From assembly GCF_964031045.1 (NCBI RefSeq), contig NZ_OZ034994.1:124001-188000 (forward strand): a stretch of DNA of 64,000 nucleotides. Reading direction: 5' to 3'. The position numbers and the translations under genes were made by a program. Under the pieces are notes generated by a model. It was not told where the DNA came from. It saw nothing but the letters and a program-made list of their open reading frames with translations, and did no database searches. Positions 1 to 64,000 of this stretch are shown piece after piece. The DNA is from Spiroplasma endosymbiont of Aspidapion aeneum. Lineage in GTDB: Bacteria > Bacillota_I > Bacilli_A > Mycoplasmatales > Mycoplasmataceae. The first letter of the stretch is position 1; every line of letters begins with the position of its first letter.

Positions 1-213
1 AATTCTAAAGTTATTTTAGACTTAGCTATTTCTTATGGAGGTTCCACGGTTAAAACATTTGAAATTTCGCATGGAAACAGTGGTAATTTTGCCCAGTTTC
101 TTAATGTTTATCAAAGACAAAACAAACCTTGTACGGTTTGTGAGGGTGTAATCAAACGTATTGTTATATCAGGCCGAGGAACGCATTTTTGTGAAAGTTG
201 TCAACACTATTAA
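1..213 (+). CDS. mutM: Formamidopyrimidine-DNA glycosylase, C-terminal part (truncated by window start)
   Basis: This is the last 70 residues of the base-excision repair enzyme that removes oxidised purines such as 8-oxoguanine and then cleaves the abasic strand. What is visible is the C-terminal zinc finger: a CTVC pair followed about 16 residues later by CESC, with the conserved ISGRGTHFC stretch between, which is diagnostic for the Fpg/MutM family and contacts the lesion strand. The catalytic N-terminal proline lies outside the window. It is followed by dnaB and dnaI, a neighbourhood common in mollicutes, where polA-mutM-dnaB-dnaI are often clustered. The sibling glycosylase Nei has a similar finger, so Nei cannot be fully excluded from this piece alone. 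Confidence 0.9.
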   Translation, partial: NSKVILDLAISYGGSTVKTFEISHGNSGNFAQFLNVYQRQNKPCTVCEGVIKRIVISGRGTHFCESCQHY

Positions 214-343
214 ATGTGGATAACTTTAAAAAACATAATAAACAATGAGTTTTACACCTATAGTTATTAGTAATTACAAACTAATAATTATTTTTTATTC
301 CAAATTCAAAATTTAGTTGTAAAATATAGTATAGAGGTAATTT

Positions 344-1456
344 ATGGAAGAATATAAATATAAGGTTTTAATGAAGAATGACTTTGAGGCTATAGATGAA
401 AAAGCCTTAATTTATCTCTATCAACCAATTATTGGCCTAAAATCCTTAAGTGTTTATAAATTTATGATCCAAGAGTCATTTATAATGAAGCAATACAAAA
501 ATATAAACTTTGACTTTTCAAGAATCTTAAAAATTTTGTCAATAAAATATGAAGCGTTGGAAAAATGTCTTAAATTTTTAGAGGCAATGGGGTTGGTTCA
601 ACGGTTATCTAACAAAATTAAAAAAAATGTTATTGTTTTTAATATATTCAGGCCTTTAGACCCGATCGAATTTTTTGAAAACACAATTTTTAATTCTGCA
701 TTAAGAAAAAAAATAGGTTTTGAAGACTATGAGATAGCTAGACTAATTTTTTCAGATGAAACAAACGCATTTTCAATTGATGAAGGTTTTACAGATAATA
801 CCACTAGATTTTATGATGTGTTTTCATATTTACTTGATTCTAAACCCTCTCTAGATTCGTCTATAAATTTTTCAATAAAATTAAGAAAATCAAGTCCATT
901 ACTAAATGGATTTGATGAGAATATTATTTTAAAAACCCTTAAAGAAAAAAATATAGATATCGATGTAAAAAACCATGAGCAAATAAATATTTTAAAAAAT
1001 GTTTATTCATATATTCAAATTGATAATGTTGAATTAGCCAATTTGCTTGTTGATGCATATGATAATAAAAACAAATGTTTTGATAAAGAAAAAATTCAAA
1101 TTTTAACATCAAAATTTATAGTTAAGACTTCTAATAAACCTTCAAACTTTGTTAATAACACTTCACCGATAGATATTAAACTTAATCAGATGAATTCTTT
1201 AACGCCAGAATTATATATTTCGTGTTTAATGAAAAAAGAGTTTGATGATAATCAATATAATGAGTTAATTGGAAAACTAAGAAATAATTATGTTCTACCC
1301 GACCCAGTTATAAATTGCATTTTAGATTTTTCATATATACGAGACAATAAAAATATTATTATTGGTAATGTCTTAGTAATTGCAGAAAAAATAACGAGAA
1401 AAAATATATTAACGTCTTTTGATACTATGAAATTTCTCAAGGAAGGAAAGTTTTAA
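344..1456 (+). CDS. dnaB: DnaB/DnaD-family replication initiation and membrane attachment protein
   Basis: A 370-residue protein resembling the Firmicutes DnaB loader component (not the helicase), which works with DnaD and DnaI to place the replicative helicase at the origin. The N-terminus has the typical start KNDFEAIDEKALIYLYQPIIG, a winged-helix segment described in this family. The C-terminal third has the acidic-aromatic pattern of the DDBH2 domain. The start is the ATG preceded by GAGGTAA. dnaI begins only five bases after its stop, so the two are co-transcribed and probably translationally coupled, as in other mollicutes. No DnaD gene lies nearby. Recognition is by N-terminal motif and gene order; the exact domain split is inferred. 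Confidence 0.85.
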   Translation: MEEYKYKVLMKNDFEAIDEKALIYLYQPIIGLKSLSVYKFMIQESFIMKQYKNINFDFSRILKILSIKYEALEKCLKFLEAMGLVQRLSNKIKKNVIVFNIFRPLDPIEFFENTIFNSALRKKIGFEDYEIARLIFSDETNAFSIDEGFTDNTTRFYDVFSYLLDSKPSLDSSINFSIKLRKSSPLLNGFDENIILKTLKEKNIDIDVKNHEQINILKNVYSYIQIDNVELANLLVDAYDNKNKCFDKEKIQILTSKFIVKTSNKPSNFVNNTSPIDIKLNQMNSLTPELYISCLMKKEFDDNQYNELIGKLRNNYVLPDPVINCILDFSYIRDNKNIIIGNVLVIAEKITRKNILTSFDTMKFLKEGKF

Positions 1457-1461
1457 CATTT

Positions 1462-2361
1462 ATGCATATTGAAGATATAAATTTAAATGAATTATTTAAT
1501 ATTTCAATGAAAAATCCTGTCCTGCAAAAAATATTCAAAGAAAATAAATTAAGTAAGAATATATTAAATAATTACCAAAATTATTCAAATGTAGAGAATT
1601 ATTTAAAATACGTAGATATTGTTTGTAATTCAAATGAAGAATTGGACAAATGCCTACAAGAAACTAAAGGAAAAAAAATAATTATTAGTTTTTCACTAGG
1701 ATACTTTTATAACTCACTTGTTGATTGTGAGCATTATTTAGGACTTTATAAACATTTTTCGTGAAAAAGAAATTTTATTCATAAGAACTTTTCTCCAACA
1801 AAGTTTGAACAAGATAATAGAAAAAGTTTTTTACCAGAATATCAAGATGTATTAAAGGCAACTGCGAAAATTCTGAAAGGCGGCTCTAAAAAAGGATTGA
1901 TGATTGAAATATCTCCAGAAGTTAAGAAAGATAATTATTTTAAATTTTTATCATTTAGAATAGCAAATTCAGGTCCTAATGAACCACTTTTTCAAAAAAA
2001 AATTATTATCGATAACTATAAAAGTATATTAAAAATGTTTATAGAATCAAATAATAATCAAGGAAATTATATAAATCAGTGAACAATAAAAACCTGTGAT
2101 ATATTATTTTTAGAAGATATTGGTGATGAGAATATAAGTATTTGATCTCGCGATGAAAATCTTTTTGAAATATTAAAATATAGGCTAGATAATAGTCTTT
2201 TGACTTTTGTATCTACAAATTATAATAAGAGTGATCTATATAAAATATACTCATCTAAATTTGATAATTCTAAAGGTATCACAAAATCAATGTCTGAAGT
2301 GAGGACAAGAAAAATTATAACTTATCTAAATCAACTCACAGATTACTTTGAAATAAAATAA
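1462..2361 (+). CDS. dnaI: DnaI-like primosomal ATPase homologue with degenerate Walker A
   Basis: A 299-residue protein read through two TGA (Trp) codons. In the family, DnaI is an AAA+ ATPase that loads the replicative helicase. The N-terminal helicase-binding part covers about residues 1-130. The Walker B strand is clear at about 212-221 (CDILFLEDIG), and arginines near the end (SEVRTRK) fit sensor positions. The P-loop is not normal: where DnaI usually reads KGLYL..G..GVGKT, this protein reads KGLMIEIS then PEVKKDN (about 144-158), lacking the glycines and the Thr/Ser. So nucleotide binding is doubtful, although the reading frame is intact and gene order supports the assignment. It follows dnaB by five bases. 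Its role may be structural helicase loading. Confidence 0.8.
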
Positions 2362-2415
2362 TTTTAAATTATGTGTTTAAAAATTAAAAAAACTGCATTT
2401 TGATAGTCTATTTTG

Positions 2416-2443
2416 TTGAAAAAATAACTTTATTACTTATAAA
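2416..2443 (+). promoter_or_regulatory. Probable sigma-A promoter for gap
   Basis: TTGAAA at 2416-2421 and TATAAA at 2438-2443 are separated by 16 bases and lie about 40 bases before the gap start codon. The next upstream gene (dnaI) ends at 2361, so a new promoter is expected here. Assignment is by consensus match only. Confidence 0.5.
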
Positions 2444-2467
2444 ATAGGTATTATTAAAGAGTAGTAA

Positions 2468-3496
<1,029 letters not shown>

Positions 3497-3504
3497 TTTA
3501 GGAA

Positions 3505-3535
3505 TAAAAAAGGACATATTACTTGTCTTTTTTTA
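3505..3535 (+). terminator. Terminator after gap
   Basis: An A-rich arm ending in GGACA pairs with TGTC followed by a run of seven T, with one bulged G and an eight-base loop. It begins eight bases after the gap stop and lies just before the next gene. Confidence 0.6.
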
Positions 3536-3544
3536 TTTTGAAAA

Positions 3545-4039
3545 ATGCTGAGCAAAGAAAAATACATTAAGCTAATATTAAATGAATTAGCCTATAATAG
3601 AGAAAAAAATAAACACCCGTTAACGCAATTAACAATTCATAAAGTTATTTATTTGGTTTACGCTTATTTCTTAGCAAAGAATATAGAATTGGCAGATATT
3701 GAATTTGAGGCGTGATTATATGGACCGGTTATTAGGGAGTTGTGAGAAAAATACAAATCTTTTGGTTCATCAAATATTAATATTATATATATTAAAGAAC
3801 TTGATGCTTCTTATGATAATCTTGACAAAAATATAATGAATACTATAAAAAAAATATGTTTCTTATTAACAAAAATGGAAATTTTTGAAATAGTTAATGT
3901 AATACATGAACAAAGTCCGTGAAAATTAATTTTTAAGCCAATGCAGAATAAAAAGATAACAAAAAAAGATATTATCAATTACTACAAAAAATATGATAGT
4001 GAAATAATTATATATTTAGATAATTTCATTATGAATTAA
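3545..4039 (+). CDS. Panacea-domain (SocA/DUF4065) antitoxin-like protein
   Basis: A 164-residue protein matching the Panacea/SocA-like (DUF4065) domain: the helix TIHKVIYLVYAYFLAK, then FEAWLYGPVIRELWEKY, in which the W-YGPV motif is the family signature. Two TGA codons are read as Trp inside this motif, so a standard-code translation would break the protein. The family is known as an antitoxin module that neutralises many unrelated toxins, and some members act as ClpXP adaptors. Here it sits alone between the gap terminator and pgk, with no gene beside it that could be its toxin. No clear Shine-Dalgarno precedes the ATG. It could also be a phage-derived regulator. Domain call is fairly firm; function is open. 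Confidence 0.75.
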
Positions 4040-4115
4040 TATTCTTTTTATTGCTAAATTAATAAAAAATAAGAATAAAATAAAGTAAAATATAAATACA
4101 AATCAGGAGGAAATT

Positions 4116-5312
4116 ATGAAAAAATCATTAAAAGATATTAGTGTAAAAAATAAAATAGTTTTAGTTAGAGTTGATTTTAATGTCCCCATAAAGGATGGTG
4201 TTATAAGTGATGAAAACCGAATAAATGCTGCATTACCAACAATTGAATACTTAGTTGCTAATGATGCTAAAATAGTTTTATTTTCACATTTAGGAAGAAT
4301 AAAGTCAGAAGATGATAAAAAATCAAAATCATTAGAACCAATTGCTAAGGCTCTACAAAGTAAAATTAAACAACCTTTAGTTTTTATACCAGAAACTAGA
4401 GGCAAAAAACTAGAAGATGCAATAAAATCTTTAAAACCAAAAGAAATTCTAATTTTTGAAAACACACGTTTTGAGGATGTTATTAATAACGAAGTTGTTA
4501 AAAATGAATCAAAAAATAATCCTGAATTAGGAAAATATTGAGCTAGTTTGGGTGATGTTTTTGTAAATGATGCATTTGGAACAGCACATAGAGCACATGC
4601 GTCAAACGTTGGAATTGCAACAAACATAAAGGAAAGTTGTTTAGGATTCTTAGTTGAAAGAGAAGTAGAGATGCTAACAAAAGGTGTACAAAATCCCGAA
4701 AAACCATTTGTTGCAATTATAGGTGGAGCAAAAGTTTCAGATAAAATAGCTGTGATTGATAACTTGTTAACAAAAGCAGACAAAATTATTATCGGTGGAG
4801 GAATGGCGTATACATTTCTAAAAGCGCAGGGGCACAAAATTGGAAAATCATTATGTGAAGAAGACAAATTAGAACTTGCTAAAAATTATTTGTCAAGATC
4901 TAATGGAAAAATTATCCTACCAATAGACTCTGCAAATGCAGAAGAATTTGCCGATGTCAAGCCCACATATTCTGGAGTTGATTTACCAGATGATGTAATG
5001 GGGTTGGATATTGGTCCAAAATCTGTTGAATTATTTGAAAGTGTTTTAAAAGGAGCAAAAACTGTTGCTTGAAATGGACCAATGGGGGTTTTTGAATTTA
5101 AAAACTTTAAGAATGGTACTGAAAAAGTGTGTGAAGCAATTGCTTCAATTAAAGGTGCCTTTACATTAATTGGTGGAGGAGATTCTGCAGCAGCAGCAAT
5201 TCAAATGGGATTTCAAAACAAATTTACACACATATCCACTGGTGGAGGAGCGTCATTAGAATTTATGGAAGGTAAAAAACTTCCTGGAATTGAATGTATA
5301 AGTGATAAATAA
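4116..5312 (+). CDS. pgk: Phosphoglycerate kinase
   Basis: A 398-residue enzyme that transfers the phosphate of 1,3-bisphosphoglycerate to ADP, making ATP. Visible signatures: [10 protein letters not shown] near the N-terminus, FSHLGR, a [12 protein letters not shown] segment, [12 protein letters not shown], and the nucleotide-binding GGGDSAAAA and STGGGASLE near the end. Two TGA codons (before [13 protein letters not shown], and in [12 protein letters not shown]) encode Trp. The start is the ATG after a strong CAGGAGG. The length is normal for the family. Fourteen bases separate it from the following deoxynucleoside kinase, suggesting co-transcription. Confidence 0.97.
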
Positions 5313-5326
5313 GAAGGAGTGTTAAA

Positions 5327-5917
5327 ATGAATATTGCAGTATTTGGAACAGTAGGTGCTGGCAAATCCACTTTTTGTGATATTTTAAAAGAAAAATTAAA
5401 GTATACATTATTTAGAGAACCTTTAGATCATAATCCTTACTTTGAAGACTATTATCGAGAAATGGAAAAATATTGTTTTCAAATGCAAGTTTTTATGTTA
5501 ACAAATAGGGTAGAGTCATTATTTGAATATAGCAAATGAGACAACACAATTTTTGATCGCTCAATAATCGAAGATCCAATTTTTGTGAGGGTTCAAAGAC
5601 GCCTAAATATATTTAGTGAAAGAGATTTCAAAACATATTATGATTTTTACAATAAGGTAATAATGAAAATTTTAAATGAAAAATTAAAAATTGATAAAAT
5701 AATATATTTAAAGGTCACTACTGAAACAGCTATTCGACGCATTAATGAACGTGGTCGTAAGAGTGAAATAGATACGCCAAATGAATATTGAGATGTATTG
5801 AATGATGAATATGATAAACTATATTGTGATTTAAAAAATAAATATGAATTTATAGTTATTGATGCAAACACTGATGACTTAGATACAAAAATAAATCAGG
5901 CAATTAAGAACCTATAA
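5327..5917 (+). CDS. Deoxynucleoside kinase (deoxyadenosine/deoxyguanosine kinase type)
   Basis: A 196-residue kinase that phosphorylates deoxynucleosides for nucleotide salvage, important in mollicutes, which cannot make purines or pyrimidines from scratch. The P-loop is FGTVGAGKST at residues 5-14. FREPLDHNPYFEDYY, the DRS in FDRSIIED and the lid RINERGRKSE match the dNK family. Two TGA codons are read as Trp. The exact substrate preference among dA, dG and dC cannot be read from sequence. It sits between pgk and deoD; the pairing with a purine nucleoside phosphorylase supports a purine salvage role. Start chosen at the ATG after GAAGGAG. Confidence 0.9.
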
Positions 5918-5937
5918 CAATGAAAGTGAGAAAATAA

Positions 5938-6651
5938 ATGACACCACATATAAGCGCAAAAAAAGGCGATATTGCAAAAATAGTTTTAATGCCCGGAGAC
6001 CCTAGAAGAGCCAAGTATATTACTGAGAAATACTTAGATAATTATAAACTAGTAAGTGAGGTTAGAAACATGTTAATGTTTACGGGGTCTTACAAGGGTT
6101 GTGAAATATCTATTGCTGGAAGCGGAATGGGTTGCCCGAGCATTGGGATTTATTCTTATGAATTGTTTAATATGTACGATGTAGATTTAATTATTAGAAT
6201 GGGTTCAGCGGGTAGTTATATAAAAGAATTAAATGTTTTTGATATGGTTAATACAAAGGAAGCAATGGGAGAAAGTAACTTTGCAAAAATTGCTGCCGGA
6301 CTTGACGAAAATGTATTAAAACCTGGAAAAAAAATATTTGATATAATAAATGAAACCGCTAAAAAAAATAATATTAGGATATTTGAGGGAAGGGTTCACT
6401 CATCAGACGTTTTTTATAGAAATGAAAATTCGTTAAAATTTGCAAATGATAATAAACTTGACTGTGTTGAGATGGAATCGTTTGCTTTATTTGCAAATGC
6501 AATTAAATCTAAAAAACAAGCAGCAACTATACTTACAATATCAGATAGTTTTATAACAAATGAAAAAACTTCACCTGAAGAAAGACAAAATAGCTTTACA
6601 AATATGATGGAATTGGCATTAGAAAGTGCACTTAATTATAACAAATTGTAG
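5938..6651 (+). CDS. deoD: Purine-nucleoside phosphorylase, DeoD type
   Basis: A 237-residue hexameric-type PNP that splits purine (deoxy)ribonucleosides with phosphate to free base and (deoxy)ribose-1-phosphate. It begins MTPHISAKKGDIA, with the phosphate-binding VLMPGDPRRAK, then GSGMGCPSIGIYSYEL and the active-site VEMESFALF. The late acidic residue is in LTISDSF (family: TVSD). No internal TGA codons. The stop is followed by an intrinsic terminator, so this closes the plus-strand run that starts at pgk. Confidence 0.95.
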   Translation: MTPHISAKKGDIAKIVLMPGDPRRAKYITEKYLDNYKLVSEVRNMLMFTGSYKGCEISIAGSGMGCPSIGIYSYELFNMYDVDLIIRMGSAGSYIKELNVFDMVNTKEAMGESNFAKIAAGLDENVLKPGKKIFDIINETAKKNNIRIFEGRVHSSDVFYRNENSLKFANDNKLDCVEMESFALFANAIKSKKQAATILTISDSFITNEKTSPEERQNSFTNMMELALESALNYNKL

Positions 6652-7156
6652 TTTGTGAAATTATACATTTTACTATATAAATAAATCATTAAAATATAAT
6701 TAATTATTACTTTTTGCAATAGCAACCATGTTAATCCTAAAAAAGTGAGTTAAATAAATAACTCACTTTTTTATTTATAATCATATGATTTTTATAATTT
6801 TTTGTATTAATAAAAATTTAACGGAAAATCAAAGTGGTTCTTAAATGGTAAATGTGATATTTTATTAATTAAATTGTCTATAGATGGTTATTAATTATAT
6901 TTATCGATAAAATAAAAATTAATATTATAAAATTTATTTGCGTTTTCATATTTAAAAGCATCAATGAAGGACTAATTATATCTAATTACAATAAGTATTT
7001 TATTTTATAGATATTATTTTTTCAAAAAAAAATAACCATTTACCAGCGAGTAATAAATATTATTTTTTCCACCTTTGGTTACATTGTTTTTGGCTAAAAA
7101 TTATTTTAATTTTGGTTAATTAATAAACTTTATTACTAAATAAAGAAAAATTTGCA
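6652..7156. other. Gene-free convergent intergenic region
   Basis: About 505 bases between deoD (plus) and rnjA (minus). Besides the deoD terminator at 6739-6772 it is AT-rich filler with scattered stops in all frames. I see no RNA gene, no remnant with protein similarity and no long repeat. Confidence 0.7.
6739..6772 (+). terminator. Terminator after deoD
   Basis: Perfect 14-base arms, AAAAAAGTGAGTTA and TAACTCACTTTTTT, with a six-base loop. The right arm ends in a T run, so it suits plus-strand termination; the A run on the left arm could also serve minus-strand transcripts coming from rnjA. Confidence 0.85.
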
Positions 7157-8938
7157 TTACTTCTTATTTAGTATAACTGGTATGATAAGAGGATTTATCC
7201 TTTTATGTTTAAAAATAAAGGTTGATAATGAACTCCAAATATTTTTTTTGATAGCGGCAAATGTTGGCTTTGGCATAGATAAAACATTATTAACGGCCGC
7301 TATAACAATTTGTATTGAATCTGCTATCAACTTTGTATTATCTTTAGCATAAAAACATCCTCTAGTTATTATTCTTGGTGCTCCTCATAGTTTATTTTCT
7401 TGTGAATCAATCGATACAATAACTCCTATTAAACCCTTTTTGCTTAATATTGTTCTTTCCTTCATAATGTTTCCAGCTTTTTTTGTAAGATCTTTACCAT
7501 CGATATAAACAGCGTCTGCATCAACTCTCTCGTTAATGCTTGCTTCTCCGTTTTGGATATTTATTTGATCTCCGTTGGAAACAATAAATACATTGTTCGG
7601 TTTTACATTTACTTTAACAGCTGTTTCACCGTGGGTTTTTAACATTCTATATTCACCATGCATAGGCATAAAAAATTTTGGTTTTAGTAAAGAAAATAAT
7701 AACTTTTGTTCTTCCTGGCTTGCGTGACCTGAGGTATGAACTTTTTTATCTGTGCTATTATCATAAACAACTGCACCTCTTTTTGTTAATTTATTGATAA
7801 CCGATTCTACACTTGCTCTATTTCCCGGTATTGGACTAGCTGACATAATAATTGTATCACCTTGTGATAAAAATACATTTTGGTGTTCATTTCTACTTAT
7901 TCTTGTAAGAGCTGCATTTGGTTCTCCCTGGGCCCCAGTACAAATAAATAATAGTTGATTTTGCGGAAACAAACTAATCTCTGACGGCTTAATAAACATT
8001 TTATCATCTAACTTAAAGTCACCCAGTTGACGAGATATTTTAATTAATCTTTCAAGAGCTCTCCCAAAAACTACAATTTTTTTTGAATATTTCTTAGCCA
8101 ATAACATAATGTGTTGAATCCTATGAGCGTTACTTGCAAATGTTGCTATAAATATTCTCCCTGATGTTTTTAAGAAAATAGCTTCTATATTTGAAATAAT
8201 TGATTGTTCACCAACAGTATACCCCTCAACCTCAGCATTGGTAGAATCAGACATTAATAACTCAACACCATCATTACCAATTCTTGCAAGTCTTTGAACA
8301 TTGGCTTTATTACCCAATGGTGTTCAATCAAACTTAAAATCTCCGGTTGAAAATATTGATCCATTAGGAGTATCAACTAAAATACCAAAAGCATCAGGAA
8401 TTGAATGATTCAGTGCCGCAAATGTTACTGAGAAATGTTTTGTAGAATATACATCATTTTCTTTATATTCTCTTACAGTGGTTTTATTTTGCAATCTAAA
8501 TTCTTTAATACGGTCAATTATTAAAGCTGCTGCAAATCTTGGTGCATATATTACAGGAATTGTAACTTGTTGTAAAAGATATGGTATTCCACCAATATGG
8601 TCCTCATGTCCATGCGTTATGAATAGTGCTTTTACTTTCTTGTTATTTTCCACTAAATAATTAAAACTTGGTATTATTGCGCTCACTCCAAGCTCTGATG
8701 AATCTGGAAACTTTATACCAGAGTCTATCATTATTAGTTCATCGTCATACTCAATGCAATATGTATTTTTACCCACTTCTTCTAAGCCTCCAAGCGCAAA
8801 CACTTTTGTAGGAAATGGTGCTTTTTTATATTTTTTCTTTGGAGGTTCTAAATTATCTTCTAATTTAACAACTTCAATTCTTTGAACCAATGATAAATTC
8901 TTGGGTGTGCTCTCAATTAATATTTCTTTTTCTTCCAT
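7157..8938 (-). CDS. rnjA: Ribonuclease J (catalytically complete paralogue)
   Basis: A 593-residue metallo-beta-lactamase/beta-CASP nuclease with 5'-3' exo- and endonuclease activity in mRNA decay and rRNA maturation. The zinc motif THGHEDH is intact at residues 108-114. Also present are the STGDFKFDW segment, SDSTNAE, the beta-CASP SGHASQEE and PMHGEYRM, all diagnostic for RNase J. TGA codons at 8321-8323 and 7382-7384 are Trp; the second adds a 75-residue C-terminal tail that a standard-code caller would cut off. The first 45 residues are a charged extension. A second RNase J gene at 42238 lacks the catalytic histidines, so this copy probably supplies the activity. Start is the ATG after GAGGAAAAAT on the minus strand. 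Confidence 0.95.
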
Positions 8939-9059
8939 TATATTTTTCCTCTTTTTTCCATTTTATTCATTTTTATCTTTTTATAAATATAAAACAATAT
9001 GTGTTAATATTTTACTAAAAAAACAAGCAAAAAAGTTTTTTTATGTTGTTTATTTGGTT

Positions 9060-9674
9060 TTATATTAAAAATCAATCGTGTTCCATTTTAAACGGTTCTT
9101 CTTTATTAATATGATCATAATATAGCGTTGCATTAATATGGTCAAGTTCATGTTGAAAGACAATTGCCTCATACCCTCGTAGTGTTTCAAAAATATGTTC
9201 ATTTTTCAATTGGTCTCAGTACTCAACTTCTATTTTAAAATTTCTTGGAACTATTCCCTTTTGATCATTGTCAACACTTAGGCACCCCTCTCCCACTTTG
9301 ATCGCGCAAATCTGTACACTTTTAGATATTATTTTTGCATTTACAGCGGCTATCTCTTTTAAGGGTTTTTCTTCATGATTATCAATTCTTATATAAAATA
9401 AATTCTTATTTACTCCAATTTGAGGTGCAGCAAGACCAACAGCCGGTCTTAAATAGTCATTATTATTTTCTTCAATATTTTCGTTTTCATCTTGAGAGTA
9501 TTTTACAAAGTCAATTAATTTGTTCATACAAATAATTTCATCATCGTTAAGAATTTCTACATTCATAACATTTCTAGACTGTTTTCTAATCACTTCTTTG
9601 TTGGTGTCTTTAAATAGTCATGAGTTAGATGGTTTCTCCAGCTGTTTAAAATAATATGGTTTATTAAATTTCAT
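9060..9674 (-). CDS. def: Peptide deformylase
   Basis: A 204-residue metalloenzyme that removes the N-formyl group from nascent proteins. All three family motifs are seen: GLAAPQIG (motif 1), EGCLSV (motif 2, metal Cys) and QHELDHI (motif 3, HExxH). TGA codons near both ends (SNSWLF, VEYWDQL, HDWFLI) encode Trp, so the gene is much longer than the standard-code frame. It is transcribed toward rnjA with a gap of about 120 bases and is divergent from rsmD. Confidence 0.95.
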
Positions 9675-9816
9675 TTTATATTCTTCCTATATACTAATTT
9701 ATTATATTATATTATTTTTTGGCACTCATTTGATTAAAAAATATGTTATTTTTTTATGTTTTAAATTTTTTGAAGGTGTTTAGATGTGTTATAATTATAT
9801 AAATAAAAAAGGAAAC

Positions 9817-10359
9817 ATGAGAATTATATCTGGAAAGCATCGTGGTAAATTGTTGCATACTTTAGAGGGGAAAAGTACTAGGCCCACATCATCTAGAGTT
9901 AAAGAAGATATGTTTAATATTCTTAATAACTACATTATCTTTAAAGGGAAGGTTAGTTTAGACTTATTTGCAGGAAGCGGAGCATTATCAATAGAAGGTA
10001 TATCTAGAGGAATAAAGAAAGCTTATATTAATGATATTTCTCCACAAGCTATTGAAGTAATAAAAAAAAATTTATCGATGTTAAAAGAAGATATTTATCA
10101 GATTATGATGTATGATTGGAACATTTGTTTTAATTATATTAAGGAAAAGGTTGATGTTATCTATTTTGACCCACCATTTGCAGAGCATAATTATTATTAT
10201 CAATTTCTTGAGTTTATTGATAGCCACGATGTTCTAAATAAATATGGTCTCGTATCAATACAAAGTGAATTTGATTTACCAATAGAAAGTGTTAGTCTTG
10301 AAATACTAAGAAAGAAGGTTTATAAAAATAAATATTATTATTTGTTAAGGAAGGTATAG
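9817..10359 (+). CDS. rsmD: 16S rRNA guanine-966 N2-methyltransferase
   Basis: A 180-residue SAM-dependent enzyme that methylates G966 of 16S rRNA. Signatures: MRIISGKHRG at the start, RPTSSRVKEDMFNIL, the SAM-binding LDLFAGSGALSIE and the catalytic YFDPPF. I chose the ATG at 9817 because MRIISGK is the family N-terminus, AAAAGGA lies just upstream, and a TATAAT at 9789-9794 would put the transcription start after the alternative in-frame ATG at 9784 (which also has an AAGGTG before it). The gene abuts gmk: the next start codon follows the stop directly. Confidence 0.92.
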   Translation: MRIISGKHRGKLLHTLEGKSTRPTSSRVKEDMFNILNNYIIFKGKVSLDLFAGSGALSIEGISRGIKKAYINDISPQAIEVIKKNLSMLKEDIYQIMMYDWNICFNYIKEKVDVIYFDPPFAEHNYYYQFLEFIDSHDVLNKYGLVSIQSEFDLPIESVSLEILRKKVYKNKYYYLLRKV

Positions 10360-11262
10360 GTGAATTTACATATGAAAAAAGGAAAAATAATAATAGTCTC
10401 GGGTCCTAGTGGAGTTGGTAAGGGAACGGTTAACAAAGCGCTTTTAGAAGAAAAAGATTTAAAACTTGTTACTTCTGTCTCGATGACATCTCGACCATCT
10501 CGACCAGGTGAAATTGATGGTGTTAATTATCACTTTGTAAGCCGTGAAACATTTGAGGAACATATTAAAAATAATAATTTCCTTGAATATGTTGAATTTA
10601 TTGGAAATTACTATGGCACACTTAGACAAACGGTTTACGAAACAATAATAAAAGGGGACAATGTTGTTTTAGAAATTGATGTTGTTGGTGCAAATAAAAT
10701 CATTAGATCAGAAAAATCAGAAGACTTGGTTTCAATATTTTTAACCCCCCCAAATTTAAAACATCTTGAAAACAGGTTACGCGGACGCGGAACTGAAACA
10801 GAGGCAATAATAAGACAAAGATTAAATAAAGCGTTACTAGAAATACCATTAAAACATAATTATCAATATGCTGTTATTCTTGATACAATTGAAAATACAA
10901 TTTCTAAAATAAGGGATATTCTTTTAAAAGAAAATTGTTTGGAAGAAGATTATAAAAATAGCTACTATTATAAAATGACTTCAAAAATTGAAAAAATATT
11001 AAAAGAAAAATATATGTTTTTTATTGATAATTGGTATGACAATATAAAATCTATTGGACACAATATAGACAAGAATTTAAATCTTTTTAATTATATGCGC
11101 GTTTTGTTGGCCGAAAGAATTTATAAATATATTCTTGCAAATACACTTTTTGCAAATGTTTTTAGAGATGAGTTTATTCAGAAATATGTAGAAAAATATA
11201 TTCTTGATTTTAACTTCTATAGTATAGATCAATCTGAGTTTACTGAAAGTCATGATTTATAG
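10360..11262 (+). CDS. gmk: Guanylate kinase with about 100-residue C-terminal extension
   Basis: A 300-residue protein; guanylate kinases are normally about 200 residues. The kinase domain (about 1-200) has the P-loop SGPSGVGKGT, the GMP-binding SMTSRPSRPGEIDGVNYHF, EYVEFIGNYYGT and the lid RLRGRGTETE. It phosphorylates GMP to GDP. Residues from about 205 to 300 form an unrelated helical, aromatic-rich extension that I cannot assign. The GTG start at 10360 is favoured: AAGGAAGG lies five bases before it and 17 bases before the in-frame ATG at 10372. The 3' end overlaps rsmB by 11 bases, implying coupled translation. The extension could be a lineage-specific addition. Confidence 0.95.
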   Translation: MNLHMKKGKIIIVSGPSGVGKGTVNKALLEEKDLKLVTSVSMTSRPSRPGEIDGVNYHFVSRETFEEHIKNNNFLEYVEFIGNYYGTLRQTVYETIIKGDNVVLEIDVVGANKIIRSEKSEDLVSIFLTPPNLKHLENRLRGRGTETEAIIRQRLNKALLEIPLKHNYQYAVILDTIENTISKIRDILLKENCLEEDYKNSYYYKMTSKIEKILKEKYMFFIDNWYDNIKSIGHNIDKNLNLFNYMRVLLAERIYKYILANTLFANVFRDEFIQKYVEKYILDFNFYSIDQSEFTESHDL

Positions 11263-12493
11263 TAGACTAACAATACAAAAGATTTTATGTAATGTCCTTA
11301 TTAAGGACAAACATTCAAATTCTGAACTAAATAATTTAGCAAAACTTGATATATATAGTAAGAGAGATTTTTCTTTCATTACAAAAATAGTATATGGTGT
11401 TCTTGAAAGAAAAATACTTTTTGATTTTTTAATAAATGATATTATAAAAAAATCTACTAAAATAAATCTAAAAATATGAATTTACATTTTTTTATATGAA
11501 GTATATTATTTGAATAAAAATAAGGCATTGGTTGCAAATGTGATTGTAGATATAGTTAAAAAACAAAGATATACATATTATAATTTTTTAAATGCTATAT
11601 TTAGAAAAATTTCAAGCTCTAATATTATTAATAAAGATATTCCAAGTTTAAAAATAAAATACAGTATAAGCGATAGTTTATATTTGCTCTTAAGAAGTAA
11701 TTTCTCGAAAGAGGAAATAGAAACTATTGCAAAAGGATGATTTCAAAGTAAAAAAATAACTTTCCGAATAAAAGAGGATGATCCTAAAGTAGTTAAAAAA
11801 TTAATGGAGGAAGGTGACCGTTTTAACATTCTTCAGAACAATAAATATAAATTTTGTTATGAAGCTAATAGTGATATCTTTAAATCGGATTTTTTAAATT
11901 CCGGACACATATATTTTCAGGACTTACAAGGTATGCTTGCTGTTGAAATATTAAATCCAACCAAAAACAAAAAAATATGAGACATGTGTTGTGCTCCTGG
12001 GGGAAAATTATTACATATATATGATAAGGTGAAAGATCAATCAAAAATATATGCAACAGAAATTAATGAAAAAAAATCAATTATTTTAAAAGAAAATATC
12101 ACCAAATGAGGATGTAAAAATATAAATCTCCAAATGACAGATGCTCTCAATTTTAATGAAAGTAACTTTGATTATATATTATTAGATGCCCCCTGTTCAT
12201 CTACCGGTACAATAAACAAGAATCCCGAGGTTAAATTGAAGACTATCAATAAGGATAGTTTTAATAACATATTAGATTTACAAAAAAAATTATTATTAAA
12301 AGCTGCTACTTCTATTTCTAAAAATGGAACACTAATATATTCTACTTGTTCCATTTTAAAACAAGAAAATAGTCAGCAAATTGAATATATTATTAAGTTA
12401 TTTCCTAATCTAAAACTAATTAAGGATTATATTTGGTTAGGACCAGAATACAATAATTGCGGATTTTACATAGCACATTTAATTAAAGAATAA
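11252..12493 (+). CDS. rsmB: 16S rRNA cytosine-967 C5-methyltransferase
   Basis: A 413-residue enzyme (RsmB/NOL1/Sun family) that makes m5C967 in 16S rRNA. The N-terminal NusB-like RNA-binding domain covers about 1-150 (start SRLTIQKILCNVLIK). The methyltransferase domain has the SAM motif DMCCAPGGK, the catalytic DAPCSSTG and the second cysteine in STCS. Several TGA codons are Trp, including those before IYIFLYEV and in KITKWGCKN. It overlaps gmk by 11 bases. Its place with rsmD and ftsY groups it with ribosome and secretion genes. Confidence 0.93.
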
Positions 12494-12532
12494 ATCTATA
12501 TAAAAATGTATAATTAATATTAAGGAGATGCT

Positions 12533-13519
12533 ATGGGTTTTTGAGCAAATTTAAAAGAGAAACATAACCAAAAAAAGGAAGAAAAAAAACATTATAAAGA
12601 AAATAAATCAAATCTTGCTTTTGGAAAAGAAATAAAAAAACTAAGCAAAAAACATAGAAAACTTGATAACGAATTTTTCGAAGATTTGGAGGCACTTTTA
12701 ATTGGAACCGATATGGGTGTTAAGATGACAATTAAAATTTCAAATAATGTTCAAAAAAGAATGAAAAAAAATTCAACATTTGAAGATATTAAGGAAATAT
12801 TAGTTGAGGAAATGTATGATTCTTACAATGATTCTGGTAAGTGAGTTAAAAAATTAAATTATGTAGATGGAAGGATTAATATCTTTATTATTGTTGGGGT
12901 AAATGGTGTTGGAAAAACTACTAGCATTGCAAAGCTAGCTAATTTTTATTCTAAACAAGGTAAGAAAGTTTTAATAGCAGCCGGAGACACATTCAGAGCA
13001 GGTGCTGTTGAACAATTGCAAGAATGAGTTGATAAAAGATTAACTAATGTAGATCTTGTCAAAGGTTCTAAACCCAATCAAGATCCCGCTAGTGTAGTGT
13101 TTGATGCAATTGAAAAAGCAAAAAAAGAAAAATATGATTTATTACTTATAGACACAGCGGGTCGTTTACAAACTAAACAAAACTTAATGAAGGAATTAGA
13201 AAAGATAGTTGAAATTATTCATCGATTAGATAAGAAATCACCTCATGAAAGATTACTTGTAATTGACTCTACAACAGGGCAAAACGGTATTAATCAAGCA
13301 CTTAAATTTTCAGAGGCAACTGATGTAACGGGAATCATTCTTACAAAAACGGATGGAACAAGCAAAGGTGGTATTGCACTAGCAATTAAAGATTCATTAA
13401 ATATACCAGTTAAACTAATAGGTACTGGTGAAACTGTCGATGACCTTGAGGAATTTAATTTAAATGAGTATGTATATGACTTAGCTAAAGGATTTATGGA
13501 TGATGAAATAAATGAGTAG
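12533..13519 (+). CDS. ftsY: Signal recognition particle receptor
   Basis: A 328-residue SRP-type GTPase that docks ribosome-SRP complexes at the membrane. The N domain (about 1-105) starts MGFWANLKEK with a basic stretch suited to membrane contact; the long acidic A domain of other FtsYs is absent, usual for mollicutes. G-domain motifs: [22 protein letters not shown], the DTAGRL of G3, [10 protein letters not shown] of G4 and [12 protein letters not shown] at the end. The start follows TAAGGAGATG. Overlaps ylxM by eight bases. TGA codons encode Trp at residue 4 and in GKWVKKL and QEWVDK. Confidence 0.96.
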
Positions 13520-13835
13520 TTTAGATTTTAAAAGAAAAGATTATTATAATCAAATTTATGATTATTATAAATTGATGTTAACTCACAAACAAAAACAGTA
13601 TTTTGAATTATATTTTCAAAACGATTATACCTTAGAAGAAATTGCAGAACAATTTAATGTGACAAAATCAGCTATTCATGATAGCATATCTAAGGTCACT
13701 AAAATTTTAGATTCACTCGAAGAAAATATCGGTCAGTATAAAAGGGTTAAGAATATTAAATTAATATTAAGATCATTTGAAAAAGGAGATATTAGTAAGT
13801 TTCAGATGATTAAGCAAATAGAAGAGGAACTTTAA
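13512..13835 (+). CDS. ylxM: YlxM/UPF0122 helix-turn-helix protein (SRP-associated)
   Basis: A 107-residue protein of the YlxM family, a sigma-70 region-4-like helix-turn-helix (motif TLEEIAEQFNVTKSAIHDSI). In Firmicutes it sits in the ffh-ftsY region, and streptococcal YlxM binds SRP and modulates its GTPase. Here it overlaps the ftsY end by eight bases and the ymdB start by one base, so all three are translated together. ffh itself is not in this window. Identification by the conserved N-terminal half is good; the regulatory role here is inferred. Confidence 0.9.
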   Translation: MSSLDFKRKDYYNQIYDYYKLMLTHKQKQYFELYFQNDYTLEEIAEQFNVTKSAIHDSISKVTKILDSLEENIGQYKRVKNIKLILRSFEKGDISKFQMIKQIEEEL

Positions 13836-14602
13836 TGAATATCTTAGTAATTGGAGACATCTTTGCAAAACCTGGAAGAATGGCAATATCCCAATTGTTG
13901 CCAAATTTAATTAAAGAAAATAAAATAGATTTTATAATTGCAAATGGAGAAAATATTTGCCATGGTAAGGGAATAAATATTAAGTCATATGATTTGTTAA
14001 TCAAAGAAAATATTGATGTAATTACATCCGGGAATCATATATTTAAAAATAAAGAAGTTGATGAGTTATTTAAGAATTATAAGAATATTTTAAGACCTGC
14101 AAATTGATATAAAGGTGTACCCGGTCATGGTAGTGTCTTAGTTGAAAAAAATAACATAAAAATAAGAGTGACAAATATTATGGGAAAAGTGTTCATGGAT
14201 TATTGCAATAATCCATATGAGGCTATGGATAAAATTATCGCTCTAAATGATTGAGATATACATATAGTTGATTTTCATGGGGAAGCTTCGGCTGAAAAAA
14301 TTGCTTTTGCATATAATTATGATGGGGTTATATCGGGTGTTGTTGGTACACATACACATGTGCAGACAGCAGATAATAGAATATTACCAAAAGGGACAGG
14401 ATTCATTACAGATATAGGTATGACAGGGTGTTATGAATCGATCATTGGAGCAGACATTGCCTCAATATTAGAAAAAGAAAAATTTAATAAAACAATATCA
14501 ATTAAACCTGCAAAAGGAAATTTTCAATTATGTGGGGTCATATTAGCTTTTAAAAATAATATATTAAACACAATAAAAAGAATCAATATTAAATCTATGT
14601 AA
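13835..14602 (+). CDS. ymdB: YmdB-family metallophosphoesterase
   Basis: A 255-residue calcineurin-like phosphoesterase. B. subtilis YmdB hydrolyses 2',3'-cyclic AMP and affects biofilm and motility gene choice. Metal motifs are visible: the GDIFAKPGR start, NGENICHGKGI, TSGNHIF, DFHGEASAEK and GTHTHVQTAD, ending with TDIGMTG. The ATG overlaps the ylxM stop by one base. TGA codons in PANWYKG and NDWDIH are Trp. Family length is normal (about 260). Confidence 0.93.
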
Positions 14603-14610
14603 GGATAAAA

Positions 14611-15555
14611 ATGGATAAAATTTTCAAATATAAGATACTATTTTATTTTTTATATTTTTTTGTAGCTGCATTTATTTTGTTTTTAATTAATAGAATTATA
14701 ATTAAAATAATAAATTGTAATTCATTACGATCTAAAATTGAGAAAAAACAAAAAGGTTTACTTATTAATAAAAATAAGTATATATGTTGTGACCTAAATG
14801 AGTTAGAGTGTAAATCAGAAATAAATAAAAGAGATAAAATTGTTATAATTGCCCCTGATTTATTTGAACCATTATTTATTTATGATGATTTTATAGGCTA
14901 TTTATCCCACCAAGACATTTGTGATTATTTTATTTATAAACAAAGAAATATGTTATTAATTCAAAAGGAAAAAAGAGTATTAGGAAATTATTTAGAGGAT
15001 TTATTAGACATTATTAATTATTTCAAAGAAAAGAATTACTATAAAGAAATAGTATTGATAACAAGTGGCTTATTTGCAAATTTATCATTAACTATTTCAA
15101 ATAAAAATATAGTTGATAAAATAATAGTGCTTAACTATGCAAATAAAGGGTTTAAATATGAAAATAAATATGCAATGAAATTACATATAAATACTATATT
15201 ATTTCAGTACAATCCTATCCCTTGCAAACTGGATAAAACCACTTTATCTGGGGAAAAACTTTTTGATAAAAAAATAATTGAATATCATCTTGAATTTGCT
15301 TTTTTTTCATCTGTGATATATTATCAAATGTTAAAAGCTATTAAAAAATTTTACAATAGCGTGAATAAGTCAAAAGCAGTTATTTATTTTAAAAATTCAA
15401 AAAATAATAATAATTTGAATGCAAAGAAATTTGTAAAAATGCTTAGTTTTGTAAAATCAGAATATGAAGTTGAAATTTTTAATGATTCTAGCAATTTTTT
15501 TCTAAATGATGCAGAAAAATTGATAGTTTTCAACTCAATAATTAGTATAATTTAG
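14611..15555 (+). CDS. Unknown membrane-anchored protein
   Basis: A 314-residue protein I do not recognise. Residues about 8-33 form one strongly hydrophobic segment, followed by a basic region, so it is probably anchored with the rest in the cytoplasm. The soluble part alternates strands and helices: VIIAPDLFEPLF, then a helix, then EIVLITSGLFANLSLT, then IIVLNYANKG. This order recalls an alpha/beta-hydrolase fold, with SGLF near the nucleophile elbow, but GxSxG is not preserved, so catalysis is doubtful. A good AAGGATAAAA precedes the ATG. It lies eight bases after ymdB and just before metK, within the same operon-like run. No TGA codons. Confidence 0.8.
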   Translation: MDKIFKYKILFYFLYFFVAAFILFLINRIIIKIINCNSLRSKIEKKQKGLLINKNKYICCDLNELECKSEINKRDKIVIIAPDLFEPLFIYDDFIGYLSHQDICDYFIYKQRNMLLIQKEKRVLGNYLEDLLDIINYFKEKNYYKEIVLITSGLFANLSLTISNKNIVDKIIVLNYANKGFKYENKYAMKLHINTILFQYNPIPCKLDKTTLSGEKLFDKKIIEYHLEFAFFSSVIYYQMLKAIKKFYNSVNKSKAVIYFKNSKNNNNLNAKKFVKMLSFVKSEYEVEIFNDSSNFFLNDAEKLIVFNSIISII

Positions 15556-15569
15556 AATGAGGTATGTGT

Positions 15570-16706
15570 ATGAAAAATTTATTTACAAGTGAGGCTGTTT
15601 CTGAAGGTCACCCAGATAAACTTTGTGATCAAATATCAGATGCTATATTAGATGAATGTTTACTTCAGGATGTTAACTCTAGATGTGCAGTAGAGTGTTT
15701 TTTTTCTAATGAATTATTAGTAATTGGTGGAGAAATATCAACAATGGCTAAAATAAATTATGAAAAAATTGCTAGAGATATTATTAAAAATGTAGGATAT
15801 GATGACTCAACGATAGGTGTTGATTATAGGACAGTGGAAATTATTATTAATATTAGCACTCAATCTCCAGATATTTCTCAAGGTGTAGATAGAGTAAATG
15901 AAATAGGGGCGGGAGATCAGGGAATGATGTTTGGTTTTGCGATAAATGAAACAGAATCATTAATGCCATACCCTATTATGATTGCGAATGATTTAGTTCA
16001 TATTGCTACAAAGTTGCGAAAAAAAGGAATCTTCAAATTTGCAAAACCAGATATGAAATCACAAGTAACCATTGATTATACAAATAAAGCTAACCCTAGA
16101 ATCGACACAATATTAATGTCTGTCCAACATGATAAAAATTATGATAAAAATATTTTTGAAAAATTTATTAAAGATAATATAATGAAGGTTATTGCACTAA
16201 GATATAATTTGAATACTGATTATTCTGTATTAATTAATCCAACAGGAAAATTTGTTATTGGTGGGCCAAAAGGAGACACAGGTCTCACTGGCAGAAAAAT
16301 TATGGTAGATACTTATGGCGGATTTTCACGTCATGGGGGAGGAGCATTTTCAGGAAAAGACTACACAAAAGTAGACCGAAGCGCATCATATATGTGCAGA
16401 TATGCTGCTAAAAATATTGTTGCAGCTGGTATTGCAGATTGCATAGAAATCCAGGTCAGTTATGCAATAGGTGTATCTAAACCCATTGCAATTTATTTTG
16501 AAACTTTTGGAACTAACAAAATAAGCAATGAGGTCATTAGCAATATTCTTAAAACAGAATTTGATTTTTCTGTTGGTGGTTTAATAAACTATTTAGACCT
16601 AAAAAATGTCGGATACTTAAGAACCAGCAAATATGGGCACTTCGGTAAGAAAGAATTTCCTTGGGAAAAACTTGACATGAATAATAAGTTAATAAAATAC
16701 TTATAA
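15570..16706 (+). CDS. metK: S-adenosylmethionine synthetase
   Basis: A 378-residue enzyme that makes SAM from ATP and methionine, supplying the rRNA methyltransferases encoded nearby. Clear signatures: FTSEAVSEGHPDKLCDQISDA, GAGDQGMMFG, GGPKGDTGLTGRKI and the GGGAFSGKDYTKVDRSA loop. Two in-frame ATGs compete; the one at 15570 is preferred because GAATGAGG is seven bases before it and only one base before the ATG at 15564. It uses TGG, not TGA, for its Trp (FPWEK). Slightly shorter than many MetKs, with an ordinary C-terminus. I found no SAM riboswitch upstream. Confidence 0.97.
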   Translation: MKNLFTSEAVSEGHPDKLCDQISDAILDECLLQDVNSRCAVECFFSNELLVIGGEISTMAKINYEKIARDIIKNVGYDDSTIGVDYRTVEIIINISTQSPDISQGVDRVNEIGAGDQGMMFGFAINETESLMPYPIMIANDLVHIATKLRKKGIFKFAKPDMKSQVTIDYTNKANPRIDTILMSVQHDKNYDKNIFEKFIKDNIMKVIALRYNLNTDYSVLINPTGKFVIGGPKGDTGLTGRKIMVDTYGGFSRHGGGAFSGKDYTKVDRSASYMCRYAAKNIVAAGIADCIEIQVSYAIGVSKPIAIYFETFGTNKISNEVISNILKTEFDFSVGGLINYLDLKNVGYLRTSKYGHFGKKEFPWEKLDMNNKLIKYL

Positions 16707-16853
16707 TTGTTATTGTTGCTAAATATTTTTAAAACATTATAAATCAATTATTTAAGCTATTTTAATGTATTTTTTTTACTCAATTTTTAATTTATCAAGA
16801 TTTTTTAATTTATCTTGGTCAAATTATTATAAAATTAATATAGGTAAATTAAG

Positions 16854-17762
16854 GTGAGTAATTTGAAAAATATAGTTAGTAATAATGAATTAAATTTGAA
16901 AAATAAAAAAAATGATATTCAAAATAAACGCAAAAATATTAGAAATGTTGATTTGTTAAAGAGAAATCTATTTAGGATTTGTATTCTTGCTTTTATTGGT
17001 GGTATTTTTATTTTGTTATCAAGCATAGATATGATATATCGTTTCACAGATCCTAAAAGATTATCAAAATTTATTAGCGATGGTTTTATGGGAACCAATA
17101 AAAATAAGTTTTACTTTAATATTATTCATTTTTATGGAATTTTGTTCGGTTATATTGGAGCAATCATTATTTTATTTTATGCAATATTGATATTGACCTA
17201 TATCTTTATTAATAAGGCATATAAAAGATTTTTGTGGGGAATTACAATAGCCAATGCTTTTATAGCGATATTATTAGCAATTGCTATAATAGTGCTATTA
17301 ACACAAATTCTTTATGAAATTAAAACAACAAAGTTTTCAATGGGAGAGAGTGATTATACTTTTAAACCAGCGAGCTGAGTTGCAAAGGCGATAGGTGTTG
17401 TGAGTATATCTGCAATTGGCGGAAAAATGAACTATCTTATATGGGTTGTTGTCATAGCTATGGTTTATTCTGGTTTGGGCATTTTACTTTTTATTTTATG
17501 TAGTTTTTCTTTATTAACCGGAAACAAGATTATTTCACCAGAAGTTATAAAAAACAGCAATAATAAAAGACTAAAAAGAAAATTATCAAATAAAGAAAAA
17601 AGAAGCATAAAAAGAACCGCAAATCAGGAAAGGCGAGCGGAAGCATTCATTAAAAGAGAAAATATAAAGCGAGAGAAGGGCATCACTTTATTAACAACTG
17701 AGAAAACAAAAAAATTTAAGAATGGCAAAAAGACAATAGAAAATAATAACAAACAAAATTAG
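16854..17762 (+). CDS. Unknown polytopic membrane protein
   Basis: A 302-residue protein with a basic N-terminal 40 residues, four to five hydrophobic spans (about 45-62, 95-122, 128-152, 186-220) and a very basic lysine/arginine-rich C-terminal tail of about 85 residues, likely cytoplasmic. One TGA (17376-17378) is Trp. The start is uncertain: GTG at 16854, or TTG at 16863, which would have AAGGTGAG spaced four bases upstream. It is eleven bases before a large coiled-coil protein, so the two probably work together; a membrane anchor for that protein is a reasonable guess. No family recognised. Confidence 0.75.
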
Positions 17763-17773
17763 AAGGAATTTTT

Positions 17774-20005
17774 ATGGAGAGAGTAAAATTCAGAACAACA
17801 TCTACAACAAAAGGAATAATTAAGGATGTTTTTTGTAGGGAATCGGATAATATATATAAAGGAAAAGAGTTATTTTCTATTGCTATGGATCAAAGTGAAT
17901 TAATTGTAAAATCACATATCGATGGTAGAATAAAAAAAATTTATGTATCTGTTGGAAAAACTATTAAAGATACTGATATTTTATGCGACATACTAACACA
18001 AGAAGAGGCCGATTATAAAAACTCTAATATTGAAAAATTTGACGAAGAATCTGTAAATACATTTAATTCTGAATTTGATATAAATGATTTATTGTCAGAT
18101 GAATATATTAGTGACCAATTTGAAAATGACTATGACGATAGTTTTGTTGATAATATATTAAAAGAGAAAACTATTACTGATCAAATATTTAAACAAAAAG
18201 ATACTAACAATACAATTATGAGTCATTATGACGATGTGGTGGATAAATTAACAGATGAACAAATTTCACCATCACTAAGTAAGGTTTTGATTTCGCTCCG
18301 CAAGGAATTATTATCGCTATTGGTTTTTAATAAGGAATTATCTGAAAAAATAGAAGATTTTAATAAAAATGAAATTAATAATGCTAAAAAAGAAATAGAA
18401 GATATAAATTTAAAATTAAATAAATATTCACAAAAAAACACAATGAATATTGAAAAAAGAATAACCGATATAGAATCTAATTTATCTACAGAAATAAAAA
18501 AATTAGCAGATAGATATAATGGATTACACTCTCAAATTACTAAAGCAAAAAACAGGACCGATGAAATTAATAGTAAAGTTGAAGAAATCATCCTAAGTTT
18601 AGGAATAGGTTATGACGATTCAAATCTTATTGAAAAAGTAAAAATATTAGATGATGGAATATCATCTCTTAAAACAAAATTAAACCTCATTGAGGAAAAT
18701 ATAGATTCAAAAGTAATTAACTATGATGATGTAAGAATAGTTGCAAAAATTAAAAATTTATCAGATACTATTTTAAATATGAAGACAAAGATAGATCTTA
18801 TCGATGTAGATTTAATGGGTTCTAAATTTGATGAAAAGTTTGAGGCATTTAGTAAATCTCAAAAGAATATAAAGGAATTGCTTGAAAATAAGATTATTAC
18901 AGTTAACGATGATGTTGAGAAAATTGCAATACAATTGAACAATTTAGAATTTAAAATTAGTCAAAATCTACATTCTAAAGATAAAAACAAAAACTATGAT
19001 GAATTATTTAAAGCTATTGAGAAAATTACTATTAAAGCAGACAAATTTGATGTTCAAAATGAGGATATCAAGAAAAATATTCAGCACTTATTGGGTACTG
19101 AAAGCAAGATTAAGAAAATAGAAGATAATATAAAATCTCTTCCTAGTTTATCTTCAATTGAAAAAACAAAGGAAATGATAAATAATTTAAATGATAAAAT
19201 TAATTCATCACGTGAATCAATGACCTTAGGTCCTCTTAAACAAAAAATTGCACATTTAGAAATACAATTGAAAAATATACCTTCATTAGCCTTTTTAGAT
19301 AAATTGGAAGAAAGAATTAATAATCTTGATTCAAAACTAAAGCAAGAAAAAGATAAAAATATAGAAAGTAAAAAAGAAATAATTGAACTAAAAAAAATAG
19401 TTAATAAACTGAATAAAAATATAGCAATATCGCAAAAACAAAAATCAACAAATAGCAACGATATAATGGTCCATATAAACAAATTTGAGATGGAATATTC
19501 TCTCACTAATTTGGTACAATTTTATGAGGAGAATGCTTTTTATATAAATACCCTTGATTCTCCTGTTAGAATTGATTTTATTTTTTATAAATCTATTCAA
19601 CAAGCAATTGAAACAACAAATCTTATTAAGATAAATAATTTAACAATTCCTAAGTTTTCGTCTCAAAAAGAAGAGGGTATTACATATAAGGCTATATCAT
19701 TTAAGGATAAGTCTCTTGATGAAATCTATGAAAAGCATGATAAAGTCGCTAAAAGAACAGATAAAATTGGCAAAGTTTCCATAACGGATAAAAAATATTA
19801 TAATAAAATATGAGATGTTTTTGAAAAAACATCTACAGCTGAGGTATTAATAATATTCAATTCAATTCAAAGGAAGAATACACCAGAAAATAAATCTTCA
19901 TTACCTGTAGAATTTTACATTAAAAGCAACATTAATAATGATAAAATAGATAAATTTTTACTGGAATTAGACAAACTTATAAGTAAACCACAATTAATAG
20001 ATTAA
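17774..20005 (+). CDS. Large coiled-coil protein with lipoyl/biotinyl-like N-terminal domain
   Basis: A 743-residue protein. Residues 1-78 resemble a biotinyl/lipoyl (barrel-sandwich) domain: SIAMDQSELIVKSH, then DGRIKKIYVSVGK and a closing DILCDIL. The modified lysine of true carriers is replaced by Gln40; its 11-residue distance to Gly51 matches the family. Residues about 80-155 are acidic. About 160-570 is long heptad-like helix with repeated segments of the form LxxIExNIxSxxSL, i.e. a coiled coil. About 575-743 looks globular with mixed strands. One TGA near residue 680 is Trp, adding the last 64 residues. No signal peptide or membrane span. The architecture recalls membrane-fusion adaptors but without an anchor. 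The membrane protein gene just upstream is a likely partner. Function unknown. Confidence 0.85.
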
Positions 20006-20029
20006 TTTTTAGGAAAGAGATAATTTAAT

Positions 20030-21010
20030 ATGATAAGCATAAAAGATATTAATCAAGATATAAAAACAGTACAAATATTAGTTAGATGTGACAAAGTTTT
20101 ATCAAATATATCAAATAATGGTTCAAGCTATATGGCTATTCATCTTGTTGACCCCACAGGGAGGATTGAAGCCAGATTATGGAATTCATCCAAGAGCGAT
20201 GAGGGTGCTTTTATAGTTGACAATCTCTATTTAGTTGAAGGGAACGTTGTCATATATAAAAATATTTTACAACTTAAGATAAATAACTATAAAGTGGTTA
20301 GTAATGATGAGTTAAAAAACTTTGGTATTAAAGAAGACGATTTTTTTCATAAAGCAAATATTGATATAGAAAAGGAATATAAATTTATAATTGATTTAGT
20401 TTCTAAGTTTAAAAATAAGACATATTCAATCATAACATTAGAATTATTGAAAAATAATGAAAATAAATATAAGACATATCCGGCGGCAATGACAATTCAT
20501 CATAATGTAATAGGTGGTTTATTATGACATTCTGTTAGCTTGTTAAAAGCTGCAATTGCCCTACAACCTGTCTATGAATATTGTGATGTTGACTGAGAAT
20601 TAGTTTATGCTGGAACAATTTTACATGATATTGGTAAAGTAATTGAGATGAATAGCAAAAGAGCAACTAATTACACATTAGCTGGTAAATTAATGGGTCA
20701 TATTTCGATTGGAAATGCTCTTGTTGAGGAAATGGCAAAAAAATTCCAATTTAATCTATCTAGCGAGTCATATGAGGATGTTATTCGCTTACAACACGTT
20801 ATTCTTTCTAGCCACGGTAAATATGAATTTGGGTCGCCAGTTGAACCACAATTATTAGAAGCAATTATAGTTTCATCACTTGATCTTTTAGATTCAAGTA
20901 TTAATCATATTGATTCAGAATTAAAAAAAATAGATATTGGTAATTTTACACAAAGAATTATTTACCAAAATAATAGAATGTTTTTCTCTCATTATAAAAA
21001 AAATAAATAG
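20030..21010 (+). CDS. yhaM: 3'-5' exoribonuclease YhaM family (OB-fold plus HD domain)
   Basis: A 326-residue protein. The N-terminal OB fold (about 10-90: YMAIHLVDPTGRIEARLW) binds nucleic acid. The HD phosphohydrolase domain (about 150-300) has TIHHNVIGGLLWHS, the metal motif ILHDIGK and LQHVILSSHGKYEFGSP. This matches YhaM, a 3'-5' exonuclease acting on RNA and single-stranded DNA. TGA codons in LLWHSV and VDWELV are Trp. A bidirectional terminator follows. Confidence 0.92.
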
Positions 21011-21013
21011 CTT

Positions 21014-21050
21014 AAAAAAAACACACTAATTTTTAAATTAGTGTGTTTTT
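21014..21050. terminator. Bidirectional terminator between yhaM and the HIT gene
   Basis: Perfect 16-base arms with core ACACACTAATTT and AAATTAGTGTGT, flanked by A and T runs on both sides, lie between two convergent stop codons. It can end transcripts on both strands. Confidence 0.9.
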
Positions 21051-21052
21051 AA

Positions 21053-21460
21053 CTATTTAGTAATAATTTTAAGAACCTCAGTAAGAGGTTTTTTTTCAGT
21101 TCCATCCTTATTAAGTTTATATATTAAACCCAATTCTTTTTCATATTTTGGAATAATATGTTCGTGATAATGAAATACTACTTGGAAGGCTTCACTGCCA
21201 TTGTTTGATGTAAAGTTAAATCCTTTTGGTTTTAACTTATTTTTTAATAATAATGCCACCCTTTTTCTTGTGTGTGAAACTCTTGTTAACATGTCTTCAT
21301 CTGTAGATATTAGATCATTTGAATGTTTTTTTGGGATAACTAATGTGTGGCCAACAGTAACTGGCGAAATATCCAATAGTGCCATTGTTCATTCATCTTC
21401 ATAAATTATATTTGCGGGCATTTGTTTATTTATAATATTGCAAAACAAACAATCATTCAT
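21053..21460 (-). CDS. HIT-family nucleotide hydrolase
   Basis: A 135-residue histidine-triad protein. N-terminal CLFCNIINKQMPA, middle VTVGHTLVIPKKH, and the catalytic triad HYHEHIIPK are textbook for the HinT/Hit group, which hydrolyse purine nucleoside phosphoramidates or dinucleotides. A TGA (EDEWTMALLD) is Trp; a standard-code reading would lose the first 25 residues. The zinc-type cysteines CLFC are retained. Convergent with yhaM; the large lipoprotein genes lie upstream on the same strand. Confidence 0.93.
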
Positions 21461-21507
21461 ATTTTACCGCCTTTTTAAAATACTTATTTATAAATAAGAT
21501 TTAGCTA

Positions 21508-23226
21508 TTAATTATCTTCCCCACTTTTAATATATTTTCCAATTTCATCGTATAATCCTGAATAATAAATATCATCTGGGTCAATATATTTTGAGTAAAT
21601 AACAGATTTTGCCAATGATGTAATTGAGCTATCCTGACAAATTAAATATTGAATATCATTTAATATTGAATTTTTTATTGTAGAATCCATTGATGTTACA
21701 TCATTAGAATGGAGTTCTGTGTTTATGTCATAATTTCATACATCATTGTATCCATTGCTATTTGATGCTGTTGGACCTAAATTTAGTGCAACTGAGTCAT
21801 CGTTGCTCCCTGTAAGTTTATAGTCCTGTAACAATTGAATAGTATATATAGGTAATGCAAGCACAATTTCATGATAGTTATTATCTGACCCATTTGGGGT
21901 ATATCAGTAATAAGGGTTATATTTTACAATTCCACCGCGAGAATTATAATTTTCGATATTTGTCTCATACTTTTCATTAGCTATTGGGCTTGTTCCAATA
22001 GCTGTTGTTCCATTATATATTGTCATCCCCTTATAACCTTGAAGTCCCATATATGGGTCATAAGATAGTGAATCCGGGTCTATTTCGATTTTCTTTTTAT
22101 CTTTATCATTAATAGCATTGATGATATCTTGTATTGATCCTTTATCATTAAGAGTACCATCGTCATTAATTATATTATTATTTTTTAATTCTGTTAATCG
22201 TTTATTAACCTCTTCATCTCATTGTGCTTTATATTTAATCGTTCAAACTAATTTAACATTAGTAGTTAATTTAGAAGTTTTAGAAGTTTTTCATGATTGT
22301 GCCATGTTAAATAACGGTGAAGCACTATTAATAAAAGGTTGATATGAGTTATTAACTTTTCTTATGTTGTACATGGTTGAATCACCATAAGCTAAAGTAA
22401 GGGCGTTTTCCCAAGCACTTGCTTTAATAGAGTTATTAAAATAATCTTGAAATCTTAATCTAACAGCTGTTTTTGATGTTATTTGTCCCGCGGTATCATT
22501 TGGAACAATTTTATTAACACCTTTTAATTTTTCCTTCTCATTTGAAACGAGATAAAATTTATATTCATCTTTTGACTTAAATTCTGCAGTAAGCTCTTCC
22601 AACGTTGGTAAATTAGTTTCAGTATTACTTGTATCACCATTTTCATGAAAAAAACTCCATTTTTTTAGAGCACTATTACTGCCAGTTTTTTTATAATAAA
22701 TTGAATAGTAATTGTTATTATCAAATTTTAAATCAATTTTTCCCCCAGAGGTATTATTTACATCTTCTTTTGTATGCATATTTAGGGTGTATAAATCTGC
22801 AATTTTTGTATAATCTAATCTATTATCAGATGTTATTGATGATGTATATTCTGTAAATAATTTGTCTTCTAGTACAGTATCTAATTTGTTTTGCCAAATT
22901 GATGAGTTAAAGCTTTTGACATTACTATACTTAGACAATCCTAAATCTTTGTTAATTGAGTTAGTTGATTCATAAGCGTATTGAAGACTTGATGCCTCAT
23001 TTATCATACTTACCAATTGTGCCTCAACTCCAGATTTTGCCATATCGCCAAAGTCAAATCAAGCTTCATCATAATCAGGGCCCAAAATCTTTGCAATAAT
23101 AGATTTTATTAAAGTTTTATTATATTGAATAGAATCATCATCTATCCTTGCATTACAAGAAACTACAGTAGCCGCCAATGATGAACCTATTGTAAAAGCT
23201 CCCAATATACTTAATAATTTTTTCAT
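21508..23226 (-). CDS. Large surface lipoprotein (572 aa)
   Basis: A 572-residue predicted lipoprotein. The signal peptide MKKLLSILGAFTIGSSLAAT ends in the lipobox VVSC with the lipidated cysteine at residue 24, and the mature part starts NARIDDDS. The rest is polar, Asn/Ser/Thr/Lys-rich with scattered aromatic residues, typical of Spiroplasma and Mycoplasma surface lipoproteins. Multiple TGA codons are Trp; the reading frame is otherwise open from end to end. No enzymatic motif is seen. It starts 22 bases after the stop of the next lipoprotein gene upstream, so the two are one operon. A role at the host interface or in substrate capture is a guess. Confidence 0.85.
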
Positions 23227-23248
23227 TCTTTATTTTCTCTTTCTATTA

Positions 23249-25534
23249 TTAATTATTTTTTGTTGGCATTCACCAGATAGAACCAACTATTGGTGGAAGC
23301 TCACTATCTTTAAATGAATCTTGATTTAATACACCTTTTGGGTAGGCGTCATCTGTTTTTTCATTTAGCGTCTTTTTTCATGTGTTATATGCTTTTGTAA
23401 AACTTTGAGAAGAATTAGAGGCAATAACACTATCAATACTATCTAATGCATTAGCATATCAATCTCCAAGATTTTTTGATAATTCCTTTGTTTTAGTAGA
23501 TTTATCTTCAGCAGAGAAAACAATAAACTTACCAATAAAGTCCGCATTAGAATAAGTTGTTTTAGTTGTTGAGTCTACAATTATATTTTTAAAGTAGTCA
23601 ATTATATAGGTTGTTCATTCGTATTCACCTGTTGTAGATGGTTTATCAGTTTGATTTGCTCATGTTTTCACAGTTTTCATAATATCGAATTTTGTAGCAG
23701 AACCGGCTGTAGAAGATAATAATGAATTATTCAATAATCATTTTAAATATTGGTTAGAAATACTGCCATTTAGTAGGTTGTAAGTGCTTGTTTTATCATC
23801 TGGGTTAATTTTATTAACCTGAATATTTGTAACTTTTTCTAAATCGTTCATATCTGAAAACTTTTTAAATGCTTGCAACTCCTTTAAAGTGTCTGTATCA
23901 ATTTTTTCCTTCGTGGTATCGATATATTTTGATTTCTTCTCAGATTTGTCACTAGCAATAACTGAAGCTAGTAATTGGTCATAGCCATCAATGTGATATA
24001 TAATTAGACCATTAGATGTAATAATGGCAATATATCCTGGTGCACCCTTAATTGATGCATACATATTACCATCCTTACTACGATCTATTTTCATAAGAAC
24101 TTTGCTATACAATTCATCAGATGCAGATTGTGCTTTTAGACCATCATCCACTCCACTCGAGCTTAAATCAATTTCTTGATTATTAGAAGATGTTGTTTCA
24201 TTATGATTTTTTTTAAACACATAATCATATATAGCGCTTCTAACGTCTTGTTCATAGTCAGCAGAATTTGACAATGTTAATAATGTTGAATTAATAGTTG
24301 CTGTTGCATCTGTATATTTTTTTGATATATCGGCAGAATTTGACATAAGAGTTTTTCAATTTTTATCTACATCTTCATTAGATTTTTCCGCTTCATCTTT
24401 ATTCATCACTTTTGTCTTTGGTGTAACAAATGCGTCACTTAAGAATTTATTAATCTCTTTAGCTTCAATATCATTTAGTCCGGAAAAACTATCCTTAGAT
24501 ATGCCTTTATCAAATGAAGCATTAGTTGCAAATGGGAATTTAATAAAACTTGTTGCAAGAGGTGCTTTTGTTTCATATCATTTTTCTGCAAAGTATTTTT
24601 GTGTATTAGACAAATAACCGGTTCTATATATAGAGTCTGATGAAGTAAACTGACTTACATCAGATGGCACGGCACTTATAATTTGATCTATCTTTATACT
24701 ATTGTCATCACTATTAATAAACTTTGCCTTAATATTTTCAGCTGTAACATCGGTAGAACTTTCATTAACTCATTTATCTGGGCCTTCTAAATATGAATAT
24801 TGTGAATTTCATATTTGAGTAGCAGCTTGTTTGTTGTCACTAACTCAGGAATCTTGATTTGTTGCAATTGCAAAACTTTGTAGTTTTGTTCTTACTTCAT
24901 CTTTTTCAACTCAAGTAACACCAAATTGATCAGTATTTAACAAGAATTTTTGTAGAGTTGATGATGCTGAATAATCAGCGGATGTTAGCATTAAGCTTGC
25001 CTTATATTTTTTTTCTAAAAATCCAACGTCAGCATTTTTTGATTTAGATTGATAAAGAGGGAATTTTCCAGCTAAATAATCTCTTCATTTTCCGCTTCAT
25101 CTTCATCCATAATCAGATTTATATGTTGCTCTTTCTCTCTCAATTTGTGAATCAGCTGAGCTATTGATATTTGAAAAAGCTTGTTGCATACTTTTTATTA
25201 ATGTTGAACTATAATATGGAGAATCTTCATTATTATAGAGTTTAGATAAAGAACCTCCATCCTTACTTCCAGATAAGAATGAAATGTCCAATAAATTTGT
25301 AAAGTCATTGACAAATGTTTGGCGACTAGCTGAATTAGACTCACTTACCAGTTTATACAAAACATCAGATGCTGTAATTGTTGATATTCCGTTCTCGCCA
25401 ATTTGTTCAAGAAAGTTTACTAATATAGAATCTCCATCTGAACTTGTCTGTTCATATTTATTACATGATACAGTAATTGTTGCGCTAGTACTAATTAATG
25501 AAAGGGAACTTAGCAATGCAATTAATTTTTTCAC
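23249..25534 (-). CDS. Large surface lipoprotein (761 aa)
   Basis: A 761-residue predicted lipoprotein, first gene of a two-gene operon. Signal peptide MKKLIALLSSLSLISTSAT leads to a TVSC lipobox with cysteine 24. The mature chain is hydrophilic with WxxY-type aromatic clusters (RWSGKWRDYLAGKF near residue 150) and ends PIVGSIWWMPTKNN. At least ten TGA Trp codons interrupt it under the standard code. Signal peptide and lipobox resemble those of the next gene, but I see no convincing alignment of the mature chains by eye. No known domain recognised. Promoter presumably lies within 25535-25795. Confidence 0.85.
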
Positions 25535-25669
25535 TATTTACCTCATTTTCTACCTTAATATTTTATAACAAATCGTGTTATAAATGGTTCTTTTTTTAAT
25601 TTTTAGGTTTTGATTTTATAAAAAAATCCCCTTGAATACTGGCTTTTATACAATTTATGATAATAATAA

Positions 25670-25707
25670 AATCTTATATTTTTTTTGGCCAAAAATATTA
25701 TAAGATT
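25670..25707. promoter_or_regulatory. 38-bp near-perfect palindrome between divergent lipoprotein and suf operons
   Basis: Arms of 19 bases, outer part AATCTTATA and TATAAGATT, meet at a central GGCC with no loop and only two mismatched pairs. The flanking genes are divergent, so an ordinary terminator is not expected here. It lies 89 bases before sufC and 136 bases before the lipoprotein start, suiting an operator or attenuator for either operon. Confidence 0.55.
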
Positions 25708-25749
25708 GCATTTTATAAACTTGTCAAGTATATAATTCTTTTATTAATG

Positions 25750-25755
25750 TATAAT
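25750..25755 (+). promoter_or_regulatory. Probable -10 box of the suf operon
   Basis: TATAAT about 40 bases before the sufC ATG. A second TATAAT lies at 25731-25736. No -35 at ideal spacing is evident; TTGTCA at 25721 is 23 bases from the downstream box. Based on consensus only. Confidence 0.4.
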
Positions 25756-25795
25756 AAATATGTGATAAAAATTAATGCATTCGAAGGAGATAAAA

Positions 25796-26536
25796 ATGAA
25801 TAAATTACAAATTAAAGACCTATGAGTTGATATTGATGAAAAGAGTATATTAAAGGGGATAAACCTAGAAATAATTTCTGGAGAAACTCACGCGTTAATG
25901 GGTCCTAATGGTAATGGTAAGTCAACACTATTAATGACAATTATGGGAAATTCTAAATATATAGTTAAAAAAGGGGACATTATTTTAAATGGTAAGTCAA
26001 TTTTAAAACTATCTGTTGACGAAAGAGCAAGATTGGGGATTTTTTTAGCTATGCAAAACCCAGCTGTGATTCCTGGTGTAACCAATCTTGAGTTTCTAAG
26101 AACAATAAAAAACACACGAGAAGGGAAAATGGTTAATTTTAAAGACTTCTCTGTACAAATCAGAGAAAATATGAAAGAATTGGACTTTGATATGTCAATG
26201 ATGAAAAGATATGTCAATGACGGTTTTTCAGGTGGTGAAAAAAAGAAAAATGAAATATTACAGCAAAAAGTATTAAAACCTATTTTTAGTTTAATCGATG
26301 AAATTGACTCTGGTTTAGATGTTGATGCTTTAAATTTGGTTAGTGACAATTTGAATGCAGAATCTAATAAGGATGCTGGTATGTTGGTTGTTTCACATTA
26401 TGATCGTTTTTTTCAAAAGGTTACACCTACCCACTGTCATGTTATAATTGATGGAAAAATAATAAAATCTGGTGGTTTTGAAATTGTTGATAAGATTAAT
26501 AAACAAGGCTATGCATGAATTAAGGACCAAAAATAA
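25796..26536 (+). CDS. sufC: Fe-S cluster assembly ATPase SufC
   Basis: A 246-residue ABC-type ATPase that powers the SufBCD scaffold for iron-sulfur cluster assembly. Walker A is GPNGNGKST, the Q-loop lies in AMQNPAVIPGV, the signature is FSGGEKKKNEILQ (the SufC form) and Walker B is FSLIDEIDSGLD, with the switch histidine in VVSHYDR. TGA in DLWVD and near the C-terminus (YAWIKDQK) is Trp. The start follows GAAGGAGA. First gene of sufCDSUB. Confidence 0.97.
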
Positions 26537-26538
26537 TA

Positions 26539-27309
26539 ATGGAAAATATTTATAAAAATATTTTTATTAAAGATAATATGCCGCCTAATTATGAAATAGA
26601 TGATCTAACAAATATTGTTATATTAATTTCAAACCCAACTTACGATTGAAACATTAAAGTAAAACCAAATGCTAGAACAAGAATTTTTTTAATTTACCTT
26701 TCAGGGTATGATAACAAAACACAGAACAAGGCTAAAATCAAAATTGATTGTTGCGAAAATTCACATTTGGAATTTAGATTGGCAAATTTAAGTAAAAGAA
26801 ATCTTGAAGATACTTACATAGTAAATCTTAACGGGAAAAATGCAAATCTTGATTATTATTCTGCATGTTTTTTGAATAACGATACTATCAATAGAACAAA
26901 TATTCAAATTAATCATATTTATGAAGAGACATTTTCAAAAATTAAGGCTTACTATGTTCTTAAGAATAAGAGTGATGGTTTTATTAGGTGTAGTTCAAAC
27001 CTAATAAAAGGTGCTGCCAGGTCGGTTGCGTCTCAAGAATTAAGATTAGTTGTTTTGGACCCACTAGCAAAAGCAAATTCTGATCCAGTTCTTTTAATAA
27101 ATGAAAATGATATCGTTGCAAGCCACGCAAATGCTATAGGAATGCTTGACCAAGACATAATATTTTACATGGAATCTAGAGGCTTACACAAGCTTGATGC
27201 AGAAAAACTAATTGTTAAGGGTTATTTTTTACCAATTATAATGGAACTGGAAGAATATGGATTTGAGATATCAAAAGATATTGAAAAAAAATTATTGGAG
27301 ATGATCTAA
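26539..27309 (+). CDS. sufD: Fe-S cluster assembly protein SufD (short form)
   Basis: A 256-residue SufD-like protein; SufD is commonly above 400 residues. It pairs with SufB to form the scaffold on which clusters are built. The conserved C-terminal SufBD core is intact: GFIRCSSNLIKGAARSVASQ, DPLAKANSDPVLLI, the ASHANAIGMLDQDIIFYMESRGL histidine region, and a final helical part. The N-terminal helical domain is much reduced. It begins two bases after sufC and ends just before sufS. One TGA (YDWNIKV) is Trp. Confidence 0.9.
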
Positions 27310-27310
27310 C

Positions 27311-28519
27311 ATGAAAAAAAATATAAGAGAATATTTTTCATTTTTTAATGAAAACCCCAACAGTATCTACCTGGATAGTGCGGCAACCGGCTTAAAACTA
27401 AAGAGCGTTTGTGATAAGGAATATTTTTTCAATAAAAGAGTAAATTCTTCCTCACACTCAATCCATCATACCAATGGTTTAATAGCTATGGAGGGTATCA
27501 ATAAAACAAGAAAAATGGTGAAGGAATTTATTAATGCAGATTTAAATAATGAAATTATTTTTACAAGTGGTGCAACATTCGGCTTAAATACAGTTATTTT
27601 TGGAATTTGTGAGAGACTTGAACCCGGGGATGAAATATGCACAACATTATTAGAACACTCTTCACTAATAATACCTTTATTAAAATCCAAAAATAAGTAT
27701 AACCTTAAACTTAATTATTTTGAACTTAATGATAAGGGAATGATTGATATTGAGAAAATCCATATGTATATTAATATGAAAACTAAATTCGTTGCTTTTG
27801 CATCAATTTCAAATACCGTCTCAGCAAACAATAATATTTGTGAAGTAGTAAAAAAAATAAGAGAAATTAATAAAAATATTATTATCTTAATAGATGTCGC
27901 ACAATCTATTTCATATTATAAAACAGATGTAAAAGAATGGGATGTAGATTTTATTTGTTTTTCAGCTCATAAGATGTATGGCCCTTGAGGACTTGGAATA
28001 ATGTATGGAAGAGAAAAACTTTTAGGCATAATTGACCCAATAGTAATTGGAGGTGGGTCAATTTATGAAAATTCAATGCTTGATTATGAACTTGCCAAAT
28101 CGCCAGAAAAATTTGAAGCAGGCACACAAAACATGGCGGCAATTTATGCATATAGTGAGGTATTTGAATTTTATAAAAAATTTTCAATTAAAGAAATATG
28201 TGTTTCTATCTATAATTTAAAAAAATATTTTATTGAAAAAATAAAAATAAATAAACTTCAGGATAGTTATAATTTTTTTGGACTTGATAATGACGGTCCT
28301 ATTATTTTAATTGATACTAAGGAAGTCAATCCTCATGATTTTATTCAGTATCTTCATAAAAAATATAATATAATTGCAAGAAGTGGAAATCATTGTGCAT
28401 TAAATTCAAAAATAATCACTCACATTGAAAGGCCAACAATTAGAATTAGTTTTGGACCATATAACCTTAAAAGCGAGATTGATGTATTGATTAAAGCGCT
28501 TATTAATAAAGAGGATTGA
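27311..28519 (+). CDS. sufS: Cysteine desulfurase SufS
   Basis: A 402-residue PLP enzyme that takes sulfur from cysteine and gives it to SufU. The PLP lysine is K221 in SAHKMYGP, immediately followed by a TGA-encoded Trp. The persulfide cysteine is C362 in RSGNHCAL, the type II (SufS) context. Other motifs: SIYLDSAATGLK and VSANNNIC. Starts directly after sufD. Length is normal. Confidence 0.96.
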
Positions 28520-28550
28520 AAAGAATATATTATATAATAAAGGAGATGTA

Positions 28551-28997
28551 ATGAATATAACTGATGAGCAAAAAATGGAATTTAGAAATATTATTATTGA
28601 TCATTTTTCAAATCCAATAAAAAAAGGTATTTTTAAAGAAAAAAAAGATATTTACTCCGCTAGACAAAAATCTTCAATATGTGCTGATGATATCTATGTC
28701 CAATTAAAAATTATAAATGATAAAATTATAGATGGAAGATTTGATGGTAGTGGTTGTGCATTTTCTGTAACAGCTGCAGATATTTTAATATCAAATATAT
28801 GTGGTAAAAGATTAAAGGAAGCATATGATTATTTAAAAAATTATAATGAAATGTGTATCGGGAATGATTTTGAAGTTACAGAAGATGATGAAATAAGAAT
28901 ATTTCAAACTGTACGTGTTGAGATAAATAGGGTTAATTGTGTATTATTGGCAGCTGAGGGTATTAGACATATATTGGTAGAGAAAGGTAATTTTTAA
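28551..28997 (+). CDS. sufU: Sulfur-transfer/zinc protein SufU
   Basis: A 148-residue SufU-type protein, the sulfur acceptor of SufS in Firmicutes. The three zinc-site cysteines are C44 (SSICADD, with Asp46 after it), C69 (GSGCAFS) and C130 (RVNCVLLAAEGI). The GSGCAFS loop and the insertion before the third cysteine mark SufU rather than IscU. The stop abuts the sufB start. Confidence 0.95.
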   Translation: MNITDEQKMEFRNIIIDHFSNPIKKGIFKEKKDIYSARQKSSICADDIYVQLKIINDKIIDGRFDGSGCAFSVTAADILISNICGKRLKEAYDYLKNYNEMCIGNDFEVTEDDEIRIFQTVRVEINRVNCVLLAAEGIRHILVEKGNF

Positions 28998-30410
28998 ATG
29001 AAAAAATTAAAACAAGAAAAAGATATACAAAAAATAACACAATATAATTATGGGTTCAATGAGGGAGAAAGAAGTATAATAAAAACAGATATTGGTCTAA
29101 ATGAAAAAACTGTTAGTACAATTTCTGATATAAAGAATGAACCTCAATGAATGCGAGAATTTAGATTAAAAAGCTATAAAATATTTAAGGATATGCCCCA
29201 ACCAAGTTTTGGTCCAGATTTAAATTTTATTAATTTTGATGAATATTATTATTATTCTTCTGGTTCTGATAAAACTGAAAATGACTGAGACAATGTACCA
29301 GATAATATAAAAAAAACATTCGATAGATTGGGAATACCAGAAGCTGAAAAAAAATTTTTTATGGGTATTAATGCACAATGAGACTCTACCCCTGTTTACG
29401 AAAATCTCGCAACAGAATTGTCTGAAATTGGTGTCATATTTACCGATTGTGACACAGCGTTAAAAAAATATCCCGACCTTTTTAGAAAATATTTTTCCAA
29501 ATTAGTAAAACCTGATGATAATAAGTATGCTGCCTTAAATTCTACCGTTTGGTCCGGTGGGACTTTCATTTATGTTCCTAAAGGTGTAGTTGTAAAAAAA
29601 CCACTTCAAGCATATTTTAGAATTAATTATAAACAAGTTGGTCAATTTGAAAGAACATTAATAGTCTTAGAAGATGATGCAGAGTTACATTATATTGAGG
29701 GATGTACAGCTCCATCATATTCAAAAAACAATTTACACGCAGCTATTGTAGAAATTTTTGTTGGTAAAAGATCAAAAATGAGATATACAACAGTTCAAAA
29801 TTGAAGTGATAATGTTTTAAATTTGGTCACTAAAAGAAGTCTCATCGAGGAAGATGGTTTTATGGAATGAATAGATGGAAACATAGGTTCAAAAGTAAAT
29901 ATGAAATACCCAAGTTGCATTCTTAAAGGAGACAGAGCTCAAGGAAATACTATTTCAATTGCAGTAGCAAAAAAAGGTGTGTATCAAGATGCTGGAAGTA
30001 AAATGATTCATCTTGGAAGAGAAACAAAATCTAAAATTGTTTCAAAATCTATAACATTACAAGGTGGAACAGCAAATTACAGAGGGCTTGCTTTCATAGG
30101 GAAAGATGCTATTAATTCAAAAGCAAGAGTTGAATGTGACACATTAATATTGGATAACGATTCACATACAGACACAATTCCCAAAAATATGGTACATAAT
30201 AATCAAAGTCAAATAGAACATGAGGCAACTGTTTCTAAGGTAAGTGAAGAACAATTGTTTTATCTTATGAGTAGAGGATTAACTGAGCAACAAGCGTTGG
30301 AGATGATTGTGATGGGATTTATTGAGCCATTTACAAAAGAGTTGCCCCTTGAATATGCTGTTGAATTAAATAAACTAATTAAAATGGATATGGAGGGTTC
30401 TGTTGGTTAG
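28998..30410 (+). CDS. sufB: Fe-S cluster assembly scaffold SufB
   Basis: A 470-residue scaffold subunit. Conserved SufB segments: [18 protein letters not shown], the [13 protein letters not shown] block, [13 protein letters not shown] (cluster-site Cys), the SKITLQGG-like [25 protein letters not shown] and the final [21 protein letters not shown]. Several TGA codons encode Trp (PQWMRE, NAQWDS, QNWSDN). Last gene of the operon, followed by a strong terminator. Confidence 0.97.
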
Positions 30411-30444
30411 ATTTAATTTAATATATATTGCAAGTAAATTTATA

Positions 30445-30478
30445 ATATAAAAAACCTACATATTTATGTAGGTTTTTT
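30445..30478 (+). terminator. Terminator of the suf operon
   Basis: Perfect 14-base arms AAAAAACCTACATA and TATGTAGGTTTTTT with a two-base loop, 35 bases after the sufB stop. Confidence 0.9.
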
Positions 30479-30564
30479 ATATTATGTTTAAGTGTAAATA
30501 ACAACCATTTTTTTTGAAAATATATATTTGTTTTGTTATACTATATTATTAGTATGGAGATAAA

Positions 30565-32406
30565 ATGTTAGATAAAATATCAAAAAAACTATTTAAAATT
30601 AGAGAATACAAACCAAATTCAAATGAAGATGGTAAAGATAATGTTACTGTGATGACAAAGAGGGAAGTCATGATGAGGTATAGCACTCCTTGAAAGGGTG
30701 TATTATTTTTTTGTGTTCCAACTGTTAGCATAATGGTAATTCAAGGTTTATATAATATTTTAGATAAATCATTATCACTTTATTTTGCAACAAATCACGC
30801 AATTTACAATTGAAAATATATTAAAGAATTATTGACTGTTTCAGTTGGTCACTCAAAAGGTGATAACTTTGTAAACCAAGATAATATCAATAAAATATTT
30901 GATTTTACAGACCCTGCAAAAATAAGCATTATTTCTGATTATTTAAAATCTCCAACTGAGCATAATTTAAATTTAATAAAGGAAGCATTAGATAAAAAAG
31001 AATTTTGCATTAGATTGTCAGAAATGAAAAGTTATATTAATATTGCAACTCAATATACTGCACAAAGCTATAATTTAAGTTATTCATGTAGCCAAATAAT
31101 AGCCTTAGGTGGGGGTATATATTTTTCTGTTGAATATGGAAAAGGAAACTTCAATAAAATATCACAAATAGCAGGAAATGGTTTAGTATTTACTGCAATA
31201 ACAAGCATTTTTGTAAGTGCCTTATTATTTGTTATATCATATCCAGGATTTGGACAAATACTTATTTCATCACAAATGGGTTCAAAATATAATCCCGTTA
31301 TTTTAATGTTAGCCTGAAATGATGTTCAACCATTAATTTATATGGGAATAACAATCTTTGTAGCTGGTTTTTCAATGAACATGATTAGAAGTGAAGGAAA
31401 AATTTATCATGTATTAATAATGACTTTTTTATCAATTATTGTTAAATGTGTTGTTTCTATTTCTGCGATGTTTTTTTTCGGTTTGGAATTGTTTGGAGCA
31501 CAATTGGGTACTATATTTGCATTTTTCTTTCAATTTATTTATGTTATGTTTGTTGTTTTCGGTTCAAAGGATAGCAAGTCAAGATTTAGTATATCTAACC
31601 TCCTTACTTTAAAATTGAAAAATTGAATAGTAATGGCAAAACTAGGATTATCCGCTTTTATACTGTATTTTGCAATCTTTGTTATAGGTTATACCTCAAC
31701 GATGCTTGTTGTAAGTGTTCCAGAAGTTAATGGAATTACACATGAAATTGGTGTATCAACAAATCAGCAATTAATTTCATCAATGACACCGTGAAATGAG
31801 TTTATTTTATCTGTTGCTATTGGAATTCAACAGGGAGCAAGAACTATAATAGGATTTAATTATGGGGCTAGAAAAAATAAACGAGTAGTAGACTTATACA
31901 AAAGGGCATCGTTTTTAATAATTTGCTGATTTATATTTATATTCTTTTTAATAATTTCTATTGGGCCCCTAATGATGACCATGTTTGCTTTTCCAAAGAG
32001 TTTATCTTATTATGGTTCGCAATATTATTTTTTACAAATTGCATACTTTTGCACAATATTTCTAGCATCTTCAACATATTGCGCTTTAACTATATTTCAA
32101 GGAACTAAGCAAGCCCTTGCGGCATTGATTTGTTCTTCCTTAAGAACCCTAGTGTTTTATATTCCGATGATATTTATTGGATACCTTGTATCAAGGAGAT
32201 TAGATAATCCTGTTTGATTCTTTTTATTCATTGGATTAGTGGATTTTATTTCATCATTTATTAATATTCCTATTATAATATTATTCTTTAAGGAAACAAG
32301 AAAACATGGTCTTGTGAAGGATTTAGAAGATGAAGAATGAATAGTATTATCATATAAAAAATATTTGTTCGAAAAAGAAAACAAAATAAAAAATATAAAA
32401 ATCTAA
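30565..32406 (+). CDS. MATE-family multidrug efflux transporter
   Basis: A 613-residue inner-membrane exporter with about twelve hydrophobic spans. Family signs: PTVSIMVIQGLYNILDKSL in span 1, AGFSMNMIRSEGK between spans 6 and 7 (like the MATE NxxRxxG pattern), and PWNEFILSVAIGIQQGARTIIGFNYGARKNKRV in the second half (like QG.QPI..YNYGA). MATE proteins usually have about 450 residues; here an insertion of roughly 120 hydrophilic residues sits between spans 1 and 2 (about residues 80-190). Many TGA Trp codons. Start follows ATGGAGAT. Substrate unknown. Confidence 0.88.
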
Positions 32407-32466
32407 TGCCCATAATATTGTTAAATATTAAAATAAATTAATAATTTCCAGAATTTTGGAAAAGAC

Positions 32467-32493
32467 TTGATTTTTTTTTTTTTTTGTCATAAT
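32467..32493 (+). promoter_or_regulatory. Promoter-like site with a T15 tract in the spacer
   Basis: TTGATT at 32467-32472 and CATAAT at 32488-32493 flank a spacer of 15 bases made almost entirely of the T15 homopolymer at 32471-32485. The ATG of the methylase gene is 22 bases downstream. Homopolymers between promoter boxes drive on/off switching of mycoplasma surface genes by slippage; that role here is inference. Confidence 0.5.
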
Positions 32494-32514
32494 AAACAAT
32501 TGTAACGGGAAAAT

Positions 32515-33038
32515 ATGAGCAAGAACAAAAAAGTATCTGAGAACTATAACATCCGAAATATCCGGGTAAGCAAAAAACTAATAATAATGAGTTTTATACA
32601 CCGAAAGAACCTATATATAATCTTTTAGATATTATTAGTATTCCAATAGAAGTGGTTATTTGATGCCCTTTTGATAAAAATGATAGTGAATTTGTTATTA
32701 TATTAAAGGAAAAAGGATATAAGGTTATTAATTCCCATATAGATAATGGACAAGATTTTTATACCTATCAACCAAAAGAAAAATGAGATGTAATAATATC
32801 AAACCCACCTTTTTCAAATAAACGAGTACTAATAGAAAAATGTGAAAAATTTAACAAACCCTTTTGTTTATTATATGGTGCTACAATATTTTCTCAGTCA
32901 ATGGGTAATACTTTGAATAGATGTTCTTTCATATTTATTCAAAAAAATATAAAATTTAAAACACTTGAAGGAAATTTTAAATCCTTTCAATGTGCCCGAA
33001 TACTAAATAAGGAGTTTCGTGGGAATAATAATGCATAA
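32515..33038 (+). pseudogene. Phage-type DNA adenine methylase, frameshifted
   Basis: The product resembles small phage/prophage adenine methylases: it reads NNNEFYTPKEPIYNLL, then VIWCPFDKNDSEFV, DNGQDFYTY and the catalytic NPPFSNK, ending with a FQCARIL strand. About 172 residues if joined. The ATG frame gives MSKNKKVSENYN and then leaves the correct frame; the main frame (HPKYPGKQK onward, from 32550) has a stop just upstream at 32547-32549 and no start codon. A single missing base near 32550 explains this. TGA codons are Trp. It overlaps the following DUF262 gene by eight bases, so the two were one operon. No DAM/SAM FxGxG motif seen; small phage members often lack it. Confidence 0.75.
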
Positions 33039-34165
33039 ACTTAAACCAATAAATTTATTAGAAAAGAAATATAACTATGAAACTAAATACCAACGGGATA
33101 GGGCTTGAAATAAAACTAATTCATCAACACTTATAGATTCAATAATAAATCGATTTTATATTCCACCAATATTAGTTGCCAATAATGAGGTTGTAGATGG
33201 AAAGCAACGAATGATCGCAATTGAAGACTTCATAAACAACATTATTCCATGAATAAAAATTGTGAATGGTGTGAAAGAAAAAATATACTATAAAAATCTT
33301 GATAGTTCCACAATGGCCATTTTTAATTCAAGTGATATTTATGTTGCTGATTTAGGAAAACAAGAAGATGATAGAGTTTTAGAACTATTTATGAGAATTA
33401 ACAAAGGCAGCATTAAGTTAAATAAAGCAGAATTTAAAATGGCAACATCACTTCCAGAAAATAGAGTTCTAATAAAAAACATAGCTAAAAATAAAAATAT
33501 TTTATTTTTAACAAATAATAAGAAAAATGATAAGAGATTTAAAATTAAGATTTAATAATAAGATGCTTATCAATATTATTTATTAATTATAGTGGTATAA
33601 AAAGTATTAGAAATTATTCAGATAAAATATTACAATCACAACTACCAATTGATAATATACAAGAATTGGAGAGTAATTTTAACAAAATAAATTATTTAAT
33701 GTATAATATTTTAGGAAATACCTCTATCCCACTAAAATCATTCAACACAATTTATGAAACAATATTTTGCGCATTATACAATAATATTAAATTTAAAAAT
33801 TCATTTGATAGTAACAGAAACGAAATTAAAAAGCAAATAGTTAATGTAATTGAGGAAATTTCAAATGACCAAATGGGTGGTGGAATAAAATTTGATGTAT
33901 TGAATTTATTGAAAAACGAATAGAGAAGATAAATAATATATTAAAACCATTCCTTGTAGACAAGAAAAGGTTGTATAACTATGATGAAAGATTGGGAATA
34001 TGAAATAAATATTCACACGTATATAATATTTGTAAAAAAGAAATTAGAACTATAGATGAATATGAGGCAGATTATATTATCCCACACACAAATGGTGGAA
34101 AAACTATAGTTGAAAATGCTCAAATACTATGCAAATCATGTAACGCTAGCAAGAATAAATACTAA
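33031..34165 (+). pseudogene. DUF262-HNH endonuclease, broken by several frameshifts
   Basis: Three successive frames together read as one DUF262 protein with a C-terminal HNH nuclease. Piece 1 (33031-33555) has TKYQRDRAWN, PPILVANNEVVDGKQRMIAI (the DGxQR motif of DUF262/ParB-like NTPases) and FMRINKGSIKLNKAE. Piece 2 (about 33591-33923) is helical. Piece 3 (about 33905-34165) has YNICKKEI, then EADYIIPHTNGG, then NAQILCKSCNASKNKY, the HNH C-xxC metal site. A further short frame with KLRFNNKMLINIIY bridges pieces 1 and 2, so at least three indels are needed. Such proteins act in phage defence or modification-dependent restriction (GmrSD-like). The intact nuclease motif suggests recent decay. 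Confidence 0.75.
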
Positions 34166-34555
34166 TAATATTTAATATTTTATTAAATTTTTACTTACAA
34201 ATAAAAAAATTTTCATTAATAATACATTTTATAAGACAAATATAAAGTTAAACAAGTAGGCATTAAAATGCAATATTGAGGTATTATAATGTCTAATAAC
34301 CTAGTAGAATGAAAATTATTATTTAGCAAATAAATTTTATTTTATTGAAAAAATTTTAAAACAAAACTCTACACTATTTTTGTTAATCTGTTTTAAAATT
34401 TATTGAAGCATATAAAAACTATTGAGCCACAATATTGTCCTATATATAAATAATGAGCAAAAAAACTACATATGTTTTGTTAAATGTGATAAAATTATTA
34501 ATGTACTTGTGAGAAATTAAATTAATTTGTCTTAAGTAAATAGAAAAAGAGATAA
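34166..34555. other. Gene-free region before the DEAD-box helicase
   Basis: About 390 AT-rich bases after the broken DUF262 gene. It holds only a 21-codon open frame from 34268 (reading MQYWGIIM...), with no recognisable similarity, and presumably the helicase promoter. No repeat or RNA gene seen. Confidence 0.6.
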
Positions 34556-35854
34556 ATGAAATTCACAGAACTAGACTTAAATGACAATATAATACAGTCA
34601 TTAAATAAAAATAACTTTTTTAATCCAACAGAAATACAAAAACAAGCTATTCCAGCATTCTTAAGAGGGGACAATATATTTGGCCTTTCATCAACAGGAA
34701 CAGGAAAAACCGCTTCTTTTGTTTTACCAATAATTGAAAGATTAAACTTAGAACTTGATAAAATACAAGCAATTATAATTACTCCAACAAGGGAGTTGGC
34801 TTTACAAATTATTGATGAAATTAGAAAATTTTCAACAAATATCAAAAAACTGAAAGTAACTCCAGTTATTGGTGGAGCTAACCTTTCAGAACAACAAAGA
34901 CGCTTAAGAAACACTCATATTATTGTTGGTACCCCAGGAAGAATACGTGACCATATTGAAAGAAAAAATATTAGATTTGGTTATGTTAAAACTATTATTT
35001 TGGATGAAGCTGATGAAATGCTAAAAATGGGTTTTCAAGGAGAACTTAATGCAGTTTTTGATAATTTAGAACAAAGCGTGCAAGTAGGGCTATTCTCAGC
35101 AACATCTACCCCAAAAGTTTTATCAATAGCGGAAAGATATATGCAAAAATATGAACTAATTAAGATTGATAATCAAATACAAGTGAACAATAACATTGAT
35201 AATTCATTTATATTTACAAAAGGTGTAAGTAAAGAAGAATTAATTATAGAAGTTTTTAAAAAACACAATCCAAAAAAGGTAATCATATTTACAAATACAA
35301 GAGCAAATACTGATAGGATTCAAAGAAACCTAAGACAACTAAAGATTGATGCGTTAGTTATTAATGGTGATAAAAAACAATCAGATAGATCTAGGTCTAT
35401 TAGAATGTTTAAATCAGGTGAAAAACATGTTTTAGTTGCAACTGATGTTGCTGCCCGTGGCCTTGATGTTAATGGAATTGATTATGTTATAAACTATGAT
35501 ATATCTATGGAAAATGAACACTTTGTCCATAGAATTGGTAGAACTGGAAGAAATAATGAAAAAGGTAGTTCAATTTCTTTTGTTCAAAATAGAAGCACAC
35601 TTGACCAATTAAAAGAAATACAAAAAAAATATAATATATCAATAGTTGAAACAAAGCTAAATCATTACGATATGGAAGCAAAAGCTGAACTGAGATCGGA
35701 AAGAAATTTTGATAATAAATGAAAATCAAGAAGTAATAATTTTTATGACAAAGGCGGATCTAACTTTAATAGAAAAAAATCATCTGGAGGAAGAAAGTCA
35801 TCTTATAATGGGAAGTCCTATTCTTCAAGAGAAAAATCATCTAATAAATGATAG
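34556..35854 (+). CDS. DEAD-box RNA helicase
   Basis: A 432-residue ATP-dependent RNA helicase of the CshA/DeaD type. Motifs in order: Q motif PTEIQKQAIP, motif I STGTGKT, PTRELALQ, GTPGRI, DEADEML (motif II), SAT (III), IIFTNTRAN (IV), DVAARGLDV (V) and HRIGRTGR (VI). After the core comes a short tail rich in Ser, Gly, Arg and Lys (about 390-432), read through a TGA and ending in NKW. The tail likely binds RNA without sequence specificity. It carries its own terminator and is flanked by mobile DNA, but its codon use looks ordinary. Confidence 0.95.
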
Positions 35855-35874
35855 TTTAAATTATTTGTGAATAT

Positions 35875-35908
35875 AATGCCATTTCTTTGCGGAATGGCAT
35901 TTATTTTG
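35875..35908 (+). terminator. Terminator after the DEAD-box helicase
   Basis: Arms AATGCCATT and AATGGCATT with a nine-base loop, then TTATTTT, 20 bases after the stop. Confidence 0.75.
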
Positions 35909-36020
35909 TATTATTTAAAACTATAATTTTATTTGTTCTTATAATTTAAAAAAATATAATAAAGTTGTTCCCCTAAAAACATTCAATACATATTTTTTTT
36001 AAGTTTATAAATAGTGATAT

Positions 36021-36045
36021 AGCATAAGGGAAGCTAAGTGTACTG
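36021..36045 (+). repeat. Left terminal inverted repeat of the IS element
   Basis: Perfect 25-bp match, in inverted orientation, to 37468-37492. Confidence 0.95.
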
Positions 36046-36083
36046 GAGGATAAAACCTTCAGTTTTTTATAAAGGAGAAAATA

Positions 36084-36398
36084 ATGAAAAATAAGCATTA
36101 TGATAAAAATATTAAAAAAAATGTGGTAGAAAGATTTAAAAATGGTGAAAGTGCAAAAATGTTAGCAGATGAACTAAATATATATTCTGGTCCTCAGCTG
36201 GTATATATTTGAGCAAAGAAGGAAAAATTTTGTTATCCTAAAGATAAGGTAAATTGTAAGGAGAATAAAATTATGGCAAAAAAATTAAAAGATGTTGTTG
36301 ATCAAGAACGATTAAAATTACAGAATAAAGAAATAAAAGAATTAAAAAAGGAAAATGAAAGACTAAAAAAAACAAGCAGACAAAGCATGACTAGATAA
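36084..36398 (+). CDS. Transposase OrfA (helix-turn-helix subunit)
   Basis: A 104-residue protein with start after AAAGGAGAAAATA. It has a helix-turn-helix region (KKNVVERFKNGESAKMLADEL) and a leucine-zipper-like stretch (LQNKEIKELKKENERLKK), as in IS3 OrfA proteins, which bind the element ends. An A8 tract at 36365-36372 precedes the end. Shifting frame at this tract continues the protein sensibly as QADKAWLDNLLLKGKYEVLEK, the normal OrfA C-terminus, so the last residues of this frame (TSRQSMTR) are probably not the natural end. The shift needed is +1, not the usual -1 of IS3, which hints at an indel instead of programmed frameshifting. Confidence 0.75.
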
Positions 36399-37520
36399 TT
36401 TATTATTAAAAGGAAAATATGAAGTATTGGAAAAGTCCATGCCTTCTTGCACAACCATGGTGATGATGAATTTGATGAGGATGAGTAAGAAGGATAAAAT
36501 TAACATACAAAAATTAAAAATTTATAAACATTACTCATGTTCACAAATATATTTATATGTAGCAAATTTTAATTTAAACGCAAATTATTTGATTAAATAT
36601 TTTAATATTAGTAGACAACATACTACAGATTTAAATCAAAATTTAATCTTCTTTCCCCTGTAGATATATTTAAGAAAAATCTTCCAATTCCAGCATTACC
36701 ATTATATTTTAGTAAGAAATATTTGCAGGCAAAGAGGTATTTTAACGAATTTATTAAAAAATATAAGGATTTTTGTATTAGTTATAGTGGCATTTCTAAT
36801 TGAATTAAGGTTTCTAAACAAGAAAATGTATCAATTAAAATGATTAGAAAAATTGCCAATGAAAACCCGAATGTTTTTAAAACCGCATTAAGAAAAAGAA
36901 AGAAACATAATTTATCAAAAAAACATAATAAATTTGTTAATGATGATTTAGTAAAAATGAATTATAAAACACCAAATGTAATTGGTGTTGATGGAACAAA
37001 CATGAAGATTTTCTTAGAAGATAAAAACTCATACAAAAAATTAAATTGTTTAATATATTATATATGAGAAAACCAGAAAGTTCTTGCTTATAAATTTGAT
37101 AAGAATGAAAATAGTAATAGTGTAATTAAGGTTTTTGAAAATATATCAACATTCGCAAACAACAATAATAAAAAATTAATAATTCAATCAGAACGAGGTA
37201 GCGCTTTTGCAAATGAAAATATTTTTAACTTTGTAAAGGGTAACAAAAAAATTACACATTCAATGTCTGAAAAAGGGTTCAAACACAACTCTCCAACAGA
37301 AAGCTTAAATGGTTGAATAAAACAAAAATTCATAAAATCATTTGGAGACAAATTTAAAAATCTTAATCATTTCTTAAATACATTTGAAAAGTTCATAAAA
37401 CACTGAAATTTCATGAAGGAAATAAATTATAATATAATTAGTAAAAAGAAAAAAACTAAGTGTAATTCAGTACACTTAGCTTCCCTTATGCTTATTGAGT
37501 CCTTGTTAAAAATGTTATAA
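36367..37520 (+). pseudogene. Transposase OrfA end plus OrfB (DDE domain), frameshifted
   Basis: From 36367 the frame gives AWLDNLLLKGKYEVLEK and a helical part up to about 36663 (ending NQNLIFFPL). A second shift near 36645 moves to the frame that reads VDIFKKNLPIPALPLYF and then the integrase core: IGVDGTNMKI (first D), LIIQSERGSAFAN (where IS3 enzymes have SDQGSQ; Asp replaced by Glu) and MSEKGFKHNSPTESLNGW (final Glu). Two frame changes and the D-to-E change argue for decay. The frame runs through the right inverted repeat and stops 28 bases outside the element. TGA codons are Trp. Confidence 0.75.
37468..37492 (-). repeat. Right terminal inverted repeat of the IS element
   Basis: Perfect 25-bp inverted copy of 36021-36045; the transposase frame reads through it. 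Confidence 0.95.
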
Positions 37521-37569
37521 ATATACATAAATGTAGAAATTAATGTTTTTTATAGTTTATAATTTAATT

Positions 37570-38463
37570 ATGAAGAAGATATCGAAGAAATTATGTAAAA
37601 ATATCTTTTTGGCAAGTTTCCCAATTGTACTTGGTGGATCATTATTAATACCTGGGATGGGTATTGACTCATTAAGATTTATTAATTCGGTTAAAAAAGA
37701 AATAAATATTATTATTCCAGAAGGCAAATTTATAATTAACCCCAATAGTCCATTATATGAATTTGTTTTAGATAACACCATAAGCAAAGCTTATGTTAAT
37801 GATTTATTGTCTGCATCAGATTGATCTAATGCCAACGAAGCCGGAAGTAAAAAAAATCGAGATGCATACATAAAATATGCGAACGAATGATATCATTCAA
37901 AATGAGATTCAGAAATTAAAAATAAGAAAGAAATTGATTTGCACGATGTGTCTTTTGACATGATTGATTTTGATGTTGTAGCTGCAAAAAAATTCTTTAA
38001 TTCTGCATATGTTCAATCTGGTTTTGAATGAACATTTTCAAAAAACGGTGTTGTTGATTTTTTTAATTGAAAAAAGTTACATGAAGTTTATAAAGATGCT
38101 AGCAATAAACAAAAAATATTAAATCAAGCTGATTATGATCAATTTGTTCAATATCAGAACAATATTGTTGATGGGGGTAATTTAGCATACTCAATCGGAG
38201 GTTACATTTCAAACTCTAAAGCTTGATTATTGAATATTCAAAAAAATGCTATTAAAAATGCTATTTCAATGGGTGTCTTGGAGGATAAAACACTTAATGA
38301 AGATGATGTTAAATGAAACGTTAAACCAACCGATTTTAGAAACCCTAATTATATAACTTGTATATATATATGATTTATTGGCACTACAATTTTATTTCTA
38401 TCGCCATTTTGAACTAGTGCCTGATGTTATTATTGGTATTATAAAGAGAAGGGAAAAAAATAA
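37570..38463 (+). CDS. Unknown two-span membrane protein, partner of GDSL lipoprotein
   Basis: A 297-residue protein not assigned to a family. A basic start MKKISKKLCK is followed by a hydrophobic segment (about 14-33, a signal anchor), a large polar domain rich in Asn, Lys and aromatic residues (about 40-250) and a second hydrophobic segment near the C-terminus (CIYIWFIGTTILFLSPFW), so the middle should be outside the cell. About a dozen TGA Trp codons are needed. The ATG at 37570 is chosen over 37543 because it gives the signal-like start. Its stop TAA overlaps the ATG of the GDSL lipoprotein by one base, strongly suggesting a functional pair. It starts about 75 bases after the IS element. 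Confidence 0.8.
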
Positions 38464-39746
38464 TGAAGAAAGCAATTATTTGTTTACTATCTATGGTTAT
38501 GGTATCACCAGCTATCACTAGTACTATTAGTTGTAATAGAAATGTTGGAAATTTAGATTATCTTGTTGGCACTGATATTAAGAAAATACCAGATCTAAAA
38601 GATGACACTATCAAAAATGATCTTGGCTTATCAAATTTTTATTCCCTTGGTGATAGTTTAAGTGATAACGGAGCCGCGCTTGATGCTATACCAAGAAAAC
38701 TTACTACTATTTTGAAATATGCAGCAACAAATGAAAATGCTCGAAAAGTGATTGAAAATATAGAACCATTATTATATGAAAAAATTAAATCATCTGGTAT
38801 AAGTGAGCGCGCATTTAGTAGCTTATTGAAGCTTTTAATATCTAAAATGAGTGGTATATCGATAAAGGTAAATTTCTTAACCAATAATGGCGCTATTATT
38901 CATAATTATTGTACCGATGGTGAAACTGCAGTATGTTATCTTGCTAAAAAGCTAAATGAGAATGTTTTTAATTTTGCTTATTCTTCTAATATATGTGGTG
39001 AAGATATTTCTGCTTACGGTAAAAATTACTCAGTGGCCGCTTCAACATCGGCAGAATTAGATGGTATTAAAGGGGCGCTGCTAAATGACTTTTCACTAAA
39101 GAATCAAGCTAGAGCATTAATTTCTCAACATAATATAAATAGCACAGATTTAGCTTGAGTTATGATTGGTGGTAACGATTTATTTTCAATATTAAGTGGA
39201 GAAGACCGAGAAAAAATTATAGATAGCGCTATGTCCAATATGAAAATAGCGCTTTTAACACTGATGAACAATGGTTTTAGACACATTGTTCTTGCAAATG
39301 CCCCAGATATAAGTATGATACCTCAATATATAAATTCTGCGCAAAAACAATTGGCACATGATATAAGTATGGAATTTAATGAAGGTGAAAATATTCTTAT
39401 TGATAGTCTTAATAAAGAATATCCCAATGTAATTACCCCTTTCGATCTTAATACTAATTTTCAAAAATATATAGCTAAATTTAAGAGTGAAAAAAGTAAT
39501 GCTAACGTTCAAGACCCATCTATTGAAAAAAATCTCGATACTGACGCTTTAATCAAAGACTTGTTAGTAGCATTAATTAATGTAGATCCAAGTACAGTTA
39601 CTCTTAAAGTAAATATTAAACAATTAAAATATGTTGAAAACCCTGATAATTATTTATTTTGGGATGATATACACCCTCGAGAATGATTACACAAAAAAAT
39701 AGCAGATGAATTTTATAAAATAGTTAAAAATATTTTTAAAAAATAA
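38463..39746 (+). CDS. GDSL/SGNH-type lipase lipoprotein
   Basis: A 427-residue predicted surface lipoprotein. Signal peptide MKKAIICLLSMVMVSPAIT with lipobox ending at Cys24 (TISC). The SGNH hydrolase blocks are all visible: block I FYSLGDSLSDNG with Ser65, block III VMIGGNDL (about 235-240) and block V FWDDIHPREWLHKKIA with Asp401/402 and His404. This is the arrangement of secreted GDSL esterases/lipases such as thermolabile hemolysins. It probably frees fatty acids from host lipids or lipoproteins, useful for a lipid-auxotrophic mollicute. A large insertion (about 80-190) lies between blocks I and II. Overlaps the upstream membrane gene by one base. Confidence 0.9.
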
Positions 39747-39790
39747 TTTCTTTCTTATTAATTTTTTTAAAACTTGTTTAGAATAAAGAA

Positions 39791-39820
39791 AAAAAACTAT
39801 TCATTATTGAATAGTTTTTA
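39791..39820. terminator. Bidirectional terminator between GDSL lipoprotein and permease
   Basis: Arms AAAAACTATTCA and TGAATAGTTTTT with a four-base loop lie between convergent genes. On the minus strand the arm overlaps the permease stop codon (39818-39820). Confidence 0.85.
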
Positions 39821-41464
39821 ATCAACATAATTTTCTTTTAATGGAATAATAGAAAATTCCATGTCTAATTCCTCTTGTAGTTTTGGGTCCTCTTTTAATC
39901 TTTTTTTGTATATTGGAAGGTATTTAATTCTATATCATATCACTCCAAATACAAATACCCCAATTATAAAACCAACCTCTAAGATTGATGATAACAAAGT
40001 AGAAATAGCGCTATTTCTTATTTTGTGCATATATTGTGTCAGTGATTGTCCATTGCTTGTGGCACCGTCTATTACATCCTTAGATGTTATTGTTAAGGAT
40101 AGTGAATGAGAAGATGTAGAAATATCATTTCCTATGCCAATAAAAAACTCAACTATTTGGAATATAATAAATATAGTTGCAAATATTCATATAGCCTTCT
40201 CAAATCAATTAGTTTTCATTTTCTTAGTAAAAGCTAATTTTATTGATACAATTATAACTGCCAAATATATAAACAACATAACCATTGATGCTTCACCTGT
40301 TATTGCAGAAAATGAGAACACAGCATCATTAGAATTCAAACATCCTTGAATTATGTCTGGAATAATTAACCATATTAATGCAAATATAATTGTTATAAAT
40401 AGATTAAGAAGAGAAGCCTTTGTTGCAATACCATCTTTGTTCAATTCTTGGTATTTTGTAGAAATTAATCCTTCTTTTGCAAATGGTTCAAGTATAGCGC
40501 CGGAGTACAAAGAATTTTGCATTCCAGCATTTAATTTTAATGAAACTGTACATATTAACATTAAAATAACACCACAGTAGTATATTCAACTTCCATGTTT
40601 TTTAAGTCCTTCAAATATTTGCAAATTTGGATTTGAACTGTATGACAGTAAACAACCTAAAAAAAGCGCTGTTATTATAACATAAAATATTATAGCCAAC
40701 CCCATTATTCATATAATTGCTTTCCCAATGTTTTTCTCAGGATTCATAACATTTTTACCCATAGTTGAAAAAGTTTCAAAACCTAAAAAGAAGAAAAAAC
40801 ATGACGTAAAAGCAACTGAGAATGAACTTAAAGTTAACTTTGAGTTATCGGACATGTTTTTATCCCAGACCGTTGTTCCATTCATTGCAAACACAATAAT
40901 AAGTGTAATAACTAATAATAGGCTTGACCCTCATTTAATATAGCTAGATCAATTTAGAAATTTTTTAATTAGCCTCATACTCAAAAATACAACACAGCAA
41001 GCTGCGCAATAAATAAAAATTCCTATTAAATCCCAAAATAGATTTGCTCATACTCCAATATTTAGTCAATTTTTCTGGTCCAAAAACGTGTTTGAACCAA
41101 CAAAGTTAAGTCTTACAATTGAAACAATTTGTGATGTAACTATTATTGGCAAAGTTGTATATTGCATAAAAGATATCATTCACCCGGCAAATCTGCCAAA
41201 TGTTGTTCTAACATATATATAGGCCGCCCCATTTCCAGGCTTATGAATATTTGATAACTTTGCAAATGACCATGCACAAGTTCCAGCAATAAGTCCTTCA
41301 ACAAGAAATATTCAAATCATATGGCCACCCAGACCTAATGCACCTGTCGAACCGATCATTAGTGTCGCAAATACAGCTGTAAATGCTATACCACAGGTAT
41401 AATTAAAACCTAACCATATTAATTCTACAAGGTTAAACTTCTTATCATCCTCTAAATTTTTCAT
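39818..41464 (-). CDS. Amino acid permease (APC superfamily)
   Basis: A 548-residue transporter with about twelve hydrophobic spans. The APC signature is seen in the first two spans: LIWLGFNYTCGIAFT then IGSTGALGLGGHMIW, and in NIHKPGNGAAYIYVRTTFGRFAGW, which matches GGxYxY of amino-acid permeases. Later GFETFSTMGKNVMNPEKNIGKAI matches the GFExxxxxxEExxNPxrxiP motif. A long C-terminal hydrophilic tail follows the last span. Several TGA codons are Trp. Substrate unknown. Convergent with the GDSL lipoprotein gene. Confidence 0.9.
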
Positions 41465-41752
41465 TAATTAATTTCCCTTCATTATATAATTATTTTGTAG
41501 ATGTATTAATAAAAAAATAATCAACTATTTTATTTTAACATATTTTTGAATAAATTTTTTTTTTAATTTATATACAAGATTTTTATAGATTACCAAATTA
41601 ATATGTATTAAAGTAAATATTTTAAATCAAAATAAACAAGAATAAAAAATAATTTTCTATTAACAAGAAATTATATATTATAGCTTTGTAAATGAATTAA
41701 AGAAATAATTAAAATTAATATTTATTACAATAAATAAGTTAAAATTTAAACT
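41465..41752. other. AT-rich intergenic stretch
   Basis: Region between the permease start and the rhodanese stop, both on minus. It must hold the permease promoter; TATAAT-like and TTGATT-like boxes occur on the minus strand but I cannot choose one. A T10 run is at 41555-41564. No gene seen. Confidence 0.5.
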
Positions 41753-42067
41753 TTATTTTATATATTTAAGAAAACCATAAACACCATGTCTTAATACATA
41801 AGCATTTGAAAATCCGTTCTCTCTTAAAAAATCACATGCTTGCGATGATCTATTCCCAGCATTACAATATGTTATTATTAATTTATCGCTTTTAAAATTA
41901 TCTTTAAGCTCCTTTATTTTGTGATTAATTAATTCATCGATCGGAATATTTATACTACCCGGAATAATTGGAAGCGAACTATGTTCTTGCGTACTTCTAA
42001 CATCTATTATATAGGCTTCATTTTTAACATCTATAAACTCTTCCGCTGTTATTCATATCGATTTCAT
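41753..42067 (-). CDS. Rhodanese-domain sulfurtransferase
   Basis: A 104-residue single-domain rhodanese. It has AYIIDVRSTQEH, PGSINIPIDEL and the active-site loop TYCNAGNRSSQA, with the catalytic cysteine followed by the small loop typical of sulfurtransferases, then VLRHGVYGF. It carries sulfur as a persulfide, perhaps linked to the Suf system or tRNA thiolation. A TGA at codon 5 (SIWITAEEF) is Trp. Divergent from the RNase J-like gene. Confidence 0.92.
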
Positions 42068-42237
42068 TTCAACACTCCTAATATCTATATTATAAACCTT
42101 TTTAATTTTAAATTATAAATATTATTTAATAATAGATATTAATGATAATTTGATATTTTTTCTTAGAAAATAATATAAAATAACTATAAAGTATTATAAA
42201 TATTATCTATTAACTAAATCATGAAAGGAAATAAAAA

Positions 42238-43962
42238 ATGGCTAATGTAAAAATTATTCCTCTAGGAGGACAAGATGAAAGGGGAAAAAACTCTTTTATA
42301 CTTTGTGTAGATGAGGACCTATATGTATTTGATATGGGACTTAAATTGCCTGAATCTTCAATACTTGGAGTTGATGTAATTATTTCAAATTATGATTTTT
42401 TATACAAAAACGCTGATAAAATAAAGGGTATTTTTATCTCGAATGGAAGTACATATAACGCTGGTGGGTTGCAATATTTTCTGAGAAAAGTGAGCGCACC
42501 TATATATTGTAACGAGTTTACAGAAATTATCCTTAGGCACAAGAATATTAAAATTAGATTAGAGCACCAAAATTCTAATATAAATATAATCAAGGATGGC
42601 GACATTGTAGAATTTGCTAATTTAAAAATTGACGTGTTTAAATCAACAGCAAGTTTTCCAAATTCCTTAAATTATGCAATTTATACTCCTGAAGGCTTAG
42701 TTGTGTATTTGAGTGACTTTATATATGATGGGGAGGAAAAGGATTTCTTTTCACCTAATTTTTCTCACATTCAAAAAATTGCGAGCGATGGGGTAAGTTT
42801 ACTTTTGATAGATTCTGAGTATGCATCAAGACAAGGGTTTACATCTCCAAATCATAAACTAGATAAGTATCTTCCAAATATTATTAGAGAGAAAAAAAGA
42901 AGAGCACTATTTGCAATTTTTGAAGAGGATATATTTAACTTATATGCAATTGTTAAAGAGGCAATAGCGACTAATAAAAAAATTTGTCTATACGGAAACT
43001 TATTAAATCAAATTTCTGATATTGTTATTGAAAAATCTGGTTTAGATAAAAACGCATTTATTTCACCTGCAGAATATAGAGAATCTGATAATGCAACTTT
43101 AATAATAGCTGCATCAGGTGATCTTTTATATGCTAAATTAACAAAAATAGCTGTAGGAAATGATGAATTTATTAAATTAAAGGAAAGTGACATCGTTATT
43201 CTAGCGACACCACCAGCTCCCGGTGTTGAAAGAAGACATGCAGATACTCTTGATGAATTATCAAGAACAAGTGCTAAAATCATTTCCTTATCTGATCGTA
43301 ATTTATGATCAATGAGAGCAAGTTATGAAGATGTTAAACTTGCTATAAGTATGATATCTCCTAAAAAAGTTATTCCAATCAAAGGATTATATAAGGATTT
43401 TGTTGCAACAAAAAGAGCAGCTATTGAATGTGGTCTAACAGATTATGATATTCTTATTCTTGAAAATGGGGATGCACTTACATTTAAAAAAGGACCAGAG
43501 TTGGGGATATTAAAAGAAACACTAAAAATTGATGATATATTCGTAGATGGTGTTGGTATTGGAGATTTAAGCGATACAATACTATATGAAAGAAAAATGC
43601 TTGGTACCGATGGCGTTGTTATAATTGGTGTTAACGTTGATTATAATACTAAGCTGCCAGTATCGCTTGTTGATACACAAATGCGAGGAATTACTAGTAT
43701 TAATGATGATGGAATATTGATTAATTTAATACAAGAAATTTTATTAGAATCTCTTGCAAAATATGCGGCAGCATATAAAGAGTCAAAAGAGTACAATCTT
43801 AATTTTATTAAAAAAGATATTTTATCAAAAATAAAAGGATTATTAAAAAAAGAAATTAGAAAGCAACCAATTGTTTTGTTAATTGTAAACGAACTTAGAT
43901 CACCAAATATTACATCTAGAATAAGTAAGCAAACAGCTGTTAATATTGTTGATGATAAATAA
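42238..43962 (+). CDS. RNase J-like paralogue without catalytic metal ligands
   Basis: A 574-residue homologue of rnjA over its full length (same start IIPLGGQDERGKNSF, same order of domains, LPESSILGVDVIIS, KKVIPIKG, C-terminal domain). The metal motif HGHEDH is replaced by NGSTYN (residues 69-74). Other ligands have also gone: HSIPD reads ASFPN, STGDFKFD reads LSDFIYD, SGHAS reads SMRAS and PMHGEY reads PIKGLY. It should not be a nuclease by the known mechanism. In Firmicutes RNase J1 and J2 form a complex in which J2 contributes little activity; this would be an extreme version of J2. One TGA (LWSMRAS) is Trp. Start follows GAAAGGAAAT. Confidence 0.92.
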
Positions 43963-44244
43963 ATTTATGTTGCCATAATACAAATCACGAAATATAAATA
44001 TTAATATATTGTTATTATTCTCTTAGTAATATATTTTATTAGATGTTAACGTATTTTAATTTATAAAAAAATTCATAACTTGAAATAGTCAAAAACTAAA
44101 TAGATACTTAATGTAACTTTAAATATAATACTTCATTAATTAGAGATAGGAAAATGTAATTATTAAATATAAAATACTACAAACACAATATAAAACTCCT
44201 TAAAATGGTGTAAAATAATAGTAATATACTTTGTGGAGATATAA
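43963..44244. other. AT-rich intergenic stretch before ftsK
   Basis: About 280 bases with stops in all frames; the ftsK promoter presumably lies near TGTAAAATAATAGTAAT at 44209. No gene or repeat recognised. Confidence 0.5.
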
Positions 44245-47200
44245 ATGGGCAATATTGATATAGATATAAACGATATTAATAAAAGTTTAAAAAATGATAC
44301 TCGAACAATTGCTCTTGAAATACAAAAAACCAAAAAAAAACCAAATAGTAATTTCTTTATTATATTCGGAATTGTTATGTTTTTTTTAACAATCGTTAGT
44401 ATTTCTAGAATTACAATCGTCGGTCAAGCTTTAGACGATTTTTTGTTTTCTTTACCATTTGGATGATTAAAATACTTTATATATTTAATTTTGATAATAC
44501 TTAATATTTCAATATTTTTTGGTGTAAAATTTTATTTTAAAAAAAGATTTATTGCTATGATTTTTTCTGTTTTTGTAGTATTTTGCTGAAATATAACATC
44601 TATTCTAATTATTGTAGCATGAGGAACAAAGAACAAGGATTTTGTTATAGGTAGTGCCTATTCAAGTGAGAGTTTTAATTATATTATTAATAGTTATTGT
44701 AATTATTGGAAGAACCATTCTCTATGAGATAATTATAGTGGAAAATGATGAATAACAAGGTTTAATACATATTCTAATGCATATGCAGGTGGAGGTATCA
44801 TTGGAGCGTTTTGTTCTGGAATTGCATGTTATTCTTCTATTTTTGGAAATCTTTTTTTCTCACTTTTCTTTTTATTTATTGTATTGTGCTGGATTTTAAC
44901 TGGTGATGCATTTTTTCTACTTAAAAAGAAAAAATATCGTCGTGGAAGAGCTTTGAGAATTTTATCTTTAACTAAAGATAAAAAAAATAACAAAAAAAAT
45001 AACAAAAAAAACAGAATATTAAATTTTGTAAATATTTATGGTAATAACGATGGCGCAAAAGCAGAGGTTTATCAATCTCGGATGGATTATGACTTAACAA
45101 TAGAAATGCCTAGACATTTATTTAGAGAGAAGGAGAAATATTTTGATGAAGAACATACACCAGAAATGTATGCTAATGGTGAAAATATATCTAATATTCG
45201 TCAAAAAGTAGATGTAAACAGCGAAATTTATGAATCACCATTTTTTAAATATGGTGACCGCGGTTATGCTAATATTAATTCGGATATTGATATAAATATT
45301 AATAACCCCAATGTAAACTTAAGAAATCGTCAAAACCAGGGTTTTATTAATTTTGATGATAGTAGAGTTTTTGCACAAGAAGATAACTTTATAAAAAAAT
45401 CAAAAGAGTCAGAAATTCAGAATGAAAATGCAAATTTTCATAATATACCAGAATTAAATCAAATCAATTTTAACAAAAATAATAAAAAACAATTTTATGT
45501 GCCAAGAAGACAAACCAATTCAGATTTTTCACATCATTCAAATAATGAATCAGAAACCATAAGTTATGATATTCTCAAAAAAAGGGATGAATTAAGTCGC
45601 CAAGCAGAGCTTAAACCATTTGGAAATAAATCACATCCGGATAAAAATACCATAACTCAAGTAACACTTGATAGTTACGAGGAAAGAGAAGGTGATTTAT
45701 TTATTAATACAAGTTCTTCTGTTGAAGAGTTTGTTAAGACTAATCGCGGTGATTTAGATGATGAATATATAGATATTAGAGATGTTCAAAAAAAATATTT
45801 TAAAGAAGATAATTCTAAAAAATTAAGTGTTCAAAAAAAATATGTAATAGCTACTAATTATTCATTACCACAAAATTCTATTTTAAGGAATACAATTGTA
45901 GATAATTCTACACTTGAGTCTGCAAAAATTTATGCAAGACGCCAAGCGGAATCTATTAACACTTTGTTTATAAAATCTAAAACTGATGCTAAGATTACAA
46001 ATATTCTCATTGGTCCTAGTGTTGTAAAGCTTGAGGTTTCTGTTGGAGAAACTGGAAGAGTAAAAGATGTTCTTAAATTGGAGAATGACATTAAATACTC
46101 TTTAGCAACAAATAATGTAATTATTCAGGCTCCGGTGGAGGGAAAAGAGGCCGTCGGAATAGAATTTCCATCTAATGTAATTTTGCCAGTTACCTTTAAA
46201 GAGGCAATGGAAAAAATTCCATCAAATAAAAGCTTTGTTAAATTAACTTTTCCAATTGGAAAGGGTGTTGATAACAAATGAGTTTTTGCACAATTAGAAC
46301 AAACACCTCATATTCTAATTGCAGGTTCAACCGGAAGTGGTAAATCTGTTATGGTCAATTCTATGATTTGCGCTTTTCTAATGCATGCAAAACCTCACGA
46401 AGTTAAATTTTTAATGATAGACCCTAAAAGAGTAGAGTTGGCATATTATGAAAATATTCCACATCTTTTAACACCTGTTATTAGTGATATGTCATTAGCT
46501 GCAAATGCACTTAGTTCAGCTGTTGATGAAATGGAGAGAAGATATTCATTGTTTAATGAAAAAAATGTTAAGCACATTGAGCAGTATAATAGTGTTACTT
46601 CTGAAAGGACAAAAAAACTACCATACATTGTTATTGTGGTTGATGAGCTAGCAGACCTTATGATGTCTGGGGCAAAAAAAGAGGTTGAATCTTCAATTCA
46701 GAGACTAACACAAATGGCGAGAGCTTGTGGTATGCATTTAATAATTGCAACACAAAGACCATCGGTTGATGTTATTACTGGAATAATTAAGTCCAATATA
46801 CCTTCAAGGATCTCATTTTCAGTTTCTTCTTCTGTAGATTCAAGAACAATACTTGATCGTACCGGGGGTGAATCGCTAAATGGTAAAGGGGATATGCTTT
46901 ATGATATTAATGGAATTTATGGATTTAGTAGAGCGCAAGGGTGTTATATAACAGATGATGAGATTAAAAGTATTGTTGATCATACAAAGAATCAGGCAAG
47001 CCCTGTTTATGATGAAAGTTTTTTAAGTCCTCCGAAAGGAAATTCTAGTTTAGGTAATAAACATTCATCAACTGATTATTCAAAGGACCCATTATTTAAA
47101 GAGGTATTAAATTATGTTATCAATCAAGAAGCAACATCTACTTCAGATATTCAGAGAAGATTCAAAATAGGCTATAATAAAGCGGCGTCTTTTATAGATA

Positions 47201-47274
47201 TATTTTATGATGATGGTCTTGTGGGAGAAATTGGATCAGGAGCAAATCAAAAAAGAAAAGTGTTAGTGAAATAA
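44245..47274 (+). CDS. ftsK: DNA translocase FtsK/SpoIIIE
   Basis: A 1009-residue membrane-anchored translocase that moves chromosome ends through the division site. N-terminal part (about 1-250) has four hydrophobic spans. A long polar linker rich in Asn, Asp and Lys follows (about 250-540). The motor starts with TNYSLPQNSIL; Walker A is AGSTGSGKS and Walker B IVVDELADLMM, with IATQRPSVDVITGIIKSNIPSRI typical of FtsK. The C-terminal gamma domain (EVLNYVINQEATSTSDIQRRFKIGYNKAA) reads polar DNA sequences. Many TGA Trp codons fragment it under the standard code. Linker length is poorly conserved in the family. Confidence 0.96.
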
Positions 47275-47540
47275 TAGTAAGTATCTCATATGTGAAAAAT
47301 TTTAAGGAATTTATTTTAGATAATGATAAAAATATTACAAATTAATATAACATTATTAACCATTACCAAATTCCATTTTTTAATAAAATTTATATCTAAT
47401 AATTATTTATTTCTAACCCCCTTTTAATTCATAAAAATTTTTAAAATATAATTTTAATATGGAATAGATATTTTGAAATAGGTTAACAATGACAACAAAT
47501 TTGTATATTTTTATGATATAATAAATTTGGAGATTATGTT

Positions 47541-48608
47541 ATGTTAAATATATTTGACTTTACCAATGAAATGCTAAAAGAGTATTTAATTAAAAATGAT
47601 TTTAAACCTTTTGCAGCAGATCAAATTTTTGATTGAGTGTATAAGAAATGAGAATTAGATTTCAATAATATGTTAAATTTAAGCAAGAAATTAAGAGAAC
47701 ATTTATCTAATAATTTTGAAGTTCAGATCTTAAGTACATTAAAAAGTGAAGTATCTATTGACAAAACAATTAAGAACCTAAATCTACTAACTGATAAAAA
47801 AACAATAGAAACAGTTTTAATGCAACAAGAATATGGAAGATCTATATGTGTGACAACCCAGGTTGGTTGTAAAATGAGTTGCACATTTTGTGCATCAGGT
47901 TTAATAAAAACTGAGAGAAATCTAACAACAGGAGAAATAGTTTCGCAAGTTTATGCAATGAATTTAGATTTGAGAAAAAAATTTGCCCAAAATCCAATTG
48001 ATGAAAATAAATCTGTTAGTCACATTGTAATTATGGGTATTGGAGAACCATTTGATAATTTTGAGAACGTAATAAACTTTATTAAAATTGTGAATGATCC
48101 GAAAGCTTTGGATATTGGAATTCGCCATATTACAGTTTCAACTTGTGGAATTGTTCCAAAAATATTTGAGTTTGCCAACCTTAATATGCAAGTAAACTTA
48201 GCAATATCTCTACACGCGCCAAATAATTACATACGAAATAAACTTATGCCAATTAATAAGGTTTATCCAATTGAAAAACTTATAGAAGCAATTAACTATT
48301 ATATTGATAAAACAAATCGCAGAGTGACGATTGAATATATATTGATAGAAGGAATTAATGATTCTATAGACAATGCTATTGAGTTATCAAATATCATTAA
48401 AGGTATAAATTGTTATGTAAATCTCATCCCATATAATATGGTATTGGAAAATAGTTATAAAAAATCAAGAAATATCTTAGAATTTTATAACACCTTAAAA
48501 AGTAAAAAAATCAACGTTGTGATCAGAAAAGAATATGGTTCTGATATCAATGCTGCATGTGGTCAGCTAAGAGCGAAACAAGAAGGAGTATTAGTTGATG
48601 AAATTTAG
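47541..48608 (+). CDS. rlmN: Dual-specificity 23S rRNA/tRNA adenine-2 methyltransferase RlmN
   Basis: A 355-residue radical-SAM enzyme that makes m2A2503 in 23S rRNA and m2A37 in some tRNAs. The radical-SAM cluster motif is CKMSCTFC, preceded by RSICVTTQVG. Other signatures: MGIGEPFDNFENV, VSTCGIVP with the methyl-carrier region, SLHAPNNYIRNKLMPIN and the final DINAACGQLR with the catalytic Cys. Three TGA Trp codons in the first 40 residues hide its N-terminus under the standard code. It overlaps prpC by 11 bases. Confidence 0.96.
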
Positions 48609-49359
48609 TTTTACAAAGATCACAGATATTGGAAATTATCGAAAACAAAACCAAGACAATTTAGAGTTTTATACAAATAAAAATGATGATGCTTTGGCGA
48701 TAGTTTGTGATGGTATGGGTGGACATGCAAAGGGCGAAATTGCTTCAAAAATAGCTGTTGAAAATTTTGGAAAAATATTTAAAAAATCATCATTTACTGG
48801 ATTGACAAAAAATGAAATTAACAGATGATTAAGAGCGACAATAAGCGAAGTCCTCAATGATATGGTTGATTACGCCAATTTACACCCACAAACAAAAGAT
48901 ATGGGTACAACCCTAACTGCTGTTTTGTTTACTGGTGGTTTTGCTTATGTGGTAAATATAGGTGATTCTAGGACATATAAATTAGTTGAAGATCGATTAT
49001 ATCAAGTAACCCAAGATCAAAATCTAATGAATTCAACAACCCCAGATGAAAAGGAAGATATTAAAATGTCTGGTTTGTACGGTTATACAAATGATGTTAC
49101 TTTTTGAAAAGTATTAACGTCTGCTCTTGGACCAAATAAAACATTAAAAATAGATACATATTTTATTGACCAGCCATATGGTTTGTATATGCTAACCACT
49201 GATGGTGTTCACGATTATATAGATGATAAGATAGCATTGGTCACATTAAAAAATGATACAATTAAATTGAAAGAAAAAGCAAAAATGTTGGTAGAAGATG
49301 CAAAGGATAACGGTTCCACAGATAACCTTTCTATTCTAATGGTCAATGTTACTAATTAA
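48598..49359 (+). CDS. prpC: PP2C-type Ser/Thr protein phosphatase
   Basis: A 253-residue metal-dependent phosphatase. Motifs: TDIGNYRKQNQDN, IVCDGMGGHAKGE, MGTTLTAVLF, VVNIGDSRTYK, LTTDGVHDYID and STDNLSILMV, matching PrpC/Stp1 of Firmicutes. It removes phosphates placed by the kinase encoded next. ATG at 48598 preferred (AAGGAGTATTAG upstream); it lies inside the rlmN end. TGA codons in NRWLRAT and TFWKVL are Trp. Confidence 0.95.
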
Positions 49360-49382
49360 AATTAAAACATTTGGGGAAAAAA

Positions 49383-50507
49383 ATGGAAGATGTAAAACAA
49401 AATGATAAAACTAAAAAACCTATTATTACTAATACACAAGATGAATTGTTACCTGGAACATTAATTTTTGATGGTAAATATAGAATCTTGGGAAAAATCG
49501 GTGATGGTGGTATGGCCACAGTTTACAAGGCTGTAAGAAATATTGACAATGAAATCGTTGCAATAAAATTGAATAAAGCGAATTTTAGAACAGAGAGAGA
49601 GTATGAAAGTTTTGTTTCTAATTTTAGAAACGAAGTTAACAACATTGCATCTTTAAACAATCTTTCAAAATACGTTATTAAATTGTATGATTGGGATGTT
49701 AATAAAAATTCAATGTGACTTATTGTTCTTGAATATGTTGGTGGTGGAACACTAAATGATTTACTAAAGGGTTTAAGTGTATTCTCATTAAAAGAAATGC
49801 AATATTATTTTGGCCAAATAATTGATGCATTAATCGTGGCACATAAAAATGGTATTATTCATAGAGATATAAAACCTGAGAATATTTTTCTAACAGAAAT
49901 TGGAGAAGTTCGTCTAGGGGATTTTGGTATATCATTTACTAGTGAAAATTCAAAGGAAGCAAAAAAGAAAATAGGGACTCCAAAATTTATGCCCCCAGAA
50001 TTGATATCAAATGCAAGTGCCTCAAAGCAAAGTGATATTTATTCATTAGGTGTTGTTATGTATATTGCAGCAACTGGTACAGCTCCATTTGTAACTTCAA
50101 AAACTAGTGAGAAGGGTCGTGAAGATCTTTTTATAAAACATGTATCGCAATCTCCTATTAGACCTTCGAGTGTTAATCCTGATATACCGAATAAATTATC
50201 AAATTTAATTCTAAAAATGATAGAAAAATCTCCTAATGATAGACCAGCAAGCATGGAATATGTATATCGCGAGTTAATGTCGCCAGATGTAAACCTGACT
50301 GCTAAATTATATCATTACAAAGGAAGAAGAAAATTCTTTTTAGACCAGACAGAACCAAAACAAAAATGAAAAAGTCAGAGAGCAATTGGTTATAGCGAAT
50401 CTAGGCCATACTATTTAAGATTTAGATTTATAATTTTATGATTTGGCATATTTTTTCTTACATTTTCATTTTTAATTTTAGCATTAGTTTTTGCGGTTAT
50501 TAAATAA
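49383..50507 (+). CDS. prkC: PrkC-like serine/threonine kinase without PASTA domains
   Basis: A 374-residue eukaryotic-type kinase. Glycine loop GKIGDGGMATVYKA, catalytic lysine VAIKLNK, HRDIKPENI, DFGISF, then GTPKFMPPEL and SDIYSLGVVMY: all invariant residues are present, so it should be active. One hydrophobic span near the C-terminus (FIILWFGIFFLTFSFLILALVFAVI) anchors it; only one residue or so follows, so the extracellular PASTA repeats of typical PrkC are absent, in line with the lack of a cell wall. ATG at 49383 has GGGGA upstream; TTG at 49371 is the alternative. Stop overlaps the rsgA start. Confidence 0.95.
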
Positions 50508-51397
50508 TGATCGAAAATTGTTTAGTAATAAAAAAAATCGGAAAGCATATATATGCATGAAAAAATAATACTATGATTAAGTGCATTGAAAAAGGAAAAG
50601 ATAAGTTTAAAAATATTAGAATAGAATTGGGAGACTACTTAGATGTCAAAAAAATAGATAACTCTGAATATTTTCTCATCGAAGGAATAAGAGATCGAAG
50701 AAATTTATTTTACAGACCAAGAATTGCAAATGTAGACCAAGTATTTATTATTGTTGCTTTAAAACAGCCAAATTTAAACACATTAATCCTTAATCGATAT
50801 ATATTATTATGTAAAACTATGGATGTAATATTAATTTTGTGTTTCACAAAGACAGATTTAGATGATAATAAAGAAAAAATATCTATTGCTAAATGTTATG
50901 AAAAGCTAGGTTATAAGTGTTTATTTATAAGTAATAAGAATGATAAATTTTTTTCAACTGATTTTAATAATATGTTCAAAAATAAAATAACTTTATTTTC
51001 TGGACAATCAGGAAGTGGGAAATCAACATTAATAAATAGAATAGGGAATAATCTAAATATTAGAACACAAGATATATCTAAATATTTAGATAGCGGAAAG
51101 CATACAACAACAAATAGTGAGCTCTATTATTTAAATAATGGATACATAGCAGATACTCCTGGTTTTTCAAAATTTCAATATGATAAGATTTTTCCTATTG
51201 ATATTGCAAGATCATTAAAAATATTTTTAAATTTGTATTGTAAGTTTAATGATTGTTTACATATCAATAACACAATAGAGTGTGGAGTTATAAAGTTTTT
51301 TAATGATAACATAGATTTATATTTTTATAAAAAAGATTATGATAGAATCATATCAGAATTAATTTTACAAACTAAAAACAGGGGGGATTATGGATAA
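50507..51397 (+). CDS. rsgA: Ribosome small-subunit GTPase RsgA
   Basis: A 296-residue circularly permuted GTPase that aids late 30S assembly. Order of motifs is G4 (FTKTDL), then G1 (GQSGSGKST), then G3 (DTPGFS), the hallmark permutation. The N-terminal OB fold is about 1-75. The C-terminal zinc site uses C, C, H, C in YCKFNDCLHINNTIECG. The kinase gene upstream overlaps by one base; this coupling (prpC-prkC-rsgA-rpe-thiN) is the standard Firmicutes order. Confidence 0.95.
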
Positions 51398-52049
51398 TAT
51401 TGCGTGTAGTATATTAAAAGCCAATTTCTTAAATCTTAAGGAAACCTTAAACACTCTAAAAGATTCTATGATTCGTTGAATCCACTATGATGTTATGGAT
51501 AATCATTTTGTTCCCAATTTAAGTTTTGGTCCATGAATATTGGAAAATATCTCCAACAATTTTGATTTTTTTTTAGATGTTCACCTTATGGTTAAAATAG
51601 AGGGGGATATAGAATCTTATTTATGTAAATATTTAATTAAAAATGTAAAACAAATATCTATCCATATTGAATCCTTAAATCATCAACAAATTTTGCAAAC
51701 TATTTCTCTTTGCAATAAAAATAACATTTTGCTTTCGCTTGCTATAAATCCAAATACTCCAATAAATACATTATTTCCCTATATTAATGACTTAAATAAT
51801 ATTTTGATTATGTCTGTAGAGCCTGGATTTGGAGGGCAAAAATTTAATAAAATTGTTTGTGAAAAAATCAAAAAATTATGCAAAATGAGAAAAGAATGTA
51901 ATTACAAATATAAATTGCAGGTAGATGGAGGGGTAAACGGAGAAAATATAGCAAATATATTTTCACTCGGAGTTGACTGGGTTGTTGTTGGAAGTTGATT
52001 CACTGATAATATTTTACAAATTAAAGATAAGGTGAAATCTATTGGATAA
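51390..52049 (+). CDS. rpe: Ribulose-phosphate 3-epimerase
   Basis: A 219-residue TIM-barrel enzyme interconverting ribulose-5-phosphate and xylulose-5-phosphate. Motifs: ACSILKANF, HYDVMDNHFVPNLSFGPW, LDVHLMV, MSVEPGFGGQKF, and QVDGGVNGENI. TGA codons (IRWIHYD, FGPWILEN, GSWFTDN) are Trp. ATG overlaps rsgA by eight bases, thiN TTG overlaps the stop by eight bases. Confidence 0.95.
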
Positions 52050-52647
52050 AAAAGCACTAATTGTTTTGAGTAAAACAAACATAGATTTAAAAAAATTTGA
52101 ATTTGATATGATAATAGGCGTAGAATCTGGATGTATTTCTATTATAGACCAAGGATTAGAATTAAATCACTCAATCAGTGATTTTGATCACGTTGAACCA
52201 AATGATTTGGAGCGTATTAAAAAAATGTCTCATAATCATATTCAATTAAATAAAGAAAAAGATGTAATAGATGGTTGAGCATCTGCTGAGCTGGCAATCA
52301 AAAACGGAGCTGACTTTATAAAATTTATATTCACAAATAATAATAGAATTGATATGATTTTTTCAATAATTGATTTATTAAGAAATTTTAATTGTGAATT
52401 TGAGTCTGAAAATTCTCGAGTATATTTTATTAAAAATAGTGTAACCTTAAATTTTAATGACCATAAGCAATATAGATATGTTTCTATTTTATTATTAAGC
52501 GACAGTAATTTAAAAATAAAAGGACTTAGATATGAAACAGATAGGTATTTCAAAAAATTTACATCACAACTAATATCAAATAGCTTCAATAAATGTGATG
52601 GACATATAGAGTGTGATAGGGAATTTGTGATAATACTCAACAAATAA
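52042..52647 (+). CDS. thiN: Thiamine pyrophosphokinase-like protein, degenerate motifs
   Basis: A 201-residue ThiN-like protein. It should convert thiamine to thiamine diphosphate with ATP. The first-domain landmarks are altered: IGVESGC replaces the usual ADGGA, SDFDHVEPND replaces GDFDSV, and KDVID replaces KDxTD, yet the order and spacing fit. Some catalytic acid positions differ, so activity is not certain. Start is TTG within the rpe end; TGA in DGWASAEL is Trp. Last gene of the overlapping run. Confidence 0.75.
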
Positions 52648-52658
52648 TAAAAATTAAT

Positions 52659-52802
52659 CTAAAATGTTAAAATAAGACACGGCAATCATTTTTTAATAAT
52701 ACCTATCATTTCTTCTAAATGCATTATCATTTGATATTTTACATAATTTAAACGATTTATAAACTCTTCAAATCTATTATAATATATTGTTTTGTTAAAC
52801 AT
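52659..52802 (-). CDS. Possible small protein (47 aa)
   Basis: An open frame MFNKTIYYNRFEEFINRLNY... of 47 residues read through one TGA Trp. It is helical and hydrophilic in its first half and ends with LPCLILTF. There is no good Shine-Dalgarno and no family match by eye; it may be spurious. Confidence 0.25.
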
Positions 52803-53083
52803 TTTTAGAGTTTTAGCAAATAATTATTTTAAAGATTATAATAAATATTAAATGTATAAATTTTTTTATTATTATACCCATCGAATGGTAAATAAACTTT
52901 CTCACAAATAAATATTATTTAATTAAATTATCTTGTACAAATTTGTGCCTTCTAAAAAATATTCATAATTATTAGTTATACCACTACATTTGAAATTTTA
53001 TAATTAGCTTTTACCAAGTTGTCATTAAAAATTATGTGTAATTTTATAGTAAAATCATAAAGAAAGCAAACCAAATCTAGATA

Positions 53084-53135
53084 AAATCCTATTTGTTGTA
53101 GTGAATTTTAGGTACCCTTATTATAAATAGGATTT
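53084..53135. repeat. Inverted repeat with 11-bp arms
   Basis: AAATCCTATTT at 53084-53094 pairs with AAATAGGATTT at 53125-53135; the loop is 30 bases. No T run follows, so it is not a typical terminator. Confidence 0.5.
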
Positions 53136-53142
53136 AGTCCAC

Positions 53143-53154
53143 TTCCCTTATGTT
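53143..53154 (-). repeat. Short match to the IS terminal repeat
   Basis: CTTCCCTTATG matches 11 bases of the IS3-like end at 36021-36045 / 37468-37492, in the orientation of a right end. The adjoining bases (TTAGTCCA) differ from the IS repeat, so a related but distinct element end is possible. Confidence 0.35.
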
Positions 53155-53291
53155 ATTTTGTTATATTAAATTAATTAAACTTATCTTTTTATTCTAAAAT
53201 ATATACCAATTATGTCTTATATATATTCTAAGTTTTATGCTTCTTAATTTTGAAATATTTTACATTTATTTTTATCATCAATTTTTCATTC

Positions 53292-53321
53292 AAAAAAAAC
53301 TGGATGTGTTTTCATCCAGTA
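53292..53321 (-). terminator. Terminator after guaC
   Basis: On the minus strand: arms TACTGGATG and CATCCAGTT with a six-base loop, followed by a run of T (A run on plus), 50 bases after the guaC stop. Confidence 0.85.
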
Positions 53322-53370
53322 TATTTATTACATCCTTTATAAGTAGGAATAAGGTTGATAAATTATTTTA

Positions 53371-54336
53371 TTATTGAAAATTACTATCTTTTAAAACAAC
53401 ATATCTTACCTTTTTAATATCTTCAACTTTATTACCACCTGCATATGAAATAGAAGATTGTAAATCCTGTTGCATTTCATTTATAGTTTCAAAAATTGAA
53501 CCCCTTATTTGTATAAGTTCTTTTTTACCTTCAACATATCTTTTTTCACCTTTATTGAATTCACTCGCACTACCAAAGTATTCCTTATATTTTGTTTTTC
53601 CGTCCTCAATAATACTTCCCGGTGATTCGGTATGGGCTGCGAATAAAGAACCTATCATAACCATTGTTGTTCCAAATCTAATAGCCTTTGCTATATCACC
53701 ATTAACTCTTATTCCTCCATCAGCTATTATTGGTTTTTTAGCATCCTTAGAACATCATCTTATTGCCCCCAATTGTCATCCGCCATTACCAAATCCTGTT
53801 TTAAGTTTTGTTATACAAACTTTCCCAGGACCAATACCAACTTTTGTTGCATCCGCTCCCCAATATTCTAAATCTCTTACACCATCTGGTGTTCCAACAT
53901 TTCCCGCTATTATAAAAGTCTTATCCTTAAAATTTTTACGAATATGCTCTATCATATCTTTTACGAAAATAGAATGACCATGGGCAATGTCGATAGTGAT
54001 AAACTCAGGTATTAGGTTTTGTTTTGCTAATTTATCAATCATATCATAATCTGATTTTTGCACACCAACAGATATAGACGCAATAAGTTTAAGCCCTTTC
54101 ATTTTTTTTACAAATTCAATGCTATTAAAATTAAATCTATGCATTACATAGAAAAAATTCCTTTTTGCGAGCTCAATACATAACTCCTCATTTATAACAG
54201 TTGACATATTAGATGGAACAACTGGCATCCTAAATATATAATTACCTAGCTTAACTGAAGTATCACATTCAGATCTAGATTTAACAATACACATTCTAGG
54301 AAGTAATTGTACATCATCAAAATCAAAAGCTTTCAT
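53371..54336 (-). CDS. guaC: GMP reductase
   Basis: A 321-residue TIM-barrel enzyme that turns GMP into IMP with NADPH, letting purines be redistributed. No CBS domains, which separates it from IMP dehydrogenase. Signatures: [59 protein letters not shown] with the catalytic cysteine, and the [10 protein letters not shown] phosphate loop. Start at MKAFDFDD preferred; AGGGGG is upstream. One TGA (GGWQLG) is Trp. Confidence 0.94.
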
Positions 54337-54491
54337 TTTTACCCCCTTCATTAAAATAACTACTTTTTATTATATACAAAAAATGTTTATGATATAATAA
54401 ATTTATTGTTAATGTTAAAGAGTTTAATTTATTATGTATTAATAACTAAAATATTTTAATTATAATACACTCATATTGAGAAAGGTGAAAT

Positions 54492-55346
54492 ATGAATAGC
54501 AATAAAATTTATAAAGACTGAAAATTTTGATATAAACTGATTTTGGGTATTTTACCATTTGTGATCGAATTAACATTTATGATTGGGCAGTATTATCAAT
54601 TTACAAGGCATTTCATTGTTCCAGAACAATCAAAGCCATTAACCAAAAATTATGACCAAAGAATGATAAATATTCTTCAAGGTTATAAATCCAATAATGA
54701 GCATTTTAAAATAGGATTGTATGTATTTACAAGAAATTTCTTATTTTTAACAACTCTTGGTAATGCCGCTATGGGGATATTTTATTTAAATTCGGCATTT
54801 AATCATAAGAATGAGGGAAGGGGAAAAATTGATAATGCAAATGTTGCATATGTTGTAATGTTTATCCCTACGTTTGTTGTTATTTTCTTCAATATATCAA
54901 AAGTTTTTCCGAGTGAACATTTATATTGGTACACTGTATTATCATGATTTTTTGAACATTTTTTTATGGCAACAATGAGTACAGTTTATATTATTTTCTT
55001 TTATAACAAGGAGAATTTTATAAAAACAAATAAGCAAAAAAAAGCTGTTATTATATCTTGCTATGGACTACTTTATGGATACTTCATTTTTTGAATAATT
55101 GTTGGTTCTATAATATATGCATTCCATCCAAATTTTACAATTTTTGGGTTTATGTCACCTTCGGGATTCTTTCCATACCAATTTTTAGATCTTGTGAGCG
55201 GTGATAAAGGTGCCGCCGCAGATATTGGAATTAAAGGTACAATTTATTTACAATTGTTTATTACTGTTACTGTTGTTGGAGTGGTAATGTATGGAATGGA
55301 CCATTTATATAGATATGCAATTAAAAAGGTCACAAAATCATTTTAG
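54492..55346 (+). CDS. Pr6Pr-like multi-span membrane protein (copy 1)
   Basis: A 284-residue protein with six to seven hydrophobic spans. After an amphipathic start (NKIYKDWKFWYKL) come spans separated by short loops; FFEHFFMATMSTVYIIFFY and SPSGFFPYQFLDLVSG resemble the HYxxP-like and YPYxFLDV features of the Pr6Pr/FAR-17a/AIG1-like group. That assignment is tentative. It is 36-40% similar by eye to the next gene, identical in length, and has the same terminal motif, so the two are tandem duplicates. TGA codons are Trp. Substrate unknown; some eukaryotic members hydrolyse lipids. Confidence 0.8.
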
Positions 55347-55438
55347 AATTTTGTTTTAGTTGCTTTAAAAATTAGTCGGTTAGTTTGATAAATATTATAT
55401 TGCTTTAAAAATAAAATGTTAGAGTTGTTGAGGAAAAA

Positions 55439-56293
55439 ATGAAAAGCTGTGAATTATTAAGCAATTGAAAATTTTGATACAAATTAATTTTAGGTGTTGC
55501 TCCATTATTATCTATATCTTTGTTTATAACAGGACAGTACTTAGATTTTAAAAATGGTCTTATTTTGCCAACTCTTTCTAAGGAAAAGCTTAATGAAAAA
55601 TTTGATTCTAATTTATTAATATTATTAACAAATTATGTTTCAAATCACGAAAATGGTAAGCTGTTTTTATATGTTTTTTTCAGGAATATTTTATTAATAA
55701 CAACGATTGTTAATATATTTGTTAGTTTATTTTTGATTAACTCTGCTATCAATCAAAAAAATGAAGGAAATGGTAAATTAGATAATGCAAATATTGCATA
55801 TGTAATTATGTTTCTTTCCATATTTGTGGTTATTTTTTATAATTTATCAAGAATATTTGATTACAGTTCTAATTCTTTAAAATGATATACCATAATATCT
55901 TGAATAATTGAACATTCTGTTGTCAGCATTTTGTTTATGATATATTTTATACTTTTCTATAATAAACAAGACTTTGAGGTTGATAATACAAAAAAATGAA
56001 TAAATAAAAGTTTATGATTTGGATTTGTAATGTTTTATATGTTCATCTCTGTTATAATTGGAATTATCCTTAATTCCTCAGGTGCTAAATTCCATATTTA
56101 TGGAACAATGTCCCCTTCTGGTTATTTCCCGTATAGCTTTTTAGATGTTGTTAGTGGACAAAAAAGCTTGTCTATTACTTTAAATTTTAATGGAGCAGTA
56201 TGAGTTCAGTTATTTATGATATTAATATTTATATCCTTAATTTTAGTTCTTGTGGATTATTTATTTCATTTCATTTTATCAAAAACATTATAA
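55439..56293 (+). CDS. Pr6Pr-like multi-span membrane protein (copy 2)
   Basis: A 284-residue paralogue of the upstream gene, exactly the same length. It repeats the landmarks NWKFWYKLILG, NSAINQKNEGNGKLDNANIAYVIMF and SPSGYFPYSFLDVVSGQK. Same predicted topology. Start ATG after GAGGAAAAA. The strong conservation of the loop NEGxGKxDNAN in both copies suggests this part is functional. A gap of about 90 bases separates them. Confidence 0.8.
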
Positions 56294-56324
56294 AATATTT
56301 AAAAATCAAAATTCTAAAAATTGT

Positions 56325-56354
56325 TTGTTATGGTAGCGACTATTGTAGTATAAT
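56325..56354 (+). promoter_or_regulatory. Probable promoter of the rpiR-type regulator
   Basis: TTGTTA at 56325-56330 and TATAAT at 56349-56354 with an 18-base spacer, about 27 bases before the regulator ATG. A second TATAAT overlaps at 56354-56359. Confidence 0.5.
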
Positions 56355-56380
56355 ATAATGAATGATTAAAAGGTGAGAAT

Positions 56381-57172
56381 ATGTCTAAAAGTATATTTAG
56401 AGAATTAGATTGATATAGTAGACAAAATATAAATTTAACATTTCAAAAAATAGCAACCGAGATAAAAAAAATAAAAAAAGGTGATAAACTTCCATCTATA
56501 TCACAATTATCTGCCAAGGCGTTTGCAGCGCCCGCATCAATTAATAGATTTTGTAATCAACTAGGATACAATGGTTATAAAGAGTTAATAAATAGGGTAA
56601 AAATAGAATTAGAATTGGGAGAAAATATATCTGATCTTTCTTTAAAGAAAACCGATGATTATTCATCAGAGTACATATTTAATACTTCTTTTGAAAATAT
56701 TGTGAAGGATATAAGAAAGATTAACCAACTTTTCTATAATAAATTAGTAAAAACATCAAGACAGTTAGTTAAATATAAAAAAATATACATTATATCTTCT
56801 GAGCCGCTTACAATGTATTTCTACACATATCTTGTTCAAATGGGTATTAATGCATTTGTTATAAAAACACAAAAAGCATTTGATTGAATGGTAGAAAATG
56901 AGATAGTTGATAGTAATGCTTATTGTATGTTTTTTGCAATTGGAAATGACTCTTTATGAATAGAAAAGTGCATTCAAAAAGTGAACAACTTTTTAATCAA
57001 CTATATAATATTTTTAAATAAAAAATTTATTGATATTACAGATATTGATAAAATGATTTTTTTAGAGTCAACTAATGAAGGTAAATATTATTTTCAAGAA
57101 GAACTTTTACTTCTTCATTATATTTTAAATCAGATACTAAAACTCCTATTATCTAGATTAAGGATAAAATAA
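56381..57172 (+). CDS. MurR/RpiR-family transcriptional regulator
   Basis: A 263-residue regulator. N-terminal helix-turn-helix (about 15-75): the segment PSISQLSAKAFAAPASINRFCNQLGYNGYKEL is the RpiR pattern. The C-terminal SIS-like half is short and degenerate (KIYIISSEPLTMYFYTYLVQMG ... AIGNDSLWIEKC). Such proteins sense phosphorylated sugars or acids and repress neighbouring uptake and catabolism genes. It lies directly before the hexuronate operon and likely controls it, perhaps via the operator at 57260-57288. TGA codons are Trp. Followed by a terminator. Confidence 0.9.
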
Positions 57173-57199
57173 AATTTCCATAATATGGAAATTTTTTTA
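57173..57199 (+). terminator. Terminator after the RpiR-type gene
   Basis: AAATTTCCATA pairs with TATGGAAATTT followed by T run, starting right after the stop. The regulator therefore has its own transcript. Confidence 0.8.
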
Positions 57200-57239
57200 T
57201 ATTTATTTTATAAATGTATTATTAAGTAAATTGGAGTAT

Positions 57240-57245
57240 TATAAT
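57240..57245 (+). promoter_or_regulatory. -10 box of the uronate operon
   Basis: TATAAT about 90 bases before the ulaA-like ATG, downstream of the regulator terminator. No obvious -35 partner. The operator-like inverted repeat at 57260-57288 begins 15 bases after it. Confidence 0.4.
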
Positions 57246-57259
57246 GTTGTAATTTAATT

Positions 57260-57288
57260 AATAGGTATTATTTGATGAAATATCTATT
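57260..57288. promoter_or_regulatory. Operator-like inverted repeat before the uronate operon
   Basis: AATAGGTATT and AATATCTATT are inverted copies with one mismatch, spaced by nine bases, placed between the TATAAT at 57240 and the first operon gene. A regulator bound there would block transcription start or early elongation. The RpiR-type protein encoded just upstream is the natural candidate. Confidence 0.5.
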
Positions 57289-57330
57289 AAACAAATTATT
57301 TAAAAAAATAAGTGAAAGAAGGTTATATTT

Positions 57331-58965
57331 ATGCTATTTAATTTATTAGCAAATAACTATGGAACTATTGGCGATGGAGTTCTAGGACTTTTAAAAGGTT
57401 TTTTTGGTTACCCTGCAATTCTTGTTGGTTTATTCGCAATGGTTGGTTCTATAGTCCAAAAGCGAAAAGGTGGAGAAATTTTAATCTCCACTCTTAAAAC
57501 GGTTATTGGATTTCTTATAATATCTGGTGGAGCAAGTGTACTTTCAACTACTCTTGGTAATTTAACCAATGTAATCAAAAATGGTTTTGGAATAGGACAA
57601 AAAGGCTCTTCTATGGAATTTATTATTCCATCAAATGAGGCTGCAATGGCCTGAATGCAAAAAACTGTACCCGATCTATTCACAACAGCATCATTAATAA
57701 TGATACTTGGAATGGTGGGAAACATTATATTAGCTAAATTTTCAAACTTAAAATTCATTTACTTAACTGGGCATGTAATATTCTATACCTCTCTTGTACT
57801 TTCACTATCGATGTACATGGCTGGGCTTAGACCATTGGAAAATACACAAGATACTGCAATATGCTTATTATCAGGAATGTGTTTTCTTGGACTATATATG
57901 GTTATTTCACCAGCCTTATCTGCTAAATATGCAGCCCAAATTATAGGGAATGACAAGTTAGCTCTTGGGCATACAGGAGGTTTTGGATGTGCTCTTTCAG
58001 GTATCATGGGAGAAGGTATTTTAAAAGCATCTAAAAAATCAGAAATTACAAGTACTGAGAATATTAAAATACCAAAAAAACTTAAAATTTTAGCAGATAA
58101 TACTGTGGCATTATCTGTTACTATGCTAATAATTTATATGACAATTATGATGCTTGGTCTTGGTTTAAAAGGTCTAGATGCATTTGTTGTTGATGGAAAA
58201 TCAATGTTAGGTAGTGATAAAATTTCAAATTCATCAGGTGGAGCGATAGCCTTTGCATTTGTTCAATCTCTAACGTTTGTTTCTGGAATTATGATATGTA
58301 TCTTTGGGGTAAAAATGTTTTTGGAGGAACTTATCCCGTCCTTTAGTGGTATAGCTACAAAGCTAATTAGAGGTTCAAGAGCAGCTGTTGAAGTTCAAGC
58401 TTTTTGGCCATATGCTCAAGATGGAGTTGTTATTGGTTTCTTATCATCATTTATAGGAGGATTACTTGCATTTGGAGTCATGTTAGGTACACACTTTAGT
58501 GTAAATCCTGAACTTAAAAAATACTTTCCGGTTGTTATTCCAGAGTTATTTCCACATTTATTTATTGGTGGAACTGGTGCTGTATTTGGTAATATTAAAG
58601 GTGGTTATATTGGTGCAATTGTTGGTCCATTTATTATTGGATTTATATGAGCATTTTTCCCAGTTATTTACTGTGATTTAGGATGCATACCCGCAGCCGT
58701 CAATAATATTAATGGACAACAATTAAATGGAACTTGTTTTGCAGAAGTAGATCACATTATTGGCATAATACCATATCTGGGAGTAAAATATTTGACTGGC
58801 TGAGGATTTACCGGATTGGCTTTTGGAATGTTTTGTTCTCCAATAGTTATTAGTCAAATTAAAAACGCTACAAAAAGAAATAAAAAATCAAAAGTAACAT
58901 TAAATGATATCAAAAATCAGCAGTTAGAAGAAGAAAAAATAAAAGATGTAGAAAGTGTAAATTAA
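57331..58965 (+). CDS. PTS EIIC-type transporter of the ascorbate (UlaA/SgaT) family
   Basis: A 544-residue membrane transporter with about eleven hydrophobic spans. Family segments: GYPAILVGLFAMVGSIVQ, AGLRPLENTQ, ALGHTGGFG, EVQAFWPYAQDGVVIGF and GGTGAVFGN, which align with UlaA. UlaA takes up L-ascorbate with phosphorylation when EIIA and EIIB partners exist; here none is in the window. First gene of the uronate operon, it likely imports a hexuronate or related acid. C-terminal charged tail of about 35 residues. TGA codons are Trp. Confidence 0.88.
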
Positions 58966-58986
58966 TTTACATAATGAGGCACTTTA

Positions 58987-59661
58987 ATGAAGTGAAGTAT
59001 TATAGCAATTATTCTTGCTGTAGGGCTAGTGGTTGTTATTATTTATTACATAACCTTTAATCTTAGACCAACGGTTGTTAAGAAAAAGGCAAAGTTAGAC
59101 GGTATTTTATTATCTATAGATAAAAAAGAAAGTAGCTGAATTTTATTTTCGAATACTCATTTAGAATATAAAAAAGATAAATGAATACTATTTGATAATA
59201 TGATAATGACTGACTCTTGCCTATATCTTATAAATTATTTGGCTAATGTTGGAAGTATTGTTGAGACTGATTGAAAGAAAGAAAAATGAGAGTTAAAAAA
59301 TAAGGGAGATAGTAAATTTATTAAAAACCCTATTTTAGTATATAAAGATCAAATAAAAAAATTTTTGAGAATTTTGGATTTTAAATTTGAAACACAAATA
59401 ATATTAGTTGTTGATAATGAAAGTTTTATAAATACTGATGAAGATGTCTTTATTATAAAAGAGTTTGATTTAGATAAATTACATGATAAAATTAAAAATT
59501 TTGAAATTACAAAATCATTTGAAACACCTATAAGTCAAGAGGATAAGAGAAAATTCCTTATTAAAATACAAAATTATGTTTATGATATAAATAAAAAAAA
59601 TATATTAAAAGGAAATGAGGAATATTTACCAAATAATAAGAAAAAAGGATTTAGAAAGTAG
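58987..59661 (+). CDS. NERD-like membrane-anchored protein
   Basis: A 224-residue protein with one N-terminal span (about 3-24, signal anchor) and a soluble domain resembling NERD (nuclease-related domain): WILFDNMIMTDSCLYLINY, then ETDWKKEKWEL, KFIKNPILVYKDQIKKFL and a TQIILVVDNESFI strand. In true NERD proteins the catalytic D and ExK sit in this region; here the ExK position reads INY, so nuclease activity is doubtful. Start ATG with GAGG upstream about 12 bases. It sits between transporter and catabolic genes and may be co-transcribed. Function unknown. Several TGA Trp codons. Confidence 0.6.
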
Positions 59662-59667
59662 AGAAAT

Positions 59668-60507
59668 ATGGAAAACAACAAAATATGTGAAAAAGTAATT
59701 GTAATAACTGGTGCCGGGGGAATTATATGTGGTGGATTTGCTAGAGAATGCGCTAAAAATAATTTTAAAATAGCATTATTGGATATTGACATAAAATTTA
59801 TCACGATTCTTAAAGATGAATTACTAAAAATTAACAAAAATGTAATTGCTATTGAGTGCAATGTTTTAAAAAAAGACTCAATAATAAAAGCGTGTGAACA
59901 AGTGATAAAAGAATTTAGCAGAATTGATATTTTAATAAATGGCGCTGGTGGTAATAACCCCAAGGCTACAACAACAAACGAGAGATACTCTGAGAATGAT
60001 GTTAAAAACAATGATGTAGTTAGTTTCTTTGATATCGATCCGGATGGGTTCAAATTTGTTTTTGATTTAAATTTAATTGGAACTTTCTTACCAACACAAG
60101 TATTTGCAAAGCACTTGTTACACAAAGGTGCATCAATAATAAATATTTCATCAGCATCAGCTCCTCATTCTATATCAAAAGTGCCAGCCTATTCAGCTGC
60201 TAAAGCTGCAATTGAAAATCTAACACAATGATTAGCATATCATTTTGCCAATACTGGTCTTCGTGTTAACGCTATTGCTCCAGGTTTCTTTTTAACTAAA
60301 CAAAATGAAAAATTATTAATAAACCCAGATGGTTCTTATACAAATAGAACAAAAAAAGTTTTAGCCCACACTCCTATGAATCGCCTTGGAAATGTTAATG
60401 AATTATTTGGAACCCTTCTTTATTTAATTAATGAAGAAATTAGCGGATTTGTAACTGGAACCACTATAACTGTCGATGGTGGATTTGGTTCATTTTCAGG
60501 AGTTTAA
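59668..60507 (+). CDS. uxuB: Short-chain dehydrogenase, D-mannonate oxidoreductase type
   Basis: A 279-residue SDR. NAD-binding ITGAGGIICGGFA, NGAGGNNPKAT, catalytic Ser in ISSASA and YSAAK (Tyr-Lys), closing with the GFVTGTTITVDGGF stretch. The GGNNPKATT and SFFDIDPDGFKFVFDLNLIGT segments match the Firmicutes YjmF/UxuB group that reduces fructuronate to mannonate. Its place directly before uxuA (two bases) supports this. The gene name is from family and context, not proof of substrate. One TGA (TQWLAYH) is Trp. Confidence 0.82.
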
Positions 60508-60508
60508 A

Positions 60509-61570
60509 ATGAAACTTTCATTTAGATGATATGGACCAAATAAAGATCCAATTTCTTTAAAATACATCAGCCAAATTCCAAATATTTCATCAATAGTAAC
60601 ACAGTGTTATGAATACAAACCTGGTGAAATATGAGAACAACAAAATATAAAATTACTAAAAAGCCTTGTTGAGAAAGATAAATTAAAAATGGAGGTTATT
60701 GAATCTGTTCCAGTTCATGAAGATATTAAGTTAGGGAGGCCAACAAGAGACAAATTAATCGCAAACTATTGTAAAACGCTTGAAAATCTTGCAAAAGAAG
60801 GGATAAATGTTGTGTGTTATAATTTTATGCCAGCATTTGACTGAGTTAGAACGAATTTATATAAACAAATGGAAGATGGCTCATTTTGTGAGTCATATGA
60901 CCAAAAAGATATAGATAAGCTGGATGCAGCTTCTGCTATTAAAAAGTTCAAAAAACTTCCAGCTTGGACTCTGAGCTTTCCAGATGAGGAAACAGAAGAA
61001 ATTATTACTTTATATCAAAAAATGAGTAATGATGAATTGTGAGAAAATATTTCATACTTTATAAATTCGATTATGCCAACTTGTGATAAATTTAAAATAA
61101 AAATGGCAATTCACCCAGACGATCCAGCTTGGCCCATATTTAATATTCCAAGATTGATAACTTGCGAAAAAAATATTGAGAGATTTTTAAAAATAAATGA
61201 TTCGCCTAATCATGGATTAACATTATGTGTCGGTTCACTTGCCACCAATTTAGAAAACAATTTACCAAAAATTGTTAATAAGTTCGTTAAAAAAATATTT
61301 TTTACCCACATTAGAAATATTGAATATACTTCTAAAACTGAGTTTCAAGAAATAGCCCACGCAAGTAAAAAGGGTGTTCTGGATTTGGTGGAGATATTAA
61401 GAGTTTATCGAGAAAATAATTATCAAGGATATATTAGACCGGACCACGGAAGAATGATATGGGGTGAAGAAAAACTACCTCACACACCAGGTTATGGTTT
61501 GTATGATCGCGCGTTAGGGCTTAGCTATATCAATGGTGTTTGAGACGGTCTAGGTATAAATAAAAAGTAA
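60509..61570 (+). CDS. uxuA: Mannonate dehydratase
   Basis: A 353-residue TIM-barrel enzyme that dehydrates D-mannonate to 2-keto-3-deoxygluconate. Visible: [28 protein letters not shown], the metal-ligand region [30 protein letters not shown] and [12 protein letters not shown], all typical of UxuA. TGA Trp codons: FRWYG, IWEQQ, FDWVRT, LWENI, VWDGLG. Starts two bases after the previous stop. Length is normal. Confidence 0.95.
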
Positions 61571-61580
61571 GGTGATTAAG

Positions 61581-62993
61581 ATGAAAAAAATCAATGAAAT
61601 ATATAAAAAAACTTCAAATTATAAAACAAAAATAATTCAATTTGGCGAAGGAAATTTTCTTAGAGCATTTATCGATTGACAGATTCAACAATTAAATAAA
61701 GCAACAAATTTCAATGGTGGTGTAGTAATAGTCCAGCCTATAAAGGACGGTATGTGTGAAAAATTATTAGAGCAAAAAAATCTATACACAGTTGTACTTG
61801 AGGGTATTGTTAATGATAAAAAATTTGAATCTTCAGAAATTATAGATTGTATTAATGGGGTGATCAACCCTTATAAGGATTATGAAGAATATTTATCATT
61901 AGCTGATAATAATGAAATAAAATTTATTTTTTCAAACACAACAGAAGCTGGAATCATTTTTGATAAGAAAGATGTTTTTAATAATAAACCACACACAACA
62001 TATCCGGGAAAATTAACGGCTCTTTTATACCGTAGATACAAAAACAAAATGAATGGATTTTATATAATGCCGTGTGAGCTAAATGATAATAATGGTGAAC
62101 TTCTTAAGAATGTCATAATACAAGTTGCAAATAACTGAAAACTTGAAAGCGATTTTTTAGAATGAATTACAAATAAAAATGCATTTTATTCTACTTTAGT
62201 TGATAGAATAGTTCCCGGCTTTCCAAAAGATGATATCCAAAAAATATGAGAGAAAAACGGATATGAAGATTCAATGCTTGTAAAAGCAGAACCCTTTTTG
62301 TTATTTGTTCTCGAGGGAGACAAAAAGATCGAAAATGAACTTTCTTTTTCTAAAGCGAAATTGAATGTTAAGGTTACCAATAATGGTAAAGTATGGCACG
62401 ATTTAAAAGTTAAAATTTTAAATGGTCCACATACAACGATGGCACTAGTCTGCAGATTATTAGAGACACAATTAGTTTCTGATGTTATGAATAATGATAA
62501 ACAATATAAATTTATTAGAGATGAACTTTATGATGAAATTGCAAAAACAATTGACTTACCTATGGATGAGATATTGAATTATGCAAGAACAATCGAAGAT
62601 AGATTTCGAAACCCATTTGTAAAACATAAATTAGACGCAATTTCTCTCAATAGTGTGGCAAAATATAAGGTTAGACTCCTTCCTTCCTTATTAAAATTTT
62701 ATGAAAAAGAAAAAAAATTACCTAAAAGAATATGTATTGCACTAGCCTCATTGCTTGCTATATATGGTAAATTTGGACCATCAACAGTTAAAGCTGTAGA
62801 AAGTGACAAAAACATAATTATGGATTTTGAAAATGAATCTAAGTCAACTAATTATGTAAAAAATATTTTATCAAAAAAAATATATTGAGGCATAGATCTT
62901 AATGAGATTCCAGGACTCACAAATTATATCAATGAAATATTAGATGAAATAAAAAATGGCAGCATATCAAATATTATTGAAAGTGTAGGTTAA
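61581..62993 (+). CDS. uxaB: Tagaturonate reductase (altronate oxidoreductase)
   Basis: A 470-residue member of the mannitol dehydrogenase family. It reduces D-tagaturonate to D-altronate with NADH. N-terminal Rossmann: IIQFGEGNFLRAFIDW and VVIVQPIKDG; the catalytic Lys region IMPCELNDNNGELLK; substrate part KILNGPHTTMALV. This is the UxaB, not UxuB, pattern. Preceded by AAGGTGATTAAG. TGA codons are Trp (IDWQ, NNWKL, LEWIT, IWEKN, YWGIDL). Confidence 0.93.
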
Positions 62994-63012
62994 TAGAAAC
63001 AAATGGTGTGAT

Positions 63013-64000
63013 ATGAAAAAAATTACAATACTAGAACCAGAAACAGATATGGTTGCTGTTGCTTTAGAAAATATTGATAAAGGAACCAAATTAAATATAA
63101 ATAACAATAATATAACTCTCCTTTCAGAAATTAAAAGAGGTCATAAGTTCGCCATCAAAAAAATAGAAAGCGGAGAAAATATTATTAAGTATGGATACCC
63201 AATTGGTAAGGCAACATCAAGTATTAATATAGGTGAATGAGTTCATACTCATAATATGTCAACAAATCTTAGCGGAAAATTATCTTATCAATACAAACAT
63301 GTTGTTAATAAATTAAAATATCCTGAGAAAGACAAAAGAATATTTAAAGGGTATGTAAGAAAAAATGGAAAAGTTGGCATTAGAAATGATTTATATATTA
63401 TCCCAACAGTTGGATGTATAAATGCTGTTTTAGAAATAGTTTTAAGAAGATTTGAACAAGAAAATCCTAATCATAATTTTGATAATATAGTAATATTAAA
63501 ACACCCATATGGATGTTCTCAGTTGGGAGGCGACTTTGAAACAACAAGAAAAATATTGATTGATGCAGTTTTACACCCAAATGCAGGAGGGGTATTGCTT
63601 TTTGGACTTGGGTGTGAAAATAACCAAATGGAGGGTGTCATAGATCAACTTAAAAAAATAGAAGACATAGATACAAATAGGTTAAAATTTTTAATTGCCC
63701 AAGAAGTAAAAGATGAGATCGAAAATTCACTAAAGCTGTTAAATGAATTAAATATAGCAGCAAAAGATGATAAGAGAACGATTTGCCAATTAAGTGAGCT
63801 TAAAATAGGATTAAAATGTGGTGGTAGCGATGGATTAAGTGGTGTTACTGCAAATCCGTTGGTAGGTAGATTATCAGATTTTATTTGTTCAAATGGAGGT
63901 TCGACAGTTCTAACAGAAGTACCCGAGATGTTTGGTGCAGAGCAAATTCTAATGAATCGGGCAAAAGATAAGAGAACTTTTAAGGAGGTTGTACTTTTAA
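63013..64000 (+). CDS. uxaA: Altronate dehydratase (truncated by window end)
   Basis: The first 329 residues of the enzyme that converts D-altronate to 2-keto-3-deoxygluconate. N-terminal SAF domain (about 1-75, ending in KYGYPIGKATSSINIGEWVHTHN) and the start of the main domain: GYVRKNGKVGIRNDL, HPYGCSQLGGDFETT, GLGCENNQ, KCGGSDGLSGVTANPLVG and EVPEMFGAEQIL. A full-length member has about 490 residues, so roughly 165 are beyond the window. A TGA (GEWVHTH) is Trp. Last visible gene of the uronate operon. Confidence 0.94.

Follow-up and report, generated by a model that had tools for sequence, protein, structure and literature searches.

The window analysed here (64,000 nucleotides; positions 124,001 to 188,000 of contig NZ_OZ034994.1) comes from the Spiroplasma endosymbiont of Aspidapion aeneum, a mollicute that reads TGA as tryptophan. 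Its genome of 1.21 Mb encodes Fib and MreB, and no other species of the genus is represented in the collection. The gene under study lies on the forward strand at 17774–20005 and encodes 743 amino acids. Translation table 4 is needed for all 743 codons, because codon 680 is a TGA (19811–19813; W680) and a table 11 reading ends at 19813. An AAGGA motif resembling a ribosome-binding site (17763–17767, forward strand) stands 6 bases ahead of the ATG. The gene is flanked by metK and a membrane-protein gene (16854–17762, forward strand) on one side and by a yhaM homologue (20030–21010, forward strand), directly downstream, on the other. The membrane-protein gene lies 11 bases upstream, as the first-pass annotation had pointed out, and is probably co-transcribed with 17774–20005. 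However, its multi-spanning product of 302 aa occurs in its own genome only, with no relative in the 59 other genomes of the family, and it is therefore not a conserved partner. In other genomes, its locus is occupied by trmFO-like or other genes. The yhaM gene was found in all 60 genomes of the family and was used as a synteny anchor; it is not considered a functional part of the system. The window also encodes, at 14611–15555, a 314-aa protein that matched no Pfam or NCBIfam family; many relatives have it conserved at this place, with ymdB and metK as neighbours.

Four regions can be distinguished in the 743-aa protein. First, residues 1–78 (17774–18007, forward strand) form a biotin/lipoyl-type barrel-sandwich domain, modelled with a pLDDT of about 92. 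The biotinyl/lipoyl fold proposed earlier persisted in the profile search on which the first-pass annotation had staked it: PF00364 matched residues 10–73 with 27.3 bits in the whole protein and 32.8 bits in the fragment (gathering cut-off of 22.1). The position of the modified lysine is taken by Gln40 (codon 17891–17893, forward strand), as had been read from the sequence. The ungapped distance from Q40 to G51 is 11 residues, equal to the K-to-G spacing in the E2 of the same genome (ETDKVNSDIYAPVGG). Second, residues 79–165 (18008–18268, forward strand) are an Asp/Glu-rich linker that is predicted to be disordered (pLDDT mostly below 50). Third, residues 166–558 (about 390 residues; 18269–19447, forward strand) showed a hydrophobic period of 3.5 residues, with a heptad z-score of 5.8 against shuffled sequences, and long helices in the model, which bears out the long coiled coil described earlier. 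Fourth, residues 559–743 (19448–20002, forward strand) make up the globular end. In this member, the domain is undetectable by sequence alone; AlphaFold and Foldseek, together with the orthologues described below, point to a degenerate E2 acyltransferase-like domain without the HRxxDG motif. It ends in KPQLID (residues 738–743; 19985–20002, forward strand), the counterpart of the C-terminal NPGLLI of the family. The absence of a membrane anchor was likewise confirmed, as none was seen in the translation of 17774–20005.

As a lone query, the window protein retrieved no orthologue; all its matches in related genomes were lipoyl domains belonging to other genes. Since yhaM is present in all genomes of the family, its upstream neighbourhood was used to find the orthologues. 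Reading this neighbourhood revealed, in the Spiroplasma-like genera g4, g5, g7, g8 and g9, a gene family, here termed family A, whose products share the start ME.IKF......KGI...VFV; in most genomes that carry it, the gene is located directly upstream of yhaM. Among 13 orthologues, 8 matched PF00198, with a best E-value of 5.9e-44. When a subset of family A members including the window protein was aligned with true E2 by HHalign, an E-value of 1.8e-11 was obtained. The catalytic HRxxDG was absent from all 37 aligned members, and 8 true E2s from the same bacterial family have it. None of the 37 carries a lysine at the lipoyl-turn position, and the peripheral subunit-binding domain was not matched at E<=0.01 in members of family A or of the second family described below. 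Thus, family A is a paralogue of E2 that is dead at both catalytic ends, i.e., a pseudo-E2. Relative to E2 of pyruvate dehydrogenase, it no longer has the lipoylated lysine or the catalytic His/Asp, and the subunit-binding domain is gone as well; what it kept is the overall layout, a knob and a core domain joined by a flexible or coiled arm. Both end domains are under purifying selection, with dN/dS of 0.03–0.3 in most diverged pairs, and the linker is looser. Within family A, the window protein and some g8 members have a strong coiled coil, and the remaining members a weak one; hence, arm length and stiffness vary among members. A literature search on Spiroplasma yielded no paper describing this protein, in keeping with the earlier remark that no family could be named for it. 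Family A is a real family of non-catalytic E2 derivatives, hitherto unnamed in the literature searched.

The window protein is the most divergent member of family A and its longest branch, so its own membership was assessed separately for the two ends. An early BLAST link to the orthologues over the coiled coil had been obtained with composition correction switched off and was excluded as evidence. The score of the window protein against the full-family profile is circular, because the protein sat in the alignment, and was replaced by a leave-one-out test. Against a profile built without it, the N-terminal domain scored 51–58 bits (E of 5e-15 or better); for comparison, the lipoyl domain of the genome's own E2 reached about 24 bits on an earlier family profile. 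The C-terminus gave a different result: a profile made from the C-termini of the other 36 members failed to detect it, with hhalign it reached a probability of 5.9, compared with up to 7.3 for shuffled sequences, and its tail reads KPQLID instead of NPGLLI. This may be read as the loss of the E2-like end, with the N-terminal domain alone being shared and the C-terminus being some other domain that evolves fast or was newly gained. Yet the gene occupies the same locus and has the same domain order as its orthologues, and the best hhalign path is collinear and runs to the C-terminus. In addition, Foldseek searches with an AlphaFold model of the window protein, based on an alignment without true E2, returned E2 cores as best matches (1e-6 to 1e-7, probability of 1.00). 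When the C-terminal domain was modelled separately, with E2s included in the alignment, an E2-like fold with a pTM of 0.76 resulted, and M. tuberculosis E2b was matched with 1.6e-9 and a TMq of 0.70. This E2-like fold rests on synteny, on the orthology of the N-terminus and on a model built with the sequences of relatives. Taken on that footing, the window copy likely has an E2-like end, and its replacement by an unrelated domain appears unlikely. With its C-terminus as the second half of an E2, the whole window protein would be a degenerate E2 paralogue.

The first-pass annotation had seen neither that the C-terminus is probably this second half of E2 nor that a second pseudo-E2 family exists. 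It had likened the design to HlyD-type adaptors, and an adaptor of this kind might act with the upstream membrane protein. A barrel-sandwich domain followed by a coiled coil, and weak matches to HlyD_D23 and Biotin_lipoyl_2, speak for such a membrane-fusion adaptor. However, these matches stayed below the cut-offs (PF16576, HlyD_D23, 22.1 bits versus 30; PF13437, 13.3 versus 22.2; PF13533 also below), and there is no membrane anchor. Moreover, the barrel-sandwich domain is complete and the coiled coil follows it instead of being inserted in it, the family has an E2-type far end, and the upstream gene is present in this genome only. A HlyD-type adaptor is thus rejected as extremely improbable.

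The true E2 of the genome is encoded in the pdh operon (L118:4172-5434) and carries HRIIDG. The second pseudo-E2 family, family B, is represented outside the window at contig positions 105293–107962 (L117:1294-3963) by a PF00198 protein of 889 aa with a lipoyl-like start without the lysine, a long linker and a well-conserved core. In this core, DHRxIDG has become DQRIIDA in most relatives and DQRTIEA in the genome's own copy, i.e., the catalytic His is replaced by Gln. Families A and B are alike in the lipoyl-like start lacking the lysine, the long linker, the dead E2 core and the clade in which they occur. In contrast to A, family B occupies a separate locus, has a conserved core with DQRIIDA and measures 890–1020 aa in most genomes; the two are not orthologous. 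In a tree of the core domains, A, B and E2 were separate. Since the branches of A are very long, this tree does not settle whether A and B share an origin. Departures from the usual architecture were seen elsewhere in the bacterial family: in G004 (L137:3378-4163), the true E2 has just 261 aa and no lipoyl domain, and a small separate ORF encoding a lipoyl domain follows it; in g10 (L146:2954-4555, L147:2043-4013), family B is without the lipoyl-like domain and Fib is divergent (36–44% identity).

An inactive E2-like core is a defining trait of E3BP, also called protein X (PMC10156792). Families A and B might accordingly be accessory subunits of this type, co-assembling with E2 and recruiting or tethering partners, and most of their carriers do have a true E2. 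The genomes of genus g7, in which yhaM is followed within a few kb by the pdh operon, bear on this possibility. The operon is intact in G017, and five related g7 genomes (G016, G020, G019, G024 and G025; L157, L158, L159, L161 and L162) have pdh loci that are damaged in different ways. Only pieces of pdhD remain in G016 and only a piece of pdhA in G019; nothing was found at the locus in G020 and G024; and G025 has a truncated pdhB together with frameshifts in pdhC and pdhD. No other E2 core was found in G016, G019 and G020. Nevertheless, A and B are open in G016, G019, G020 and G025, all four with lost or broken pdh genes. Among these four genomes, dN/dS of the B core was about 0.10–0.18 in 5 of 6 pairs. 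For the A core in these genomes, w was 0.34–0.91, from few substitutions, and constraint looks weak. In G024 (L161; G024:C1:88493-89626), A is broken by several stops, the pdh genes are gone too and B is still open. The subunit-binding domain was not detected in either family, and both A and B are absent from Fib-less relatives whose E2 is intact. Since A and B are open where pdh is lost or broken, an E3BP-like role is quite improbable.

The distribution of the two families was compared with that of Fib, an established ribbon protein derived from a nucleosidase. Full-length Fib was found in 42 of the 60 genomes, and strong MreB matches were found in the same genera. Family A is present in 40 of the 42 Fib-bearing genomes, with one copy being broken (G024), and family B in all 42, N-terminally shortened in g10. 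None of the 18 Fib-less genomes carries A or B, and no full-length A was found outside the family among 320 genomes of the order. Genus g10, with Fib and MreB present, is the only Fib-bearing genus without A. The 18 Fib-less genomes form one well-supported clade (FastTree); their shared absence thus counts as one event and alone cannot prove a functional link.

Taken together, we favour, with a little more than even confidence, the view that 17774–20005 encodes a pseudo-E2 acting as a non-catalytic multivalent scaffold, possibly, and more speculatively, as part of the cell tip or helical cytoskeleton. By analogy with E2 trimers, the core domain may still self-assemble. In E2 cores, trimers are connected through a conserved knob at the C-terminus (PMC8421416), and in family A the tail NPGLLI is the best-conserved segment of the alignment, with 3.0 bits; by the same analogy, this tail might act as the knob between trimers. 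Such a trimer or cage would extend long flexible or coiled arms tipped by barrel-sandwich knobs and could serve as a multivalent linker. Because A and B occur only in spiroplasmas bearing Fib and MreB, the scaffold might, with less certainty, serve the helical cytoskeleton or the tip of the cell. For the cytoskeletal linker suggested in the first-pass annotation, support is likewise circumstantial and comes from this co-occurrence.

The more specific proposal that the scaffold is a component of the Fib/MreB helical cytoskeleton or of its tip, e.g., the 'dumbbell', is a fair minority view, and on balance we would not expect it to hold. It gains from the co-occurrence and from Fib likewise being a converted enzyme. 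The missing tapered pole of reconstructed cells was ascribed to unknown proteins (PMC9710875); the tip proteins are unidentified in published work (PMC9710875, PMC5289999). Conversely, the co-occurrence amounts to one phylogenetic event, g10 manages without A, and in a minimal cell two MreBs alone were enough to rebuild the helix and swimming (PMC9710875). Neither A nor B is among the ribbon-fraction proteins: the published ribbon and Triton-insoluble fractions contained no protein of the size of A or B, and the dumbbell was not analysed separately there (PMC9582952, PMC5289999). That both inactivated E2 paralogues became structural parts of the helical cell, in the tip dumbbell or as ribbon cross-linkers, is put forward as a tentative and rather doubtful idea. 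If true, it would be the second conversion of a metabolic enzyme to the cytoskeleton in this lineage, after that of the nucleosidase to Fib, and A and B would be named candidates for the tapered-tip proteins missing from the reconstructed swimming cells (PMC9710875). For annotation, the two families are a warning that some proteins of these genomes match PF00198 well and yet are no acyltransferases.

The scaffold reading can be set against three known systems. First, the E2 of pyruvate dehydrogenase has the same domain order as family A, with an N-terminal lipoyl fold, a long linker and a C-terminal acyltransferase fold, and the cores of the orthologues are clearly PF00198. Unlike E2, family A has no carrier lysine, subunit-binding domain or HRxxDG, is encoded outside the pdh operon and is open without the complex. 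Second, E3BP (protein X, PDHX) is, like A, paralogous to E2 and inactive in its core domain; it is, however, defined by its E3-specific subunit-binding domain and its place in the complex, whereas in A this domain was not found and the complex can be absent. Inactive E2 paralogues are thus known from pyruvate dehydrogenase complexes as E3BP, and here two such families outlast the complex and are confined to spiroplasmas bearing Fib and MreB. Third, Fib resembles A in being lineage-specific, derived from a metabolic enzyme and present in the same genomes. It differs in its nucleosidase origin and unrelated fold, and it is established as a ribbon protein, which A is not.

Follow-up and report, generated by a model that had tools for sequence, protein, structure and literature searches.

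RNase J2 of a Spiroplasma endosymbiont has lost six of seven metal ligands, in line with near-complete ligand loss across its order

We found that RNase J2 (RnjB) has been stripped of nearly all of its metal ligands in every sampled genome of the order Mycoplasmatales, while the gene is retained at full length and, in close pairs of relatives, under strong purifying selection. The protein that led to this observation is encoded in a 64,000-nucleotide stretch of a contig of the Spiroplasma endosymbiont of Aspidapion aeneum (hereafter the window); it is a vertical orthologue of RNase J2, is predicted to adopt the RNase J fold and has one of seven metal ligands left. We consider it probable that this J2 is a pseudonuclease and the non-catalytic member of an RNase J1-J2 complex, in which J1 would supply the active sites.

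The J2 gene and its lost ligands

The rnjB-type gene occupies 42238..43962 on the plus strand of the window, has an AGGA-type ribosome site immediately 5' and encodes 574 amino acids under genetic code 4 (TGA = Trp), with a single TGA codon at W357. Both RNase J frames of the window, J2 and J1, are open under table 4 and broken under table 11. Pfam recognises a beta-CASP domain (PF22505, residues 220-341, 42895..43260, 4.7e-10) and an RNase J C-terminal domain (PF17770, residues 448-553, 43579..43896, 2.9e-12), while the metallo-beta-lactamase (MBL) part no longer scores, though its fold is predicted. The family model TIGR00649 (MG423, RNase J family beta-CASP ribonuclease) matches J2 over its full length with 370.6 bits (1.2e-110), short of the curated 400-bit cut-off, which the J1 of the window passes with 548.7. 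A frameshift, a sequencing artefact and a pseudogene were ruled out by the open frame under code 4 and by the full length of the gene in 60/60 genomes.

Metal ligands were assigned from the metal sites of Staphylococcus epidermidis RNase J1, where two Mn ions are reported to be bound by H74, H76, D78, H79, H142, D164 and H390 (PMC7864078). In the alignment, the corresponding residues of the window J1 (H109, H111, D113, H114, H178, D200 and H427) are matched by N, S, Y, N, A, D and K in J2. Four ligands are lost where NGSTYN (residues 69-74, 42442..42459, plus strand like all features of this gene) stands in place of HGHEDH; the His of HSIPD is replaced by A138 (42649..42651) and the motif-C His by K382 (43381..43383). 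The only ligand kept is the bridging Asp of GDFKFD (D160, 42715..42717, equivalent to J1 D200), so that the protein, with 1/7 ligands, fails the catalytic RNase J signature of HxHxDH plus His, Asp and motif-C His. A reading of the sequence without database searches had held that every visible metal ligand was lost. The alignment confirms its change from HGHEDH to NGSTYN and three of the four further replacements that it listed (HSIPD to ASFPN, SGHAS to SMRAS and PMHGEY to PIKGLY), but the fourth, STGDFKFD to YLSDFIYD, spares the metal-bridging Asp.

The same reading had pointed to an intact copy elsewhere in the window, and this is indeed an RNase J1 (rnjA-type, 7157..8938, minus strand) of 593 amino acids, with a frame intact under code 4 and all seven ligands; we propose it as the catalytic partner of J2. 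The two proteins share 25% identity over 559 aligned columns, and the window's own genome has exactly two RNase_J_C domains.

Ligand loss across the order

An alignment with J1 and J2 sets, the check that had been suggested for the window protein, showed that the latter is not a single odd paralogue. A search of 60 genomes of the order gave a match in every one, with one J2-type frame of 549-623 amino acids per genome, and these J2s keep none (6 proteins), one (48) or two (6) of the seven ligands, the bridging Asp being retained by 50/60. All seven ligands are present in each of the 31 J1s tabulated, which come from these 60 genomes; 20 more J1s were used for dN/dS only.

A wider alignment of 194 rows, from which near-duplicate loci had been removed, extended the comparison to the class, for which scanning genome contigs with P0001 alone gave no match and an alignment-based scan supplied the J2s. 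Seven ligands were found in 61 of 62 J1s, the remaining one (L185) being a partial sequence that scores six because its end is missing. Among the 55 class J2s, four ligands were kept by 39, five by 12, six by one, three by one and two by two, in a sample biased towards J2s bearing the single pattern G[QL]DE[RKN]GKN used in the alignment scan, within which the D13 column lies. The order's J2s (n = 77, including 17 rows beyond the 60 that were assigned by record title, same-family kinship or, for L178, the tree) keep one ligand in 58 cases, none in 8, two in 8 and three in 3. According to the reading made without database searches, at least some of the catalytic motif survives in known J2 proteins; this holds for Staphylococcus, with HGHEHA (PMC3937233, PMC7864078), and for most Erysipelotrichia-like J2s, but in this order near-total loss is the rule.

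The loss is concentrated at the active site. Among 79 columns with near-invariant residues in a set of 61 J1s, the J2 of the window retains 1/7 ligands, 13/34 other active-site-motif positions and 22/38 positions elsewhere (ligands versus elsewhere, Fisher p = 0.047), and over the 60 J2s the mean retention of such columns is 0.14 for ligands, 0.35 for the other active-site-motif columns and 0.60 elsewhere.

Origin and order of the losses

Phylogenetic trees were built by a quick method from chosen subsets of 72, 59 and 27 rows, and several branches within the order are long. J2 forms a clade apart from J1 with SH-aLRT 100 in the trees of 72 and 59 rows. Inside the class J2s, the J2s of the order form a single clade (SH-aLRT 99), also when active-site columns are left out, and this clade is nested among the J2s of Erysipelotrichia-like Bacilli, which have decayed only in part, most of them keeping 4 or 5 of the 7 ligands. 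The window protein is thus the vertical orthologue of RNase J2; an independent duplication within this genome was ruled out by the trees.

The motif-C His was probably the first ligand to go, because it is missing from all 55 class and all 77 order J2s, and one change on the tree suffices to account for its loss. The J2 of Turicibacter (L138) still reads HGHEDH, while most other class J2s have HxHDD(V/I/Q) or HxHxEN. Within the order, HxH is still present in Mycoplasma todarodis (L182) and its kin, and if it was never regained it was lost at least three times, a count that is tentative because it is taken from quick trees with several long branches. Ligand loss was therefore probably stepwise and repeated, rather than one event in the window genome. 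The branch leading to the window J2 is long (0.89-0.91, versus 0.14-0.34 for the nearest family members).

Constraint and predicted fold

Among genomes in which both genes were read, and with pairs of saturated dS excluded, 24 of the 25 closest pairs gave a J2 dN/dS of 0.012-0.070 and a J1 dN/dS of at most 0.058; in the 25th pair, J2 dS was only 0.019. With no second genome of its genus in the samples, constraint in the window's own lineage is judged by comparison with the other 59 J2s: of 93 columns on which 80% or more of these agree, the window copy matches at 79. That the degenerate paralogue is kept at full length, as first noticed in the window, thus goes together with strong purifying selection on J2 in close pairs of relatives, and the combination of lost catalytic residues with a selected gene is, at the level of sequence, that of a pseudoenzyme.

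Mean pairwise identity within the order, for J2 and J1 rows drawn from different genome sets, was 0.437 and 0.529 in the N-terminal MBL part (MBL-N), 0.405 and 0.489 in beta-CASP, 0.420 and 0.485 in MBL-C, and 0.399 and 0.377 in the C-terminal domain. J2 thus matches J1 in the conservation of its C-terminal domain, the part of RNase J that controls oligomerisation. Pfam RNase_J_C and beta-CASP matches are kept in 26/26 aligned J2s.

An AlphaFold model of the window J2 (mean pLDDT 82.8, pTM 0.72) suggests that the protein most likely folds as RNase J. Its top Foldseek matches are the RNJ2-RNJ1 integrative model 9a5v, presumably of the B. subtilis proteins, and the B. subtilis J1 crystal structure 3zq4 (E 7e-53 to 3e-47). 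VIA-align placed S. epidermidis J2 at the top (Z 46.1, rmsd 2.6, 425 aligned), and further RNase J rows followed at a distance of about 1-2 in Z.

Residue changes in the cleft

Other residues are characteristic of J2. A Glu at position 331 (E331, 43228..43230) is found in 77/77 order and 55/55 class J2s and in 0/62 J1s, a J2-type signature defined in this analysis; by alignment, S. epidermidis J2 carries it as well. The J1 motif FASN, which we take to line the 5'-phosphate pocket, has its Ser and Asn invariant in 62/62 J1s. It reads FEED in the window J2 (residues 228-231, 42919..42930), both residues having become acidic, and among the 77 order J2s the Ser is replaced by Glu in 45 and Gln in 18, and the Asn by Asp in 60. 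The stretch with the phosphate-binding His, TSGHASQEE, is replaced by WSMRASYED (residues 357-365, 43306..43332), which begins with the TGA-encoded Trp. The His of SGHAS is thereby an Arg, and loss of this His is reported to impair S. epidermidis J1 (PMC7864078).

Asp160 and Lys382 occur together in 53/77 order J2s, and an Asp or Glu is paired with a Lys or Arg at these positions in 46/55 class J2s. The equivalent Asp and His of S. epidermidis J1 are described as holding the same metal (PMC7864078); judging from the alignment, Lys382 may stand in for the charge of that metal.

A proposed non-catalytic role for J2

Having lost six of its seven metal ligands and acquired acidic and bulky residues in the 5'-phosphate pocket, the window J2 would be expected neither to bind two metals nor to cleave RNA in the manner of RNase J. 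It would instead pair with the active J1, in good part through its C-terminal domain, so that the active sites of the complex would come from J1 only, while J2 might set its assembly, stability or processivity. A scaffold or regulator of J1 had already been proposed from the sequence, and a dead J2 as partner of J1 is the best-supported reading here, but the premise then given, that J2 proteins keep parts of their motif, fails for this order.

Precedents come from better-studied Bacilli. Staphylococcus RNase J2 (HGHEHA; PDB 6k6w, 8yyf-8yyk) is of the same type as the window J2 by sequence and fold, and shares with it an altered motif 2, a lost motif-C His (Gln392) and the Glu at the position of E331. 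Its non-catalytic role is known genetically in S. aureus. In S. aureus, a J2 active-site mutant is reported to have no growth phenotype while a J2 deletion is impaired, catalytically dead J1 partly replaces J2, and J2 is proposed to play a structural part in a J1+J2 complex (PMC3937233). The B. subtilis RNase J1-J2 complex (9a5v, with the J1 crystal 3zq4) likewise offers both a fold match to the window model and a J1-J2 pairing, and S. mutans J2 is reported to pull down J1 near-stoichiometrically (PMC6759994). Against the proposal, S. epidermidis J2 is described as mostly monomeric, with low J1 affinity and active with one metal (PMC7864078), activity is reported for the J2 of E. faecalis (PMC5383250) and of S. 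mutans (PMC6759994), and residual activity has been described for B. subtilis J2 (PMC7864078). S. epidermidis J2 keeps a one-Mn site together with measurable activity, whereas the window J2 keeps the Asp only; residual activity by another site is possible.

Dead paralogues beside active ones are also known among eukaryotic MBL/beta-CASP proteins, in the pairs INTS9/INTS11 and CPSF100/CPSF73. The pseudonuclease INTS9, with NYHC as its motif 2, is reported to dimerise with INTS11 via C-terminal domains (PMC7980224). This is an analogy only, since these pairs differ from that of the window in being eukaryotic, endonucleolytic and non-orthologous and in having other C-terminal domains.

Outside the order, J2 may occur without J1, because eight of ten class genomes picked for low hit counts have one RNase J each, in all eight (assemblies 81-98% complete) of J2 type, with no J1 detected. 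The single J2 keeps HGHEDH in 4 of these 8 (G141, G271, G324 and G365; loci L267, L268, L269 and L273), which are all four sampled genomes of genus g93. In the other two class genomes (G272 and G384, 98-99% complete) no RNase J was found. Where it is the only RNase J, J2 may act alone, which fits full catalytic loss only where J1 is present.

Three other explanations bear on the same evidence. The dead cleft of J2 could have become a new working site, for RNA binding without cutting, for a metabolite or for another degradosome protein, with J1 as one or none of its partners. Such a site would fit the non-random conservation, within the order, of the replacement letters (FEED/FxED, ATPPxPG and PxKGLYK), the order-only columns D231 (0.78), L384 (0.86) and A335 (0.91) among the 77 J2s, and the frequent co-occurrence of Asp160 with Lys382. 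However, conserved core residues may merely stabilise a metal-free fold, and the acidic residues at the J1-invariant pocket Ser and Asn in most order J2s speak against RNA 5'-phosphate binding there; we regard this reading as unlikely.

That J2 retains a weak or unusual nuclease activity, at a single-metal or metal-free site, seems to us improbable. For S. epidermidis J2, which has an altered motif, activity with a single metal is reported (PMC7864078), and most J2s of the order do keep the bridging Asp. Yet the metal of S. epidermidis J2 is held by H76, H78, H80, H144 and E166, of which the window J2 retains the acidic position only, and in 54/60 order J2s no more than one of the seven J1 ligands is left. 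The long branch of the window J2 could also mark a decaying relic on its way to loss from a shrinking genome, but the gene is intact and full length in all 60 genomes, its close-pair dN/dS is near that of J1, the window copy agrees at most of the conserved columns and the gene list of the minimal cell JCVI-syn3.0 includes RnjB (PMC4993169), so that we give this explanation very little credence.

The reading of J2 as a non-catalytic partner of J1 can be carried further. The order would then depend on an obligatory RNase J holoenzyme in which a live subunit is joined by a fully dead one, the bacterial equivalent of INTS11-INTS9, and which even a minimal cell retains. The erased metal centre would have been rebuilt repeatedly, by Lys382 beside Asp160 in place of metals and an acidic FEED in the phosphate pocket, to form a new site for regulation or assembly on which J1 would vitally depend. 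We offer this larger picture as speculation and think it rather doubtful.

The degenerate motif of J2 and its possible structural role are already known, and what is new here is the order-wide, complete form of this tendency. J1 and J2 are reported in all Mollicutes and both treated as endonucleases (PMC4014445). In our searches of the open-access literature we met neither a report of a lost catalytic motif in mollicute J2 nor a description of an order-wide, repeated and near-complete erasure of J2; PMC6609329 and PMC10090944 contained none of the RNase terms looked for. The role of RNase J2 is disputed between that of a weak nuclease and that of a structural partner, and an order that keeps J2 universally and yet has erased it as an enzyme provides a natural experiment for the structural model. 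It also corrects the description of mollicute J2 in PMC4014445, where the protein counts as an active endonuclease. That the minimal cell has an RnjB (MMSYN1_0257), described as unexpected in PMC4993169, becomes directly testable as well.

Gene neighbourhood

Directly downstream of J2 lies a gene for an FtsK/SpoIIIE translocase (44245..47274, plus strand). An ftsK gene follows on the same strand at 37 of 80 named J2 loci, many of which end at contig ends, and two of these matches are weak (E ~1e-9). This ftsK/spoIIIE neighbourhood is, we assume, also the gene order around B. subtilis J2. After ftsK come, consecutively on the plus strand (47541-51397), RlmN, a PP2C phosphatase, a PASTA-type Ser/Thr kinase and RsgA. 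J1 is adjoined by a peptide deformylase gene (9060..9674, minus strand). Upstream of J2, a CshA-like DEAD-box helicase (34556-35854, plus strand; NF053631, 374 bits, under its cut-off of 646) is a possible degradosome partner. Elsewhere in the window, two large neighbouring lipoproteins with plasma-type signal peptides are encoded at 21508-25534 on the minus strand, the second (761 amino acids) with 15 TGA codons, and at 37543-38463 on the plus strand a 306-amino-acid frame that contains ten TGA codons and matches nothing in Pfam adjoins a GDSL lipase-like gene.
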